Source: Methanosarcina horonobensis HB-1 = JCM 15518 (GTDB lineage Archaea > Halobacteriota > Methanosarcinia > Methanosarcinales > Methanosarcinaceae). From it: a DNA stretch of 64,000 nt. The stretch spans positions 4,071,036 through 4,135,035 of the forward strand of contig NZ_CP009516.1 in NCBI RefSeq assembly GCF_000970285.1, in the 5' to 3' direction. The position numbers and the translations under genes are program-made. Of the stretch, positions 1 to 64,000 are shown one piece after another (positions within the stretch are counted from its first letter, which is position 1; the number at the start of each line of letters is the position of its first letter). The notes under the pieces were generated by a model that was given only the letters and a program-made list of their open reading frames with translations, ran no database searches and was not told the origin of the DNA.

Positions 1-1641
1 CCTGAGCCCGAAAGGCGTGAGCAGATCTTTTTCTACCCGGTCTACAATAGCCTTTTCTTTTTCCGGAGAAAGCATGGTGTAAGGGAGAGAGACAGCAAAA
101 ATCTGGTTCGGACGAATTGAAGGATCTTTAATCTGATTTCCTTCTTTATCCTCAGATACGATATCATAGAGGCAGTTAGCTTCCGGGTTCCAGAAGACTT
201 TTTCAAAGTTAGAGGCAACTCCGGCTGCAAGAGTATCATATGAAGAGGTTTCTTTGCCAAGCAGATCTCCCAGGCTGCAAGCAGTTCTAAGAGCATTATA
301 CCAGAGAGCATTAATCTCACATGCTTTACCTGCTCTTGGAGTCACCGGATTATTGTTTACTTTAGCATCCATCCAGGTCAGCTGAGGACCCTGCTTGATA
401 AGGTAATCAGAATCCATTCCAATCCCAAAGTCCGTACCTTTGCTGTAATTATCTATTATTTCTTCCACAGTTTCCCATATATCCGAAAGGAACAGGAGAT
501 CTTCGGTATATGCAAAATAACGGCTCAGGGAGTGAATAAACCACAGGGATGCGTCAACTGTATTATAGGCTGGCTCTCCTCCAAAAGCCGGGAAATTATT
601 GGGGATCAAGCCTTTCCTGCAATTACCGGCAAAATTTTTTAGTATGGATTTGGCATCTTCAAAACGCCTGGGGATCAAAACCAGACCAGGCAGAGAGATC
701 ATTGCATCCCTCCCCCAGTCTGAGAACCAGGGATAACCGGCTATTATTGTCTTTTCACCTGTGGAAGGGTGTTTTACGATAAAAGAGTCCGTTGCCCTGA
801 GAAGTTTGAGTGCGAAAGGTTCGGTAAGCCTTGAATTAAAAGCAAAAAGATTCTGTCGGTAAACCTCTCTTGTATAGAGATCTTCAGCTTTTTCGAGAGT
901 AAAAGAAGAAATATTTTCAGTTGAAGCAGCAATAAAAAAATAAGAGGTCCCCAATTTAAGTTTACTTTCAAAGTAACCGGGATTGAAGTTGTCTTCCTGG
1001 AATGAGAGCCCCCGGTCTTTCTCAATATCGTATTCGAAGTTATAGTACCACTTTGGCTCGGCATGGTACTGGAGATTGGATGAAAGCCAGAAAACAAAAC
1101 CATTAGAGCTTTCCAGTTTCACTCCTTTAGGTTCAGTTCTCTGAGAAAAAGAGATATCATTAGAACGTGTGGTCCCATGAAAGCTTCTTGCGTTCACCAG
1201 AGGAGAGATTCTCAGCAAAGCTCCCTCCCTGCGACACCTTATCTCATAGAGAACGCATGTCGTGTTACTATTGTGAACCATGAAAATCTTTTTTTTCACG
1301 GTAAAGTCTCCGGGCTGGTAAACCCAGAGAGGAGAAGGTGCCAGGATAAACTTGGAAAGATGAGTAAATCCTTCTGGATGAACTGTACCTGGATATTTGT
1401 GGGTTGCAAGCGGATAGGTCTCTTCATTTATAGAAAGCTCTTCATCCAGGGAGGAGAGCAGTAAAACCCTTCCAGGGGAATTCTTCGGAGCCGCAACAAG
1501 GAGTCCATGGTAGGTTCTTGCCCCAGCTCCAATGATAGTAGATGAAGCATATCCTCCGATCCCGTTCCCTACTATCCATTCTCTTTTTATACCTTCTTCA
1601 TAAGTATGAAACGAATCTGTTCCAAGTCTGATCCCACTCAT
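1..1641 (-). CDS. Glycogen debranching enzyme, archaeal type (5' part, runs off the window)
   Basis: Minus-strand frame open from an ATG at 1641 to base 1, giving 547 residues with no stop, so the 3' end lies outside the window. The N-terminal domain (about residues 1-215, opening MSGIRLGTDSFHTYEEGIKR, then GNGIGGYASST) matches the GDE N-terminal domain. From about residue 300 the motif PWFSDWGRDAM, followed by a glucoamylase-like alpha/alpha toroid, is that of the amylo-alpha-1,6-glucosidase catalytic domain. The expected role is hydrolysis of alpha-1,6 branches in cytoplasmic glycogen, which methanosarcinas store. A second ATG four bases upstream is in a different frame. The gene is divergent from the nuclease-fold gene at 1800. 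Family assignment is firm; exact substrate is inferred. Confidence 0.88.
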   Translation of the reverse strand, partial: MSGIRLGTDSFHTYEEGIKREWIVGNGIGGYASSTIIGAGARTYHGLLVAAPKNSPGRVLLLSSLDEELSINEETYPLATHKYPGTVHPEGFTHLSKFILAPSPLWVYQPGDFTVKKKIFMVHNSNTTCVLYEIRCRREGALLRISPLVNARSFHGTTRSNDISFSQRTEPKGVKLESSNGFVFWLSSNLQYHAEPKWYYNFEYDIEKDRGLSFQEDNFNPGYFESKLKLGTSYFFIAASTENISSFTLEKAEDLYTREVYRQNLFAFNSRLTEPFALKLLRATDSFIVKHPSTGEKTIIAGYPWFSDWGRDAMISLPGLVLIPRRFEDAKSILKNFAGNCRKGLIPNNFPAFGGEPAYNTVDASLWFIHSLSRYFAYTEDLLFLSDIWETVEEIIDNYSKGTDFGIGMDSDYLIKQGPQLTWMDAKVNNNPVTPRAGKACEINALWYNALRTACSLGDLLGKETSSYDTLAAGVASNFEKVFWNPEANCLYDIVSEDKEGNQIKDPSIRPNQIFAVSLPYTMLSPEKEKAIVDRVEKDLLTPFGLR

Positions 1642-1799
1642 ACATACCTGATTAGGATTTGATTTCTTATATAGTTGTACGTTTAGAAAGAGGTTTAAAC
1701 AGAGAAGTAGGCATACGGTATAATAAGTTTTAAGATAATTATATTTAAATTGTAAACATAAACTATTTTAGCTGTGCAGGACATAAGAAAGTGAGAATC
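1642..1799. promoter_or_regulatory. Divergent intergenic promoter region
   Basis: AT-rich 158-base gap between two divergent genes. An archaeal TATA-like element (ATATTTAAAT, 1741-1750) lies 50-60 bases before the rightward gene, and other A/T-rich stretches could serve the leftward gene. No operator-like palindrome stands out. Confidence 0.4.
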
Positions 1800-2942
1800 A
1801 TGAAGCAAGACCTTTTAGAACTCCTTGTTGATATCTTCAAATCATCCGGATACAATGTCATAATATCCAGCCAGTATGACATCCTTGTAGAGAAAAATGG
1901 GCATAAGGCTTATGTCATGTGTGCCCTGAGACCAGACTACGAGGAAATAAGATCTTTTTCGGAAAAGATAAAAGGTTGTACCGGAATCTATGTGATGACC
2001 CAGAAAACTTCGGGAGAACTGAATGATTACGCAGCCGAACTCGGGATATATATCTGGGACAGGGACGAACTGGCTCTTCAGATAGGAAGAGCGGTTCTGG
2101 CAAACATGGAAAGAAAATTAAGAGATTGTCAGACAGAATCCGAAATATCTCCAAATGAACATAAAGAACAGGCAGCCTCTGCCCCGGAATCTGCCGAAGA
2201 AAACTGGGAGGAGGAAGATTTCGAACAGGAGTCCTGTTCCGCAGGGGAACTTGTACCGCTTCAAGAGATGTCGAGAGAGACAGAAAGGATCTCTTTTGAA
2301 TCAAGAATCATGTCGCCAGTTGAGGAGAGAAAGCCTTTAAAGAGGCTGGAGAAAAATGAGGATTCTAGAGCCGAACAGTATGAGATGCTGAACATTCAGT
2401 CTGTAGAACCAAGGATTTCTAAAGATCAGGCAATTATTATTGCAAAACCCTATCTTAGCAGCCCTAAAGATGCAGTTCTGAAATTCGTACCTTTCTGGAA
2501 GTATTCTTATAGCGTTGAAGCCGAAAAGCGGTTCAGGTCAAAAGTCATGAGTATTACAGGAGAAGGAAAAGGTTTTCTTAACGCTCTGAATAAGTCAAGA
2601 GAAAAAATGGACATAGAAGGACTTGGAATACCTACCAAAATTCCGGCAGTGCAATACGAGCTAAAGCGGCCGAATGTGGATAAAAAACAGGCAGAAAAGG
2701 TCCTTCTTGATTTAATTATACAGGAAAATACACGCGAAATGCGTTTTAATAACCTGGAAGGACAGGCAATTATTTATGAACAAAAGAGTATAAGCCCAAA
2801 AGCCGACGAAATAGAACTCGATATGGAGCTTGTATATGTTCCTGTCTGGGAAGTAAAAGGTAAACGCAATTCCCTTGAGATCAATGCTTATAATGCCAGC
2901 GTGCTCGAAGAGCCCATAGATGAAGATGCCGAATTCCTTTAA
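1800..2942 (+). CDS. Restriction-endonuclease-fold protein of unknown function
   Basis: 380 residues from ATG 1800. A GTG at 1791 would add three residues, but GTGAG just before the ATG looks like the ribosome-binding site, so 1800 is preferred. Residues 1-105 (LLVDIFKSSGYNV, then an alternating beta/alpha pattern ending GIYIWDRDELALQIGRA) resemble the Mrr / PD-(D/E)XK endonuclease-like fold. Residues about 110-200 form an acidic, probably disordered linker. The C-terminal half contains two related segments (FVPFWKYSYSVEAE and LVYVPVWEVKGKRNSLEI), suggesting an internal duplication. No catalytic triad can be assigned with confidence. It could be a nuclease or merely a DNA-associated protein; no partner gene indicates a restriction system. 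Confidence 0.6.
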   Translation: MKQDLLELLVDIFKSSGYNVIISSQYDILVEKNGHKAYVMCALRPDYEEIRSFSEKIKGCTGIYVMTQKTSGELNDYAAELGIYIWDRDELALQIGRAVLANMERKLRDCQTESEISPNEHKEQAASAPESAEENWEEEDFEQESCSAGELVPLQEMSRETERISFESRIMSPVEERKPLKRLEKNEDSRAEQYEMLNIQSVEPRISKDQAIIIAKPYLSSPKDAVLKFVPFWKYSYSVEAEKRFRSKVMSITGEGKGFLNALNKSREKMDIEGLGIPTKIPAVQYELKRPNVDKKQAEKVLLDLIIQENTREMRFNNLEGQAIIYEQKSISPKADEIELDMELVYVPVWEVKGKRNSLEINAYNASVLEEPIDEDAEFL

Positions 2943-3235
2943 AGGAAAACCCAAAAAAATATCAGAAGAAAAATATATAATATAGAAAATATATTTACAT
3001 ATTGGGAGAAAAACGGACTTCCAGAAGAAAGAATCCATCATCTGCCCTTCAAGACTTCTTTACAAGGCTTTTTCAGGGGAAAAAAGGTGCCATCTCACAT
3101 AAGCATTATATGTCTTAGATGCAAGACTATATAACGCTTAGGAATCATCTATAAGCTGTAACGGATGGCATTCTTTAGAAATTAAAGATATTCAATATTT
3201 TAAATTTACCAAAATGAAAAAAGAGGTGCATATAA

Positions 3236-3556
3236 ATGATCGAAGTAACAGAAAAAGCTGCAACAGAACTGAAAACACTGCTTGAACAGGAGGGCAAGCC
3301 TGAACTTGCGCTCAGAATCTTTGTTGCTGGAGTAGCCTGCAGTGGAGTACAGTACGGACTGGCCCTCGACGATGAAGTTAAAGAAGACGATGTCACAATG
3401 GAAAGCAATGGAATAAAGCTTGTAATGGCAAAGGATATCGAGAGGAGCTTCTCCGAGGGCAGCATCGATTACATCGAAGATGAAAACGGGAAAGGTTTCC
3501 TTATCCGCAACCCAAGCGCCGGCGGCGGATGCGGTACCTGTGGCGGCTGCCATTAA
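3236..3556 (+). CDS. HesB/IscA-type (A-type) iron-sulfur carrier protein
   Basis: 106 residues, ATG 3236 preceded by GAGGTG at suitable spacing. The start MIEVTEKAATELKTLL and the core RIFVAGVACSGVQYGLALDD are typical of the HesB/IscA fold. The conserved central cysteine is present (ACSG), and the C terminus carries a glycine/cysteine-rich tail (GGGCGTCGGCH) supplying the other ligands. A-type proteins bind and hand over Fe-S clusters in the cytoplasm. The tail has three cysteines and a terminal His rather than the bacterial CGC pattern, a variant seen in archaeal and clostridial members. No isc/suf partner is adjacent. The upstream 293 bases (2943-3235) hold nothing recognisable besides A/T-rich promoter-like sequence. 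Confidence 0.82.
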   Translation: MIEVTEKAATELKTLLEQEGKPELALRIFVAGVACSGVQYGLALDDEVKEDDVTMESNGIKLVMAKDIERSFSEGSIDYIEDENGKGFLIRNPSAGGGCGTCGGCH

Positions 3557-3637
3557 ATAAAAAACTACACTAAACGTATGAAATACCCGAACCTGAAGAA
3601 GCAAATCAAAAAATAAAAACAAAGGAGAAGGAAATCT

Positions 3638-4000
3638 ATGTTTCCAGGAATGGGAGGCGTGGGTGGCCGGGGAATGAATCCGGCTAAAATGAAGCAGATG
3701 ATGAAGCAGATGGGGATTGATGTTAAAGAACTTAAGGACGTTGAAGAAGTTGTTATAAAAACTGCAGACTCTAACATAATTATTGAAAATGCAAACGTTA
3801 CTATAATGACAGTCCAGGGTTCGGAAACATATCAGATTGTAGGCGATGCAAAGGAAGTCCCAAAATCTCAGGAAATCCCTGCCGAAGACATCAAACTTGT
3901 AATGGAGCAGACCGGCGTCTCCGAAGAAGAAGCCAGGAACGCCCTGAAGAACTCAAACGGAGATCTGGCAGAAGCCATTGTGGCACTTTCTTCTGCCTGA
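3638..4000 (+). CDS. nac: Nascent polypeptide-associated complex protein (archaeal NAC)
   Basis: 120 residues with a strong GGAG ribosome-binding site upstream. The start MFPGMGGVGGRGMNPAKMKQ is the standard archaeal NAC N terminus. The NAC beta-barrel domain follows (about residues 25-75), with a C-terminal UBA domain (about 80-120, EQTGVSEEEARNALKNSNGD). It binds ribosomes near the exit tunnel as a homodimer and shields nascent chains. Length and domain order are normal. It lies 81 bases after the Fe-S carrier gene and may be cotranscribed with it. Confidence 0.95.
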   Translation: MFPGMGGVGGRGMNPAKMKQMMKQMGIDVKELKDVEEVVIKTADSNIIIENANVTIMTVQGSETYQIVGDAKEVPKSQEIPAEDIKLVMEQTGVSEEEARNALKNSNGDLAEAIVALSSA

Positions 4001-4248
4001 TTCCTTTCTTCATTTTATAAGTATCTCATTTACGAACTTCTAATTTTATAAACTCCTATTTTAGGATTATCTCACTTTTACCTTACATAAAAAATTATTT
4101 TCAACGTTCTCTTTCAACACTTTATTCTAACCTGTTTTTGATATTATTTTCAAGAGAGCACCTTGAATATCTTGCCGGAATATCTGTCAGAAACACCAAC
4201 AATCTAAAATAGGATAAAGAGAGAGAAAACAGAATAAAGGAAGAAAAG

Positions 4249-5619
4249 ATGTTGGAAAATAAAAACGTTGAAAGGGAGAAACTAGCAAGCAGGGTAGGCT
4301 TTCTACTTATTTCAGCCGGATGTGCAATCGGACTGGGAAATGTCTGGCGTTTTCCCTTTATCACTGGAAAATATGGAGGGGCAGCTTTTGTCCTGGTTTA
4401 CCTTGCATTCCTGCTTTTACTCGGCCTTCCGATAATGGTAATGGAATTCTCAATTGGCAGGGCCGGACGCCTCAATATCGCAGGGGCCATGAGGGCACTG
4501 GAACCTGCAAACAGTAAATGGCATATCTTTGGATACCTCGGGATCATAGGAAATGTTATTCTGGTAATGTTTTACACAACTGTTGCTGGCTGGAGTTTTG
4601 CCTACTTTTATAAAGAACTTACAGGCGTTTTCAACGGGCTTTCTCCTGAAGAAATAGGAACCGCTTTCGAGATCTTTCTTGGCAGTACTGGAGAGCTAAT
4701 CATCTGGATGGCTCTTGTGGTAATCCTTGGCTTCTTCATATGCTCCCTTGGGCTTCAGGAAGGTGTTGAAAGAGTAAGCAAACTCATGATGTCCGGCATG
4801 TTCATCATGCTCTTAATACTTGTCTTCAAAGCCATAACCTTACCCGGAGCATCAACAGGCCTGAGTTTCTACCTTAAACCTGATTTTTCAAACTTTAGCT
4901 GGGAAAGCGTTTATGCTGCAATGGGACAGGCATTCTTTACTCTGAGCCTTGGGATAGGAGGGATGACAATTTTTGGCAGTTATATAGGAAAGGAACGCTC
5001 CCTTACAGGAGAATCCCTAAATGTCATAGCACTTGACACCCTAACTGCGTTCCTCGCAGGGCTGGTGATTTTCCCTGCTGCTTTCGCTTTCGGTGTGAAT
5101 GTAGGGTCCGGACCCGGCCTTATTTTCGTAACACTTCCAAACATATTTAATCAGATGCTGGGAGGCCAGTTTTGGGGCATCCTCTTTTTCATGTTTCTGA
5201 CCTTTGCCGCAATGACAACCATTATCGGGATATTTGAAAACATCATGGCCTTTACAATTGACGAATGGGGATGGGAACGAAAAAGAGCTGCTTTGATAAA
5301 CGGGATTGGGATCTTCATCCTTTCTCTTCCGTGTGTACTTGGTTTTGGTCCCTGGAGCAGTTTTGCACTCCTTGGGGAAGGCACAGTGGTTCTTGACCTG
5401 GAAGATTTCATCCTGAGCTATAACCTTCTTCCGATCGGAGCCCTTGTCTTTGTGCTCTTCTGTACCAGAAACTTCGGTTGGGGCTGGAAAAACTTTATAG
5501 AAGAAGCTGATGCAGGAAAAGGGATCAAATTTCCAAAATGGCTTAAACCTTATGTGAGTTATGTTCTTCCCCTGATCATACTTGTAGTATTTATCAAAGG
5601 CTGGATGGACATATTCTAA
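4249..5619 (+). CDS. Sodium-dependent transporter, NSS/SNF family
   Basis: 456 residues, mostly hydrophobic, about 11-12 membrane segments. The N-terminal SRVGFLLISAGCAIGLGNVW followed by RFPFITGKYGGAAFVLVYL is the TM1-TM2 signature of neurotransmitter:sodium symporters, including the unwound glycine region that binds Na+ and substrate. TM6-type and TM8-type segments follow (AAMGQAFFTLSLGIGGMTIF; FLTFAAMTTIIGIFENIMA). Members import amino acids or related small solutes; the substrate cannot be told from sequence. RBS-like GGAAGAAAAG precedes the ATG. It is monocistronic, with about 250 bases of A/T-rich upstream sequence. Confidence 0.9.
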   Translation: MLENKNVEREKLASRVGFLLISAGCAIGLGNVWRFPFITGKYGGAAFVLVYLAFLLLLGLPIMVMEFSIGRAGRLNIAGAMRALEPANSKWHIFGYLGIIGNVILVMFYTTVAGWSFAYFYKELTGVFNGLSPEEIGTAFEIFLGSTGELIIWMALVVILGFFICSLGLQEGVERVSKLMMSGMFIMLLILVFKAITLPGASTGLSFYLKPDFSNFSWESVYAAMGQAFFTLSLGIGGMTIFGSYIGKERSLTGESLNVIALDTLTAFLAGLVIFPAAFAFGVNVGSGPGLIFVTLPNIFNQMLGGQFWGILFFMFLTFAAMTTIIGIFENIMAFTIDEWGWERKRAALINGIGIFILSLPCVLGFGPWSSFALLGEGTVVLDLEDFILSYNLLPIGALVFVLFCTRNFGWGWKNFIEEADAGKGIKFPKWLKPYVSYVLPLIILVVFIKGWMDIF

Positions 5620-5775
5620 GATACTGAAACTAAGATAGAAGATTAGAAGAAAGATTGGAAGGAAATTGTGATTCTTAAAAACAATATCAGAAAGACATTC
5701 AGAAAATCAGAAATCATTGAGAAAAAGCAATTCAAAAAATCAGTTTTAAAATTAGAAGTATTAAAGTATTATAAG

Positions 5776-5908
5776 GTGAGCTTGGCAGCGATCCAGAGTT
5801 CCCGAAGGCTCGCACACTTCAGTACAGTAAGGAACGCGGGCAGGCTTATCTGCTGTGTTCGGGATGGGTACAGGAGTTGCCCTGCCGCTATGGCCGCCAA
5901 ACTCAACC
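5776..5908 (-). rRNA. 5S ribosomal RNA
   Basis: The complement reads GGUUGAGUUUGGCGGCCAUA at the 5' end and ends GCUGCCAAGCUCACCUU, so the ends pair into a long helix I. The internal segment ACCCAUCCCGAACACAGCAG is the universal 5S loop region. It is the last gene of the rRNA operon, 62 bases after the 23S end. End coordinates are good to a few bases. No tRNA follows it; bases 5620-5775 hold nothing recognisable. Confidence 0.95.
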
Positions 5909-5970
5909 TATAAAATGGATATTTTGTGGAATAAGAAGTCATGTATGGTGCTGCATACCGGATTTCGCCT

Positions 5971-8898
<2,928 letters not shown>

Positions 8899-9116
8899 AG
8901 TAAGCGTCCAGTATACAGCACCTATACACGACTTCATCTGCCTGCGGTTCCGCGCAGGCTATCCATCCTTCCCCGAAAATTTACTTTCCGGGTGCACTTG
9001 ATGATTTGTAAAATTTGTTATTTGGAATAACAAACTGATTAATGGAGAAATCCGAAGGATTTCTGGTTTGAGGATTTGTAGGTTTATCGGCATCCGGGTG
9101 ACAGTGTTTTATGCTT
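8899..9116 (-). other. 16S-23S internal transcribed spacer, no tRNA
   Basis: The spacer of about 218 bases contains no tRNA-Ala, unlike many archaeal operons. Bases 8907-8932 are complementary to 5936-5962 beyond the 3' end of 23S: a 16-pair uninterrupted helix, a small asymmetric internal loop, then 7 more pairs. This is the stem from which archaeal splicing endonuclease excises pre-23S. A second hairpin lies near 9043-9065 (GAAATCC/GGATTTC). Confidence 0.85.
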
Positions 9117-10592
<1,476 letters not shown>

Positions 10593-11260
10593 GTTAATGT
10601 ATCGCACACTTAAAATTAAAGGTCTTGGTCGCAGAAACTTGCACTAACAACTATCAATTCAGTTAGTTCATTTCGCGATAAAATGTTTGAAACATCTATC
10701 ACCCAGAATTAACCGAACCGACAAATCCTCGTCAGTCAGGAAACAACTCCTGACTCCATTTTTAATGAGTAGTAATTCTGCATTTGTGATGCAGGAAATT
10801 AGAGTTACGCGCCCATAGTATTTAAAGGTATCGAACTCCCTGTTGAACAGGAAGGATCTTCACCAGATCACACTACGAGAAAAACTGTCTAGCATGTAAT
10901 TAGAACCACACTAGATCAGGAATATATATGTACGCACTCATAGTATTTAAAGATATGTATACCCTCTTTGAGAAGAGAAAATATCAAACCATCAGACTAT
11001 GAGAAAACCAACCAGCACAAAGAGACTCATGCCGAGATAGGAAACACATATACATCAGTTTTAGTATATAAAGCTTATTGTTCAGGAAACTTTGTAAAGA
11101 AAAACAATAATAACAGACGATGACACATTGTTTTTTCAATTCCTGAATTCCCACTCTAGAATCGATAATTCGAGAGCGGTGCACGCTTGTTTTGCGCGTG
11201 AGACATACAAAGGCACATCCGATATATATATCTGTCGCCTCATGCAATACTTAATAAAAA
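10593..11260 (-). promoter_or_regulatory. rRNA operon leader with three tandem promoters
   Basis: Three near-copies of the same TATA block lie upstream of 16S on the minus strand: TTTAAATACTATG at 10815-10826 (P1) and 10940-10951 (P2), and TTTATATACTA at 11062-11072 (P3). They are 125 and 121 bases apart. Each is followed towards 16S by similar sequence including CTACGAG or CTATGAG-type blocks, so the units look duplicated. Initiation would be expected about 25 bases on the 16S side of each box. Between P1 and 16S lies a hairpin GTCAGGA...TCCTGAC (about 10732-10755). No ORF in this stretch is convincing. Confidence 0.75.
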
Positions 11261-11374
11261 ACAAGAACAAGAACAAAGTTAAAGGTAGCAGAAAAGCGCA
11301 GCATTAAAATAACAACAGGAAGTTGAAAGCTGCACGATGAATAACCTTAAAGCCCGAAAAAAGAGATATAAGGA

Positions 11375-11392
11375 TATTTAAGTGTATAAAAA
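11375..11392 (+). promoter_or_regulatory. TATA region for the aIF1A-rio1-dim2 operon
   Basis: TATTTAA (11375-11381) and GTATAAAAATA (from 11384) are good archaeal TATA elements. A start about 25 bases further on would give a leader of only some 30 bases before the proposed CTG start at 11440, leaving the GAGGT ribosome-binding site inside the transcript. Confidence 0.5.
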
Positions 11393-11439
11393 TAAAAAGT
11401 ACAATAATAATTACAATCTACATATAACGAGGTATCACA

Positions 11440-11769
11440 CTGGCAGACTTAAAGAAACCTACATCAAGAGCCAATACCAGCACAGAAGAGACAGTAACAA
11501 GAGTACGCATTCCTCGCAGAGAAAACAATGAGATCCTTGCAACCGTTGAAAGTCTCCTTGGTGCAAACAGGCTCAGGCTCCGCTGCATGGATGGAGTCGT
11601 CCGTATGGGGAGAATTCCAGGTTCGATGAAGAAGAAAACCTGGATAAGAGAAGGAGATGTCGTCATTGCTGTGCCATGGGAGTTCCAGAACGAAAAGGCA
11701 GACGTGATATGGAAATACACAAGGCCGCAGGTAGACTGGCTTGAAAGGAAAGGATACCTGAAAGGATAA
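11440..11769 (+). CDS. eif1A: Translation initiation factor aIF1A, CTG start
   Basis: 109 residues if read from CTG 11440 ([14 protein letters not shown], then the OB-fold core [20 protein letters not shown] and the C-terminal helix). An in-frame TAA at 11425-11427 caps the frame, and no ATG, GTG or TTG occurs until ATG 11587, which would delete half the OB fold. The codon at 11440 sits 6 bases after GAGGT, a good Shine-Dalgarno match, so a CTG start is the best reading. The factor promotes initiator tRNA and mRNA binding on the 30S subunit. It is cotranscribed with rio1, whose ATG lies one base after the stop. Confidence 0.9.
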
Positions 11770-11770
11770 C

Positions 11771-12559
11771 ATGAGCAGGGACCTGGAAGACAAAGTAAAG
11801 CGCATCGATACCGCTAAAGATAAAGCACGGGCAAGAGAAAAAGACTCCGACCGGTTGAAGGTAGAAGAGAACGTATTTGACGTTCCCACTCTTAAAATCC
11901 TTTATACCCTTTCCAATAAAGGCATAATAAAATCAATGGGAGGAGCCATCAGTACCGGAAAGGAAGCAAATGTCTTCTATGCGGAAGGCGAGGAAAAGGA
12001 ACTGGCAATAAAGATATACAGAATGGCCAGCAGTACTTTCAAGGCAATGGACGCCTATATCATGAAAGACCCTCGCTTCACGAACATTAGAAATAACAGG
12101 CGAGATATCATTTTTGCATGGACACGTAAGGAATTGCAGAACCTGAAGCGTGCAAAGAGCGCAGGAGTACGGGTGCCTGAACCGATCATTGCTGAGAAAA
12201 ATATTCTCATAATGGAGTTCATGGGAGAAGAAAAGACACCCTATCCACTGTTGAAGAACACACCGCTGGAAAACGACGAGGCAAAGCTTGTTTATGATAG
12301 AATCGTCGAATATATGCGTCGCCTCTACAAAGAAGCTAATCTCGTACATGCTGACCTGAGTGAGTACAATATTCTCATTGACCCGGCAGATACAACCCCA
12401 ATCTTCATTGATATGGGGCAGTCCGTAACTCTGGAACATCCCAATGCCAGAGAGTTTCTCTACAGAGACGTGCTAAACATACTCAGGTTCTTCGGCCGCT
12501 ATGGGATCACGGACAAACCTGAAGAACTGCTTTCAAAAATACAGGCGGAAACAACATGA
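11771..12559 (+). CDS. rio1: RIO-type serine protein kinase Rio1
   Basis: 262 residues. The RIO fold is complete: the glycine-loop region SMGGAISTGKEANVFYAEG, the ATP lysine in LAIKIYR, the hinge NILIMEFMG, the catalytic loop LVHADLSEYNIL and the metal-binding IFIDMGQSV. The STGKEANVF motif identifies Rio1. Rio1 is an ATPase/kinase of late 40S/30S subunit maturation. It follows aIF1A directly and overlaps the KH gene by four bases (ATGA), implying translational coupling. Confidence 0.95.
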   Translation: MSRDLEDKVKRIDTAKDKARAREKDSDRLKVEENVFDVPTLKILYTLSNKGIIKSMGGAISTGKEANVFYAEGEEKELAIKIYRMASSTFKAMDAYIMKDPRFTNIRNNRRDIIFAWTRKELQNLKRAKSAGVRVPEPIIAEKNILIMEFMGEEKTPYPLLKNTPLENDEAKLVYDRIVEYMRRLYKEANLVHADLSEYNILIDPADTTPIFIDMGQSVTLEHPNAREFLYRDVLNILRFFGRYGITDKPEELLSKIQAETT

Positions 12560-13104
12560 CTCAGTATGTCAAAATCCCCAAAGAGAGAATCGGAGTAATT
12601 ATCGGTCCGAAAGGAGAAACAAAGAAACTCATAGAGGACAAAACCACATGTCAGCTGGAAATCGAGAGCGATAGTGGGAAAATCGATGTCACGTGCGAGG
12701 AAGATCCCTTAAAAGAATTCAGAGTCCTTGAGACTCTCAAAGCCATAGGAAGAGGCTTCAGTCCCGAAAAAGCCCTTGAAATCCTTGATGACGATATGCT
12801 GATGCTTGAAGTGATCGACCTTTCCGATGTTGCAACCACTCCAAAAGAGCTCCAGCGCATAAAAGGCAGGATAATAGGAAGAAACGGACGAACCCGAGAG
12901 CTTGCGGAAACCCTGATAAACGTCAAGATCTCCGTGTACGGAAAAACCGTATCCGTACTCGGGTACCCTGAGCAGAACACCATAATACGGACAGCCATAA
13001 AGATGCTGCTCGACGGAGCCACTCACGGCGCAGTCTACAAGTTCCTTGAGAAGAAACATCAGGAACTATTGCACTCGCAGCTGGACTCAATAGATTTTTA
13101 CTGA
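12556..13104 (+). CDS. KH-domain ribosome biogenesis protein, Dim2/Pno1 type
   Basis: 182 residues with two KH domains. The first carries RIGVIIGPKGETKKLIE (GXXG loop GPKG); the second carries RIIGRNGRTRELAETL (GRNG). The end HGAVYKFLEKKHQELL is diagnostic of archaeal Dim2. Dim2 binds the 3' end of 16S rRNA during small-subunit maturation. The order aIF1A-rio1-dim2 is widely conserved in Euryarchaeota. Its stop lies 31 bases from the convergent pyrC stop. Confidence 0.93.
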   Translation: MTQYVKIPKERIGVIIGPKGETKKLIEDKTTCQLEIESDSGKIDVTCEEDPLKEFRVLETLKAIGRGFSPEKALEILDDDMLMLEVIDLSDVATTPKELQRIKGRIIGRNGRTRELAETLINVKISVYGKTVSVLGYPEQNTIIRTAIKMLLDGATHGAVYKFLEKKHQELLHSQLDSIDFY

Positions 13105-13135
13105 AAAATTATTTAAAAAGGAGAGTTCCGGGACC

Positions 13136-14539
13136 TTATTCAGATCCGGTCTCTTCATAGTCTTCCTCTTCATCTTCTTTTGACCTTTTTCCGCTGCCTT
13201 CAAGGAATTTACCCCTTCCCGGCCTTGCATTAATGGATTCTTCCATCCAGATTACCTCGCCTCTCGACAGAGTGTACTCAGGAAAAACTGCATCCATACC
13301 TTCAAAAGGTGTCCATCCAGCCTTACTGTGCAGCATATCAGCCCTTATGGGTTGAAGATTGCGTGGGTCCACAATCATAAGGTCAGCATCAAAACCCACC
13401 TCAAGCCTGCCCTTACCCAGGCGGTCCAGTCCGAAAGCTTTTGCAGGGTTCCGGCTTGTAACCATTATCATCTGAGAAAGGGGAAGGATATTTTTCCGGA
13501 CTGCTGCAAGCATAAGAGGCATAAGGGTCTCAACTCCCGGCACTCCAGAAGGAGCAGCTCTGATATCGGCATCCTTCTCAGACTCAAGATGAGGAGCATG
13601 GTCAGAAGCTACCATATCGATAGTCCCGTCATTCAGTCCGTTTACAAGCGCTTTAATGCTATGACTACTCCTTAGAGGTGGGTTCATTTTGCCAAAAGCC
13701 CTGAGCCTTTCCCAGTCTCTTGTAGAGAGAAACAGGTGATGGGGAGTGACCTCGCATGTAAACAGAGGGCTTTTGTTTTCTCTTTTTGCCAGATATTTTT
13801 CTTTTCGGATCATTCCCACAGCTTCAAGCGTGCTCAGATGGCAGAAATGAGCTCTGACCTCGAGCCTGGAAATAAGTTCAAGAGCGCTCTTGACAGCCGA
13901 TGCCTCGCAGGCGTTCGGGCGTACCTTTGAGTGGTAATCAAAAGAAACATCCCCTTTTAACAGCTGCTCCAGTTCAAGGCGCATTTTTTCATCCTCTGCA
14001 TGGATAGTGGCAAGGGCTCCGAGCCTTTTTATCTCAGCCAGGGCTTCCTCAAAAGTTTCTTCGTTTATATTCAACCCCCCTGTAGACTCGGCCATGAAAA
14101 TTTCCCCGAAAGCCATAACACCCAGCCTCCAGAGCTCTTTAAGCTTCTCTATATTTTCTGTTACTCCGCCATTGATCCCGAAATCTACAATGGATTTTCC
14201 CCTGGCAAATTTGAGCTTTTGCTCAAAAGAGCGCCTGTCCGTGGTAGGAGGAATAGTGTTCGGCTGGTCGATAACAGTAGCAATACCTCCTGCAGCTGCA
14301 GAACATGACCCTGTGTACCAGTTCTCTTTCAGGGTCATGCCCGGTTCCCTGAAATGCACGTGCACATCAATTCCGGCAGGCAGGGTAAGTGCTCCCCCTG
14401 CATCAATTACCATGTCCACGCTTGAGACCCTGAAATCTTTTCCGATTTTTTTAATCTTGTCGTTCTCAATAATGATTTCGGCAGGCTGAAGAGAGTTATT
14501 GTAATAAATTCTCGTATTTTTGATATGAATATCAGGCAT
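13136..14539 (-). CDS. pyrC: Dihydroorotase
   Basis: 467 residues. The metal-binding HVHFREPG near the N terminus, VIDQPNTIPP, and a later DHAPH motif are those of class I (PyrC/AllB-type) cyclic amidohydrolases. The enzyme closes carbamoyl-aspartate to dihydroorotate in pyrimidine synthesis. Allantoinase and hydantoinase relatives share the fold, but the HFREPGMT motif and genus context favour dihydroorotase. The C terminus bears an acidic tail (KEDEEEDYEE), unusual but apparently real because the frame is uninterrupted. The gene stands alone between convergent dim2 and the pst operon. Confidence 0.88.
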   Translation of the reverse strand: MPDIHIKNTRIYYNNSLQPAEIIIENDKIKKIGKDFRVSSVDMVIDAGGALTLPAGIDVHVHFREPGMTLKENWYTGSCSAAAGGIATVIDQPNTIPPTTDRRSFEQKLKFARGKSIVDFGINGGVTENIEKLKELWRLGVMAFGEIFMAESTGGLNINEETFEEALAEIKRLGALATIHAEDEKMRLELEQLLKGDVSFDYHSKVRPNACEASAVKSALELISRLEVRAHFCHLSTLEAVGMIRKEKYLAKRENKSPLFTCEVTPHHLFLSTRDWERLRAFGKMNPPLRSSHSIKALVNGLNDGTIDMVASDHAPHLESEKDADIRAAPSGVPGVETLMPLMLAAVRKNILPLSQMIMVTSRNPAKAFGLDRLGKGRLEVGFDADLMIVDPRNLQPIRADMLHSKAGWTPFEGMDAVFPEYTLSRGEVIWMEESINARPGRGKFLEGSGKRSKEDEEEDYEETGSE

Positions 14540-14631
14540 GGGCGTCTATATGCTTAAAACGTACTTAAAACATGTACATCAATGGAAATTAAGAAATGGA
14601 TATGAAAAAGAAATCAAAAAATGGTTGTAGA

Positions 14632-14658
14632 AGCTGAGGAAAGTGTGTTTTCTCAGCT
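14632..14658 (-). terminator. Hairpin, candidate terminator of the pst-phoU operon
   Basis: AGCTGAGGAAA and TTTTCTCAGCT form an 11-pair stem (one G-T) around the loop GTGTG. It lies 220 bases past the phoU stop, and on the minus strand it is followed by a T-rich run. The rest of 14540-14877 shows no gene. Confidence 0.45.
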
Positions 14659-14877
14659 CTGAAGGCATTTCTTCAGTAAATTACTTATTTTAATTGCACA
14701 CGGGTTTTCAGGTTATTTTTCTAACGTGGATGGTCGGTCTCAAGCCCTCACTGCGCAGGAAAAGAAAAACTGAAAGATCCTTTTCGGATTCCGGAAGAGA
14801 TCAAACGAATAATCCTGGGTTACCAAAAAACTAAATCCTGAAACAAAAAAAGGAAAAGTAGAGAAGGAAAATTCTTT

Positions 14878-15528
14878 TTAATTCAATTTAACACGCTCAG
14901 CCGTTGTAAGGTAAACAACACTTTCACAGATGTTGCAGCAGTGGTCTGCAATCCTTTCCAGGTAGCGGATCAGGAAGAGCAGGTAGGTAGCTTTTGAAAT
15001 AATATCTGTATCTTTAGCCATCATTTCAATTAACTCCACCCAGACTGCATAAAAGAGTTTGTCAACCTCGTCATCTCTCGCAGCCGTAGATCTTGCGAGT
15101 TCTGCGTCCTGAGTTACGAAGGCTTTCATTGAGCTTTCAAGCATATTTGCTGCAATGTCTGCCATTCTTTTTGTATCTATAAGTGGCTTTATATGGCTGC
15201 CTTCGATTTTTCCAGGGATTTTGGCAATATTAATTGAAAGCCCTACGATTCTTTTAAGGTCCGCTGAGATCTTAAGTGCTGATACGACAAGCCGGAGATC
15301 ACTTGCCATGGGCTGCTGAAGCGCAAGCAGATCAAAAACAGAGATCTCAATTCTCTCCTCGAGCTTATCCACTTTAGATTCAAGGTCAAGAGTCTTTCTG
15401 GCAAGCTCGATATTGAGATCTATAACTGCTTCCATTGAGTCGTGAAAAATCAATTCGGACATTTCCCCGAGAGAAAGTACGGACTCTTTAAGCAGATCAA
15501 GCTGCTGAAAGTATCGTTTTCTAATCAT
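14878..15528 (-). CDS. phoU: Phosphate uptake regulator PhoU
   Basis: 216 residues, all helical, with two PhoU repeats (IELARKTLDLESKVDKLEER and the second around ELARSTAARDDEVDKLFYAV). The metal-binding E/D-rich helices and the ending YLERIADHCCNICESVVYL are typical. PhoU restrains Pst activity when phosphate is plentiful. It is the last gene of the operon, 6 bases after pstB. Confidence 0.94.
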   Translation of the reverse strand: MIRKRYFQQLDLLKESVLSLGEMSELIFHDSMEAVIDLNIELARKTLDLESKVDKLEERIEISVFDLLALQQPMASDLRLVVSALKISADLKRIVGLSINIAKIPGKIEGSHIKPLIDTKRMADIAANMLESSMKAFVTQDAELARSTAARDDEVDKLFYAVWVELIEMMAKDTDIISKATYLLFLIRYLERIADHCCNICESVVYLTTAERVKLN

Positions 15529-15534
15529 TTTTTA

Positions 15535-16326
15535 TCACCCGAACCTGCCAGTAATATAATCTTCAGTACTCTTTTCCTTTGGACTGTGGAAGATTTGCCT
15601 TGTCTGACCGAACTCAATCAATTCCCCCATAAGGAAAAATCCGGTATAATCCGATATCCTGGCTGCCTGTTGCATATTATGAGTTACGATTACTATCGTA
15701 TAATCTTTTTTAAGGTTCATAATAAGATCTTCGATCCTTGCAGTAGAAATCGGATCAAGAGCACTGGTAGGCTCATCGAAAAGAATAATTTCGGGCTTTA
15801 CCGCCAGAGTCCTGGCAATACACAGCCTTTGCTGCTGTCCGCCGCTAAGAGAAAGAGCAGGAGATTTGAGCCTGTCTGAAGTCTCTTCAAAAAGAGCAGC
15901 AGAACGAAGGGCTCCTCTGACAACTTCGTCAATATCCTTCTTATTTACCCCATGGATACGCGGCCCGTATGCAACATTGTCATAAATTGACATAGGAAAA
16001 GGGTTAGGCTTCTGGAAAACCATGCCTACCTGTTTCCGGAGCTCAACAACATCAACATCTGCTCCGTAGATGTCCTCATTTTCGATTAAAACTTTACCTT
16101 CGATCCTGCAGTTTTTAATAAGATCATTCATCCTGTTTAAGCATCGGATGAAAGTAGACTTGCCACAGCCTGAAGGACCTATAAGAGCAGTTACACTGTT
16201 TCTGGGGATCTGCATTGATATATTTTTAAGAGCTTGCTTTTCCCCGTACCACAGATCAAGATTTTTCACTATTATATGAGGCTGAGCTATATTAGGCTGA
16301 GCTACGTTTTGAACAACTTCAGTCAT
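15535..16326 (-). CDS. pstB: Phosphate ABC transporter ATPase PstB
   Basis: 263 residues. Walker [21 protein letters not shown]-loop region [18 protein letters not shown], signature [16 protein letters not shown] and Walker [14 protein letters not shown] are all intact. The CLNRMND and [11 protein letters not shown] segments are PstB-specific. It is the cytoplasmic ATPase dimer that powers PstCA. A short N-terminal duplication (QPNIAQPHI) is lineage-specific. Confidence 0.97.
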
Positions 16327-16441
16327 TTATTGACTCCAATTATTATATAATCTGATAATTTTTGAAGATTCTAATTGAAACAGGATTCTAAACCTGATAC
16401 TTACTATCAGAATTTAATTGGGTTTTACTTGTCAAATTTAA

Positions 16442-17365
16442 TCAAATTTTCAATTTTTGCCTGTAATGCCTGCGGACCAGAACCGCTACGACATTTAATC
16501 CCAGCACAATTACCAAAAGAACAAGAGCCGTTCCATACTGAAGGGGTCGGGTTTTGACAATGCTCGTCCCTGATGTTGCAAGTACGAAGAGATGGTAGGG
16601 AAGAGCCATAAACTGGGAGTAGACCGAGTCAGGCAGCCTGGGCAAAAAGTAAGCAGCACCGGTTAGAAGAATAGGAGCTGTTTCTCCTGCAACTCTTCCG
16701 ATACTCAGAATCGAACCTGTAGTAATTCCCGGGATAGCTGCAGGCAATATCACATGCCTTATAGTCTGCCATTTGCTAACCCCAAGCGCAAGTGAAGATT
16801 CCCGATACTCATTCGGAACTGCAATCAGGGCTTCCTGGGTAGAACGGATAATTACCGGAAGAATCAGAAGAGAAAGGGTGAGGCAAGCCGACAGTAAAGA
16901 TGAACCAAACCCGAAATATTTAACAAAAAGTGCCAGCCCGAAAAGCCCGAATACTACGGAAGGAGTTCCTGCAAGGTTGTTGATTGCCATTTCTATAAGC
17001 CAGGTGGTGCGAGTTTCTCCTGCATATTCGTTCAGGTAGATGGCAGCCATAATCCCGGTCGGAAGGGCTGCAGCCATCGATCCTATGATAAGGAGAACAG
17101 TGCCTACAATTGCCGGATAGATCCCACCCTGAGTCATTCTCATGCGAGGCATTTCAGTAAGGAACTCAATACTGATTGCACTGTATCCGTTGTAAATTAT
17201 GTAAGCGAGGATAATTACCACAAACCCGGCTACTGTCATTGCTGAAAGGGTGAGCAGTGCAAAGGCGATTTTTTCGCTTGTTCTTGCATTCAGCCCCAGA
17301 TTCAGTCCACCCTGCAACCGAATGGATTTATGTTCGTTCTCGTTTACTTTTGAACTCAATTCCAC
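16442..17365 (-). CDS. pstA: Phosphate ABC transporter permease PstA
   Basis: 307 residues with six predicted membrane segments and the EAA-type loop (ALGVSKWQTIRHVILPAAIP). The segment GGIYPAIVGTVLLI and the end of the frame match PstA. About 50 hydrophilic residues precede the first membrane helix. It starts 3 bases after pstC, implying coupling; a gap of 115 bases separates it from pstB. Confidence 0.95.
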   Translation of the reverse strand: MELSSKVNENEHKSIRLQGGLNLGLNARTSEKIAFALLTLSAMTVAGFVVIILAYIIYNGYSAISIEFLTEMPRMRMTQGGIYPAIVGTVLLIIGSMAAALPTGIMAAIYLNEYAGETRTTWLIEMAINNLAGTPSVVFGLFGLALFVKYFGFGSSLLSACLTLSLLILPVIIRSTQEALIAVPNEYRESSLALGVSKWQTIRHVILPAAIPGITTGSILSIGRVAGETAPILLTGAAYFLPRLPDSVYSQFMALPYHLFVLATSGTSIVKTRPLQYGTALVLLVIVLGLNVVAVLVRRHYRQKLKI

Positions 17366-17367
17366 TT

Positions 17368-18258
17368 TCAGTCCACCTTAAACCTGTATCGTTTTTTAAT
17401 TGAATCCGCAATCAGGTTAATCAGGAAAGTTATGATGAAAAGCACAGATCCCACTGCAAAGAGGGCATGGAAGTGAGCACTCCCCTGGGGAACCTCACCC
17501 ATTTCAAGTGCGATTGTGGCAGTCATTGTCCTTACAGGGTCAAGAATGCCTCCAGGAAAAGATGGAATTACTGCAGTGTTTCCGGTTACCATCATGAGAG
17601 TCATTGTCTCCCCTATAGCCCTCCCTATGCCAAGCATCACAGCGGCTGAAATTCCGGAAAGGGCTGCAGGAACTATGACCTTATATATGGTCTGCCATCT
17701 TGTGGCGCCCAGAGCAAGCGAGCCATGTTTGATAGTGCTTGGGACAGAACTTATGGCATCTTCTGAGATAGTAATTATAGTGGGAAGAGCCATGATTCCA
17801 AGCATAATTGAACCTGTAAGAGCGGTTTGTCCTGTAGGAAGGTTAAAGAAGTCCTGCACAAACGGAACCACAATAACAAGCCCGAAGAACCCGAATACGA
17901 CAGAAGGGATCCCTGCAAGGATTTCAATAAAAGGTTTCAGGGCATCTGCAACCTTCGGGTGTGCAATTTCAGAAATATAAATAGCAGAAGCAATCCCCAG
18001 AGGTACTGCAAAAAGGATTGCACCGGCAGTAACAATAAGAGAACCGAAAAAGAGAGGCAATAGCCCGAACTGCCTGTTCACGGATGTTGGGTACCAGAAT
18101 TCTCCTGTAAGAAAGTCCAGAAGGGACGTGTTTTTAAAAAGAAGTAAACTATCCCTGAACAAAAAAAGGCATATAAGGAAAAGGATGACAACCGTAAGGG
18201 CGCTTACTGAGAAAAGCACTGATTCGATTGTTTTTTCCTTATAATTCCTGTTAAACAT
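17368..18258 (-). CDS. pstC: Phosphate ABC transporter permease PstC
   Basis: 296 residues with six membrane segments. FGLLPLFFGSLIVTAGAILF and the EAA loop ALGATRWQTIYKVIVPAALS are PstC hallmarks, and IGRAIGETMTLMMVTGN is the conserved PstC segment. It forms the membrane channel with PstA. It is second in the operon after pstS. Confidence 0.95.
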   Translation of the reverse strand: MFNRNYKEKTIESVLFSVSALTVVILFLICLFLFRDSLLLFKNTSLLDFLTGEFWYPTSVNRQFGLLPLFFGSLIVTAGAILFAVPLGIASAIYISEIAHPKVADALKPFIEILAGIPSVVFGFFGLVIVVPFVQDFFNLPTGQTALTGSIMLGIMALPTIITISEDAISSVPSTIKHGSLALGATRWQTIYKVIVPAALSGISAAVMLGIGRAIGETMTLMMVTGNTAVIPSFPGGILDPVRTMTATIALEMGEVPQGSAHFHALFAVGSVLFIITFLINLIADSIKKRYRFKVD

Positions 18259-18305
18259 ATCTTTCCCCTGGAGTAACTTTTGCCATCACTGCTAATTTAT
18301 TGTTG

Positions 18306-19223
18306 TTACTGATCTACAGGGAAGTAACCAACTTCAGTAACCAGGCTCTGTCCGGTTTCACTGAGCACAAAGTCTACGAATTCCTTTGTGAGACCTGAGG
18401 GTTCTCCGTTGGTGTAGAAGTAAAGAGATCTGGAAAGCGGGTATGCACCACTGAGGATGTTTTCAGAAGTTGGAGCTTCATAGCCGTTTCCGCCATCCAG
18501 GCTTAAGGCTTTGACACTGTCATCAAGGTATGCAACACCGATATATCCGATTGCATTGGGATTCTGAGAGACCTCTCCGACTATGCCGCCTGTTGCAGGC
18601 TGGGTAAGAGCATCAGGCCTGTATTCATCTCCCTGTAAAACTTCTTCCTTGAAGTATTCATAAGTCCCGGAACTGCTGTCCCTGGAAATCACCACTATTT
18701 TTGTGTCCTCACCGCCAACATCCTTCCAGTTGCTGATGGTTCCGTTATAGATGCCGCGAAGCTGGTCAAAGGTAAGTTCAGAAACAGAATTCTCGGGGTT
18801 TACAACAACTGAAATACCGTCATAGGCAATAGTAGTCTCCACCGGGTTGATGCCATTTGCTTGAGCGGCTTCTATTTCTTCAGCTTTAATTTCCCTGGAT
18901 GCTGTAGCAATATCTACCTCACCGTCAATAAGAGCTGTAATCCCAACACCTGATCCGCCCCCGGTAACGGTTACACTTTTATCAGAGTTTTCAAGCATGA
19001 ATTCTTCAGCTTCAGCCTGAGCAAGGGGGAGAACCGTATCCGAACCTTTCAGAGTAATACTCTGTGATTCGGCTGCTGGGGCTTCAGCTGCAGGAGCTCC
19101 CTCAGAAGAGGTTTCACCAACCTGGGCTTCGCCGTTCTCATTTCCAGTACATCCAATTCCCAGAAATACAAGTCCTACCACCAGTAAAGTGAGAACTGTG
19201 TATGTTTTTAAATTATTTGCCAT
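18306..19223 (-). CDS. pstS: Phosphate-binding lipoprotein PstS
   Basis: 305 residues from ATG 19223, which lies about 10 bases after AAGGAG. Upstream in-frame ATGs (19256, 19232) sit on or ahead of this site and are less likely. The signal peptide ends in a lipobox (FLGIGC), followed by an acidic Ala/Glu linker. The phosphate-binding segments are SDTVLPLAQAEAEEFM, GGGSGVGITALIDGEVDIA and SRDSSSGTYEYFKEEVL. It is exported and lipid-anchored outside the membrane, delivering phosphate to PstCA. Confidence 0.94.
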   Translation of the reverse strand: MANNLKTYTVLTLLVVGLVFLGIGCTGNENGEAQVGETSSEGAPAAEAPAAESQSITLKGSDTVLPLAQAEAEEFMLENSDKSVTVTGGGSGVGITALIDGEVDIATASREIKAEEIEAAQANGINPVETTIAYDGISVVVNPENSVSELTFDQLRGIYNGTISNWKDVGGEDTKIVVISRDSSSGTYEYFKEEVLQGDEYRPDALTQPATGGIVGEVSQNPNAIGYIGVAYLDDSVKALSLDGGNGYEAPTSENILSGAYPLSRSLYFYTNGEPSGLTKEFVDFVLSETGQSLVTEVGYFPVDQ

Positions 19224-19698
19224 GTTACACATACTCCTTTTATTAAATAACAACAAATCAACAATCTATATCCATCAAAGATGTTTCCAATACAATTCAC
19301 TATAAAAGTAGAGAGATATATAAAGATTCGCCATATATAGTATTTTGAAGTACTGATATTAGATAGATACCTATAAAACAAATATACTATATAGTAAGTA
19401 TATAAAATATATAATTAATCACTGACTTGCAATACAAATATGAATCAAATCCCGACAGAAATAAAAAAGCGTATCAATTAAACTAAACCTGGGAACACTT
19501 CGCTTACTCTGAAACTTCTCATTTCACCGAAGGAATAAGATCCTCCACCAGCCTGTCAGTCATTCAAAAAAGAAGAAGAAGGAAGAAGTAGAAGAAGCTT
19601 GGAAGAAAAGTTCAATATAGCGAGAATAAGGATATAGGTCAGAAGAATCGGAGCTCTTCTTTGATTCCGAAGCTGAGTTAGGGAAGCATAGCCCGGGT
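19224..19698 (-). promoter_or_regulatory. pst promoter region and polB 3' gap
   Basis: On the minus strand CTTTATATATC (19315-19325) is a strong TATA element for pstS, with a second A/T box at 19301-19308. Initiation near 19290 would give a leader of some 65 bases. Short palindromes rich in TATA lie at 19376-19420 and could hold a phosphate-responsive operator, but no known box is recognised. The polB-proximal part (19560-19620) is a purine-rich GAAGAAG tract with no credible gene. Confidence 0.5.
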
Positions 19699-22503
19699 TC
19701 AAAAGTCGAATAGAGAACGCTGTTCTACACGCCCGATCTCCGAGCACTGGACTTTCTCTTCCTGAACCGTTCCTTTGCTTTTCTGTTGAGCGGAGACTTT
19801 TTCTTTTTCCTGCTTTTTCACTTCAGGCTTCTTAGCTTCAAAATCAAAAAGACCCTTTTGTTTTGAGTCAAAGTCAAGAGACGAAACATTGACCCCGAAT
19901 ACCTCCAGTATGCGCTCTACAGGAGGCAGGATCTGTTTCTTAACATAATAATCTACATCTATAGGCACGTTATGTTCCCTGACATAATCAGGGTCCTCGG
20001 CACGGTCTACAAAGAGACCTTTTCCTGCAACAATAACAAAAGGAATTCTTGTTCCTATAGAAGGCATGACACCTGTCCGTTTTTTCAGGTTTTCCGCAAC
20101 TGTCAGATGAGGCTGCTTGTTTTTGTAGCTTTCCGTTTTCCGGGTAAGGGTCCGGGTAAGGACAAGTTTTTCAATAATGTCGGTATCTTTTCTCGGATCC
20201 AGGTTTCTGACATCGCTAACCACCTTCCGGACATGTTCTACAGCCCTGTCAACGTCACCCTCCTTAAGTACAAGTTCAAGAACACTATTAAGGGTGATCG
20301 AGGTCAGCTCGCACCAGTCCCTGCGTACGGTTTCCATGCCTTTGACCTTGATTTTATCTTCCCAGCCCGAGTTTCTGGGCTCAAAGAGCCAGAGAGCATA
20401 CCGCTTCTTTGCAATGAGCACTGCACGTTTTGCAATAGCCTCAAACTCAAGTTCCATGGGGTCCGGAAGAGAAGCCGAAACAATTTTTGAAATCCGGTTC
20501 CCTATAAGGCTGACCTCTTCAAGGGAGAGGTCTCCTTGCGACCTGCAGTGTACAAAAACACTGTCCGTATCCCCGTAAGCAACTGAAAGTTCAACGATTC
20601 TGTACTGAGAGGAGAGCTCTCCTGCTTCATCAAGAAGTAAAGCTGCTGAGTCTCTGAGGACGATTTTTCCTATATCGCTGTTAATAAGATCCCGCGTATT
20701 AAGGATATTGCTTCTCCCAAAGCTTGTTACAGCGTTTGCAAGCGTCAGGCTGTAGAGTCTTGCCCTGGCATACCCCGAATAGCCATAAAAGCTATTCAGC
20801 AGAATTTTTATGGCGAGCTGGGTTGCATCAAGGACACGGTACTCGTTTTCATCCGAAGTCCGCCTCATTCTTTTCTTTGTCTCTCCCCTCTGGTTAAGAA
20901 GGTCTTCGAGAATGGAAGGCACAATTCCCCTGTAGACTTCAGGAGGCACGAATTCTCCTCCTGAAGGAGGCTTGATAGTTTCCCCACCAGGCCGGTCCCG
21001 TGTCACAACAGTTGTGTAACAGAGGTTATGAGCCATCATAATGGTCGGATAAAGGGACTTGTAGTCAAGGATCAGCACATTTTCAAGAAGCCCTTTCTTC
21101 GGCTCCAGAACCTCTCCGCCTTTCAGGTCCGAACTCATATCATACCTTTCTGCCGAAAGTTCGTCCCCTGGTTTTGGAAGAATTACCCTGTCTCTAAGCC
21201 CGAACTCCCTGAGGAGAAGGGTCTCGACCATGGAAGTCTGGCCACCATCAACGATTTCCTGGAGCAGGCTCCCGCTTACCTGGGCAAGGGCGATATATTT
21301 GTCAAGAAGCCTCAGATCAAGGATAAGCTCAAGTGCAAGCTCAGCATCCCTGCGCGCATAATCAACGAATTTAAGGAATTTCTTCCCTGAATCATTCCAG
21401 TGCTCTTCCATTTCCAACGGAGGAACATCAAGTTTCTCACGGTTCAGAAGCTCTTTTGAAACGGCTCTCAAGGTATATTGCTTCAGGCTGAAAGCTCTCC
21501 TTACAAGGGGGAGAGCATCAACAACTACCCTTCCTTTAACCTCCGTCCGCGTGATGAGGCCGAACCTCCTATAACCTATATGGCTGCCGTCCCTGCCAAC
21601 AACGGGATTGATCACTTCCCCTTTTGCAGTCAGAGCTTTGACTCTGTCCGTAATATAAGGAATATCGAAGTCCTGGTGGTTATACCCTGCAACAATGTCA
21701 GGGTCATATTCGCAAAAAATCTCGAAAAAGCGGTTCAACATCTCAGTTTCATCTTTGCAGGGAAGGACATCACCGTTCATACCGTCAGCAGGTTTTGCCA
21801 GCAGAATAAGGGTCTTGTGACCTTTATACTCAGGCTCGAAAGAGAAACTGATCATGACTATAGGTGAGACATCCGGAGAAGGCATCCCCCCGTCAAGGGG
21901 AAGACACTCAATATCAAAAGAGAAGTATTTAAGAGGAGCAATGGTCAGGTTTTCGATCCTTTTTAGTTCAGAGCCCAGAATTGAAGCGTCACATGCAAAC
22001 TTCTCACAGCGAGAGCTGCCCCCGGAACCTGCCTTTAAGTATCTTACAGGATCTACGGACTTTCCGTCTGCAGAAATCCAGACCATCCCTCCAAGGTCCC
22101 TGTCAATTAAAAAGCGGTTCCTGAAAAGAATATCACTTTCATAAACCTGCCAGTCACCTTCGGCCCTCAAAACATTCTGGATCTTCAGAACTTCGTCCCT
22201 TATCTCAGGCACATCCCTTGGCAGGCCGGTAGTAATCCTGAGCATCTCTATCTTTGTTTTCTGGTATCCTACAGGCTCGAACTTCTCGACGATTTCGACC
22301 TTTTTGACCTGCTCGAAGGTATCTTTTATAAGCCTGGCTACGGCGTGCAGGTCTCCTGAGGCCTTAAGATAAAAGTAAGGCTCAAAATCCGGGACAAAGC
22401 AGCATACACTTTTTCCGTCCGCTCCCCTGCCAAAGAGGCGGATGACAGGGCTACTGTCAACGATTTCGTAATCTGCATCCAAGATCTGAAAATCCATAGG
22501 CAT
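19699..22503 (-). CDS. polB: Family B DNA polymerase
   Basis: 934 residues. The exonuclease domain is present (ExoI YFSFDIECLPL; ExoII GYNHQDFDIPY; ExoIII YARRDAELALEL). So are the polymerase motifs: A DYKSLYPTIMM, B IKILLNSFYGYSGYAR, C YGDTDSVFV and the downstream KKRYAL. There is no intein. The C terminus ends in a PCNA-interacting motif (QRSLFDF), and a second copy (QKGLFDF) lies about 50 residues before it, joined by a lysine/glutamate linker. It is a replicative or repair polymerase with proofreading. It is the downstream neighbour of the chelatase gene, 106 bases away in the same direction. Confidence 0.96.
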   Translation of the reverse strand: MPMDFQILDADYEIVDSSPVIRLFGRGADGKSVCCFVPDFEPYFYLKASGDLHAVARLIKDTFEQVKKVEIVEKFEPVGYQKTKIEMLRITTGLPRDVPEIRDEVLKIQNVLRAEGDWQVYESDILFRNRFLIDRDLGGMVWISADGKSVDPVRYLKAGSGGSSRCEKFACDASILGSELKRIENLTIAPLKYFSFDIECLPLDGGMPSPDVSPIVMISFSFEPEYKGHKTLILLAKPADGMNGDVLPCKDETEMLNRFFEIFCEYDPDIVAGYNHQDFDIPYITDRVKALTAKGEVINPVVGRDGSHIGYRRFGLITRTEVKGRVVVDALPLVRRAFSLKQYTLRAVSKELLNREKLDVPPLEMEEHWNDSGKKFLKFVDYARRDAELALELILDLRLLDKYIALAQVSGSLLQEIVDGGQTSMVETLLLREFGLRDRVILPKPGDELSAERYDMSSDLKGGEVLEPKKGLLENVLILDYKSLYPTIMMAHNLCYTTVVTRDRPGGETIKPPSGGEFVPPEVYRGIVPSILEDLLNQRGETKKRMRRTSDENEYRVLDATQLAIKILLNSFYGYSGYARARLYSLTLANAVTSFGRSNILNTRDLINSDIGKIVLRDSAALLLDEAGELSSQYRIVELSVAYGDTDSVFVHCRSQGDLSLEEVSLIGNRISKIVSASLPDPMELEFEAIAKRAVLIAKKRYALWLFEPRNSGWEDKIKVKGMETVRRDWCELTSITLNSVLELVLKEGDVDRAVEHVRKVVSDVRNLDPRKDTDIIEKLVLTRTLTRKTESYKNKQPHLTVAENLKKRTGVMPSIGTRIPFVIVAGKGLFVDRAEDPDYVREHNVPIDVDYYVKKQILPPVERILEVFGVNVSSLDFDSKQKGLFDFEAKKPEVKKQEKEKVSAQQKSKGTVQEEKVQCSEIGRVEQRSLFDF

Positions 22504-22609
22504 GGTTTAAAGCTCAAGGTAGACATATAGCTTTTGTTGTATTTTTGAAAAATGGAGCCTTATTTTGAAAAAGCCAGCCAGACCTGAAAAACAGGTATCC
22601 TCAAGAAAT

Positions 22610-24670
22610 TCAGACTGAAAAACCGCCTGAAGGCGGCATGATATCAAATGGGGCTGAAGCCCGAACGGCATTAACTATAGAATCTGCTTTTAAATTTTCA
22701 AGAGTCAGATAAGTGGCTCCAAGGGCTGCAGAGATTTGCCGTGCAAGCCCGAATTTTATCATACTGCTTTCCGTATCGATTACGGCAGATTGTATGCCTT
22801 CCTCCCTTAACCTGGAGGCAACTGTTTTTATTTCCTGAAGAGGAGATTCTCCGTTCATACTTACATTCGCCCTTCCGTCAGAGATCAGAACCATAAAAGG
22901 GCAGGTATCAGGATCACGCTGGAGTTCGGTTCTTATAACCTCATACCCTTTTACAAGGCCCCGGGAAAGAGGCGTTTTCCCTCCTGTGGGCATCTCCTGC
23001 AAATACTTCTGGGCCAGCTCGATACTGGATGTAGGAGGCAGCAACAGTTCCGCACTTTCTCCTTTAAAAGCGATAAGTCCGACTTTATCTCTTTTTTGGT
23101 AAGCGTCCATGAGCATTGAAAGGACCGCTCCTTTGGACGCAACCATACGCTGCCTAGCTCCCATGGAACCGCTTGCATCCACCACAAAGAGAACAAGGTT
23201 ACCGATCTTTTTCTCCCTGATCTTTTTTCTGAAATCGGATTCGTGAATTATTATGGAATTTCCGTTCTTTTCCCGTGTAATCTGGTAGGGAGCAGCTGCC
23301 CTCAGGGTAGCATCAAAAGCCAGATCCGAGGTTTTTTCATGGGGAATTGTACTCTTTATATACCTGCCCTGTTTGGAGCTGGTAAAAGTTTTACTGCGCC
23401 TGCCTGAACCTTTTCGATCAGCTCTGAGAAACTCAGGTGTCAATTGTTTTATCTGATAGCTCTCTCCCGTAGCAAAAATAGTCTCCGAAGAGGAGTCCGG
23501 ACGCTCATCTGTCTGGTTTTGTGAGCGCTCCGACTTCTGTTCTTCGGGTCTTTTATGCTGCTTCTCCTTATCTTCCTCGTGTTCCTTTTTCTGCTGTTCA
23601 TGTTTATTTTTCTCTTTCTCTTTTTCTTTCTGTTTTTCCCTGTGATTTTCAATGCTTTCGTCCAGCTTATCCTGTTTATCGGAATGGGAATCAAACGGCT
23701 TCCTGCGCATGCGGTGAGAAAGCACCAGTTCTGCAGCTTCTTTTACATCCTCTTCAAAGACATCGGTCCTCCCGTTAAAAGCCGCAAGAGTGATTGAGGT
23801 TTTCATCATTGTGATGTCTGCCCTGTGCCCGTCAACTCCCAGATCAACACAGATCTGGCTGATTAGCTCAAGCATACTATCCGAAATCCTGACCTCAGGA
23901 AGTAACTGCTTTGCATTAAGGATCTGCCCGCAAAGCTCAGTCTCAGCAGCCTGCCAGTTTGCTACAAAAGTTTCAGGATTTGCCTCATAACTGAGCCTGT
24001 ATTTTATAAGCTCCACCCTCCTGGATACATCACTGATTCCCTTTACATCTACACATAAACCGAAGCGGTCCAGTAATTGAGGTCTCAGTTCCCCTTCTTC
24101 AGGATTCATTGTGCCTACGAGTACAAAGTTCGCAGGATGGGAGTAAGAGATTCCCTCGCGTTCAATGGTATTTACTCCCATCGCCGCAGAATCAAGGAGC
24201 ACGTCTACAAGATGGTCATCCAGAAGGTTGATTTCGTCCACATACAGGATGCCCCTGTGTGCCATTGCAAGCACACCCGGCTCAAAACGTTTTTCCCCTT
24301 TCTTGATGGCATGCTCGATATCAAGAGTCCCTACAACTCTATCTTCAGTAGCACTTACGGGCAGATCAACAACCCTCATTTTTACCCGGGAAACTCTCAG
24401 GTTTCCGGCTTTTAGATTATCAAGGCATTCCTCGCACAGTTCATTTCGGTTATCAGGATTGCACCTGAATTTGCAGCCTTCAACCACTTCGATTTCAGGC
24501 AGGAGATTGGCAAGAGCCCTGACTGCAGTTGATTTGGCAGTGCCTTTTTCGCCCCTGATAAGGACTCCTCCCAGTTTCGGGTTGATGAGATTTAAGACCA
24601 GGGCTTTTTTCATTCTCTCCTGCCCGACTATAGCAGTAAAAGGGTAGACAGCAGTGTTGTGGTTCCTCAT
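22610..24670 (-). CDS. Fused ChlI/ChlD-type chelatase subunit (AAA+ plus VWA)
   Basis: 686 residues. Residues 1-330 are the AAA+ domain of the ChlI/BchI/CobS class: Walker [17 protein letters not shown], a cysteine insert [19 protein letters not shown], Walker [18 protein letters not shown]. Residues about 335-400 are a highly charged Lys/Glu linker. Residues 480-686 are a von Willebrand A domain with a MIDAS motif ([24 protein letters not shown]). In the chelatase family the AAA+/VWA pair drives metal insertion by a large H/CobN subunit, and cobN lies in the same cluster. It starts 18 bases after the S-layer-domain gene, so the two are probably cotranscribed. The metal (Co versus Mg) is inferred from CobN. 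Confidence 0.9.
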
Positions 24671-24688
24671 GGTTTTGCCTCAGCGAGT

Positions 24689-26515
24689 TCAAACTCCTAC
24701 CAGGTATTCTTCAACACTTATGGCAGGTATGGACCAGCTTGAAACGGATGGAAGGATGGACTCCACGTTTTCTACCTTATTCATGTAAGGATAGAAGGTC
24801 ACGTAGAGATTCCCCGAAGTCTTCTTTTCAAACCGTCCAATCCAGATTTCTTCAGTTACATTGATGTCCGAACCGGACCAGACCTCATGCTTATTTTCAA
24901 GCCTGAGTTTTGGATAAGTCTCAACAACAGTGAGCTGTCCAAGTTTTTTTCCATAACCCAATTCAAGCGGGCTGTCAGAGAAATGCAGAAGATATTTCAG
25001 ACTAACAGCAGAAAGCTCCCCTCCCTGCATGACGCTGTCGACATACACGGAAAAGAGGGGCACTTCAATACCATTTAATTCTTTTTTGTAGAGGAAAGTG
25101 TGAGTTCCCAGATCAGCCGATTTACCGGGAGAGATAATGCTTGAATAAACCGGAAGGTTGTTCCTGGAAAGAGTAAGGCAGGCATTATCCGAATCCAGAT
25201 CGGTAACTTCCAGAGTATATCCTTCTTTCAGGTTATATTCTTCATCAGGATAGAGTATTTTATCATCCTCTTCCAGAAGGATATTCACAATTCCCTGATC
25301 AGTGCCAAAATACGCGTATTTTTTACCATCCCAACCTAACATGGAATATCCCTGATTGAACCATTCTTCTTGATAATCCATCATCTCCGGGTTTTTATAT
25401 GCAATTTTAACAGGTAGGGATTCATAAACCAGGCCTCCTTCAGGGATCCAGTCGTTTCCGGCATCAAGGGACATCTCAAGGCTTTCGGTACTGAGGTCGT
25501 ATTCAGGGTCATAGAAGAGCATACCAAAAGAATCAGCTGTCCAGTTGCAGGAATCAGGAGAGGAGTCAGAACGGTTTACAGTCAGGGAAGTTCCCCTGAT
25601 TTTATACGATGTTATAGTATCCTTGGTCATGTTGTAAGAACACGCTCGATATACAGTATCAGCAACCCTTAAATCAATCAGGTCGTCAAGGATGGTGACA
25701 TAATCTGCGAGATGCATCCTTACAGGTGCGCTATTTTTCAACTCGATACTCTTGTTTGTAACGGCAGTGACTTCGAACTTGCCGTACTCATCTCCTTTTT
25801 CGATCTTACGAGGTACATCCGAGTAATGGTTTACGCTTTTAAGGCGCACAATGGGATCCTTGCTGTCAAGAACCTTTTCCAGAGTTCCTTCCAGGATCAC
25901 ATATTCTGTACCGTCGACCTCTGTCGTGAAGTTAAACTTCGATCCTTCTTCTACGGTTTTCGTAGTAACGGATGTGGAATTTTTCTGGAGCTCAAGCAGG
26001 GCGTAGTTTCCGTTTATACCCTGAAGCACCAGTTTACAGCCGTTTCCGAGATCAAAATCATTCCCCCGTTGAAGATCACGGCTTCCGGAACTGATAAGGC
26101 TTTCACTGAGCATCCCGTCCTCAAGAACCTTGTATTTCTTCCCGAAAAAAGCAGTTGAACCGGAAGTGATTTTTGAAGTATAAATTGCGTCCCCCGTGTC
26201 AATAAAACCGTCTTCCGAAAAAGTAAGTTCAAGAGACTCATAGTATGTCCCGGAGGTGGTTGAATAATAAAATCCCGAACAGTTTTCTGCATTGAGAATA
26301 TGATGATCTCCTTTTGCAATGCTTATAAGCTGACCTCGCTGTTCAATAGCACCTTCTACAGGAATGATAATACATAAAACTACAAGTAGGAAAAAAACTA
26401 CATGCTTGATTTGTAAAATAACATGATTATCATCAATAGTACCCATAATAATTGCAACTTTAGTATTACTAATTAACTTTTTCGATTTTATATTCTGAAA
26501 ATAAAAGTTGTCCAT
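24689..26515 (-). CDS. Secreted S-layer duplication-domain protein
   Basis: 608 residues from the first ATG. An internal ATG at 26446 gives 585 residues starting MGTIDDNHVILQIKH, directly before the signal-peptide helix VVFFLLVVLCIIIPVEG, and is the likelier start. The mature part contains two copies of the Methanosarcina S-layer duplication domain (about residues 65-300 and 305-560), with the characteristic segment CNWTADSFGMLFYDPEYDLS. Unlike the major S-layer protein of the genus, no C-terminal membrane anchor is visible, so it may be released or held by the lattice. Placement 18 bases upstream of the chelatase gene suggests a role in metal or corrinoid handling at the surface; this is inference. 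Confidence 0.8.
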   Translation of the reverse strand: MDNFYFQNIKSKKLISNTKVAIIMGTIDDNHVILQIKHVVFFLLVVLCIIIPVEGAIEQRGQLISIAKGDHHILNAENCSGFYYSTTSGTYYESLELTFSEDGFIDTGDAIYTSKITSGSTAFFGKKYKVLEDGMLSESLISSGSRDLQRGNDFDLGNGCKLVLQGINGNYALLELQKNSTSVTTKTVEEGSKFNFTTEVDGTEYVILEGTLEKVLDSKDPIVRLKSVNHYSDVPRKIEKGDEYGKFEVTAVTNKSIELKNSAPVRMHLADYVTILDDLIDLRVADTVYRACSYNMTKDTITSYKIRGTSLTVNRSDSSPDSCNWTADSFGMLFYDPEYDLSTESLEMSLDAGNDWIPEGGLVYESLPVKIAYKNPEMMDYQEEWFNQGYSMLGWDGKKYAYFGTDQGIVNILLEEDDKILYPDEEYNLKEGYTLEVTDLDSDNACLTLSRNNLPVYSSIISPGKSADLGTHTFLYKKELNGIEVPLFSVYVDSVMQGGELSAVSLKYLLHFSDSPLELGYGKKLGQLTVVETYPKLRLENKHEVWSGSDINVTEEIWIGRFEKKTSGNLYVTFYPYMNKVENVESILPSVSSWSIPAISVEEYLVGV

Positions 26516-26785
26516 GAAAAAAATAAATTAAAGTTAAATCCAGATTAAACTTTTCATTTCTTTTCCGTTTGAAACATGGAAATTCATTGTAACCCATAGA
26601 TAGTGAAAATCAGGAAGAACAGACTAGAAAAGTAATGTGAGACAAAAGTCAGGAGAATCTGGAATTCATTTTTTAGTAAATATAATTTTTAGAATTAGCC
26701 CTAATTAGTAATCATATATTTAAAAAAAGTATGACTATATTTGTAAAATTAAAGTTTATTTCGAAATATTTATTAACTCCAAGAC

Positions 26786-27394
26786 ATGGATATATTTTTT
26801 ATGCCTTCAGGAAAAAGTGCTGTGATAGGATTTACATTTCTGCTCTTTGCAGTTCTGGCAATATTCTATTTTCAAACAGCATCAACTGAAAAGATAGTTT
26901 ATGAGGAAAATTTTGAAGATAGTTCAGGGCTTGAAGGAGACTTCCTCAGATGCGAAGACAGCACACTTTACCTTGACACTCAAAATTCTGCACAGACTGC
27001 AGAAGGAGTATGGGATAAAAACGTAAGCCTGTCTCCAGGAAGGATTTCCTGGAACTGGAACGGGCAGGATACGGATAACTTCAGCCTCTGGTTAAAGGTC
27101 ACATTCAGCGACCATAAGTCCATTTATTATGTTGCAGCAGGGAGCAGAAATCCACAGTCTGAAGGTGAGTTTTACCGGGACAGTGAAAGCCGGCGGCGAT
27201 TTTCTCCTTCTATTGTAATAGCCGGGATTCCGATGGGTCTGGTTGAAAGAGATCTTACTGAAGACTATACCAGGTACTGCGGCCCCGTTGAAAATGTAAG
27301 GGTTGTAAAGTTGAGCGCAGGTTTTGGAGACAACAGTGTCCTGCAAAGGAACATTTTGAGAATATCAGACCTGAAGATTTACAGCCAAGCATGA
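26786..27394 (+). CDS. Membrane-anchored protein of unknown function
   Basis: 202 residues. One N-terminal hydrophobic helix (SAVIGFTFLLFAVLAIFYF) anchors an otherwise soluble, beta-rich outer domain (for example NFEDSSGLEGDFLRCEDSTL; ISWNWNGQDTDNFSLWLKV). Tryptophan- and aspartate-rich strands resemble carbohydrate-binding or laminin-G-like sandwiches, but I cannot assign a family. It opens the rightward arm of the divergent cluster, ahead of the two propeller lipoproteins. A/T-rich TATA-like sequence lies around 26716-26725. Confidence 0.65.
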   Translation: MDIFFMPSGKSAVIGFTFLLFAVLAIFYFQTASTEKIVYEENFEDSSGLEGDFLRCEDSTLYLDTQNSAQTAEGVWDKNVSLSPGRISWNWNGQDTDNFSLWLKVTFSDHKSIYYVAAGSRNPQSEGEFYRDSESRRRFSPSIVIAGIPMGLVERDLTEDYTRYCGPVENVRVVKLSAGFGDNSVLQRNILRISDLKIYSQA

Positions 27395-27432
27395 ATTAAT
27401 CGAAAAAGCCTGAAAGCCAGAGGAACCCGAAT

Positions 27433-28962
27433 ATGAAAAAGAGCAATGTAGCATTGATACCTGTATTTACACTTATTACACTTATTTTTTTAGTATGTTC
27501 CGGATGTGTATCTTCCGATATAATATCTTCCGAGAGCGTATCTTCAGATAATGCTTCTTCTGATGAAGACGACGGAAGTGCAGGAGAGAGCTCAGGCAGT
27601 GAGCCGAATCAGGGAAACACGGCATCTTATGAAAAGTCTTCACCTTACCTTTATTGGGAGTATGAACTTGGAGATGTAGCTCCTGAAAACATAAGTGAAG
27701 GCAGGTCAAACGTTCAGGACTGCATAAAGTATACTGCTGACGGAAAATATGTAGCAGTAGGGACAGGAAAAAACCTGACTGTTCTTGACGTTACAGGTAA
27801 AAATGTGCTCTGGAAAAAAACTCTCAAAGGAAATATCTCAGACCTTTCTTTTTCAAAAGACGGGAAGTACCTTCTTGCAGGAGAGAGGAGCACTGACGGC
27901 TACATATATTCCATGGATGCCATCACGGGGGAAGAAATCAGCAGCTACAGGACAGCAGATGACCTGGGAACCGGCACGAACCCAAGAAATCAGCCCTGCA
28001 TATACAGAATAACAACTGCTGATGACGCTGTATACATTGCAGCAGGAAGATACTGGAAAGATCCAGGGTATGGGCTGGCTTCGAGAGTTTACAGGTTCAG
28101 CCCTGACGGTACTCTATCCTGGAAACTCCCTGCGGCAGGAAATTATGACCTGAGTGTAAACTGGATTGATTCAAGCCAGGATGGAAAAAACGTGGTTTTT
28201 TCAACAGGGGACTGGACGAATTCCCTTGAAACCGGTGCAGTTATCTACTCCATTGACAAAAACGGAAATCTGCGCTGGAAATATGAAATCCCGCCTCTGA
28301 GACCTTATTTTGTATCTACAGCCATCTGGCACGGACTTGATATTTCAGACGACGGATCCATGATAACTGCCTATACAGGAGACGGAAGAAATTACCTGTT
28401 TTATGACTCCGAGATGAGAGGACCCGGAGACGGCAAATCCGAGTGGCACTTTGAGAAATATCAGTCCAACGTGACAGCTCCGGAAGAGCTTGAAGGGAGT
28501 GTCATCTATACTTACGGTGAAAACGCAAAAATCGCGACTGAAAGTGAAATATTCTATCTGACAGGAGCTACTCTTCCTGCATATTATCCCGGAAATGTCC
28601 CTATGGCCCATCCCCTTGAAAATTCTCTCGTATCGTGCGATGTGGAGACAGGAGAAACTTCCTGGACCTATAGCCTGGGAGGGCGCTGCACAGGGATTTT
28701 CTTCTCTCCGGATATGAGGTTCCTTGTCCTGCCGGTCGGAAAAGATACGTCATCAGGCAATACTCAGTTCCACGGAATCCATGCATTTGATTCCCGGAAG
28801 TCCGGGAACGGGAATTCAAAGCTGCTCTGGAAATTCAATACCGAAGGAGTTGTTGTGAATGCTGCGATTTCTTCAGACTGTACCGTAGCTGCAGTTGAAG
28901 TCCCTCTGAAGCTCAAAAGTGGAGATGTAACCGGAAAACACAGGTTAATAATTGTCAGGTGA
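27433..28962 (+). CDS. Beta-propeller lipoprotein (PQQ/WD40-like), copy 1
   Basis: 509 residues. The signal peptide ends in a lipobox (FLVCSGC), followed by a Ser/Asp/Glu-rich linker of about 50 residues. The rest is a repeat domain with strand pairs such as CIKYTADGKYVAVGTGKNLT, DLSFSKDGKYLLAGERS and TGEEISSYR. Tryptophans at regular spacing (LSWKLP, LRWKYE, TSWTYS, LLWKFN) mark PQQ-like or WD40-like blades. It is an extracellular lipid-anchored propeller. It is paralogous with the next gene, which it overlaps or abuts. Function is unknown; the position before cobN suggests binding of a metal complex or corrinoid. Confidence 0.8.
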   Translation: MKKSNVALIPVFTLITLIFLVCSGCVSSDIISSESVSSDNASSDEDDGSAGESSGSEPNQGNTASYEKSSPYLYWEYELGDVAPENISEGRSNVQDCIKYTADGKYVAVGTGKNLTVLDVTGKNVLWKKTLKGNISDLSFSKDGKYLLAGERSTDGYIYSMDAITGEEISSYRTADDLGTGTNPRNQPCIYRITTADDAVYIAAGRYWKDPGYGLASRVYRFSPDGTLSWKLPAAGNYDLSVNWIDSSQDGKNVVFSTGDWTNSLETGAVIYSIDKNGNLRWKYEIPPLRPYFVSTAIWHGLDISDDGSMITAYTGDGRNYLFYDSEMRGPGDGKSEWHFEKYQSNVTAPEELEGSVIYTYGENAKIATESEIFYLTGATLPAYYPGNVPMAHPLENSLVSCDVETGETSWTYSLGGRCTGIFFSPDMRFLVLPVGKDTSSGNTQFHGIHAFDSRKSGNGNSKLLWKFNTEGVVVNAAISSDCTVAAVEVPLKLKSGDVTGKHRLIIVR

Positions 28963-28966
28963 GAGA

Positions 28967-30706
28967 ATGAAATGGAAACCTTTGATAGTCCTGCTTATTG
29001 TAATTATAATGGCTTCCGGATGTGCTGAAAAAACCCAGGAGTCCGATAGCAATGCATCATTTCAGGATTCGGAATCCGGGATAGAGAGTTCGCAGAATAC
29101 GCAGGAGACAGGTAACTCCGAAGGCAATTCCGGAGCAGGGAAGCTTATAGACTCGGTAGTCTTCTCAAGAACCGGAGCTCTGCTTACCCTGAAAAGTGAG
29201 GCAGAGATCTCGGAAATCAGGGTTTACTCAGACAATGAGCAGATAGCTTCTATGGAGATTGGAAAAACCGAAGACCAGGCCTTTGCATCTTTTGACTGGA
29301 GTCCTGAAACCCGGTACAGGTTTGAGGTAATAACAGGCTCAGGGATATCAAGCGAGATTGAAGTATATGCTCCGGGAAAACCTGCTCTGAAAGAGGAATA
29401 TACCATAAAACTTGAGGACGTAACTCCAGGAGATATCGAAAAAACCTCAACAAATATAAAAGGAACAGCGAAATTTTCTCCGGATAGCAAATACCTTGCC
29501 GTCGGGACTCATGGAGGCTCTCTGAAACTTATAAAGCTTGCAACAGGAGAAAAGGTCTGGGAAAAGCAGCTCGTTAAAGGGATAGCCGATGCAAGAATCG
29601 CGGACATAGAGTTTTCGGAGGATGGAAAATACCTTATTGTGGGAGAAGAGAGCCCGGATGCTTTTCTCTATTGTTTTGACGTTAACGGCACTGAAATCTG
29701 GAAATCTGGAGCAGGGGAAGAGCTTGGTTCGGACCTGAAGTACATGCCTGCTATGAAAAAGATAAAACTTGATTCGGAAGGGAATATTTATGTCGCTGCC
29801 AGCAGGGCCTGCGGCTATATTGGTGAGAAATACAAGTACCTGGGACGGGTTTATTCCTTTGACTCCGAAGGCAATCTGCGCTGGAAATTCCCGGAATCCG
29901 AACTCATGGACTCGGGAGTTACATGGATTGATGCCACCCCTGATGGGAAATACGCTGTCTTTGGCACCACCTGTTTTACAGAGACAGATAAATGGAGAGA
30001 AGGCACTGTTCATGTCCTGAACGGAAATACGGGAGAAGAACACTGGAGATACCAGATCCAGCCGGTTAAACCGTTTTTTGACTACTCTGCAATATGGTAC
30101 AGCACACAGATTACTCCTGACGGGGAAAAGCTAATAACAATGACAAGCGATGGCAGGGCATTTTTATTCAATAATTCCGAGATCATCGAAACCGGAACCC
30201 CGGAAATAGCATGGGAGCAGAACATCTCAACCCCGATAGTCGTAAGTGGAGTCCCTATTTACGGCAGTGCGAATTATGCTTACATTGTCAATGATACCCT
30301 GATCTTTTCGATAGGCAGTACCTTCTCCAAAGACAAGAATAAGGATGCTCCGTTTGAACACCCCAGTGGAAACAGCCTTTTTGCCTATGATTATGAAGGC
30401 AACCTACTCTGGAAATGGAAAATTGACGGCTATGCAGGAGAGTGTGCAAGAAACGACCGCTATCTTGTGATCCCGCTTGCTCAGAACCTGGTAACGGAGG
30501 ACAGAAGCGTACACGGAGTATATGTCTTTGACGTATCAAAAAGCGGAGGTGCAAGTTCGAGGCTCATCCAGACTTACAATACGGAAGGGATCACAGTTTC
30601 TGCCGATATCTCGCCTGACGGCAGGTATATTGCAGCCCTCGAAGCTCCTGGAAGGCTTGAGGACGGGACCGTGCTCGGAGAATATAAAGTGCATGTTCTT
30701 ACCTGA
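28967..30706 (+). CDS. Beta-propeller lipoprotein (PQQ/WD40-like), copy 2
   Basis: 579 residues from ATG 28967, chosen because GGTGA of the preceding stop region gives a ribosome-binding site; an ATG-less upstream start at 28952 is less likely. Lipobox IIMASGC. An extra domain of about 110 residues (residues 50-160, containing IRVYSDNEQIASMEIG) precedes the propeller. The propeller shares blocks with copy 1, such as FSEDGKYLIVGEESPDAFLY and NLRWKFPE. It is probably surface-exposed and lipid-anchored. The stop lies 9 bases before cobN, so the three genes are likely one transcript. Confidence 0.8.
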   Translation: MKWKPLIVLLIVIIMASGCAEKTQESDSNASFQDSESGIESSQNTQETGNSEGNSGAGKLIDSVVFSRTGALLTLKSEAEISEIRVYSDNEQIASMEIGKTEDQAFASFDWSPETRYRFEVITGSGISSEIEVYAPGKPALKEEYTIKLEDVTPGDIEKTSTNIKGTAKFSPDSKYLAVGTHGGSLKLIKLATGEKVWEKQLVKGIADARIADIEFSEDGKYLIVGEESPDAFLYCFDVNGTEIWKSGAGEELGSDLKYMPAMKKIKLDSEGNIYVAASRACGYIGEKYKYLGRVYSFDSEGNLRWKFPESELMDSGVTWIDATPDGKYAVFGTTCFTETDKWREGTVHVLNGNTGEEHWRYQIQPVKPFFDYSAIWYSTQITPDGEKLITMTSDGRAFLFNNSEIIETGTPEIAWEQNISTPIVVSGVPIYGSANYAYIVNDTLIFSIGSTFSKDKNKDAPFEHPSGNSLFAYDYEGNLLWKWKIDGYAGECARNDRYLVIPLAQNLVTEDRSVHGVYVFDVSKSGGASSRLIQTYNTEGITVSADISPDGRYIAALEAPGRLEDGTVLGEYKVHVLT

Positions 30707-30715
30707 GGGGAAAGT

Positions 30716-33700
30716 ATGAAAATTGTTTCAGTAACCTGGAATTCCTACATTCCCACCCTTCTCAGGGCAGCAGAGGAGCTTGGAATTGAGCTTGAGGCTT
30801 ACTACTCAAAAATCCTGGAAGAAAGACCCGAAGAAGCTGAAAGCGTGCTCTCCGCGTGCGAGCATGCTGATGCTATTTTTCTCTACCATATAGCCAATCC
30901 TTTCTGGGAAGATTTTTATAAAAGGCTTGAACCTCTAAAAACAAGGATACCTGTAATCTGTGTAGGGAGCAACCCCTCAAGTTTCACTCTTTCTTCGGTA
31001 AAACTCGAGATCGCAGCCACCTGTTTTTCATACATGATCTATGGAGGGGAAGAAAACTTTGGCAGCATGCTCAGATACCTCTTAAAAGAGGTATTCGGGG
31101 CTGAAATAGAAGCAAAACCTCCGAAAAAAATACCCTGGGACGGGATCTATCACCCGGGTGCAGGAGAAATGTTCTCAAACCTTCAGGAGTACCTTAACTG
31201 GTACGGACCTCTGAAGGATAAAACCGTAGGGATGCTCATCTCAAGGACTTCCTGGGTAAACAATGAACTTGAGATTGAGAAAACTCTCATAAAACAATTT
31301 GAAAACTCAGGACTTTCTGTTATTCCTGTTTTTGCGTACTCTCTGAAAGATGAAGAGCTGGGAAGCAGGAGCATGGAGGAGGTCATGGAATCTTATTTTA
31401 TAAAAGACGGCAGACCAGTTATAGACTGCCTTGTGAAACTCTCTCCTTTCTTTATTGCCAGCAGCAAGGCGAAAGAAAGAGATACTTCATGCGCAGCAAA
31501 GGGCATAGAAATATTGAAAAAACTTGATGTTCCTGTGTTCCAGCCCGTAATTTCACACTACATGACCGTTGAGCAGTGGCAGGAATCTAACGGGTTAAGC
31601 ACTGAGATCGGCTGGAGTGTGGCTTTGCCCGAGTTTGAGGGCGGGATCGAGCCTATAATAATAGGTGCGGGCAAAGTGGAAGGAGACTACATGAGTCGTT
31701 TTCCTATCCAGGACCGCTGCTCAAAACTTGCATCAAGAGTTTTGAAATGGATAGAACTCAGGAAAAAACCGGTTAACCGGAGAAAAGTTGCATTTATCCT
31801 TCATAACAGGCCCTGTACAGGGGTTGAAGGTTCGGTAGGTGATGCTGCAAACCTTGATTCCCTTGAAAGTATGGCCAGAATCCTGAACCGAATGCATAAG
31901 GCAGGCTATGATGTCAATCCGCCCCTGAACGGAAAAGATCTTATTGAGACCATCCTTAGCAGAAAAGCAATTTCCGAATTCAGATGGACTCCCATAAACG
32001 AGATAGTAAAGAACGGGGGAGCTCTCGCTTTTGTGGAAAAAGAAGAATATGAGAAGTTTTTCAACACCCTGAGTCCGGGTGTAAGGCAGAGGATAATTGA
32101 TAGCTGGGGTAACCCTCCCGGAGAAGAAGTCAATGGCATCCCTGCTGCAATGGTTTACGAAAACAGGATAGTTGTCACAGGGGTTCAGTATGAAAATGCT
32201 GTGGTCTGCGTACAGCCAAAGCGCGGATGTGCAGGTGCCAGGTGTGACGGAAAGGTCTGCAAGATCCTTCACGACCCTGATGTCCCTCCAACTCACCAGT
32301 ACCTTGCGACCTACAGGTACCTTGAGAACACCTTTGGAGCCGACGTGCTCGTGCATGTAGGGACACACGGCAACCTTGAGTTCCTGCCCGGAAAAGGAGT
32401 GGGGCTTTCGGAGGACTGTTATCCTGACATAGGAATTGGAACGATTCCTCACCTTTATATTTACAATTCCGATAACCCTCCCGAAGGCACGATTGCCAAA
32501 CGCCGGAGCCTTGCCTGCCTGATCGACCATATGCAGACAGTTATGACCGCAGGGGGGCTTTATGAAAATCTTGCAGAACTTGACAGGCTGCTCGGAGAAT
32601 ACGAGCAGGTAAAACACGATAAAGGCAGGACGCATGCTTTAAAGCACCTGATCCTTGATGAGATTAAAAAATCGAATCTTGACTCCGAGATTAAAGCCGA
32701 CCACGAAACTCCTTTTGATGAAATTATAAAAAAAGCGCATGAAGCCCTTGGAATGATAAGGAACAGCCAGATCCATCACGGAATGCACATCTTCGGACAG
32801 CTTCCTGAAGGCGAGAAAAAAGTTGAGTTCATAAACTCCATTTTAAGGTATGATGACCGGGAAAGTGTGGGAAACAGGGTTTCCATCCGAAGGCTGATCG
32901 CAGAGCTTCTGGGGCTTGATCTTGACGAACTGCTCTCTGACCAGAGCCGTATTTCAGAGAATGGGAAATCTAACGGGCAGAGGCTTGAAGAAATTGATTC
33001 TCTTTCAAAAGACTTTATCAGGACATTCATAAATAATCAGGAAAAAGAGCCGCCCTCGATAATCAGAGAAATCTTTACAGGGCAGAACTTTACAGAACAA
33101 AATGTTACAGGACAGGGCATAAATCCTGTCATTTCTCAGGAAGCTGCTGCAATCTGTAAAAGAATTATCGACCTTGAGTCAAGAATTGATGCCTCTCTTG
33201 AGATTGAAGCTCTTTTGCATGGCTTTGAAGGAGGATACATCCCTGCCGGCCCTTCCGGGCTTATAATGCGCGGAAGAGAGGACGTACTGCCTACAGGCAG
33301 GAACTTTTATTCGCTTGACCCGAGGAGGGTTCCGACAAAAGCTGCATGGAGAGTTGGACAGCAACTTTCGGGGGTTTTGATTAACAAGCACCTTAGAGAC
33401 GAGAACCGCTACCCTGAAAATGTTGGCTTTTACTGGATGGCAAATGATGTTATGTGGGCTGACGGAGAAGGCATGGCACAGATGATGAGCCTGCTCGGGG
33501 TCGAACCGGTCTGGCTCAGCAACGGGCATCTTAAAGGGTTCTCAATTATTCCGCTTAAAGAGTTGGGTAGGCCCAGAATTGATGTTACGGTCAGGGTTTC
33601 AGGAATCCTCAGGGACAATTTCCCTAACTGTCTGGAGGTTATAGACGAGGCTATCCAGGCTGTAGCCTCTCTTGACGAACCTGAGGAGATGAACTACCCG

Positions 33701-34573
33701 AAAAAGCACAGCCTTCGGATGATTGGAGAAGGAGCGAATTCGAGAGAATCTACTTTAAGGATTTTCTCAAGCAAACCCGGTACTTATTCGGCAGGAGTAC
33801 AGCTTGCAGTTTATGCAAGTGCCTGGAAGGACGAAAAGGACCTGGCAGATATATTCCTTTACTGGAACGGTTATGCGTACGGAAAAGATGTAAAAGGCAA
33901 GGTAGCTCATACCCAGCTTGCTTCAAGCCTTAAAACAGTTGATGCTACTTTTAACAAAGTGGTCAGTGATGAGTACGACCTTCTGGGCTGCTGCTGTTAC
34001 TTTGGGGTCCACGGAGGGCTTACCGCTGCTGCAAAGCAGGCTTCCGGAAAAGATGTAAGGGTTTATTTCGGAGACACAAGGGAACCCCAGCACGTTGAAG
34101 TCCGGGACATGGCTGACGAATTGCGCAGGGTAGTAAGGACCAGGCTCTTAAACCCGAAGTGGATCGAAGGTATGAAACAGCATGGGTATAAAGGTGCACA
34201 GGACATTTCGAAGAGAGTCGGAAGAGTCTACGGCTGGGAAGCTTCTACGCAGGAAGTGGACGACTGGATCTTTGATGATATAACAAAGACATTCGTGCTC
34301 GATGAAGAAATGCGCAGGTTCTTTGAAGAAAACAACCCCTATGCCCTTGAAGAGATGGCACGCCGGCTCCTTGAAGCGCAGTCAAGAGGCCTCTGGGACC
34401 CGGACCCTGAACTTCTGGAAGAACTGAAAAACTCCTACCTTGAAATAGAGAGCTGGATTGAGGAGCTGGCAGGAGAAGGAGAGTTTCAGGGAGGGGCTGT
34501 GGACATCGTGAGCTTTGAAGATGTCCCTGACTGGGATAAGAAGATGCAGGAAATCCGAAAAATCCTCAAGTGA
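30716..34573 (+). CDS. cobN: CobN-type cobaltochelatase large subunit
   Basis: 1285 residues, normal length for CobN/BchH. Conserved blocks include VQPKRGCAGARCDGKVCKIL, HVGTHGNLEFLPGKGVGLS, YIYNSDNPPEGTIAKRRS, DPRRVPTKAAWRVGQQL and LGCCCYFGVHGGLTAAAKQ. The HGNLEFLPGK segment belongs to the CobN/BchH superfamily; CobN is favoured over magnesium chelatase BchH because the organism makes corrinoids and not chlorophyll. The subunit binds the tetrapyrrole and inserts metal with help from an AAA+/VWA motor, supplied by the gene at 22610-24670. GAGGGG precedes the ATG. An alternative substrate, such as another tetrapyrrole, cannot be excluded. Confidence 0.92.
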   Translation: MKIVSVTWNSYIPTLLRAAEELGIELEAYYSKILEERPEEAESVLSACEHADAIFLYHIANPFWEDFYKRLEPLKTRIPVICVGSNPSSFTLSSVKLEIAATCFSYMIYGGEENFGSMLRYLLKEVFGAEIEAKPPKKIPWDGIYHPGAGEMFSNLQEYLNWYGPLKDKTVGMLISRTSWVNNELEIEKTLIKQFENSGLSVIPVFAYSLKDEELGSRSMEEVMESYFIKDGRPVIDCLVKLSPFFIASSKAKERDTSCAAKGIEILKKLDVPVFQPVISHYMTVEQWQESNGLSTEIGWSVALPEFEGGIEPIIIGAGKVEGDYMSRFPIQDRCSKLASRVLKWIELRKKPVNRRKVAFILHNRPCTGVEGSVGDAANLDSLESMARILNRMHKAGYDVNPPLNGKDLIETILSRKAISEFRWTPINEIVKNGGALAFVEKEEYEKFFNTLSPGVRQRIIDSWGNPPGEEVNGIPAAMVYENRIVVTGVQYENAVVCVQPKRGCAGARCDGKVCKILHDPDVPPTHQYLATYRYLENTFGADVLVHVGTHGNLEFLPGKGVGLSEDCYPDIGIGTIPHLYIYNSDNPPEGTIAKRRSLACLIDHMQTVMTAGGLYENLAELDRLLGEYEQVKHDKGRTHALKHLILDEIKKSNLDSEIKADHETPFDEIIKKAHEALGMIRNSQIHHGMHIFGQLPEGEKKVEFINSILRYDDRESVGNRVSIRRLIAELLGLDLDELLSDQSRISENGKSNGQRLEEIDSLSKDFIRTFINNQEKEPPSIIREIFTGQNFTEQNVTGQGINPVISQEAAAICKRIIDLESRIDASLEIEALLHGFEGGYIPAGPSGLIMRGREDVLPTGRNFYSLDPRRVPTKAAWRVGQQLSGVLINKHLRDENRYPENVGFYWMANDVMWADGEGMAQMMSLLGVEPVWLSNGHLKGFSIIPLKELGRPRIDVTVRVSGILRDNFPNCLEVIDEAIQAVASLDEPEEMNYPKKHSLRMIGEGANSRESTLRIFSSKPGTYSAGVQLAVYASAWKDEKDLADIFLYWNGYAYGKDVKGKVAHTQLASSLKTVDATFNKVVSDEYDLLGCCCYFGVHGGLTAAAKQASGKDVRVYFGDTREPQHVEVRDMADELRRVVRTRLLNPKWIEGMKQHGYKGAQDISKRVGRVYGWEASTQEVDDWIFDDITKTFVLDEEMRRFFEENNPYALEEMARRLLEAQSRGLWDPDPELLEELKNSYLEIESWIEELAGEGEFQGGAVDIVSFEDVPDWDKKMQEIRKILK

Positions 34574-34586
34574 GAAAGGTTGCGGA

Positions 34587-36176
34587 ATGAAAAACACAGA
34601 TTTGCTCCTTAAAGCTTTTCTCCTCCTTTTACTGGTACTTGCTTTACAGCCTGGAGCAGCCCGGGCACAGGAGGATTTTGAACCTGAAGAGATGACCGCA
34701 TTCATGCTTCAGGTCCCACATGGCGTAGAAGGGAGCGGGCTTGCAGTCGGAGGCAGCAACCTTTCAGCATATGTTTTTTTTGAGAGCTATTATAACGGAA
34801 ACATGAATGTAACACTGGAACTCGATTTACCTGAAGGCTTTATACCCCAGGATGCCTCTGTCCATTCATTTTCACTTCAGACCGAATATGAGGACTGGTA
34901 CAGGCTGGTGGATATTTATATTCCCCAGAATCTGCCTTCCGGAACCTACAACATAACTGCAACTGCAGTTATTGATGTTGATGGAAGTAAGCATGCTATT
35001 GTGCGCAGAACCCATTTCAGGGTTGCTTCAAAAGAGGAAATCACAAACGAGATTACAATTTCCGGACTGATGATACCGTCAGATGAGGACGGATATGGTG
35101 ACCCCAGTCATCCTTCCAATACTCTGATTATCAGGGAAACGTCGCCTGCTCTCAAAAAGCTGCTAAAGATCACGGATCTCAAGATCGATAGAGAAGAATT
35201 CACTTCAACCTTTATGGGAGTGGAAGTCACCAATAAAGGAGACAGTACAGTCCCTGTTGTAGTTACCTATAACATCCTTGATATCAAGACCGGAGAACCC
35301 GTAAAAGCCTTCAAGCCCACCATCATGGGAATGAACTCAGATACCTTCTGCTATGCCGCATTAACACTTCCTCCGGGCTCAAGTTCACTGGTAAGCCTTC
35401 CCCTCTATATATCCGATAATGCGATGGGAGGAGACTACCTGCTGAGGGTTGAGGTAAAACTCACGGGCAGTGACTGGGTTGCAGTAACAAGGGACCAGAA
35501 AATAACCGCGGTCTCGAGGAAATGGGGACCTATAATGATTACATTCGCTTCCACTTTACTCGGACTGACCGCAGTAAGCCTCTTTTTCTCAAGGTCAAAG
35601 GAGATAATGGACAGGTTTAAGACCCGCAACCTTGTGTTAATATCCCTTTTTGGCACCGTTTCTTTTGCAGCCATAAACCTGCCAATGACAATCCTGTGGG
35701 AGCTTTCCCATGCTATATTCGGACCTTTCAGCTTCCTGTTTACAGGGCTCTTTTATGAGATCCTTCTTTACATGCTCATTGCATCTCTTGTTGTCCTGAT
35801 CCCAAAACCCGGAGTTGTAAGCCTTTTTATGATGGTCAGGTTCCTTCTTGGAGGTTTTATAACAGGAAGCTTTACTCCGATCACTTTTATAACATTGTCT
35901 CTTAGCGCTGTGGTTCTGGAGGTAATGATGTATGTTGCAGGCATAACCGGCAAAAGTCCAGATCCGGAAAACAGGTTCAAGGTGGGTATGGTCTGCGGAA
36001 TTGCCGATATGATTGGCGGATACGTTTCTTTCAGTGTATGGATGGTGCTTTACAGGCTGTTTTACAGCAACTGGTACATAATGGCGAATATCCTGATCGA
36101 CGGATTCCTCTACACTTTCATAGGCGCATGGTTTGGAATAAGCCTCGGAAACAGGCTGAAAAAGGTGGCAGAATAA
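34587..36176 (+). CDS. ECF-transporter S-component-like protein with extracellular domain
   Basis: 529 residues from ATG 34587, 13 bases after the cobN stop; longer in-frame starts overlap cobN and are rejected. A signal peptide (LLLKAFLLLLLVLALQPG) leads to an outer region of about 300 residues with immunoglobulin-like beta repeats (NVTLELDLPEGFIPQDAS; SGTYNITATAVIDVDGS). Then come six to seven membrane helices. The C-terminal block (ELSHAIFGPFSFLFTGLFYE through GGFITGSFTPITFI) resembles YkoE-like S components of ECF importers. The next genes encode the matching double ATPase and T component. YkoEDC systems are predicted thiamine-precursor importers; here cobN linkage suggests cobalt or a corrinoid. 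The substrate is not established. Confidence 0.7.
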   Translation: MKNTDLLLKAFLLLLLVLALQPGAARAQEDFEPEEMTAFMLQVPHGVEGSGLAVGGSNLSAYVFFESYYNGNMNVTLELDLPEGFIPQDASVHSFSLQTEYEDWYRLVDIYIPQNLPSGTYNITATAVIDVDGSKHAIVRRTHFRVASKEEITNEITISGLMIPSDEDGYGDPSHPSNTLIIRETSPALKKLLKITDLKIDREEFTSTFMGVEVTNKGDSTVPVVVTYNILDIKTGEPVKAFKPTIMGMNSDTFCYAALTLPPGSSSLVSLPLYISDNAMGGDYLLRVEVKLTGSDWVAVTRDQKITAVSRKWGPIMITFASTLLGLTAVSLFFSRSKEIMDRFKTRNLVLISLFGTVSFAAINLPMTILWELSHAIFGPFSFLFTGLFYEILLYMLIASLVVLIPKPGVVSLFMMVRFLLGGFITGSFTPITFITLSLSAVVLEVMMYVAGITGKSPDPENRFKVGMVCGIADMIGGYVSFSVWMVLYRLFYSNWYIMANILIDGFLYTFIGAWFGISLGNRLKKVAE

Positions 36177-36198
36177 AAGTGGATAACAGATTAAGGTT

Positions 36199-36300
36199 GG
36201 TGCAACGAGGCCGGGTAAGATGGTACAAGGAAGCAGAATAAGACGATACAATGAGGCGGAATAAGGTGGTACAATGAGGCAGAGTAAAGGCGGTACTGTG
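36199..36300 (+). repeat. 23-base degenerate tandem repeat with an overlapping mini-ORF
   Basis: Four imperfect 23-24 base units (36199-36221, 36222-36244, 36245-36267, 36268-36291) and a partial fifth. The consensus runs GGTACAATGAGGCRGAATAA followed by three variable bases. The fourth unit supplies the start codon of the double ATPase. In the third unit an ATG at 36251 opens an 8-codon ORF (MRRNKVVQ) whose TGA overlaps that start (ATGA). Confidence 0.7.
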
Positions 36301-38004
36301 ATAGAAATCAAAGACCTGTGGTACACCTATCCAGGGAGATCGGAACCGACCTTAAAAGGGGTCAACCTGAAAATAGAAGAGGGAGAATTTGTTCTCCTGA
36401 CCGGACCTACGGGCTGCGGGAAGAGCACCTTACTGAAAACACTGAACGGCATAATTCCCCATGAGTCCGGAGGGATATTTTCAGGCAAAATAAAGATAGC
36501 AGGGATAGAGACCGGAGATTCAAACCAGACGGAGATTTCAAGGAGAGTCGGCCTTGTTTTTCAGAATCCTGATGACCAGATCTTTTCTACGACCGTTGAA
36601 GACGAGGTAGCCTTTGGGCCTGAAAACCTCTGTTTTGAGAGGCCAGAGATTGATAAAAAGGTAGAAGAAGCCCTCAAAATGGTAGGGATGTCCGGACACA
36701 GATTTGATTCCACAAATTCACTTTCAGGGGGACAGAAACAGAGAATCTGCATTGCAAGTATGCTTGCGATGATGCCCGAAGTCCTTGCCATGGACGAACC
36801 CGTAAGCCAGATGGATCCCGCAGGCACCAGGGAGATCCTGAACACTGTTAGAGAACTTAACAGGAAGCTGAAGATAACCATTCTGCTGGTTGAGCACAGG
36901 CTACATGAGCTTATGCCCTTTGCAGATAGGGTAGTCATAATGGACAGCGGAAAGATAATCTTTGACCAGCCCGCCTCAAAAGCTTTTGACCAGCTTGACG
37001 TCTTTCACAGGCTGGGTCTTCGGGTTCCCGAACCCATTGAACTCTGCCATACCCTGGGAATAAAGGCGAGTCCCTTCAGTGCAGAGGAAACATTTGCCGT
37101 GCTGAATACCGAAAACTTTAAAGAAAATACGAAAAGTTATCGAAAGTTTCCTGGCACGGAAGAAAAAGTCAATTCCTCAGGCTGCTCTATAGAAAATTCC
37201 GAACCTTTGATTTCGATCCGGAATTTATGGTCCGGCTATGATAAAAATAAGATGGTGCTTAGAGGCATAAATCTGGAAATCCGCAGGGGTGAAAGAGTTG
37301 CAGTTATGGGCACAAACGGGTCAGGCAAATCAACCCTGCTTCTGAACCTTGCAGCCATGTTTAAACCATACAAAGGAAGTGTGAAAATCTTTGGAGAGGA
37401 CGTCAGGTCAAAAAACCCATACTCTTTTGCTGGCAGGATTGGGTTCGTATTCCAGAACCCTGACCTTATGCTTTTCTGCGATTCAGCTGAGGAGGAGGCA
37501 AGTTTTGGGCCTGTTCAGTTAAAATTTGAGGATATAGAAAAAAGAGTAAGAATTTCTCTTGAAGCCATGTCAATTTTCCATCTCAGGCAGGATCTTCCCC
37601 AGTCACTGAGCAGAGGGCAGAGATTAAGGACAGCTGTCGCTTCGGTACTCTCCATAGACCCTGAACTTATACTCCTTGATGAACCCACAACAGGACAGGA
37701 TAGGGTGAATATAGAACAGATGATGGATTATTTTAAAAACAAAGGTTCAACGCTCGTATTCTGTACTCATGATATCGAAATTGCAATGCTCTATGCAACA
37801 CGAATTCTTGTGATGAACGAAGGCCAGATTATAGCGGATGGAAAGGGAAGAGATGTGATAAAGAATATAGATATCCTCAGGAAAGCATCCCTCACCCAGC
37901 CTCCAGTTGTTGAAATTGCCAACTACCTTGGAGTTGATGCCTATTCGATTACGGAACTTGTAGAGACGCTGGCTCATAGAAGTCCTGAAGTAATAAAATG
38001 TTAA
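36274..38004 (+). CDS. ECF transporter double ATPase (EcfA-EcfA fusion)
   Basis: 576 residues with two complete ABC domains. Domain 1 (residues 9-245): GPTGCGKSTLLKTLNG, VGLVFQNPDDQIFSTTVEDE, LSGGQKQRICIASML, VLAMDEPVSQMDP. Domain 2 (about 315-545): GTNGSGKSTLLLNLA, GFVFQNPDLMLFCDSAEEEA, SLSRGQRLRTAVASVLS, LILLDEPTTGQD. In domain 2 the signature is LSRGQ instead of LSGGQ, a conservative deviation. Q-loop FQNPD motifs are typical of EcfA/CbiO. A GTG at 36298 with its own ribosome-binding-like sequence is an alternative start. It powers the importer with the S and T components on either side. Confidence 0.92.
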   Translation: MRQSKGGTVIEIKDLWYTYPGRSEPTLKGVNLKIEEGEFVLLTGPTGCGKSTLLKTLNGIIPHESGGIFSGKIKIAGIETGDSNQTEISRRVGLVFQNPDDQIFSTTVEDEVAFGPENLCFERPEIDKKVEEALKMVGMSGHRFDSTNSLSGGQKQRICIASMLAMMPEVLAMDEPVSQMDPAGTREILNTVRELNRKLKITILLVEHRLHELMPFADRVVIMDSGKIIFDQPASKAFDQLDVFHRLGLRVPEPIELCHTLGIKASPFSAEETFAVLNTENFKENTKSYRKFPGTEEKVNSSGCSIENSEPLISIRNLWSGYDKNKMVLRGINLEIRRGERVAVMGTNGSGKSTLLLNLAAMFKPYKGSVKIFGEDVRSKNPYSFAGRIGFVFQNPDLMLFCDSAEEEASFGPVQLKFEDIEKRVRISLEAMSIFHLRQDLPQSLSRGQRLRTAVASVLSIDPELILLDEPTTGQDRVNIEQMMDYFKNKGSTLVFCTHDIEIAMLYATRILVMNEGQIIADGKGRDVIKNIDILRKASLTQPPVVEIANYLGVDAYSITELVETLAHRSPEVIKC

Positions 38005-38031
38005 GCGGTAAAAAGCTAAAAAGTTGAGTGT

Positions 38032-38116
38032 GAAGCGATAATTGTTGAAGTGATGAACGCTGACCCGTAGAAACGCTGAAGTGATAGTATAATGTGGTAC
38101 AGACGGCTGAAGTGAT
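38032..38116 (+). repeat. Short spaced repeat GAAGYGAT before ecfT
   Basis: GAAGYGAT occurs at 38032, 38047, 38078 and 38109; the last three are exactly 31 bases apart. The final copy acts as part of the ribosome-binding region of the T-component ATG at 38120. This resembles the repeat in the preceding intergenic gap in placing a start-proximal motif in several copies. Confidence 0.55.
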
Positions 38117-38119
38117 ATT

Positions 38120-39013
38120 ATGATAGGTGCCAGATCAATTGCAGAACCAACAATTAAAGACACGATCATTCACAGGATAGATCCCAGAGCAAAGATCCTG
38201 ATCCTGATCTCGACTGCTTTTATAGCAGTTACCCTGGACAATCCTGAGACTATGTTTTTATTATTTCTGATCGTACTCTCCGGGTTTGCACTCGCAAGGA
38301 TGCCTGCAATAAAGCTCAAAACCCTTGCTATTTTGCTCATACTTTTGATCTGGGGAACTATCTATTCTCAGGCTCTTTTTTACTCCCAGCTACCGAGGAC
38401 CGTAATTTTTACCATAATCAGTCCTGATTTTCCGGTCCTTGGCTGGCTGACAAACGGAGGGTTATTCGTATATGAAGAAGGGCTCCGGCACGGTGCTATT
38501 CAGGGCTTGAGGTCGGCTTCGATTCTTTCCCTGGGACTTTTGATGTGCTGGACCACGGATTCAAGGGATATATTAAACGGCCTTGTAGGGCTCAGGGTCC
38601 CTTATAGCGTGGCTTTTATGGTGGTCACAGCAGTCAGGTTCCTTCCGATAATAATTACCGAAGTAGCTACTGTGATAACAGTCCAGAGGCTCAGGGGGTT
38701 TAACCCGAAAAGGTTTGGGTCAGGGATCATCAAAACCTCACTTAATATACTGACTCCGACCCTTTCAAATTGTGTAAGAAGGACCGGCACCCTTGCGGTT
38801 TCCATCCAGAGCCGGGCTTTTCGGGCAAATACTGAAAGGACATACCTAAAAAAACTGAAGTTTTCGGAATTTGATAAGGCAGTGGTTACGATCTGTGTTT
38901 TTGCTGCCATAAGTATTGTGATCATAAAGCTTCTTTACAACCTGTATACAAGTGGAATTTATTATACTTCAGGTTTAAGACCTGTTTATGCAATCGCCAG
39001 GGGATACCTGTGA
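38120..39013 (+). CDS. ECF transporter T component (EcfT/CbiQ family)
   Basis: 297 residues. The amphipathic start HRIDPRAKILILISTAFIAV and the coupling-helix segments (RFLPIIITEVATVITVQRLR; NILTPTLSNCVRRTGTLAVS followed by IQSRAFRA) are typical of EcfT/CbiQ. The SRAF motif corresponds to the Ala-Arg-Gly-type coupling helices that contact the ATPases. About five or six membrane segments. Its stop overlaps the GTG start of the next ABC gene. Confidence 0.88.
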   Translation: MIGARSIAEPTIKDTIIHRIDPRAKILILISTAFIAVTLDNPETMFLLFLIVLSGFALARMPAIKLKTLAILLILLIWGTIYSQALFYSQLPRTVIFTIISPDFPVLGWLTNGGLFVYEEGLRHGAIQGLRSASILSLGLLMCWTTDSRDILNGLVGLRVPYSVAFMVVTAVRFLPIIITEVATVITVQRLRGFNPKRFGSGIIKTSLNILTPTLSNCVRRTGTLAVSIQSRAFRANTERTYLKKLKFSEFDKAVVTICVFAAISIVIIKLLYNLYTSGIYYTSGLRPVYAIARGYL

Positions 39014-39777
39014 TAGAAATCAAAAAATTATCCAGATCTTTCGGGAACCTGCGTGCTGTTGACAACCTGGACCTTGATGTGGGAAACGAGATCTTTGGGC
39101 TTCTTGGTCCCAACGGGGCAGGCAAAAGTACAACTGTAATGATGCTTACGACCCTGCTAAGACCGAACAGCGGCACCGCAAAAGTCTGCGGATACGATAT
39201 AGTAAAGGACTCAAAAAAGGTAAGGTCAAAGATAAGTTATGTCCCGCAGGACATGGCAGTGGACCGGAAGCTGACAGGCAGGGAAAATGTGCTGCTTTAT
39301 GCAAAACTCTACGGGATCCCGAACAGAGATTCAAAGGTGGATGAAGTGATCGAGATGATGGGGCTTTCGGACCGTGAAGGCGATCTTGTAGCAAAGTACT
39401 CGGGAGGAATGAGAAGGCGCCTTGAACTTGCTCAGGCACTTGTACATGAGCCTGAGGTCCTTTTCCTTGACGAACCTACCCTTGGCCTGGATGTTAGCGG
39501 CAGAAAGAAGATCTGGGAACATATCAGGATGCTGAAAGCCGAAGGAATGACTATCTTCATGACCACCCATTACCTTGAAGAGGCAGAAAAGTACTGCAAC
39601 AGAGTTGCCATTATTGATAAAGGCAGAATAGCAGCTGTCGGCTCTCCTGAAAACCTTGTAAGCTCAATCGGAGAAAATGCTTCCCTCAATGATGTTTTCC
39701 TTGAGAAAGTCAAAACCCCTGAAGAGCAGGCAGGGTTTAATTCAACTCAGTTTAGAAACCTTCTGAGGCGGAGATAA
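39010..39777 (+). CDS. ABC-2 type transporter ATPase (DrrA-like)
   Basis: 255 residues from GTG 39010, overlapping ecfT by four bases. Walker A GPNGAGKSTTVMMLTTLL, Q-loop ISYVPQDMAVDRKLTGRENV, signature YSGGMRRRLELAQALVHEPE, Walker B VLFLDEPTLGLDV. The sequence is of the DrrA/NodI exporter class and not the importer class. The partner permease begins at 39777, sharing the last base of this stop codon. The cargo is unknown. Confidence 0.92.
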   Translation: MIEIKKLSRSFGNLRAVDNLDLDVGNEIFGLLGPNGAGKSTTVMMLTTLLRPNSGTAKVCGYDIVKDSKKVRSKISYVPQDMAVDRKLTGRENVLLYAKLYGIPNRDSKVDEVIEMMGLSDREGDLVAKYSGGMRRRLELAQALVHEPEVLFLDEPTLGLDVSGRKKIWEHIRMLKAEGMTIFMTTHYLEEAEKYCNRVAIIDKGRIAAVGSPENLVSSIGENASLNDVFLEKVKTPEEQAGFNSTQFRNLLRRR

Positions 39778-40502
39778 TGAGAGCAGTATTCTATTATTTT
39801 GAAAGGGACCTTGTAAAATGGCTCAGAGGTAGAGTAACCGTTATCTCTTCGCTTGTAATGCCTGCAGCCTGGCTGGTATTTGTCGGGCTTGCCCTGCCCA
39901 CAAAGTTTACAGATAATTATCTTGAGTTTATCACTCCAGGCATCCTTGTCATGACAACTCTCTTTTCCTCCTTGCAGGGCGGATCTCTTATGATTTTCGA
40001 TAAAATACTGGGCTTTTTGAATAAGTTCCTCGCCATGCCCTCCCCGCGAGAAAGCATGCTGTACGGAAAAATCCTCTTTATCAGCGTAAGGGGCCTGCTG
40101 CAGGCAACCGTGATCCTCCTGATAGCCACGCTCCTTGGAGTAAGGGTATTGAACCCGATAAACATAATTCTGATATATTTTACATTGTTCCTGTTTTCAG
40201 TATTTTTCTCTGCCCTCTCAACTATGATAGGACTATACTTGAGTGACCACGATAGTTATTCGGCTGTAAACAGCATGATCAGCATGCCTCTGTTTTTCAC
40301 GAGCAGTGCTCTTATGCCCTATGATGTTATGCCTTCCTGGTTGAGGATACTTGCAAGGCTCAACCCGGTCAGTTACGCAATAGACAGTGCAAGAATGCTG
40401 TTCGAAGGGGGGATACCTGTTAATGGGATCATCGGCCTCGCCATAGGAGCCGGAATTATGGTACTTCTCGGGACATATCAGTTCCGAAAGGCGGTTGTGT
40501 GA
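39777..40502 (+). CDS. ABC-2 type transporter permease (DrrB-like)
   Basis: 241 residues, six membrane segments. The segments FLNKFLAMPSPRESMLYGKI, NSMISMPLFFTSSALMPYD and ARLNPVSYAIDSARMLF are those of ABC-2 permeases. It overlaps the ATPase stop by one base (TAATG), implying coupling. It is the last gene of the long rightward run that starts at 26786 and could export a product or toxic intermediate of metal/tetrapyrrole handling, though that is a guess. Confidence 0.9.
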   Translation: MRAVFYYFERDLVKWLRGRVTVISSLVMPAAWLVFVGLALPTKFTDNYLEFITPGILVMTTLFSSLQGGSLMIFDKILGFLNKFLAMPSPRESMLYGKILFISVRGLLQATVILLIATLLGVRVLNPINIILIYFTLFLFSVFFSALSTMIGLYLSDHDSYSAVNSMISMPLFFTSSALMPYDVMPSWLRILARLNPVSYAIDSARMLFEGGIPVNGIIGLAIGAGIMVLLGTYQFRKAVV

Positions 40503-40960
40503 AAAAAGATTCGGACTCTCCAGAGTTATGATTCGAGACCACAGGAAACCGAAGGTTTTCTGGAAGTTGCACTGCAAGTGCAACAGCACGAAGTCATTTT
40601 GACAAAAGAGATGTCCGCAAAAAAGAGATATGAGAAATATTTGAGAAATATTTACTTAGAATAAATATAAGAAAAATAATCTAATTTTCATATATAAAAA
40701 GATTTAATTATATTAACAAAATGGTTTTAATTTTTACGCGCAGGTATTCAGAAAAATTCTTATTTGACTACGTATAGTAAAGATTATATTCACATACGTG
40801 GATTTTATAGATAGAAAGCACTGCGAACCAAATCTTCAATTTACCGGGTATGTTTAGGCTTTAAACACCGTTTTTGGGTAAAAGAATATTAAATTTTTCA
40901 TATGTTTGCCCAATAGTTACAGGACAATACCCAGATATGAGATTTGAGGAAGGTACTAAT
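40503..40960. other. Intergenic region, no gene seen
   Basis: A/T-rich 458 bases between the ABC-2 permease and the lipoprotein gene. Several TATA-like elements (40690-40720, 40770-40800) could drive the next operon. A TTG-initiated extension from 40874 is open but is not believed. No hairpin or repeat stands out. Confidence 0.4.
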
Positions 40961-41755
40961 ATGAAGAAGTTGCTGGCTTTGATGCTACTCGTTTCAGTGA
41001 TTTTTATATCTGGCTGTGCATCGACGATAAAGACAAGCTCACCAGTCAGTCCGGAAGATCTGGCCGTGAGCATAGAACCCCTAGTAATCAAGGAGTTTAA
41101 TGAGCAGGATATTTCCGTAAATGTCTTGAATAACAACAGCACCCGGGCAATTGACTCGGTGTCTGTAAGTTCTTTTGATCCATTTACAATTGTGGGGCCA
41201 AGTTCACAGGTTAACATTCCTGCAGAAAGTAAGGCTGCTTTAAGTTTCAGGGTTATGGCTCCTTCGTTTGATAAGGTTGAAAATCCTTTGATGCTAACAC
41301 TGTCATATGCTTCGGGTATCGATGAAGAAGAAAAACCCATAATCAGGACGAAGGTCGTGCCTGTACAGACAGTTATCCTGCCTGATGCAAAACTTCAGTT
41401 TGTCGGCTTTGCCGAAGGCATGGACAAGCTGCGTGCATCTCCCCCTGTTTCTACCTGGGAAGCTAAGAAAGGTGAGAATGTCACAGTGAAATTCTCTGTA
41501 AAGAATCATGGACAAACAACTATAGCCGGAGAGTCCATGTATGTGGTAGTAGATATGGAAAACAAGCTGATTGGGAACAACTCTACTGTTAATATCACCG
41601 AAGCGATGGCAAAAGGAGGAACTTCCTATACAAGAGGTACAGAGCTCCCTATTATGAAAGATGCTCCCAATGGAGAAACTAATGTGTATGTAAATCTGAT
41701 GAAGGGAGATTACCTACTTGACTCGCAGACACTTGTACTTAAAGTAAAGCTATAA
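40961..41755 (+). CDS. Lipoprotein with beta-sandwich domains, unknown function
   Basis: 264 residues from ATG 40961, preceded by GAGGAAGGT. Signal peptide with lipobox IFISGC. Two immunoglobulin-like domains follow: residues 30-140 (LAVSIEPLVIKEFNEQDISV) and 145-264 (AKKGENVTVKFSVKNHGQTT), the second resembling CARDB-type adhesive domains. It is exported and lipid-anchored. It heads a three-gene operon with the DUF-type lipoprotein and a small membrane protein. No enzymatic motif is visible. Confidence 0.75.
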   Translation: MKKLLALMLLVSVIFISGCASTIKTSSPVSPEDLAVSIEPLVIKEFNEQDISVNVLNNNSTRAIDSVSVSSFDPFTIVGPSSQVNIPAESKAALSFRVMAPSFDKVENPLMLTLSYASGIDEEEKPIIRTKVVPVQTVILPDAKLQFVGFAEGMDKLRASPPVSTWEAKKGENVTVKFSVKNHGQTTIAGESMYVVVDMENKLIGNNSTVNITEAMAKGGTSYTRGTELPIMKDAPNGETNVYVNLMKGDYLLDSQTLVLKVKL

Positions 41756-41771
41756 TCCGGATCTGGTTCCC

Positions 41772-42797
41772 ATGAGATTCAGGTTATGTATAAAACCTAA
41801 GAAATCTCCTCTTTTATTATTTAGTGGATTTTTAATCAGCATTTTGCTGGTTTTAATCCTCTCTTCCGGTTGTTTTGGAAGTTCAGAAGACATTTTCAGG
41901 GAATACGATGAGGTTTTCATTCAAAATATAGATGTAATGTCCACTCCTCAAGGAGAGAGCACCCTTCTGACAGTCACCCCTTATATCCGCAATGACCAGG
42001 ACACTGACAGTTCTATGCTTTCTGTCAAAGTCAAAATTATTGAGGAGGAGACCCACCTGATAGCGGCAGAAAAAGATGTGGATATGGGTTATATCAAAGC
42101 TCAATCTCTTGCTTACAATACCGTGCCGTTGAGAGTTGTAAACCCCGGTAATTATGAAGTGGAGGTCCAACTTTTTCAGGAAGGCAAGCTTCTTGGTTCA
42201 ATGAGCTCATTTGTTATCGTAAAGGTTAATTCGTCCGTTAATCAGCCGGCTGACATCCTGCTTACTGATATGAATCTTGTAATTACCCAGTTCACGGATA
42301 GAGATGCTAAAGCTGTGGTGGATATTTCTCCCGGAATTTATAATCAGGGGGGAGATTCCAAAGCTCTGACCATGGTAGTTACCGCAAAAACAGATGCGTA
42401 CACCTCATATACCGAAAGCGATGAACTCGGGATTGTCAAAGGTCCAAGCCAGCTTAGAGGGCATGTGCGCTTTGTGCTCCCAAGAAGGGCAGAATATACA
42501 ATTTCGGTTACTGTGGAAGAAAATGGTCGGGAAATTATCACTTCCGAAGTCACCGAGCCAATAAAAATGGACAAGATAGAGCGGAATGTTACCAAAAATT
42601 ATCCACTTGTGGAAGAAGGCACACCTGTTGAATCTCCCATAGAAGAAAAAGCTTCCAGTTCCAAAGATTCAACTCCCGGTTTTAAGGGTCTGGTCACGTG
42701 TGTGGTTCTTTTGCTAGCTGCAGGTATTATAATAAACAGGGGCCTTGAAAGTAAAAAGGAAGGGAACGAGGAATTGCATGGTTGGAAAAGAAGATAA
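41772..42797 (+). CDS. Lipobox protein with a C-terminal PGF-CTERM-like sorting signal
   Basis: 341 residues. The N terminus has a hydrophobic helix and lipobox (LILSSGC). Two related beta domains follow (about 40-155 and 165-280), each with a strand pattern like EVFIQNIDVMSTPQGESTLL; NYEVEVQLFQEGKLLGSMSS. The C terminus has TPGFKGLVTCVVLLLAAGII followed by basic residues, which fits the PGF-CTERM signal processed by archaeosortase. Carrying both a lipobox and a C-terminal sorting helix is unusual. The first domain resembles the lipoprotein at 58328-58810. It sits between a lipoprotein and a small membrane protein whose start lies inside its 3' end. Confidence 0.7.
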   Translation: MRFRLCIKPKKSPLLLFSGFLISILLVLILSSGCFGSSEDIFREYDEVFIQNIDVMSTPQGESTLLTVTPYIRNDQDTDSSMLSVKVKIIEEETHLIAAEKDVDMGYIKAQSLAYNTVPLRVVNPGNYEVEVQLFQEGKLLGSMSSFVIVKVNSSVNQPADILLTDMNLVITQFTDRDAKAVVDISPGIYNQGGDSKALTMVVTAKTDAYTSYTESDELGIVKGPSQLRGHVRFVLPRRAEYTISVTVEENGREIITSEVTEPIKMDKIERNVTKNYPLVEEGTPVESPIEEKASSSKDSTPGFKGLVTCVVLLLAAGIIINRGLESKKEGNEELHGWKRR

Positions 42798-43095
42798 TCC
42801 TTATATTGAGGAAAGAGACACAGATCGTCACTCTGTGGAAGTTCAAATGCCCGGAAAAGATAATAAACCGGAAAATAACGATGCGTCGGTCAAAAAACTC
42901 GTAAATGCAGTTGTGCTAATTGTTCTGTTAGCCCTTATTTTCATCGCCCTGTTTTCTTTTTTCTTCAATATGCAGGAGGCAATAATTGCTATCTTCCATC
43001 CGAAGTACCAGGCACTTATGCAGGCTCTCTTTAGCTTGCTAGTCCTGATTATAGGGATTTATATGATCAGGCTTCTCCTTCCAAATAAACATTAA
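42778..43095 (+). CDS. Small two-helix membrane protein
   Basis: 105 residues from ATG 42778, preceded by GAGG and overlapping the upstream gene by 20 bases. A charged N-terminal 45 residues precede two hydrophobic helices (VNAVVLIVLLALIFIALFSF; LMQALFSLLVLIIGIYMIRL). No family recognised. Coupling to the two preceding surface proteins suggests it helps anchor or assemble them. Confidence 0.65.
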   Translation: MVGKEDNPYIEERDTDRHSVEVQMPGKDNKPENNDASVKKLVNAVVLIVLLALIFIALFSFFFNMQEAIIAIFHPKYQALMQALFSLLVLIIGIYMIRLLLPNKH

Positions 43096-43107
43096 CTGTA
43101 ACCCTTT

Positions 43108-43158
43108 AGAGGAGCTAAATCTCCCCTTTTTAGAGGGATCAGTAAAAATCCCTTTTTT
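43108..43158 (+). terminator. Two consecutive hairpin/T-run terminators
   Basis: GGAG...CTCC followed by CCTTTTT (about 43110-43131), then GGGAT...ATCCC (43135-43139 with 43148-43152) followed by six T. They lie just after the stop at 43095 and probably end the three-gene operon. Confidence 0.6.
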
Positions 43159-43171
43159 AGATGAACCAATA

Positions 43172-43222
43172 ACAATGCTTAGTGGAAGACAATGCTTAGT
43201 GGAAGACAATGCTTAGTGGAAG
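43172..43222 (+). repeat. Three perfect 17-base tandem repeats
   Basis: ACAATGCTTAGTGGAAG occurs three times head to tail (43172-43188, 43189-43205, 43206-43222) with no mismatch, in the gap between convergent transcripts. It is a likely slippage-prone VNTR. Confidence 0.9.
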
Positions 43223-43308
43223 ATCTTCCGAGATTACACCTGCATGAATCTTTATTCCTTTTCTCTTTTTCTTCTACTTCTTCCTTCTACATCTTTTCTT
43301 TCGACTAA

Positions 43309-43333
43309 CCGTCAGACAAGCTGGCGGAGGTAC
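43309..43333. repeat. Dispersed hairpin element, copy 1
   Basis: CCGTCAG-ACAAG-CTGGCGG (7-pair stem with one G-T) followed by AGGTAC, with a pyrimidine-rich stretch before and CGGTTTCC about 30 bases after. A second copy lies at 56812-56836. Both lie between convergent genes. The flanking gap 43223-43457 holds nothing else recognisable. Confidence 0.6.
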
Positions 43334-43457
43334 TTTTATATTTATCTGTGGATTGAAACTCGGTTTCCCGGATCAGAAAACATTAAAAAATAGAAAAAAA
43401 CCGGGTAAATATAGAATATAAAAGAAATAAAAAGGGACAGGACAGAAACCTTTAGGT

Positions 43458-44462
43458 TCAGACCTGTTTTATATTCATATTAATGGAAACTTCTGCAATA
43501 TCAGCGCTGTATTCGGCTACTCTCCGCAGGCTCTCAAGAACCATGCTGAGTTCGATACTGCCTGCACCTTCAATATCCCTTGACTCAAGGGAAACGCCAA
43601 ACTGAGAAACTTTTTTGGCTTCGACAACGATTTTGTTTATAGCCTGAAGGTCCTCTTCCTGCATGGAATCTATGGAGCTCTCAAATACTTTCCTGGAGAG
43701 ATCAGCCATCTTGAAAATCGGGTCATCATTGCTGATTCCTGACTCCATTTTGAGGACATTCCTGGCGATCCTTACTGCATGGTCTCCTACGCGCTCGATG
43801 CTCTTGGTAATGAGCCTGTATCCAAGACATTCCCGCGGATGCCTGATTCCTATTTTTTCCGAGAGTTCGATGTCCTCGATTGAGGCTTTAAGCTGACGGA
43901 CAGCTAAAAGATAGAAGCGGTCAACGTCGTCGTCTCTCTGAATGACATCTTCGGCGATTTCCACGTTATGATCCCGAAGGGAAGTCATGGAATCTTCAAG
44001 CATTGAGAGAACGAGTCCGTACATATTTTTAATCACACGGCCAAGAGGCAGGTCATTGTAATTCAGGAGACACTGGAAAACAAGCTCATTCCTGGATTCC
44101 TCCACAAGCTCAAGACCTATGAGTTTCTGGCGCACAGAATCTTTTATAAACTTTCGATCATAGGCGCTGAAACCTTTTTTTGTCGTAAGCCTGATTACGT
44201 CATAACCTACAAGGTAATGAGAAATAAGGATCCTTAAGTTGTTTTCCGCACTGTCGGAATGAAGATAATCTATAGTTGCCTTCAGGACAGAATGCTCTTT
44301 CGAAACCGCACTGGAGGAAACAAGCAGCGTTTTGTTAGGCATGGGTGTAAGAGTAAGTGTGTCCCCGGCCTCAAGCCCTATATCCCTGACCCATTTTATG
44401 GGGAGAGACACGATATAAGTAGAATTTCCTGTAAACTGGACTTTTCTTTTATCCTTGGTAAT
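43458..44462 (-). CDS. PhoU-like regulator with N-terminal SpoVT/AbrB domain
   Basis: The AbrB-type DNA-binding domain (RKVQFTGNSTYIVSLPIKWV, then GLEAGDTLTLTPMPNKTLLV) begins upstream of the first conventional start, GTG 44411. The frame stays open beyond it with no ATG, GTG or TTG, so a non-standard start is needed; ATT 44462, about 8 bases after GGGGG, gives 334 residues. If GTG 44411 is used the protein has 317 residues and a truncated first strand. Residues about 115-330 form helical PhoU-like repeats (ESIDSMQEEDLQAINKIVVE). It is probably a phosphate- or stress-related transcription regulator of an archaeal class; it is not linked to pst here. Confidence 0.8.
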   Translation of the reverse strand: MTKDKRKVQFTGNSTYIVSLPIKWVRDIGLEAGDTLTLTPMPNKTLLVSSSAVSKEHSVLKATIDYLHSDSAENNLRILISHYLVGYDVIRLTTKKGFSAYDRKFIKDSVRQKLIGLELVEESRNELVFQCLLNYNDLPLGRVIKNMYGLVLSMLEDSMTSLRDHNVEIAEDVIQRDDDVDRFYLLAVRQLKASIEDIELSEKIGIRHPRECLGYRLITKSIERVGDHAVRIARNVLKMESGISNDDPIFKMADLSRKVFESSIDSMQEEDLQAINKIVVEAKKVSQFGVSLESRDIEGAGSIELSMVLESLRRVAEYSADIAEVSINMNIKQV

Positions 44463-44824
44463 AAGTAAGCCCCCTGAAGAGAGAGTAATGAATATTACAA
44501 AATCTATATAGACGATATTGATATATAAAGGTATCCTGAAAGTAGCGGATCAAAAAAAATAACCTATAATTTTGTCGTCTAAGTATAGTCTATATGGTTG
44601 AAAAGAATCAGAGAAAAACATAGAATTGCTTAAAAAAGCAAAAAACAAAAATATATAAAAATATGCTTTTGTGGATTTTACCCGTAGTTATTTTTATATA
44701 TTTTTATGAAATTGAAGTTTTCAGGAAGCCCCGAAGAGCCCCCTATTTTCTGTTGGCAGTATTGACCATATAAGAACCTGTAAACCTATTGCATCAAAGT
44801 AAAGAGTTTTTACAAAGCCCTTAT

Positions 44825-47800
44825 TTATTTCCGATCTTCCGGTCTTCTTTTGTATAGAAACACAATAACCAGACAGGCTATAAACAGACAAACCGTCCAG
44901 AAAATTTTTCCGAGCTTAGAAATACTTTCAACTGCAGTTTCCTCACTTGCGGTCTGTGGTTTTACGGTATAATTTCCAGTGTTTTCTTCAACATATTCAG
45001 TCTCTTCTTCAAATTTAATCCTGGTTCCATTCCCTTTTACCGGAGTTTCGTTCACTTCATCGTTTTTAGCAGTGCCAGAAACGACGCGGGCTCTTCCAGT
45101 TCCACTTCCATGGCTGCTGTCACCAGGAACAATGAGCTGCACTTCTACACTGCTGGTCTTGTTTGAAAGCTCATTACAGCTTATAATTGCGGTATTATCG
45201 ATATCTCCATCACCGCCTCCATTGCTGTCCATATCTTCATGGGTTACAGTATAATTTCCTGTGTAAGTCCAGTTTTCTCCGACTTCAAGAACCCCGTCAC
45301 CAGTTTTTGACTCGGAAGGTCCTACCAAGGAAATCATAGGATCATTTACTGAAACTCCCGTAAGTTCGACGTTGCCTTCATTTATTACCAGGACCCCGTA
45401 CCGAATGATATCTCCTGCATCGTTTACTGCATCATTTTCACCATTAACAACTTCAAGGACGGACTTGTAGATAGAACAGTTCGGATTCCGTTCGATATAG
45501 ATTCCAGGACTAATATTGCCGCTTTCATTACCACTGTCATTAATGTACTGGATAGTACTGGAGTTCATCGGCTCCGTTTCATCGGAAATAAAAGTTACAG
45601 TGCTATTGAGGAAACCGTCACCTCCACCGTTATTGTTCAGGTCCTCCTGAGTCACAGTGTAGTTTCCAATGTAATACCAGGTTTCTCCGACAGAAAGAAC
45701 CCCGTCACCATTCTGCACGCTCCGGAATATTTCTGCAGGTTGGAAAAGCAGGAAATTAGCCACGTCACCGTATGGCCCGGTAAAGTTGACCAGAGAATCA
45801 CTGACGCTTATATTGGTAAGGTCAATGTTTCCGCTATTTGTCACATTAACCTGGAAACCGATAATGTCTCCTGCAGAACTTATATTGCCTGCAGGGCCGT
45901 TTCCAGCAATATCAACAACAATTTTCTTAATAGTACAAACAGGGTTCTTTTCTATAGGAACTGCAACACTGTCGTTTTCCGGATCAAGTTCAGTACAGTC
46001 AACTGTTGCTGTATTGTTGATGAAACCGTCCCCTCCGCCATTACTGTTCAGGTCGGCCTGAGTAACAGTATAATTACCGGTGTAAATCCAGCTCTCGCTT
46101 ACTTCAAGAACCTCATCGGTATTCAGAGATTCTATAGGCCCTGTAAGATTGATAAGAGAATCACCTACGCTTACATTGGTAAGGTCAAGATTTCCGTCGT
46201 TTGTTACGTTAATCTGGAAGCTGATGACATCCCCGGCTTTTGTTACATTTGCCAAAGATCCATTACCTGAAACATCAGTAACGGTTTTATCAATCATGTA
46301 AGCAGAAGTCTGTACTATCGAAACCGCAACACTATCGTTTTGTGAACCCAGTTCATCACAATCAACAGTTGCCGTGTTGTTGATGAAACCGTCCCCTCCG
46401 CCATTACTATTCAGGTCGGCCTGAGTAACAGTGTAAGTTCCGGTGTAAGTCCAGTTCTCACCTACATTCAAAACGCCGACTTGAGAATTGTCACCGGAAG
46501 GACCTGTAAGGTTGACAAGAAGAGGATCACTGACACTTACATTTGTCAGGTCGATGTTTCCTGTATTGTTAACATCAATCCTGTAGCTGATGATATCTCC
46601 GGACTTGGTTATATTTGCCGAAGACCCTTTTCCGGCAACGTCCGTTACGGTTTTGTCAATAATGTAAGCTGGGCTTTGTTCTATAGGGACTGCAACACTA
46701 TCGTTTTGTGAATCCAGTTCATCACAGTCAACAGCTGCCATATTATTGATATAGCCGTTTCCTCCATAATTGCTGTTCAGGTCAGACTGTGTAACAGTGT
46801 AATTACCGGTGTAAATCCAGTATTCTCCGACTTTTAAAATTCCATCAGTGGTCAGAGACTCTACAGGCCCTGTTAGGCTTATAAGAGGATCATCAACACT
46901 TAAGTTTGTAAGGTCAATGTTTCCATAATTTGTCACGTTAATCTGATAGCTGATTATATCTCCTGCAGATGTTGTATTTGCTTCAGGACCCCTGCCAGCA
47001 ACATCTATAACAATCTTACTGACTCCGTAGGCAGGATTCTGTTCAATAAGCACTTCAGCACTGTCACTTTCCTGATCAAGTTCATTACAATCTACAATTG
47101 CTGTGTTGTTAATGAACCCGTCTCCTCCACCATTATCGTTCAGATCGGCCTGAGTAACAGTGTAAGTTCCGGTGTAAGTCCAGTTCTCGCCTACGTTTAA
47201 AATGCCAGTTTGAGAATTGTCACCAAAAGGACCTGTAAGGTTGACAAGAAGAGGATCACTGACACTTACATTTGTCAGGTCGATGTTTCCTGTATTGTTA
47301 ACATCAATCTTGTAGCTGATGATATCTCCGGACTTTGTTACATTTGCCGAAGATCCGTTTCCGGCAACGTCCGTTACGGTTTTGTCAATAATGTAAGCTG
47401 GGCTTTGTTCTATATGGACTGCAACACTATCGTTTTGTGAATCCAGTTCATCACAGTTAACAGTTGCCGTATTGTTGATATAGCCGTTTCCTCCATAATT
47501 GCTGTTCAGGTCAGACTGTGTAACAGTGTAATTACCGGTGTAAATCCAGTATTCTCCGACTTTTAAAATTCCATCAGTGGCCAGAGACTCTACAGGCCCT
47601 GTAAGGCTTATAAGAGGATCATCAACACTTAAGTTTGTAAGGTCAATATTTCCATCATTTGTAACGTTAATCTGATAGCTGATTATATCTCCTGCAGATG
47701 TTGCATTTGCTTCAGGACCTCTGCCAGCAACATCTATAACAGTCTTACTGATTCCGTAGGCAGGATTCTGTTCAACAGGCACTTCAGCACTGTCACTTTC

Positions 47801-50800
47801 CTGATCAAGTTCATCACAGTCAACGGTTACTGTGTTGTTAATGAATCCGTCTCCTCCACCGTTACTGTTCAGATCAGACTGAGTAACAGTATAATTGCCA
47901 GTATAGGTCCAGTTCTCACCTACGTTTAAAATTCCGGTTTGAGAATTGTCACCGGATGGACCTGTAAGGCTGCCAAGCAGAGGATCACTAACGTTTATAT
48001 TTGTCAGGTCAGTGTTTCCGGTGTTATTAACTTCAATCTGATAGCTGATAACATCTCCTGCGACAGTTACGTTGGCTGAAGATCCTTTTCCGGAAACATC
48101 TGTAACAGTTTTGTCAATGGTGTAAGCAGGATTATATTCTAAAACAATTATGTTGGCAAAAGTAGAGTTAGTACCGTTCCCATTGCCGGCTGTCAGATTT
48201 ATAGTGTAGTTCCCAGCTATAGAATAAGTGTGCACCGGATTCTGATCGATTGAAGTATTTCCATCTCCAAAGTCCCAATTCCATTCGTCTGTGGTTTCAG
48301 AACTATCGTTGAACTGGACTGAGAGAGGGGCATAACCGCTTGTTACGTTGGTACTGAAATTAGCTACTGGAAACACCAGTTCTGGACCAATGAACTGCCC
48401 AAAGGCAATAGGAGAATTCCCTACGTTCACAGTAGCTGTAACAGTATTATTTGCTATGTCAATTACAGATACAGTGCCACTACCCATGTTGGCCACATAT
48501 GCTTTTGTCCCATCCAGAGTGACTGAAACTCCAAAAGGAGAATTTCCTGCACCCACAGAAGCTACAACATTATTGCTTGCTGTGTCAATTACAGATACAT
48601 TGCCGCTGCCCATGTTAGCCACATATACCTTTGTTCCGTCCGGACTGACTGCAACTCCTGCAGGACCCAGTTCTACATCCACAATGGCTGTAATAATGTT
48701 TGTTGCGGTATCGATTACAGAGACGGTGTTGCTGCTTTGGCTCGTTACATATGCCTTCCTTCCTGTTGGGCTAACTGTAATTCCAGTGGGTATGCCTCCT
48801 ACAGACACATTAGCTATAACAGTATTATTTGCTGTGTCAATTACAGAGACATTTCCGTTTTCTTGCGTCACATATACCTTTGTTCCCGCAGGATTGACTG
48901 CAACTCCGGCAGGTATGCTTTCCAAATCCACACTTGCTGTAACAGTATCTGTAGCTGTATCAATCACAGAAACATTATTGCTACCCTGATTCGTCACATA
49001 TACCTTTGTTCCATTCAAATTGGCTGCAACTCCAAAAGGAATGTTTCCTACAGGTACTGTGGCTACTACAGTGTTTGTTGCAATGCCAATTACAGACAGA
49101 GTGTGGCTTTGATCATTCACCACATATACCTTTCCATCCAGTGTGGCTGCAACTCCCCATGGATTGTTTTCTACATTCACAGTAGCTTTCACAGTATTAT
49201 CCGTAGTGTCAATTATAGAAACAGTGTTACTGGCGGAATTCGAAATATACGCAACCGATTGATAAGCGACTGGTTGCTCTAAAACAGTTACGTCCGTAAA
49301 CGCCGAACTCGTACCGTTTCCATTGCTTACTGTAAGATTTACGGCGTAACTACCTACTGAAGAGTAAATATGAGTCGGATTCTGTTCTGTTGAAGTGTTT
49401 CCATCTCCAAAATTCCAGTTCCATCCGGTTGTATTTCCAGAACTATCTGTAAACTGGACGGAGAGAGGAGCAAAACCACTGATCACATCACTGCTGAAGC
49501 TGGCAGCGGGATACACTGGCGGTTCTGAAACAGTTATTGTAGCAAACTTTGTATCCGTACCGTTTGCATTGCTTGCTGTAAGGTTAACAGTATAATTTCC
49601 TGCTGTAGAGAAGATGTGAGTTGGATTCTGATCTGTAGAATTGGAACTGTCGCCAAAGTTCCAGCCCCATTCAGTTGCATTCTCAGAACTGTCGTTGAAC
49701 TGAACAGTCAGAGGAGCATAACCACTGCTCACGTTGCTGCTGAAGTTAGAGACAGGAAACACTTTAGTCGAAAACTTCTGGATGCGACAATTATTTTTAT
49801 CAGCAACATAAACACTGCCAGAAGAGTCAACGGCAACGCCGGTCGGATATATAAAACTTCCGGTTGCGGTTCCAGAAGAACCCCAGGTAGTCAGGAAGGT
49901 GCCGTTACCATCAAACTTCTGAATACGATGATTATACAAATCGGTAACGTAAACATTACCAGAAGAGTCAACGGCAATACCGCGAGGATAATTAAAACTT
50001 CCGTTGACAGCTCCAGAAGAACCCCAGGTGGTCAGGAAAGCACCGTTACTATCAAACTTCTGAATGCGATGATTAAACGTATCAGCAACGTAAACATTGC
50101 TAGGAGAGTCAACGGCAATACTGTAGGGAGATATAAAACTTCCATAATCGGATCCAACAGAACCCCACGCGGTCAGGAAGATGCCGTTACTATCAAACTT
50201 CTGAATGCGATTATTTCCTGTATCAGCAACATAAACATTGCCAGAAGAGTCAACAGCAATACCCCTCGGATAATTAATATTTCCGTTGGCGGTTCCAGAA
50301 GAACCCCAGGTAATTATGAAGTTGCCACTGCTGTCAAACTTCTGAATGCGATTATTATCGGTATCGGCAACATAAACATTGCCAGAAGAGTCAACGGCAA
50401 TATCGTGGGGAGAACTAAAACTTCCGTTGGCGGTTCCAGATGAACCCCAGGTAATTATGAAGTTACCACTGCTATCAAATTTCTGAATGCGATTATTATC
50501 GGTATCGGCAACATAAACATTGCCAGAAGAGTCGACGAAAACACCGGCAGGAAAATTAAATTGACCGTTACCGGTTCCAAAAGAACCCCATTTTTTCACG
50601 AAATGATAAGGAAGTACTGGTACTGAAACACTTATGTTGGCAAAGGTAGAGTTTGTACCATTTAGGTTGCTCGCAGTAAGGTTAACAGTGTAGTTTCCTG
50701 CAGCAGAATAAACATGCATTGGATTCTGCTCGGTTGAAGTATTTCCATCTCCAAAATCCCAGTTACAGCCAGTTGCATGTTCCGATAAATCCGTAAATTG

Positions 50801-51814
50801 AACTAATAGAGGAGCATATCCACTGGTCACGTTGCTACTGAAATTTGCAACAGGAAATACCGGGTCTATTTTAGCAAATTTCTGAACGCAATCATTATCC
50901 GAATCAGCAACATAAACACTACCTGAAGAGTCGACTGCAATACCTTGCGGATTCGAAAATTGTCCGTCGTCGCTTCCATAATAACCCCATGTTGTTATGA
51001 ACATACCGCTACTGTCAAATTTCTGAATGCGGGTATTAGAGGTATCAACAACATAGACATTATTTAATGAGTCAAAGGCAATGCCCGTAGGAACATTAAA
51101 TTCTCCTTCGCCGTTTCCAGAAGAACCCCATGTGTATAGAAATATACCATTACTGCCAAACATTTGAATGCGATTATTGCCCGTATCGGCAACATAAGCA
51201 GTACCTAAAGAGTCGATTGCAATACCCTGTGGATTAGAAAATTCTCCATTACCGGTTCCAGAAGAACCCCATGTAGATATGAATCCACCACTACTGTCAA
51301 ACCTCTGAATGCGATTATTTCCTGTATCAGCAACATAAATATCGCCTAAAAAAGGGTCGACTGCAATACCTTGAGGATTAGAAAATTCCCCATCGCCTGT
51401 CCCGGAAGAACCCCACTGGGTTACAAAATTGCCATAATCATCAAACTTCTGGATCCGATTATTTTGTGTATCAACAACGTATATATTACCTGAAGAGTCA
51501 ACCGCAACACCATCTGGATAACTAAATTGTCCGTCGTCGCTTCCTTCGGAACCCCATGAGACCAGGTATCCGCCATCGCTGTCGAATTTTTGAATGCGAT
51601 GGTTTTCTGTATCAGCAACATAAACATTACCTGAAAAGTCTACAGCAACACCTCGTGGAGAATTAAATAGAGTTATGTCGCTTCCAGGAAAACCCCACTT
51701 AGTCACAAGTTGATAATCTTCTGCATGTGTAACAGAAGCGCTCATCAATACAAGAAAAAATATAATCGAACATAAAAACAATTTACTGGAGATGTTAACA
51801 CGCTGGTATTTCAT
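44825..51814 (-). CDS. Giant multidomain surface protein (NHL, PKD, YVTN, DUF11)
   Basis: 2329 residues. Signal peptide at 10-32 (SKLFLCSIIFFLVLMSASVT). Then: NHL propeller 1 (about 35-310, six blades), PKD 1 (320-398), NHL propeller 2 (409-680), PKD 2 (684-762), PKD 3 (767-845), YVTN seven-bladed propeller (849-1142, repeats like NTVSVIDTATNTV), PKD 4 (1149-1225), eight DUF11-type repeats (1227-2229), a Gly/Ser/Thr-rich stretch, and one C-terminal membrane helix (2300-2322) with a basic tail. PKD motifs (NWDFGDGNTS) are intact. It is an extracellular, cell-anchored, probably adhesive or matrix protein. There is no PGF-CTERM motif. Long plus-strand ORFs opposite it are shadows. Confidence 0.93.
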   Translation of the reverse strand: MKYQRVNISSKLFLCSIIFFLVLMSASVTHAEDYQLVTKWGFPGSDITLFNSPRGVAVDFSGNVYVADTENHRIQKFDSDGGYLVSWGSEGSDDGQFSYPDGVAVDSSGNIYVVDTQNNRIQKFDDYGNFVTQWGSSGTGDGEFSNPQGIAVDPFLGDIYVADTGNNRIQRFDSSGGFISTWGSSGTGNGEFSNPQGIAIDSLGTAYVADTGNNRIQMFGSNGIFLYTWGSSGNGEGEFNVPTGIAFDSLNNVYVVDTSNTRIQKFDSSGMFITTWGYYGSDDGQFSNPQGIAVDSSGSVYVADSDNDCVQKFAKIDPVFPVANFSSNVTSGYAPLLVQFTDLSEHATGCNWDFGDGNTSTEQNPMHVYSAAGNYTVNLTASNLNGTNSTFANISVSVPVLPYHFVKKWGSFGTGNGQFNFPAGVFVDSSGNVYVADTDNNRIQKFDSSGNFIITWGSSGTANGSFSSPHDIAVDSSGNVYVADTDNNRIQKFDSSGNFIITWGSSGTANGNINYPRGIAVDSSGNVYVADTGNNRIQKFDSNGIFLTAWGSVGSDYGSFISPYSIAVDSPSNVYVADTFNHRIQKFDSNGAFLTTWGSSGAVNGSFNYPRGIAVDSSGNVYVTDLYNHRIQKFDGNGTFLTTWGSSGTATGSFIYPTGVAVDSSGSVYVADKNNCRIQKFSTKVFPVSNFSSNVSSGYAPLTVQFNDSSENATEWGWNFGDSSNSTDQNPTHIFSTAGNYTVNLTASNANGTDTKFATITVSEPPVYPAASFSSDVISGFAPLSVQFTDSSGNTTGWNWNFGDGNTSTEQNPTHIYSSVGSYAVNLTVSNGNGTSSAFTDVTVLEQPVAYQSVAYISNSASNTVSIIDTTDNTVKATVNVENNPWGVAATLDGKVYVVNDQSHTLSVIGIATNTVVATVPVGNIPFGVAANLNGTKVYVTNQGSNNVSVIDTATDTVTASVDLESIPAGVAVNPAGTKVYVTQENGNVSVIDTANNTVIANVSVGGIPTGITVSPTGRKAYVTSQSSNTVSVIDTATNIITAIVDVELGPAGVAVSPDGTKVYVANMGSGNVSVIDTASNNVVASVGAGNSPFGVSVTLDGTKAYVANMGSGTVSVIDIANNTVTATVNVGNSPIAFGQFIGPELVFPVANFSTNVTSGYAPLSVQFNDSSETTDEWNWDFGDGNTSIDQNPVHTYSIAGNYTINLTAGNGNGTNSTFANIIVLEYNPAYTIDKTVTDVSGKGSSANVTVAGDVISYQIEVNNTGNTDLTNINVSDPLLGSLTGPSGDNSQTGILNVGENWTYTGNYTVTQSDLNSNGGGDGFINNTVTVDCDELDQESDSAEVPVEQNPAYGISKTVIDVAGRGPEANATSAGDIISYQINVTNDGNIDLTNLSVDDPLISLTGPVESLATDGILKVGEYWIYTGNYTVTQSDLNSNYGGNGYINNTATVNCDELDSQNDSVAVHIEQSPAYIIDKTVTDVAGNGSSANVTKSGDIISYKIDVNNTGNIDLTNVSVSDPLLVNLTGPFGDNSQTGILNVGENWTYTGTYTVTQADLNDNGGGDGFINNTAIVDCNELDQESDSAEVLIEQNPAYGVSKIVIDVAGRGPEANTTSAGDIISYQINVTNYGNIDLTNLSVDDPLISLTGPVESLTTDGILKVGEYWIYTGNYTVTQSDLNSNYGGNGYINNMAAVDCDELDSQNDSVAVPIEQSPAYIIDKTVTDVAGKGSSANITKSGDIISYRIDVNNTGNIDLTNVSVSDPLLVNLTGPSGDNSQVGVLNVGENWTYTGTYTVTQADLNSNGGGDGFINNTATVDCDELGSQNDSVAVSIVQTSAYMIDKTVTDVSGNGSLANVTKAGDVISFQINVTNDGNLDLTNVSVGDSLINLTGPIESLNTDEVLEVSESWIYTGNYTVTQADLNSNGGGDGFINNTATVDCTELDPENDSVAVPIEKNPVCTIKKIVVDIAGNGPAGNISSAGDIIGFQVNVTNSGNIDLTNISVSDSLVNFTGPYGDVANFLLFQPAEIFRSVQNGDGVLSVGETWYYIGNYTVTQEDLNNNGGGDGFLNSTVTFISDETEPMNSSTIQYINDSGNESGNISPGIYIERNPNCSIYKSVLEVVNGENDAVNDAGDIIRYGVLVINEGNVELTGVSVNDPMISLVGPSESKTGDGVLEVGENWTYTGNYTVTHEDMDSNGGGDGDIDNTAIISCNELSNKTSSVEVQLIVPGDSSHGSGTGRARVVSGTAKNDEVNETPVKGNGTRIKFEEETEYVEENTGNYTVKPQTASEETAVESISKLGKIFWTVCLFIACLVIVFLYKRRPEDRK
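45130..48135 (-). repeat. Eight DUF11 domain repeats, partly as a duplicated A-B pair
   Basis: Repeat period is about 365 bases (about 121 residues). In protein order the units read A1 (47770-48135), B1 (47405-47770), A2 (47035-47405), B2 (46670-47035), A3 (46305-46670), then three diverged units (to 45940, 45485 and 45130). B1 and B2 share strings such as VIDVAGRGPEAN and VGEYWIYTGNYTVTQSDLNS. A2 and A3 share SGDIISY and NIDLTNVSVSDPLLVNLTGP. The A-B pair of about 730 bases was therefore duplicated recently. Confidence 0.85.
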
Positions 51815-52708
51815 ATTTAAACACTCCTTGTTTGTTTGAATACATTATTGTTTTTCATTCCAAACCCTCTACATAATTTGAAAATTATTCTTGCTATTTT
51901 CGTCAGAATTAAGATTTTTTAAAATTTTGCCTTAAATATTCATTTAATTACAATTGTTTCTGTGTTAAAAATTAGTAACTATTAGTAACTATTATATGGA
52001 TTTTGACAAATACCCGAATTTAGATATTTATGAAAATTCGAGAGTGTGCTAACTGATTAACTGAAGTACTTTTTGTATTTAATGAGAACCGACTTTAACA
52101 ATATAATACATAAGAAATAAAACAATAAATACTTTACTATATTAAAATATTAAATAAGAAAGAATAGATAGTAATTTGATACGTTTACTCGCCACTAATT
52201 TTAGATTCAAGATTTATAATTCTCATAATTAACCACGAGCCTGCGATTTTAATTTAAAGCGTTATCAAGGATGAGACAAAAACGAGGATCACCTTTATGA
52301 TCGTGTCTCAGGAAGTTCAGGTGAAAAGTAATTTGAGAATTTTATGAATTCGAATAAAAACGAAAAAAACAAAAGAAATGCAAAGAGAAGCTAGTAAAGA
52401 ATAAATAAAAAAATAAAAAAAATAAAAAAATAAATAAGCTAGTATTCACATTTTATTCTGGAGAATTCAATTTTTTGAACACATGTATTTTCTGAGCCTT
52501 CAAGAGAAAAGTCTCAGGACATCAGCATAAAAATAAAAAAATAGACTTTAGTATTTTTGCAGGCATGGCCCTTCCTCAATATTATAGTAGCTCAAAACCA
52601 GTCGTTTATGTAGAAATTTATCCCCTGTACCCTGAACATAAAGATAGTTTATAGCCTTTATTCACGGAGACAGGCAATCCACGAAATAAAAATAAAGGGA
52701 TTGGATCG
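51815..52708. other. Long A/T-rich intergenic region, no gene seen
   Basis: About 890 bases between divergent genes. It contains a direct 12-base repeat (TTAGTAACTATT-like, about 51972-51997), a run of A-rich words with A/T homopolymers (52340-52435), and several TATA-like boxes for both flanking genes. No tRNA, no credible ORF and no extended inverted repeat was found. Confidence 0.5.
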
Positions 52709-55624
52709 ATGAGAAAGTTCAATATAAATCTGGAATCGCTTATAAACAGCAGCCCCATAGTCATTTTTTTGTGCAAGTCAACTGAGAACTGGCCTGTTGA
52801 ACTTATCACGGAAAATATCCAGCAGTTCGGGTATACAGTTAAAGATTTAATCTCCGGAAAGATCCGTTATCTTGATATTGTTCATCCTGATGATATCGAA
52901 AGGATAAGATCGGAGGTTGCCGGATGTCTGGAGAAAGAGTGCACCGAACTGACACAGGAGTACAGAATTTATACAGCCTCAGGAGAAACACGCTGGGTTG
53001 AGGTAAAGATCCGAATCCGGAAAGATGAAGACGGAAAAGTTAGCCACTATCAGGGTACTCTCTATGATGCTACCCAGCGTAAAAAAGCCGAAGAATCGAT
53101 GCAAAAAGCTCTGAAAAAGAAGAATGAATTAAAAAATGTAATTAACAGCAGTCCTGTATTCGTATTTTTGTGCAGGCCGGAAGAAGGCTGGCCTGTCGAA
53201 TTTGTTTCCGAAAACATTACAAAGCTTGGTTACACCCCGGAAGATTTTACTTCAAGGGAAATGCTGTACACAGATCTTATCCATCCCGGAGATAGGGAGA
53301 GAATTCGCTCTGAGGTCGAAAAGTTTTCCAGAGAAGGCTATACCGAATGTACCTAGGAATATCGGGTCCTTACGAAATCAGGGAAGATAAGATATATCGA
53401 TGACAGGACCCTTATCAGAAGGAACAAAGAAGGAAAAATCACTTACTACCAGGGCATAATTGTTGACATAACCGAGCGCAAGCTGGCAGAAGAAATGGTT
53501 AAGGGGCAGAATATGGTGCTCGGTAAGCTGGCCTCTGGAGCCCCACTCGAAGAAGTGCTCCTCCCTCTTATTCGGAGTATGGAAAAGATCAGACCTGAAT
53601 CCATATGCTCGGTAATGCTTCTTGACCGTGAAAAAAAGCATCTCTTTTACTGCGTTGCTCCGGAACTTCCTGAATTTTACAGACAGAAAACTGACAGGAT
53701 CAAGGTCGGTTTTGGAGCAGCTTCTTTCGGGACCGCAGCCTGCTTGAAAAAAAGGGTAACTGTAGACAATGTAATGGAACATCCTTACTGGACAGAATAC
53801 AGGGAACTTGCAGCTGAGGCCGGGCTGAAAGCCTGCTGGTCAGAACCCATAATCTCGTCCTCCGGAGAGGTCCTTGGAGTAATTTCCATGCACTACAGCG
53901 AGACACGCAGGCCGGATAAAGAGGATCTTGACTTTATGAAAACAAATGCCCAGCTGGCAGCTATTGCAATAGAACATAAACTGGCAGAAGAGACCCTCCG
54001 GGAATCCGAACATAAGTTCAGGACCATTTTCAATAACATCAATGACCAGCTGTACATCCGCGAGCCTGAAGGACAGAGTTACATGGACGTAAACCAGGCA
54101 GTGGTAAAAAGGCTCGGGTATGATAAGGAAGAGATCCTGAAAATGGAAGCAGAGGAGATTATTCCTGCCGAGTACTGGGCATCGGTCCGGGAAAACCTCA
54201 AGAAAATCCAGAGAGAAGGGTCAAGGGTTTACGAAGCCGGAGCGGTATGCAAGGATGGCACTGTTGTCCCTCTCGAAGTAAGCGCCAGGATAATCGATTA
54301 TGAAGGCAAGAAAACGATCCTCTCGGTTGCCAGGGACATAACGGAACGCAAAAAGGCAGAAGCTGCCCAGAAACTTAACGAAGCCCGGCTCGAAGCCCTG
54401 GTAAAACTTAACCAGATGACAGGAGCCTCACTAAAAGAAATAACGGACTTTGCACGGGAAGAGGCAGTCAGGCTTACGGGCAGCAAGCTAGGATATCTTG
54501 CTTTCATGGACGCTTACGAAACCTCCCTGATCATGCACTCCTGGTCAAAGAGTGCGATGGAAGAATGTGCAATTGAAGACAAACGCTTCATTTATCCCGT
54601 AAAAACTACAGGGCTCTGGGGAGAAGCAGTCCGACAGCGTAAGCCCATAATTACAAACGATTACACAGTCCCTAGCTCCCTGAAAAAAGGATACCCGAAA
54701 AACCATGTGCACCTTACCCGCCATATGAACGTGCCTGTATTTGACGGAGACAGGATAGTTGCTGTTGCAGGCGTGGGAAACAAGGATGAGCCCTATGATG
54801 AATCGGACTTGCGCCAGCTGACCCTTCTAATGCAGGGCATGTGGCAGCTTATCCAGAGAAAGCAACTTGAAGATGCGCTTAAAGCTTACTCTGAAGACCT
54901 TTCTAAAGCCAACGATGAACTCAGGTCCCTGAACAGGATAAAAGCGGAATTTATGGCTGAAAGCCTGCCCCAGATAAAAGTAGATTATAGCGACCTCATG
55001 GACTTCGACACCTTTGAGACTATAGAAGACCAGCAGCAGAAAGCTATAGATTCCGTAATCAATAGTTCGGAGCGACTGAGGCAGATGGTGGATTCCCTGC
55101 TCTACCTGAGCCTTGAACAGGCAGGGAAGATCGAATACTCTTTTACCGAAGTGGAGATAAAAAAGATACTTTCGGACGTTTACCTTAACCTGGTCCTCCT
55201 GATCGATGAAAAAGAACTGAAGGTCGAAAAAGAACTGCCTGCAAACCTGCCTCCCATCCGTGGCGACAAGCAGAAGTTGACAGACCTGTTCACAACTCTC
55301 ATGGGCAATGCTATCAAGTTCACGCCCCATGGTGGTAAGCTGGAAGTAAAAGCTTCGGAGGAAGAAGATAACATCCATATAACCGTAAAAGACAGCGGAA
55401 CAGGTATCCATAAAAGGCTGGTTCCTCACCTTTTCCACAGGATCTATCAGGTTGACGATTCTTTGACCCGCAGGTACCAGGGGCTTGAATCAGGATTTTA
55501 CATATGTAAAAACATTGTCAATGCCCATGAAGGGGAGATCTGGGTAGAGAGTGAGGAAGGTTCGGGAACTATCATGCATGTAAGGCTTCAGAAAAAGAAG
55601 TCTGAAACCCGAAGAGAGAATTGA
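52709..55624 (+). CDS. PAS/GAF sensor kinase of the MsmS/RdmS type with an in-frame TAG
   Basis: Read through TAG 53354-53356 the frame encodes 971 residues, residue 216 being the TAG. Order: PAS 1 (5-130), PAS 2 (135-265, holding the TAG), GAF 1 (270-425), PAS 3 (430-550), GAF 2 (560-720), dimerisation region (725-830) and HATPase domain (855-970; N box MGNAIKFTPHGG, G1 VKDSGTGIHK). The canonical H-box histidine is missing (EFMAESLPQIKVDYSDLM). GAF 2 has a Cys at 620 (MEECAIEDKRF), a plausible counterpart of the heme-linked Cys reported in MsmS. Without readthrough the locus yields a 215-residue fragment, and a downstream ATG (53495) lacks a good ribosome-binding site. It adjoins an Msr regulator and an Mts gene, as RdmS and MsmS do in M. 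acetivorans (from memory). Confidence 0.85.
53354..53356 (+). other. Candidate pyrrolysine codon (in-frame TAG)
   Basis: The aligned sister PAS repeat reads ELTQEYRIYT; here the sequence reads ECT-TAG-EYRVLT, so TAG replaces CAG. The PAS 2 fold continues downstream (ITYYQGIIVDITERKLAEE). An inverted repeat GGGTCCT / AGGACCC (53364-53370 with 53405-53411) begins 7 bases after the TAG. Confidence 0.65.
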
Positions 55625-55689
55625 ACAGAGTCTTGTACAGAGTCTTGACAGAACCTTAACTAAAAAATTGGAGCGGCTGGAGATTTACG

Positions 55690-56478
55690 ATGAAACTGGA
55701 AATGCTGGGCACTCTTTTCCTCTCGGACAAAAGGAAAGACCTTCTTTTGCTACTGATGGAAGAGCCCCGAAATATTGACGATATAAAAAATATACTTAAT
55801 GTAACATCAAGTGCAATCATGACCCAGATCAAGATCCTAATAAGCCAGGGGCTTATTATCCATGAAGATGACCTTTACAAGCTCTCAGATATCGGGAAGG
55901 TGGTTGTTAAGAAAATGGTACCTCTTCTGAACACCCTTGGAGTGTTTTCGGATAATATGGACTACTGGGAAAACCATAATATCAGTGCAATCCCTGCTCA
56001 TCTCCTGGACCGGATAGATGATCTCGGGCAATGCGAATTCATCGAACCCGACCTTGACAGGATGTATGAAATCCCCCAGAGAATTGAAGAAAAACTGGTA
56101 CAGTCAACCCGTGTTATGGAAGTTTCTTCTTATTTTAATCCTGCTTATCCCTCTACCTATGTAGAGCTTGTGAAGAAAGGAACTGAAATATCTTTGATAA
56201 TTACAAAGCCGGTCTTTGAAAGGCTGAAAAGAGAGTACAGCACATCCCTCAGGGAGTATCTGGAAAGAGACAACGCAAAAATCTGTGTCTGCGACTGCCC
56301 TGTAAAGGTAGCGTCAAGCGTAGTAACAGACCGTTTTCTGGCTCTTTCCCTCTTCTATAGAAACGGGATATACCACAACCATGCAATGATGAGTATGGAG
56401 AAAACAGCCCTGAAATGGGGAGAAGACCTTTTTTTGCATTACATGAAAAACTCAAAGGAAATAAAGGAAATCGAATGA
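55690..56478 (+). CDS. msrF: Msr-family transcription regulator (wHTH plus FilR1 domain)
   Basis: 262 residues. Residues 5-80 are a winged helix of the ArsR type (RKDLLLLLMEEPRNIDDIKN; IMTQIKILISQGLI). Residues about 125-260 form the FilR1 / methanogenesis-regulator C-terminal domain (ending SMEKTALKWGEDLFLHYM). Msr proteins control methyltransferase isozyme genes in Methanosarcina; MsrF, MsrC and MsrG are linked to mtsD, mtsF and mtsH. The neighbours here (sensor kinase upstream, Mts, hydantoinase-type gene and thermosome downstream) best fit my memory of the msrF/mtsD locus, hence the symbol, which is tentative. TGGAG precedes the ATG. Confidence 0.8.
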   Translation: MKLEMLGTLFLSDKRKDLLLLLMEEPRNIDDIKNILNVTSSAIMTQIKILISQGLIIHEDDLYKLSDIGKVVVKKMVPLLNTLGVFSDNMDYWENHNISAIPAHLLDRIDDLGQCEFIEPDLDRMYEIPQRIEEKLVQSTRVMEVSSYFNPAYPSTYVELVKKGTEISLIITKPVFERLKREYSTSLREYLERDNAKICVCDCPVKVASSVVTDRFLALSLFYRNGIYHNHAMMSMEKTALKWGEDLFLHYMKNSKEIKEIE

Positions 56479-56811
56479 GGAAGAACTGAAATCTGAGGAA
56501 ATTAAACTCTGCAGGTCTCAGGAAATACAGCATTCCATAACTTAACCAAACGGGTCGACAGAGAGAATCTCCAGCCTTTTCTTTTTTCAATCCACTATTT
56601 TCGAGAGAGTTTAATCAGAAATCTTCTGACCTGTGTGACAATATTAGCTATACCGAACCTTTCTTGTCACGCTCGACGAAGGAGAGCGGTCTCGCAAATA
56701 AATAAAAAGAAGAAAAAGAAAATACGCAAATAAAAACTTGCGTTTGCTTTTAACATTATTACAATATATTCAAGCTTCTCCTTTTGACTTCTTTCTTCCT
56801 TTTCGGAAGGG

Positions 56812-56836
56812 CCGCCAGATAAGCTGGCGGAGGTAC
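56812..56836. repeat. Dispersed hairpin element, copy 2
   Basis: Perfect 7-pair stem CCGCCAG/CTGGCGG with loop ATAAG, followed by AGGTAC. It is preceded by a TTCTTTCTTCC-type pyrimidine run and TTTTCGGAAGG, and followed about 28 bases later by CGGTTTCC. The same arrangement occurs at 43309-43333. Confidence 0.6.
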
Positions 56837-56997
56837 CCTATGAACAGGAATTAACTGCGGTTTCCAGGGTAAGAAAAAGTGTTCTTCGGAAAAGGAAGAT
56901 AGTTCTGTATTCAATTTTTCCTAGTGCTTCGATTTCAAAATATGTCCATAAACCCTAGCTATAAATTCACTATCGATCAATTAATTCTTACTACAAA

Positions 56998-57025
56998 TAT
57001 GGATCAATTTTTGAATCAATGCACT
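56998..57025. repeat. Direct repeat flanking the coiled-coil gene, left copy
   Basis: Begins TATGGATCAATTTTTGAATC and ends AATGCACT. The right copy at 57721-57749 differs by one inserted T and one substitution (CAAT/CGAT). The pair encloses about 700 bases. Confidence 0.75.
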
Positions 57026-57076
57026 CGATCAATATCCTACTTCTCTCCAACAAGCGCAGTGATCTGAACGCCGCCC

Positions 57077-57502
57077 TCACTTTTGAGGTAACGATTCAGC
57101 GTATACCCGTGCGTCAATCGCTTCCAGCACTGCCACTTCTGCTTCGTCAATTGCCATCATGGCAAAATCGATGGAAGCCACGGCATATGCCTCCGCATCA
57201 TCCGCCCGTCTTGTTGCTTGTTTTGCTTCCATAGCCTCTTTTTCGGTTTCAATTTTGTTCTTGATTTGCTGAACCCTCTGATGAAAATCTTCCTGGAGTT
57301 CTTGCCAATTCATAGCCGTCGCTTCCTGGCGCTTTTTGACGTCAGCTTTGAACGATTCCTGCCTTGCTTTAGCATCTGCTTTTGATTTCTGGATTGAGAC
57401 TTCTACCTTTTCCTTGGATGCTTGTTCGGCGGCCGCGACTTTCTTTTCTACATCCGCCACATGGTCCACGAGCTCTTGCAAATCATCGGATAGCTTTTTC
57501 AT
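57077..57502 (-). CDS. Coiled-coil protein of unknown function in a probable inserted cassette
   Basis: 141 residues, entirely charged helix: heptads through residues 1-100 (LQELVDHVADVEKKVAAAEQ; VKKRQEATAMNWQELQEDFH), then an alanine-rich helix (DAEAYAVASIDFAMMAIDEA). No signal peptide, no membrane segment, no catalytic motif. GGAG lies 8 bases before the ATG. Codon choice is more G+C-rich at third positions (GCC, GTC, CGC) than in the A/T-rich neighbours, and direct repeats flank the gene, so acquisition is likely. It interrupts the interval between the regulator and the Mts gene. The family is not recognised. Confidence 0.75.
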   Translation of the reverse strand: MKKLSDDLQELVDHVADVEKKVAAAEQASKEKVEVSIQKSKADAKARQESFKADVKKRQEATAMNWQELQEDFHQRVQQIKNKIETEKEAMEAKQATRRADDAEAYAVASIDFAMMAIDEAEVAVLEAIDARVYAESLPQK

Positions 57503-57720
57503 GATTCACTCCTCTATTCTTTGTTCTTTGCATGCAACTTATTTTCAATAATAGACGAACTACGTGTATTAACTTAGCATTCTTTTATAAAAACGATATT
57601 ATAAAAATTCTAGGGAAACATAGTTAAGAAGAGGAATTAGGTTGTTTGAGTTGTGAAATATGAAAAAAATTGTAGACGGGTTTCAAGGCGTAATTATTCC
57701 AGGATCAAATATCCTTTGAT

Positions 57721-57749
57721 TATGGATCAATTTTTTGAATCGATGCACT
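57721..57749. repeat. Direct repeat flanking the coiled-coil gene, right copy
   Basis: Begins TATGGATCAATTTTTTGAAT and ends CGATGCACT; partner of 56998-57025. No transposase or integrase lies between the copies. Confidence 0.75.
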
Positions 57750-57764
57750 AGTAATAACATGAGT

Positions 57765-58313
57765 TCACCTGCTGCTATTTTTCTTGCATGACAGAAAAGC
57801 CGGCTTCATCCCTGTATTGCAAGGAGGAAAAAACAAAAGATAAAGAAACCCTTCAGCTTCTTTTTCATTCATAGCATACATGATTTTGAGTTTTTTGACC
57901 ACCCATTCTCTCTCGGGGAGATCTTCTGGCCTGTACTTTGCAAGGGAATCTTCGTTCCAGAACGAAAAGGTTGAATCTCCGTTATTAGAAAAAGAGATCG
58001 AAAACCAGGAGGAGTTTGAATAGTAAAGGTACATGGAGTTTACCCGATAATCAGAACCAAGTCTCGGGTCAAGCCCTTCGATAACTCCGAGTTGCACTCC
58101 TCCTGGCCCGTCGTTTATACTATAATCATATCCAGCTCCTTTTGCAGTGGAAATAGCACGAGTGTAATATTCAGAGGAACCTAGGTTAACCCCGTTTGAA
58201 TAGTAAAATGCTTGGTCGTAACAGGTTAGCATAAAAATGAAGCCACCAAACAATATTAGTGGAGTTAGCACAAGAAAGGTAAGAATTAGCAGTTTTTTCC
58301 TGTTTTTAGTCAT
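57765..58313 (-). CDS. Membrane-anchored protein of unknown function
   Basis: 182 residues. An N-terminal membrane helix (LLILTFLVLTPLILFGGFIF) anchors a soluble outer domain rich in Tyr, Ser and Asn (SNGVNLGSSEYYTRAISTAK; YYSNSSWFSISFSNNGDSTF). The basic C-terminal tail (SCKKNSSR) is cytoplasmic-like in composition. No family recognised. It starts 14 bases after the upstream lipoprotein stop, so both are probably cotranscribed. The M. acetivorans mts locus has, as I recall, two small genes in this place. Confidence 0.65.
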   Translation of the reverse strand: MTKNRKKLLILTFLVLTPLILFGGFIFMLTCYDQAFYYSNGVNLGSSEYYTRAISTAKGAGYDYSINDGPGGVQLGVIEGLDPRLGSDYRVNSMYLYYSNSSWFSISFSNNGDSTFSFWNEDSLAKYRPEDLPEREWVVKKLKIMYAMNEKEAEGFLYLLFFPPCNTGMKPAFLSCKKNSSR

Positions 58314-58327
58314 TGACTCACTCCGGC

Positions 58328-58810
58328 TCAGAACGTCCCAACTTCCCCTTCTTCTCCAACGAAAAACACCATACCAAGACCTGGAGAAGAGGATTTTCCT
58401 TCTTCGGAAACGAAGACTTCAATGTCGTATGTTCCAGGACCGGGAACGGCCATCTGTACTGACTGATAAAGCATAGACCTTCCTTTTATGCAGTCAAGTT
58501 CTACATTTTTTGTTGCTACCTCACGAGAGGAGGTCGGCTCAATGGAGTCACTCTCTTCTAACTTAAATCGGATCAGAAGGACCGAACTATCCTCCTTGCC
58601 TGCATTTATAATACAGGCGGTTACATTCAGGACATTTTCCGTTACTCCGCTAACAGGTGTCGAATTTCCTTCAGATAAAGGCCTTACCTTAATATTTTCA
58701 ACAGAGACAGAGGAGAATTCCCCCTCTTCGGAAGCCACACAGCCGCTAAAAGCGCTTAAACCCCAGCACATGAAGATTAGAAACAAGGACACTTTCATGT
58801 ATTTATTCAA
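58328..58810 (-). CDS. Small lipoprotein related to the N-terminal domain of the 41772-42797 protein
   Basis: 160 residues. Signal peptide (VSLFLIFMCWGLSAFSGC) with lipobox, then a single beta-sandwich domain: VSVENIKVRPLSEGNSTPVS; NVTACIINAGKEDSSVLLIR; GPGTYDIEVFVSEEGKSSSP. The order of strands and the DIEV/EVEV ending match the first domain of the PGF-CTERM protein at 41772. It is lipid-anchored outside the cell. It is first gene of a two-gene minus-strand unit divergent from the Mts gene. A role in methyl-sulfide use is possible only by position. Confidence 0.7.
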   Translation of the reverse strand: MNKYMKVSLFLIFMCWGLSAFSGCVASEEGEFSSVSVENIKVRPLSEGNSTPVSGVTENVLNVTACIINAGKEDSSVLLIRFKLEESDSIEPTSSREVATKNVELDCIKGRSMLYQSVQMAVPGPGTYDIEVFVSEEGKSSSPGLGMVFFVGEEGEVGTF

Positions 58811-59333
58811 AAAAGTTCCTCCTTAAAAAGTAGATTTGACTCTTAATAAAAAGAAGTTCCTTTACTTTTACTTTCCTAATTTTGCAATTACTTTAGAGAA
58901 GTTGAGAGAGAAGCTCATATTTTAAAGGAAAGCTCAAAATTCAAGAGAGTTCACTATTTTTCAATAACTGTTTTTCATATATCCTGGCTGATCGGGTTCC
59001 ATTCTTTATTTGTAAGACCCACTATTCAATCAAAGGCTTTGATCAGATGAAAGCCCCTGATCAAATGAGAGCAACAAACAAGATTATGAAGGTTAACAAA
59101 ATCGAGAAATACTGCTGAATCAGGGGAATTTATAAAATCAGGAGAATTAGCAAAATTAAGCATCAGGAGAGATGTTAACTGCGTTAATCAAATCTCTGCG
59201 TTTATGTTATATGTTTTGCAGATAATGTAGGATTGGAAGTTAACAGTCACACAAGGTTTACCGAGCAATAAGCCTTAATTGAGCTACTTACTGTTAACCA
59301 GGAAATACCTGTAAAAATGGAGGAGCGTTTTTT
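58811..59333 (+). promoter_or_regulatory. Long upstream/leader region of the Mts gene
   Basis: 523 bases without a credible ORF. GTTAAC occurs four times (59092, 59174, 59239, 59293). The last two belong to a perfect 9-base inverted repeat GTTAACAGT / ACTGTTAAC (59239-59247, 59290-59298). AGAGAT / ATCTCT (59168-59173, 59192-59197) forms another hairpin. A direct repeat TGATCARATGARAGC lies at 59040 and 59058. A/T boxes (TTTATAAAATC, 59129-59139; 58970-58980) could be promoters. GGAGGAG precedes the ATG by 8 bases. Confidence 0.6.
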
Positions 59334-61238
59334 ATGGCAGCAGACATTTTTAACCAATTAGCGGAAGCTGTCGTCGACGGAGACGACGACCTTGCAGAAG
59401 AACTGGCACAAAAAGCACTTGACGAAGGCGTTGACCCCTACGACGCAATCGTTAACGGGCTGGCAAGAGGAATGGCAATTGTCAGTGACCAGTATGAAAA
59501 AGGAGAAGCTTTTGTACCTCACCTGCTCCTGGCTTCAGGTGCAATGTATGCAGGCATGGACATTCTTTCCCCTGAAATGATAAAAGAAGGGGAATCCATG
59601 CAGGCTGTGGGCGTTATAGGAACAATCGAAGGAGACGTTCACGACATCGGAAAAAACCTTGTAAAGACTATGCTCAGTGCAAACGGGTTCGAAATGATCG
59701 ATCTTGGTGCTGATGTACCTATCGAAAAATTTGTCGAAACCGCAAAAGAGCACAGAGCCGACCTTATTTCCATGAGTGCACTGATGACAACAACCATGAC
59801 CAATATGGAAAAGGTCGTTGAGATCCTTCAGGAAGAAGGCGTCCGTGACTCCATGAAAATTATGATTGGAGGAGCTCCTGTTTCCGAAGAATATGCCGCA
59901 GGAATCGGGGCAGACTCAACCCATCCTGATGCGATGCACGCAAGCGCATGGGCATCCGAAGCTGTAAAGGAACTTGAACCCAAAGCTACAAGGTGGAGTG
60001 AAGAGAGAATCAACCTTGGAAAAATCAAGTACAGGGAGATCCTTGCAAAGAAGACTGTTTCCGGTAAAGTGGACATCGGGCTTGAAACTGCTAACAAGAT
60101 TAAGGAAGAGTTCGAAAGCATTGGCGTAAAGAGCAAGGAGGAAATGACCCACTTCGACAGGACAGTATCTGCCATGTCCGATAAAAAAGTCGACCGTCTG
60201 CCTGTCTATCCTCTTGCATGCGGTGTCCTCAGGAAATTTGCCGGGGTCAACTACAGGGATTATGCCACAAAAGCAGGAGCATTCACAGAGAGCGCTTTCC
60301 TTGGCTGCAAGTATCTGGATCTTGACATGTTTGTAGGGCTTGCCGACCTTTCAGCTACGTCCGCAGACTTCGGATGCAAGATCAAATATCCCGAAGATGA
60401 TACACCGTCCTCTGAAGGACATATCAAGGACTATGAGAAGATCGAGGTCCCTGAGCTTAAGGAAGGCACCCGCGGCTATGAACTGGTCATGGCTTCAAAG
60501 ATGGCAAAGGAGAAAATCAACAAGGAACTTAACACTCCTTTTGTAGGCTTCCATGAAGGGCCATTGTTAACCCTCACCCAGCTCATGGGTGCAGACCGCG
60601 TGCTCATGGATATGAAGACCCAGCCTGATGTTGTCCTTGAAGCTGTCCAGAAGTGTACCGATTACATCTGCCAGCTTTCCGAGCTCTTCTTCAATGAAGG
60701 TGCCTGTGATGCACTCTGTATTGATAACCTCTGGTCCAACAACGTTATCATGAGCGAGCAGGACTACTGGAAGTTCGACGGAAAGTTCGTGTACGACCAG
60801 CAGATTCCCATATTTAAGCAATATAACCAGCCGTATATCATCCACAACTGTGCTGATGCCGTACACTTTGAGACCCAGATCAGGAAGTTCGGCACCTCCC
60901 TCTACAGTTACGCCTACTATGAGAAGTCCAGAGACAAGGGATCCCAGAACTACGCAGACCTCATCCCCAAGTATGGAGACATATGCTGCATGATGGGAGA
61001 AGTTAACCCTGTTGAGTTCATGGACGGATCAGCAGCCGGTGTGCAGAAGGTAAAGGACGACACAAGGAACCTGCTCGAAAATGTGCTGCCTGTGCTCAAG
61101 GAGAACGGTCTCCAGTCCAAGTATGTCCTGTCTTCTGGCTGTGAAATCCCGCCAGGCGGCCCGCTGACAACCGTGCAGGCAATGGTGAACACCGTAAAGG
61201 AACTTGGTCCGGAACTCCAGAAGAAAATAATGGGGTAA
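59334..61238 (+). CDS. mtsD: Fused corrinoid protein/methyltransferase, Mts (methyl-sulfide) family
   Basis: 634 residues. Residues 1-90 form the helical cap and 90-215 the B12-binding domain with DVHDIGKNLV (Asp101, His103 as cobalt ligand, Gly106), SALMTTTM and GGAPV. Residues 270-634 are a uroporphyrinogen-decarboxylase-fold methyltransferase of the MtaA/MtbA class, with zinc ligands His504-X-Cys506 (IIHNCADAV) and Cys603 (SSGCEIPPGGP). The fusion replaces separate corrinoid and CoM-methylating subunits and is typical of MtsD, MtsF and MtsH. It moves methyl groups between methyl sulfides (such as dimethylsulfide or methanethiol) and coenzyme M. The symbol mtsD rests on gene neighbourhood remembered from M. 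acetivorans and is tentative. Confidence 0.88.
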   Translation: MAADIFNQLAEAVVDGDDDLAEELAQKALDEGVDPYDAIVNGLARGMAIVSDQYEKGEAFVPHLLLASGAMYAGMDILSPEMIKEGESMQAVGVIGTIEGDVHDIGKNLVKTMLSANGFEMIDLGADVPIEKFVETAKEHRADLISMSALMTTTMTNMEKVVEILQEEGVRDSMKIMIGGAPVSEEYAAGIGADSTHPDAMHASAWASEAVKELEPKATRWSEERINLGKIKYREILAKKTVSGKVDIGLETANKIKEEFESIGVKSKEEMTHFDRTVSAMSDKKVDRLPVYPLACGVLRKFAGVNYRDYATKAGAFTESAFLGCKYLDLDMFVGLADLSATSADFGCKIKYPEDDTPSSEGHIKDYEKIEVPELKEGTRGYELVMASKMAKEKINKELNTPFVGFHEGPLLTLTQLMGADRVLMDMKTQPDVVLEAVQKCTDYICQLSELFFNEGACDALCIDNLWSNNVIMSEQDYWKFDGKFVYDQQIPIFKQYNQPYIIHNCADAVHFETQIRKFGTSLYSYAYYEKSRDKGSQNYADLIPKYGDICCMMGEVNPVEFMDGSAAGVQKVKDDTRNLLENVLPVLKENGLQSKYVLSSGCEIPPGGPLTTVQAMVNTVKELGPELQKKIMG

Positions 61239-61249
61239 ACTCCCCCTGA

Positions 61250-61266
61250 GGAGAGATTAACTCTCC
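61250..61266 (+). terminator. Hairpin after the Mts gene, candidate terminator
   Basis: GGAGAG-ATTAA-CTCTCC, 11 bases past the stop. A second T-run (CCTTTTTTATT) lies about 61414-61424. The interval 61267-61503 contains no gene and ends with GAGGAGG before the next ATG. Confidence 0.5.
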
Positions 61267-61503
61267 CCATTTCGATTTAAGAAAGACCTCCGTTTAAAAC
61301 GAAGAATACTAAACAATATTATAAAAATAAAAGAAGGAGTAAAAAGGTTGGATCAACCATAGAGGCACCAAAAAACTGAAAAGGCGGATTTAAGACCTTC
61401 TGTCCTTTCCGTCCTTTTTTATTATAGACATAAAGTAAAACTGCAAATCCTTTTTTAAAAAAGGTTTTTACCTTTTAAATAGAGGCTGCAGAGGAGGAAC
61501 TTA

Positions 61504-63438
61504 ATGTATCTTGGACTGGGAGTTGATACGGGAGGGACATATACCGATGCTGCTATCATGGATATGTCAAATGGAGAAGTAATCGAGTCAAATAAAGCAC
61601 TTACAACTTATCCTGACCTTATTAGAGGAATAAAGAATTCGATTGAAGGACTGGACCCTGGATGCCTGAAAAAGATAAAATTCGTCTCTGTCTCTACAAC
61701 CCTTGCTACCAATACCACTCTTGAGGGCAAGGGCTACCCTGCAGGGCTGATCCTTATAGGACATACGATTCCCAAAAAACTTGCCAGCCGCTATGTGATA
61801 TCAATCGGAGGAGGGCATGATTCTGACGGGAACGAAACTGCTCCTCTTGAAGGCCTGGAAACGGTAAGAGAGTTTGTCAGGCAGGTAAAGAATAAGGTAG
61901 CTGCATTTGCAGTTTCCGGATACTTCGGAGTCAGAAACCCTGAACATGAACTCAGGGTCAAGGAAGTAGTTCAAGAAATGACGGACATGCCGGTTGTCTG
62001 CGGGCATGAACTTTCCATGAGTCTTGGGGCTTACGAAAGGGCTGTGACAGCTCTCCTGAACGCCGAACTGATCCCGGTAAGCAAGCAGTTTATCAAATCC
62101 GTCCAGGCAGTAATGGAAGAAAAGGAAATAAAAGCAACCCTGATGATGATGAAGTGCGACGGATCTCTTGTTCGCATAGAAGAGGCCCTGCAAAAACCCG
62201 TAGAATCAATCTTTTCCGGACCTGCAGCAAGCCTTGTGGGGGCTGCACATCTTACCGGGCTTGACACCTGTGCAACCGTGGATGTAGGAGGCACAAGTAC
62301 CGATATTGCCATGGTTTCCGGAGGTGTTCCGGAGATAAGTGATTCCGGAGCAAGAGTGGGGGGCTGGAAAACAATGGTAAAAGCGATCAGGATGGAGACT
62401 TCAGCCCTCGGTGGAGACAGCCTGGTCTGGATCAGAAGAAAGCCATTTCTGGGTCCGGCAAGAGTGATTCCCCTCTGCCTTGCAGCCTCAGAGTTTCCGG
62501 GACTTTTAAAGAAACTGGAGAAAAGTGATCTTCCTAACGAACGTATAATGGACGAGATCATACAGCCAACTTCTTTTTTTGTAAGGAACGGAGGAGATTC
62601 TTTCGAACTTCTCAGCGGTGATCTCGAAGAAGATGAGAAGATGATTCTTGAATGTCTGGGAACTGAGCCTCTTTCAATATCCGAGCTCTCTGAAAAGACA
62701 GGCAAACACCCGCTACTGTTTGCAGGAAATCTGAAAGACCTCATCAGGAAAAGGCATGTAAGCCAGATAGGGTTTACCCCAACCGATGCCCTTCACGTGC
62801 TTGGAGAATATGTAAGATGGGACGGAAGAGCTTCCTTTACAGGAGCAAAAATCCTTGGAAAAACCCTCAAACAGGGAGCAGAGGATTTTTCAGCCAGGAT
62901 TAAAGCTGAAGTCGTAAGAAAACTTACTCTTGAACTGATTTCTTTCTTTGCGGAAGACCTGAAAAAAGAGGACATTGAAAAGCTTCTGGCAAAAGAAAAT
63001 GTCCTGAGATTCCACGTAAATGTCCCTGTAGTGCTGGTAGGCGCACCTGTAAGGGCATATCTGAAAGAACTGAACAGGGCTGTGGACGCAGACATAAGGA
63101 TTCCTGCTTTCCACGAGGTAGGAAATGCAGTGGGTGCCCTTGCAGGAAAAGTTGTCCACAGGACAGAGATCCTTATCCGCCCTTCAGCAGCAGGGAACGC
63201 AGAATATTCCGTATTCTCAAGGCTTGGAAAAGAAGTTTTTGAGGATTACGGAGAAGCTCTGGACTACGGGCTTAAGCTGAGCCACAGGTTGATTTCGGAG
63301 TACATGGACGGATACGGGCTTGAAATGGACAATGTGAAATTTGACCTTAAACAGAACGATGTGGGAAGCAGAGGAAAAGCCCCTCTGGAAACCCGCCTGA
63401 TCGGAGTCGGAATAGGGACGACCGGGAAACTGGCGTAA
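61504..63438 (+). CDS. Hydantoinase/oxoprolinase-family protein (ASKHA fold)
   Basis: 644 residues. Phosphate 1 motif LGVDTGGTYTDAAIMDM and phosphate 2 motif ATVDVGGTSTDIAMVSGG are intact. FVSVSTTLATNTTLEGKGYP and VESIFSGPAASLVGAAHLTG are also hallmarks of HyuA-type proteins. A wHTH-like segment (about residues 395-440, ILECLGTEPLSISELSEKTG) is inserted in the C-terminal half, unusual for a HyuA subunit. No HyuB partner follows. Placement after the Mts gene suggests a role with the methyltransferase, perhaps ATP-driven reactivation or modification of a corrinoid enzyme; that is inference. A strong GAGGAGG site precedes the ATG. Confidence 0.8.
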   Translation: MYLGLGVDTGGTYTDAAIMDMSNGEVIESNKALTTYPDLIRGIKNSIEGLDPGCLKKIKFVSVSTTLATNTTLEGKGYPAGLILIGHTIPKKLASRYVISIGGGHDSDGNETAPLEGLETVREFVRQVKNKVAAFAVSGYFGVRNPEHELRVKEVVQEMTDMPVVCGHELSMSLGAYERAVTALLNAELIPVSKQFIKSVQAVMEEKEIKATLMMMKCDGSLVRIEEALQKPVESIFSGPAASLVGAAHLTGLDTCATVDVGGTSTDIAMVSGGVPEISDSGARVGGWKTMVKAIRMETSALGGDSLVWIRRKPFLGPARVIPLCLAASEFPGLLKKLEKSDLPNERIMDEIIQPTSFFVRNGGDSFELLSGDLEEDEKMILECLGTEPLSISELSEKTGKHPLLFAGNLKDLIRKRHVSQIGFTPTDALHVLGEYVRWDGRASFTGAKILGKTLKQGAEDFSARIKAEVVRKLTLELISFFAEDLKKEDIEKLLAKENVLRFHVNVPVVLVGAPVRAYLKELNRAVDADIRIPAFHEVGNAVGALAGKVVHRTEILIRPSAAGNAEYSVFSRLGKEVFEDYGEALDYGLKLSHRLISEYMDGYGLEMDNVKFDLKQNDVGSRGKAPLETRLIGVGIGTTGKLA

Positions 63439-63532
63439 GGCAGAATATAAAAGCATACATCAAAACTACAGGCTTCAGCAGGTCATAACAGCAGAAACAA
63501 AACACAGGAGCCACAGCAAATGAGGAAAAAAC

Positions 63533-64000
63533 ATGGCAAGCGAATTAAAAGTACCGGGCAGCACGAGCCTTGAAAGCCAGGACGGAATGGCAAAACTGGC
63601 ACGGACAATAAGAGACAAGATTCTCATTGATGAGCCGGTAAAAGAAGAAGGGCTGATCGACCAGCTTGAAAGGGCATCCATAGAGATTGACGAGCTGCTT
63701 GGCTCATCCCTGGGACCGAAAGGGATGAACAAGATAATAGTAAACCCGGTGGGGGATATTTTCGTTACGAGCGACGGCAAAGTCATCTTAAAAGAAATGG
63801 ATGTGCTTCACCCGCTCGTGACTTCCCTTAAAAAGCTTGCCGAATCAATGGACAAAGCATGCGGGGATGGAACAAAAACTGCCGTGATTTTTGCAAGCAA
63901 TCTCATAAAAAACGCTGTCAAACTGATAAGGGCAGGAGTGCATCCGACAATCGTTATCGAAGGATACGAACTTGCCATGCAAAAAGCCTACGAGATGTTG
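63533..64000 (+). CDS. Thermosome (group II chaperonin) subunit, divergent paralog (5' part)
   Basis: 156 residues to the window end, no stop. DELLGSSLGPKGMNKIIVNP, GDIFVTSDGKVILKEMDVLH and RAGVHPTIVIEGYELAMQKA place it in the thermosome/CCT family. The phosphate-binding motif usually written GDGTTTAV reads GDGTKTAV (Lys115), and the N-terminal 45 residues are atypical. It resembles the divergent extra Hsp60 subunits described in M. acetivorans (Hsp60-4/-5, from memory) and not the main thermosome subunits. It begins 94 bases after the HyuA-type gene. Confidence 0.88.
   Translation, partial: MASELKVPGSTSLESQDGMAKLARTIRDKILIDEPVKEEGLIDQLERASIEIDELLGSSLGPKGMNKIIVNPVGDIFVTSDGKVILKEMDVLHPLVTSLKKLAESMDKACGDGTKTAVIFASNLIKNAVKLIRAGVHPTIVIEGYELAMQKAYEML

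Follow-up and report, generated by a model that had tools for sequence, protein, structure and literature searches.

The window analysed here, a stretch of 64,000 nucleotides from Methanosarcina horonobensis HB-1 = JCM 15518, contains a sensor kinase gene whose frame is interrupted by one internal stop, a TAG at codon 216, with 215 open codons before it and 755 after it, as the earlier note had described and our reading of the ORFs confirmed; the terminal stop is a TGA. When the kinase was scanned against Pfam with the TAG treated as a residue, matches to PAS_3, GAF_2 and HATPase_c were obtained, and a PAS_3/PAS match spans codon 216, confirming together with the structural model discussed below that the PAS domain continues past the TAG. 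The sister PAS domain of the same kinase has CAG at the aligned position, again as had been noted before. As regards the covalent heme expected of an RdmS, Cys620 in the second GAF domain aligns with a Cys retained in most relatives. No HisKA family was matched by Pfam in the kinase, so that the H-box of classical histidine kinases was not found; a PAS/GAF sensor part joined to HATPase_c without an H-box is the definition of RdmS (MA_type 2 kinase) in PMC11784639, which we have adopted.

The kinase lies upstream of an MtsD-type methyl-sulfide methyltransferase, and the next gene encodes a Msr/FilR1-type regulator, a setting that also characterizes RdmS (Table 1). The hydantoinase/ASKHA-type protein encoded further along probably serves in corrinoid activation. 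On its other side the kinase adjoins a minus-strand gene (44825–51814) for a predicted surface protein of 2329 aa with many NHL/beta-propeller-like, PKD-like and other repeats. In UBA9310 the regulator gene was matched in two adjoining pieces (L026:11215-11999), possibly owing to an interruption or an assembly artefact.

Table 1. Features of the kinase gene and its downstream neighbours, in window coordinates.
Feature	Coordinates	Strand	Basis
Sensor kinase of RdmS type; 971 codons, the TAG being predicted to encode pyrrolysine; PAS-PAS-GAF-PAS-GAF-HATPase_c	52709..55624	+	87% identity to likely M. acetivorans RdmS orthologue (L007)
TAG-holding PAS2 domain	53105..53503	+	Pfam match, AF2 model
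Codon 216, in-frame TAG of PAS2 (candidate pyrrolysine)	53354..53356	+	TAG in 16/16 orthologues; also at the homologous position in 7 g7/g10 genes (6 complete, 1 fragment)
Codons from TAG to next ATG/GTG/TTG (53495 in this genome)	53357..53494	+	pN/pS 0.135, 16 orthologues
FilR1/Msr-type regulator (HTH_5 + FilR1_middle), next gene	55690..56478	+	Pfam scan, neighbourhood comparison
MtsD-type fused corrinoid protein/methyltransferase (B12-binding + URO-D)	59334..61238	+	Pfam scan, neighbourhood comparison
Hydantoinase/ASKHA-type protein, conserved next gene	61504..63438	+	Pfam scan, neighbourhood comparison

Judged by its sequence, the window gene is this organism's orthologue of RdmS. The RdmS (MA0863) of M. 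acetivorans is 87% identical to it over 971 residues and has the same gene neighbours, and the gene in genome G001, which we infer to be M. acetivorans partly from gene positions and the residue number, has TAG at exactly codon 216. The M. acetivorans protein has no H-box and binds and hydrolyses ATP (PMC11784639); its residue 216 has been written O, and a variant designated RdmS_O216K, that is, recombinant RdmS with Lys at 216, has been produced and binds heme (PMC7542351). This biochemistry belongs to another species, whereas the window kinase is known from its sequence. The designation of the window gene in the earlier note as a methyl-sulfide sensor kinase holds as regards its location in a methyl-sulfide operon but is no more than a possibility as regards the sensed ligand, the M. 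acetivorans orthologue having been described as a thiol/heme redox sensor.

TAG is a genuine but rare stop in this genome. In a sample made up of the window plus 300 kb in 15 additional stretches of 20 kb, it terminates 9 of 212 other ORFs of at least 150 aa (4.2%), and none of those in the window, in agreement with the earlier statement that none of 37 complete CDSs checked ends in TAG. Eight of the nine could be traced onward and showed at most 28 open codons behind the TAG, the ninth being left out of this count since it reaches the end of its sampled stretch. The 755 homologous codons that follow the kinase TAG are therefore not due to chance, and an ordinary stop with a fortuitous extension is ruled out by these sampled stops together with the downstream constraint described below.

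A search of 31 congeneric genomes and 112 genomes of the family yielded 16 orthologues including the window gene, 12 in its own genus and 4 in a second one, with identities of 80–100%. The earlier note had proposed asking whether orthologues have TAG or CAG at this codon: all 16 have TAG at codon 216. As these come from separate genome assemblies, a recent nonsense mutation with passive readthrough, which had been put forward as the alternative, is ruled out, and so is a sequencing error.

Selection on the protein is seen on both sides of the TAG. Pooled over the 16 orthologues, pN/pS is 0.205 upstream of it, 0.135 (95% CI 0.075–0.210) from it up to the start codon that comes next in the window gene, and 0.119 past that start; the median Jukes-Cantor dN/dS downstream of the TAG is 0.056, synonymous divergence being near saturation with dS from the window gene of up to about 1.75 among the orthologues. 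Behind the TAG the 16 genes contain no stop in frame 0, against totals of 734 in frame 1 and 669 in frame 2. It might be supposed that two proteins are made without any readthrough, namely a PAS-only N-terminal fragment and a GAF-kinase initiated at the next start, and in this genome an ORF of 709 codons does begin at 53495. However, internal starts behind the TAG are absent or not common to the 16 orthologues, two of which (L035 and L038) have no ATG, GTG or TTG up to aligned column 270, the N-terminal fragment would stop in the middle of a strand of PAS2, and purifying selection on the stretch separating the TAG from that start argues against termination followed by reinitiation. The constraint, the openness of frame 0 and the non-conserved starts taken together mean that translation continues in the same frame from the upstream into the downstream part; they rule out an independent gene that begins behind the TAG and leave the two-protein arrangement very improbable. 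Termination at the UAG would yield nothing but a broken PAS2, probably waste.

A candidate pyrrolysine protein was defined here by an orthologue-conserved in-frame TAG with coding constraint on both sides, as just described, and by tRNA-Pyl and PylS in the genome. The latter are present, the genome (G000) carrying tRNA-Pyl(CUA), PylS and PylC in one cluster, along with two mtmB genes with in-frame TAG. PylS was above the cut-off in all genomes with a TAG-bearing kinase except one, which is 60% complete, a result that does not discriminate, PylS being found in almost all genomes of the family. The example of the amber-containing methyltransferases in these genomes makes it very likely that UAG 216 is decoded as pyrrolysine: the codon would be read by tRNA-Pyl charged by PylS, giving a kinase of 971 residues with pyrrolysine on a beta strand of PAS2. 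Behind the TAG, no conserved RNA structure was found, the alifold energy being unremarkable (30 of 95 gene windows are lower), nor was a PYLIS-like element, which occurs in some pyrrolysine genes and is not required; this null result fits reports that RNA elements behind the UAG are dispensable (PMC2933860, PMC9499178).

Using PAS2 as a query, a TAG-bearing PAS domain was recovered in 7 further genes of two other genera, g7 and g10, with 59–62% identity over the domain and the TAG at the homologous codon in all 7. Six are complete kinases of 557–688 residues (counted from the first Met) in which the TAG is codon 85; the regulator, MtsD and ASKHA genes lie behind five of these as they do in the window, L134 being the exception. 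The seventh is a truncated fragment (L135:9434-10012, G067) that runs only a little way into GAF before a TAA; it looks decayed yet retains the TAG. The TAG thus stands at one PAS codon in 22 complete genes and one fragment from four genera in total, and the earlier proposal of a full-length kinase with pyrrolysine at residue 216 gains support from the 16 orthologues and from the 6 complete homologues in two more genera. TAG-free relatives have Q, K, R, H, S, V, A or I at the site; kinases of genus g11 that adjoin the same regulator and MtsD have CAG (Gln), and the MsmS paralogues, 62–64% identical and of like architecture, differ in having AAG (Lys). On the kinase-core tree the distribution of the TAG requires at least 3 changes, and on the PAS tree a single clade of TAG-bearing PAS domains is not rejected (p-AU 0.36); domain shuffling is a likely part of this history. 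Such conservation across four genera suggests that the codon probably matters to the sensor.

In the AF2 model (mean pLDDT 81), residue 216 lies inside strand 213–221 of PAS2, probably Gbeta, and Val occupies the aligned position in 3nja and 3mr0, both PAS domains of solved structure; matches in the structure search were general PAS pairs only (LOV-HK, FixL, bHLH-PAS). The alternation of the strand with its E-Y-R motif and the Val of 3nja and 3mr0 suggest that the side chain of residue 216 probably faces the PAS cavity, its ligand-side orientation being deduced from strand parity.

The known cases of pyrrolysine outside methylamine methyltransferases (Thg1, transposases) look dispensable or sporadic, and it could be imagined that here too the residue is just tolerated, the TAG having persisted by chance after an ancient mutation. 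The variety of residues tolerated at the site in relatives would agree with this, as would the pyrrolysine of M. acetivorans Thg1, a documented dispensable case (PMC2933860). Against it stand the absence of any loss in 22 complete genes, the cost in product of every termination at the UAG, and the outcome of a neutrality test. Given a 4-fold-site tree length of 5.22 substitutions, about 4.4 first-position changes from T to C or A (Gln or Lys) are expected among the 16 RdmS genes and none is observed, with P about 0.012, or about 0.002 if Glu is also permitted; these moderate values come from a simple calculation on one tree instead of a full codon model, and they cover the RdmS genes, the addition of the g7 and g10 genes being qualitative. 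Neutral retention is thus disfavoured by the sequence comparison, and we consider it improbable.

The reading that we prefer, with a probability of roughly 0.7, is that the full-length kinase carries pyrrolysine on the PAS strand and that the residue is kept by selection, probably for its side chain. The kinase would need the electrophilic side chain of pyrrolysine on the side of the PAS sheet that faces the ligand, where it may take part in sensing or in signal transfer to the GAF/ATPase core and hence in the expression of the neighbouring methyl-sulfide methyltransferase. As the O216K variant can be made and is able to bind heme, pyrrolysine is not necessary for production or heme binding, and any role is more likely to be found in sensing or signalling; the Lys of MsmS and the Gln of the g11 operon kinases likewise mean that a related kinase can do without it. 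More tentatively, and at somewhat less than even odds, the imine-bearing side chain in the PAS domain may have a conserved and selected role, as the group that senses or passes on the signal, in a kinase family connected with methanogenesis from methyl sulfides and spread over at least four Methanosarcinaceae genera.

The main rival to a side-chain role holds that the residue itself hardly matters and that competition between Pyl-tRNA and release factor sets the amount of full-length kinase, coupling methyl-sulfide signalling to pyrrolysine (methylamine) status; the earlier note had suggested such a coupling by way of two protein forms. Partial termination is indeed to be expected, a reporter UAG in M. 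acetivorans having given 20–30% full-length product (PMC2933860); no conserved RNA element that would force readthrough was found; and a second type of g7 kinase has its TAG elsewhere, at the Trp codon of MHSW in GAF in three species, which may mean that the location is of no importance. For nothing more than a gate, however, any location would serve, whereas the TAG is fixed at one homologous PAS codon, 216 in one architecture and 85 in the other, and a need for such coupling is not known. This fixed place in the PAS fold despite differing gene architectures favours a role of the side chain, as far as sequences can tell, and we regard regulation by pyrrolysine supply as unlikely.

Several further genes with in-frame TAG were encountered. 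The second g7 type, in L073, L074 and L075 (G051, G048 and G050), is a shorter PAS-GAF-HATPase kinase adjoining a FilR1-type regulator and a corrinoid protein, and its conserved TAG, at a codon that in relatives stands for the Trp, lies a few residues before a conserved Cys; it is thus another candidate for a pyrrolysine kinase. A related kinase in L100:8761-10413 (G067) has a single in-frame TAG in GAF (KKCYQ*EDVEV), in one genome only. In L071 (G064, genus g10), the classical H-box of a kinase (SHELKTPL) is closely followed by the only in-frame TAG of the gene (GGVND*QKLAL). Two g10 species share, behind their mts genes (L095:18595-19656 and L096:1254-2297), a URO-D/methylcobamide:CoM methyltransferase-like gene in which one and the same codon is an in-frame TAG; g7 homologues have Phe or Leu at that place.

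Pyrrolysine in the M. acetivorans version of this kinase is already known (PMC7542351, PMC3639795); what is new here is the finding that 22 complete genes from four genera conserve the TAG, the constraint across it, the neutrality test and the TAG-free natural controls. PMC3639795 predicts a sensory kinase with in-frame UAG in three species, M. acetivorans, M. mahii and M. barkeri, which may be RdmS: the M. acetivorans gene, split into two annotated genes, would fit one of the L007 type, and the M. mahii pseudogene would fit one of the L096 type, with L071 as an alternative candidate, while the M. barkeri member named there is not accounted for by our searches. MsmS (MA4561), with which we equate the 64% paralogue in G001, has been linked to methyl-sulfide metabolism (PMC6944256). 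The conserved PAS TAG and the natural Lys and Gln homologues make a conserved function of pyrrolysine outside methyl transfer directly testable in a genetically tractable organism.

A parallel exists with MtmB, MtbB and MttB, which likewise have a single conserved in-frame TAG served by the same decoding machinery. The established uses of pyrrolysine are nearly all in such methylamine methyltransferases; these are enzymes in which it is thought to act in methyl transfer, whereas the protein encoded in the window is a signalling protein.
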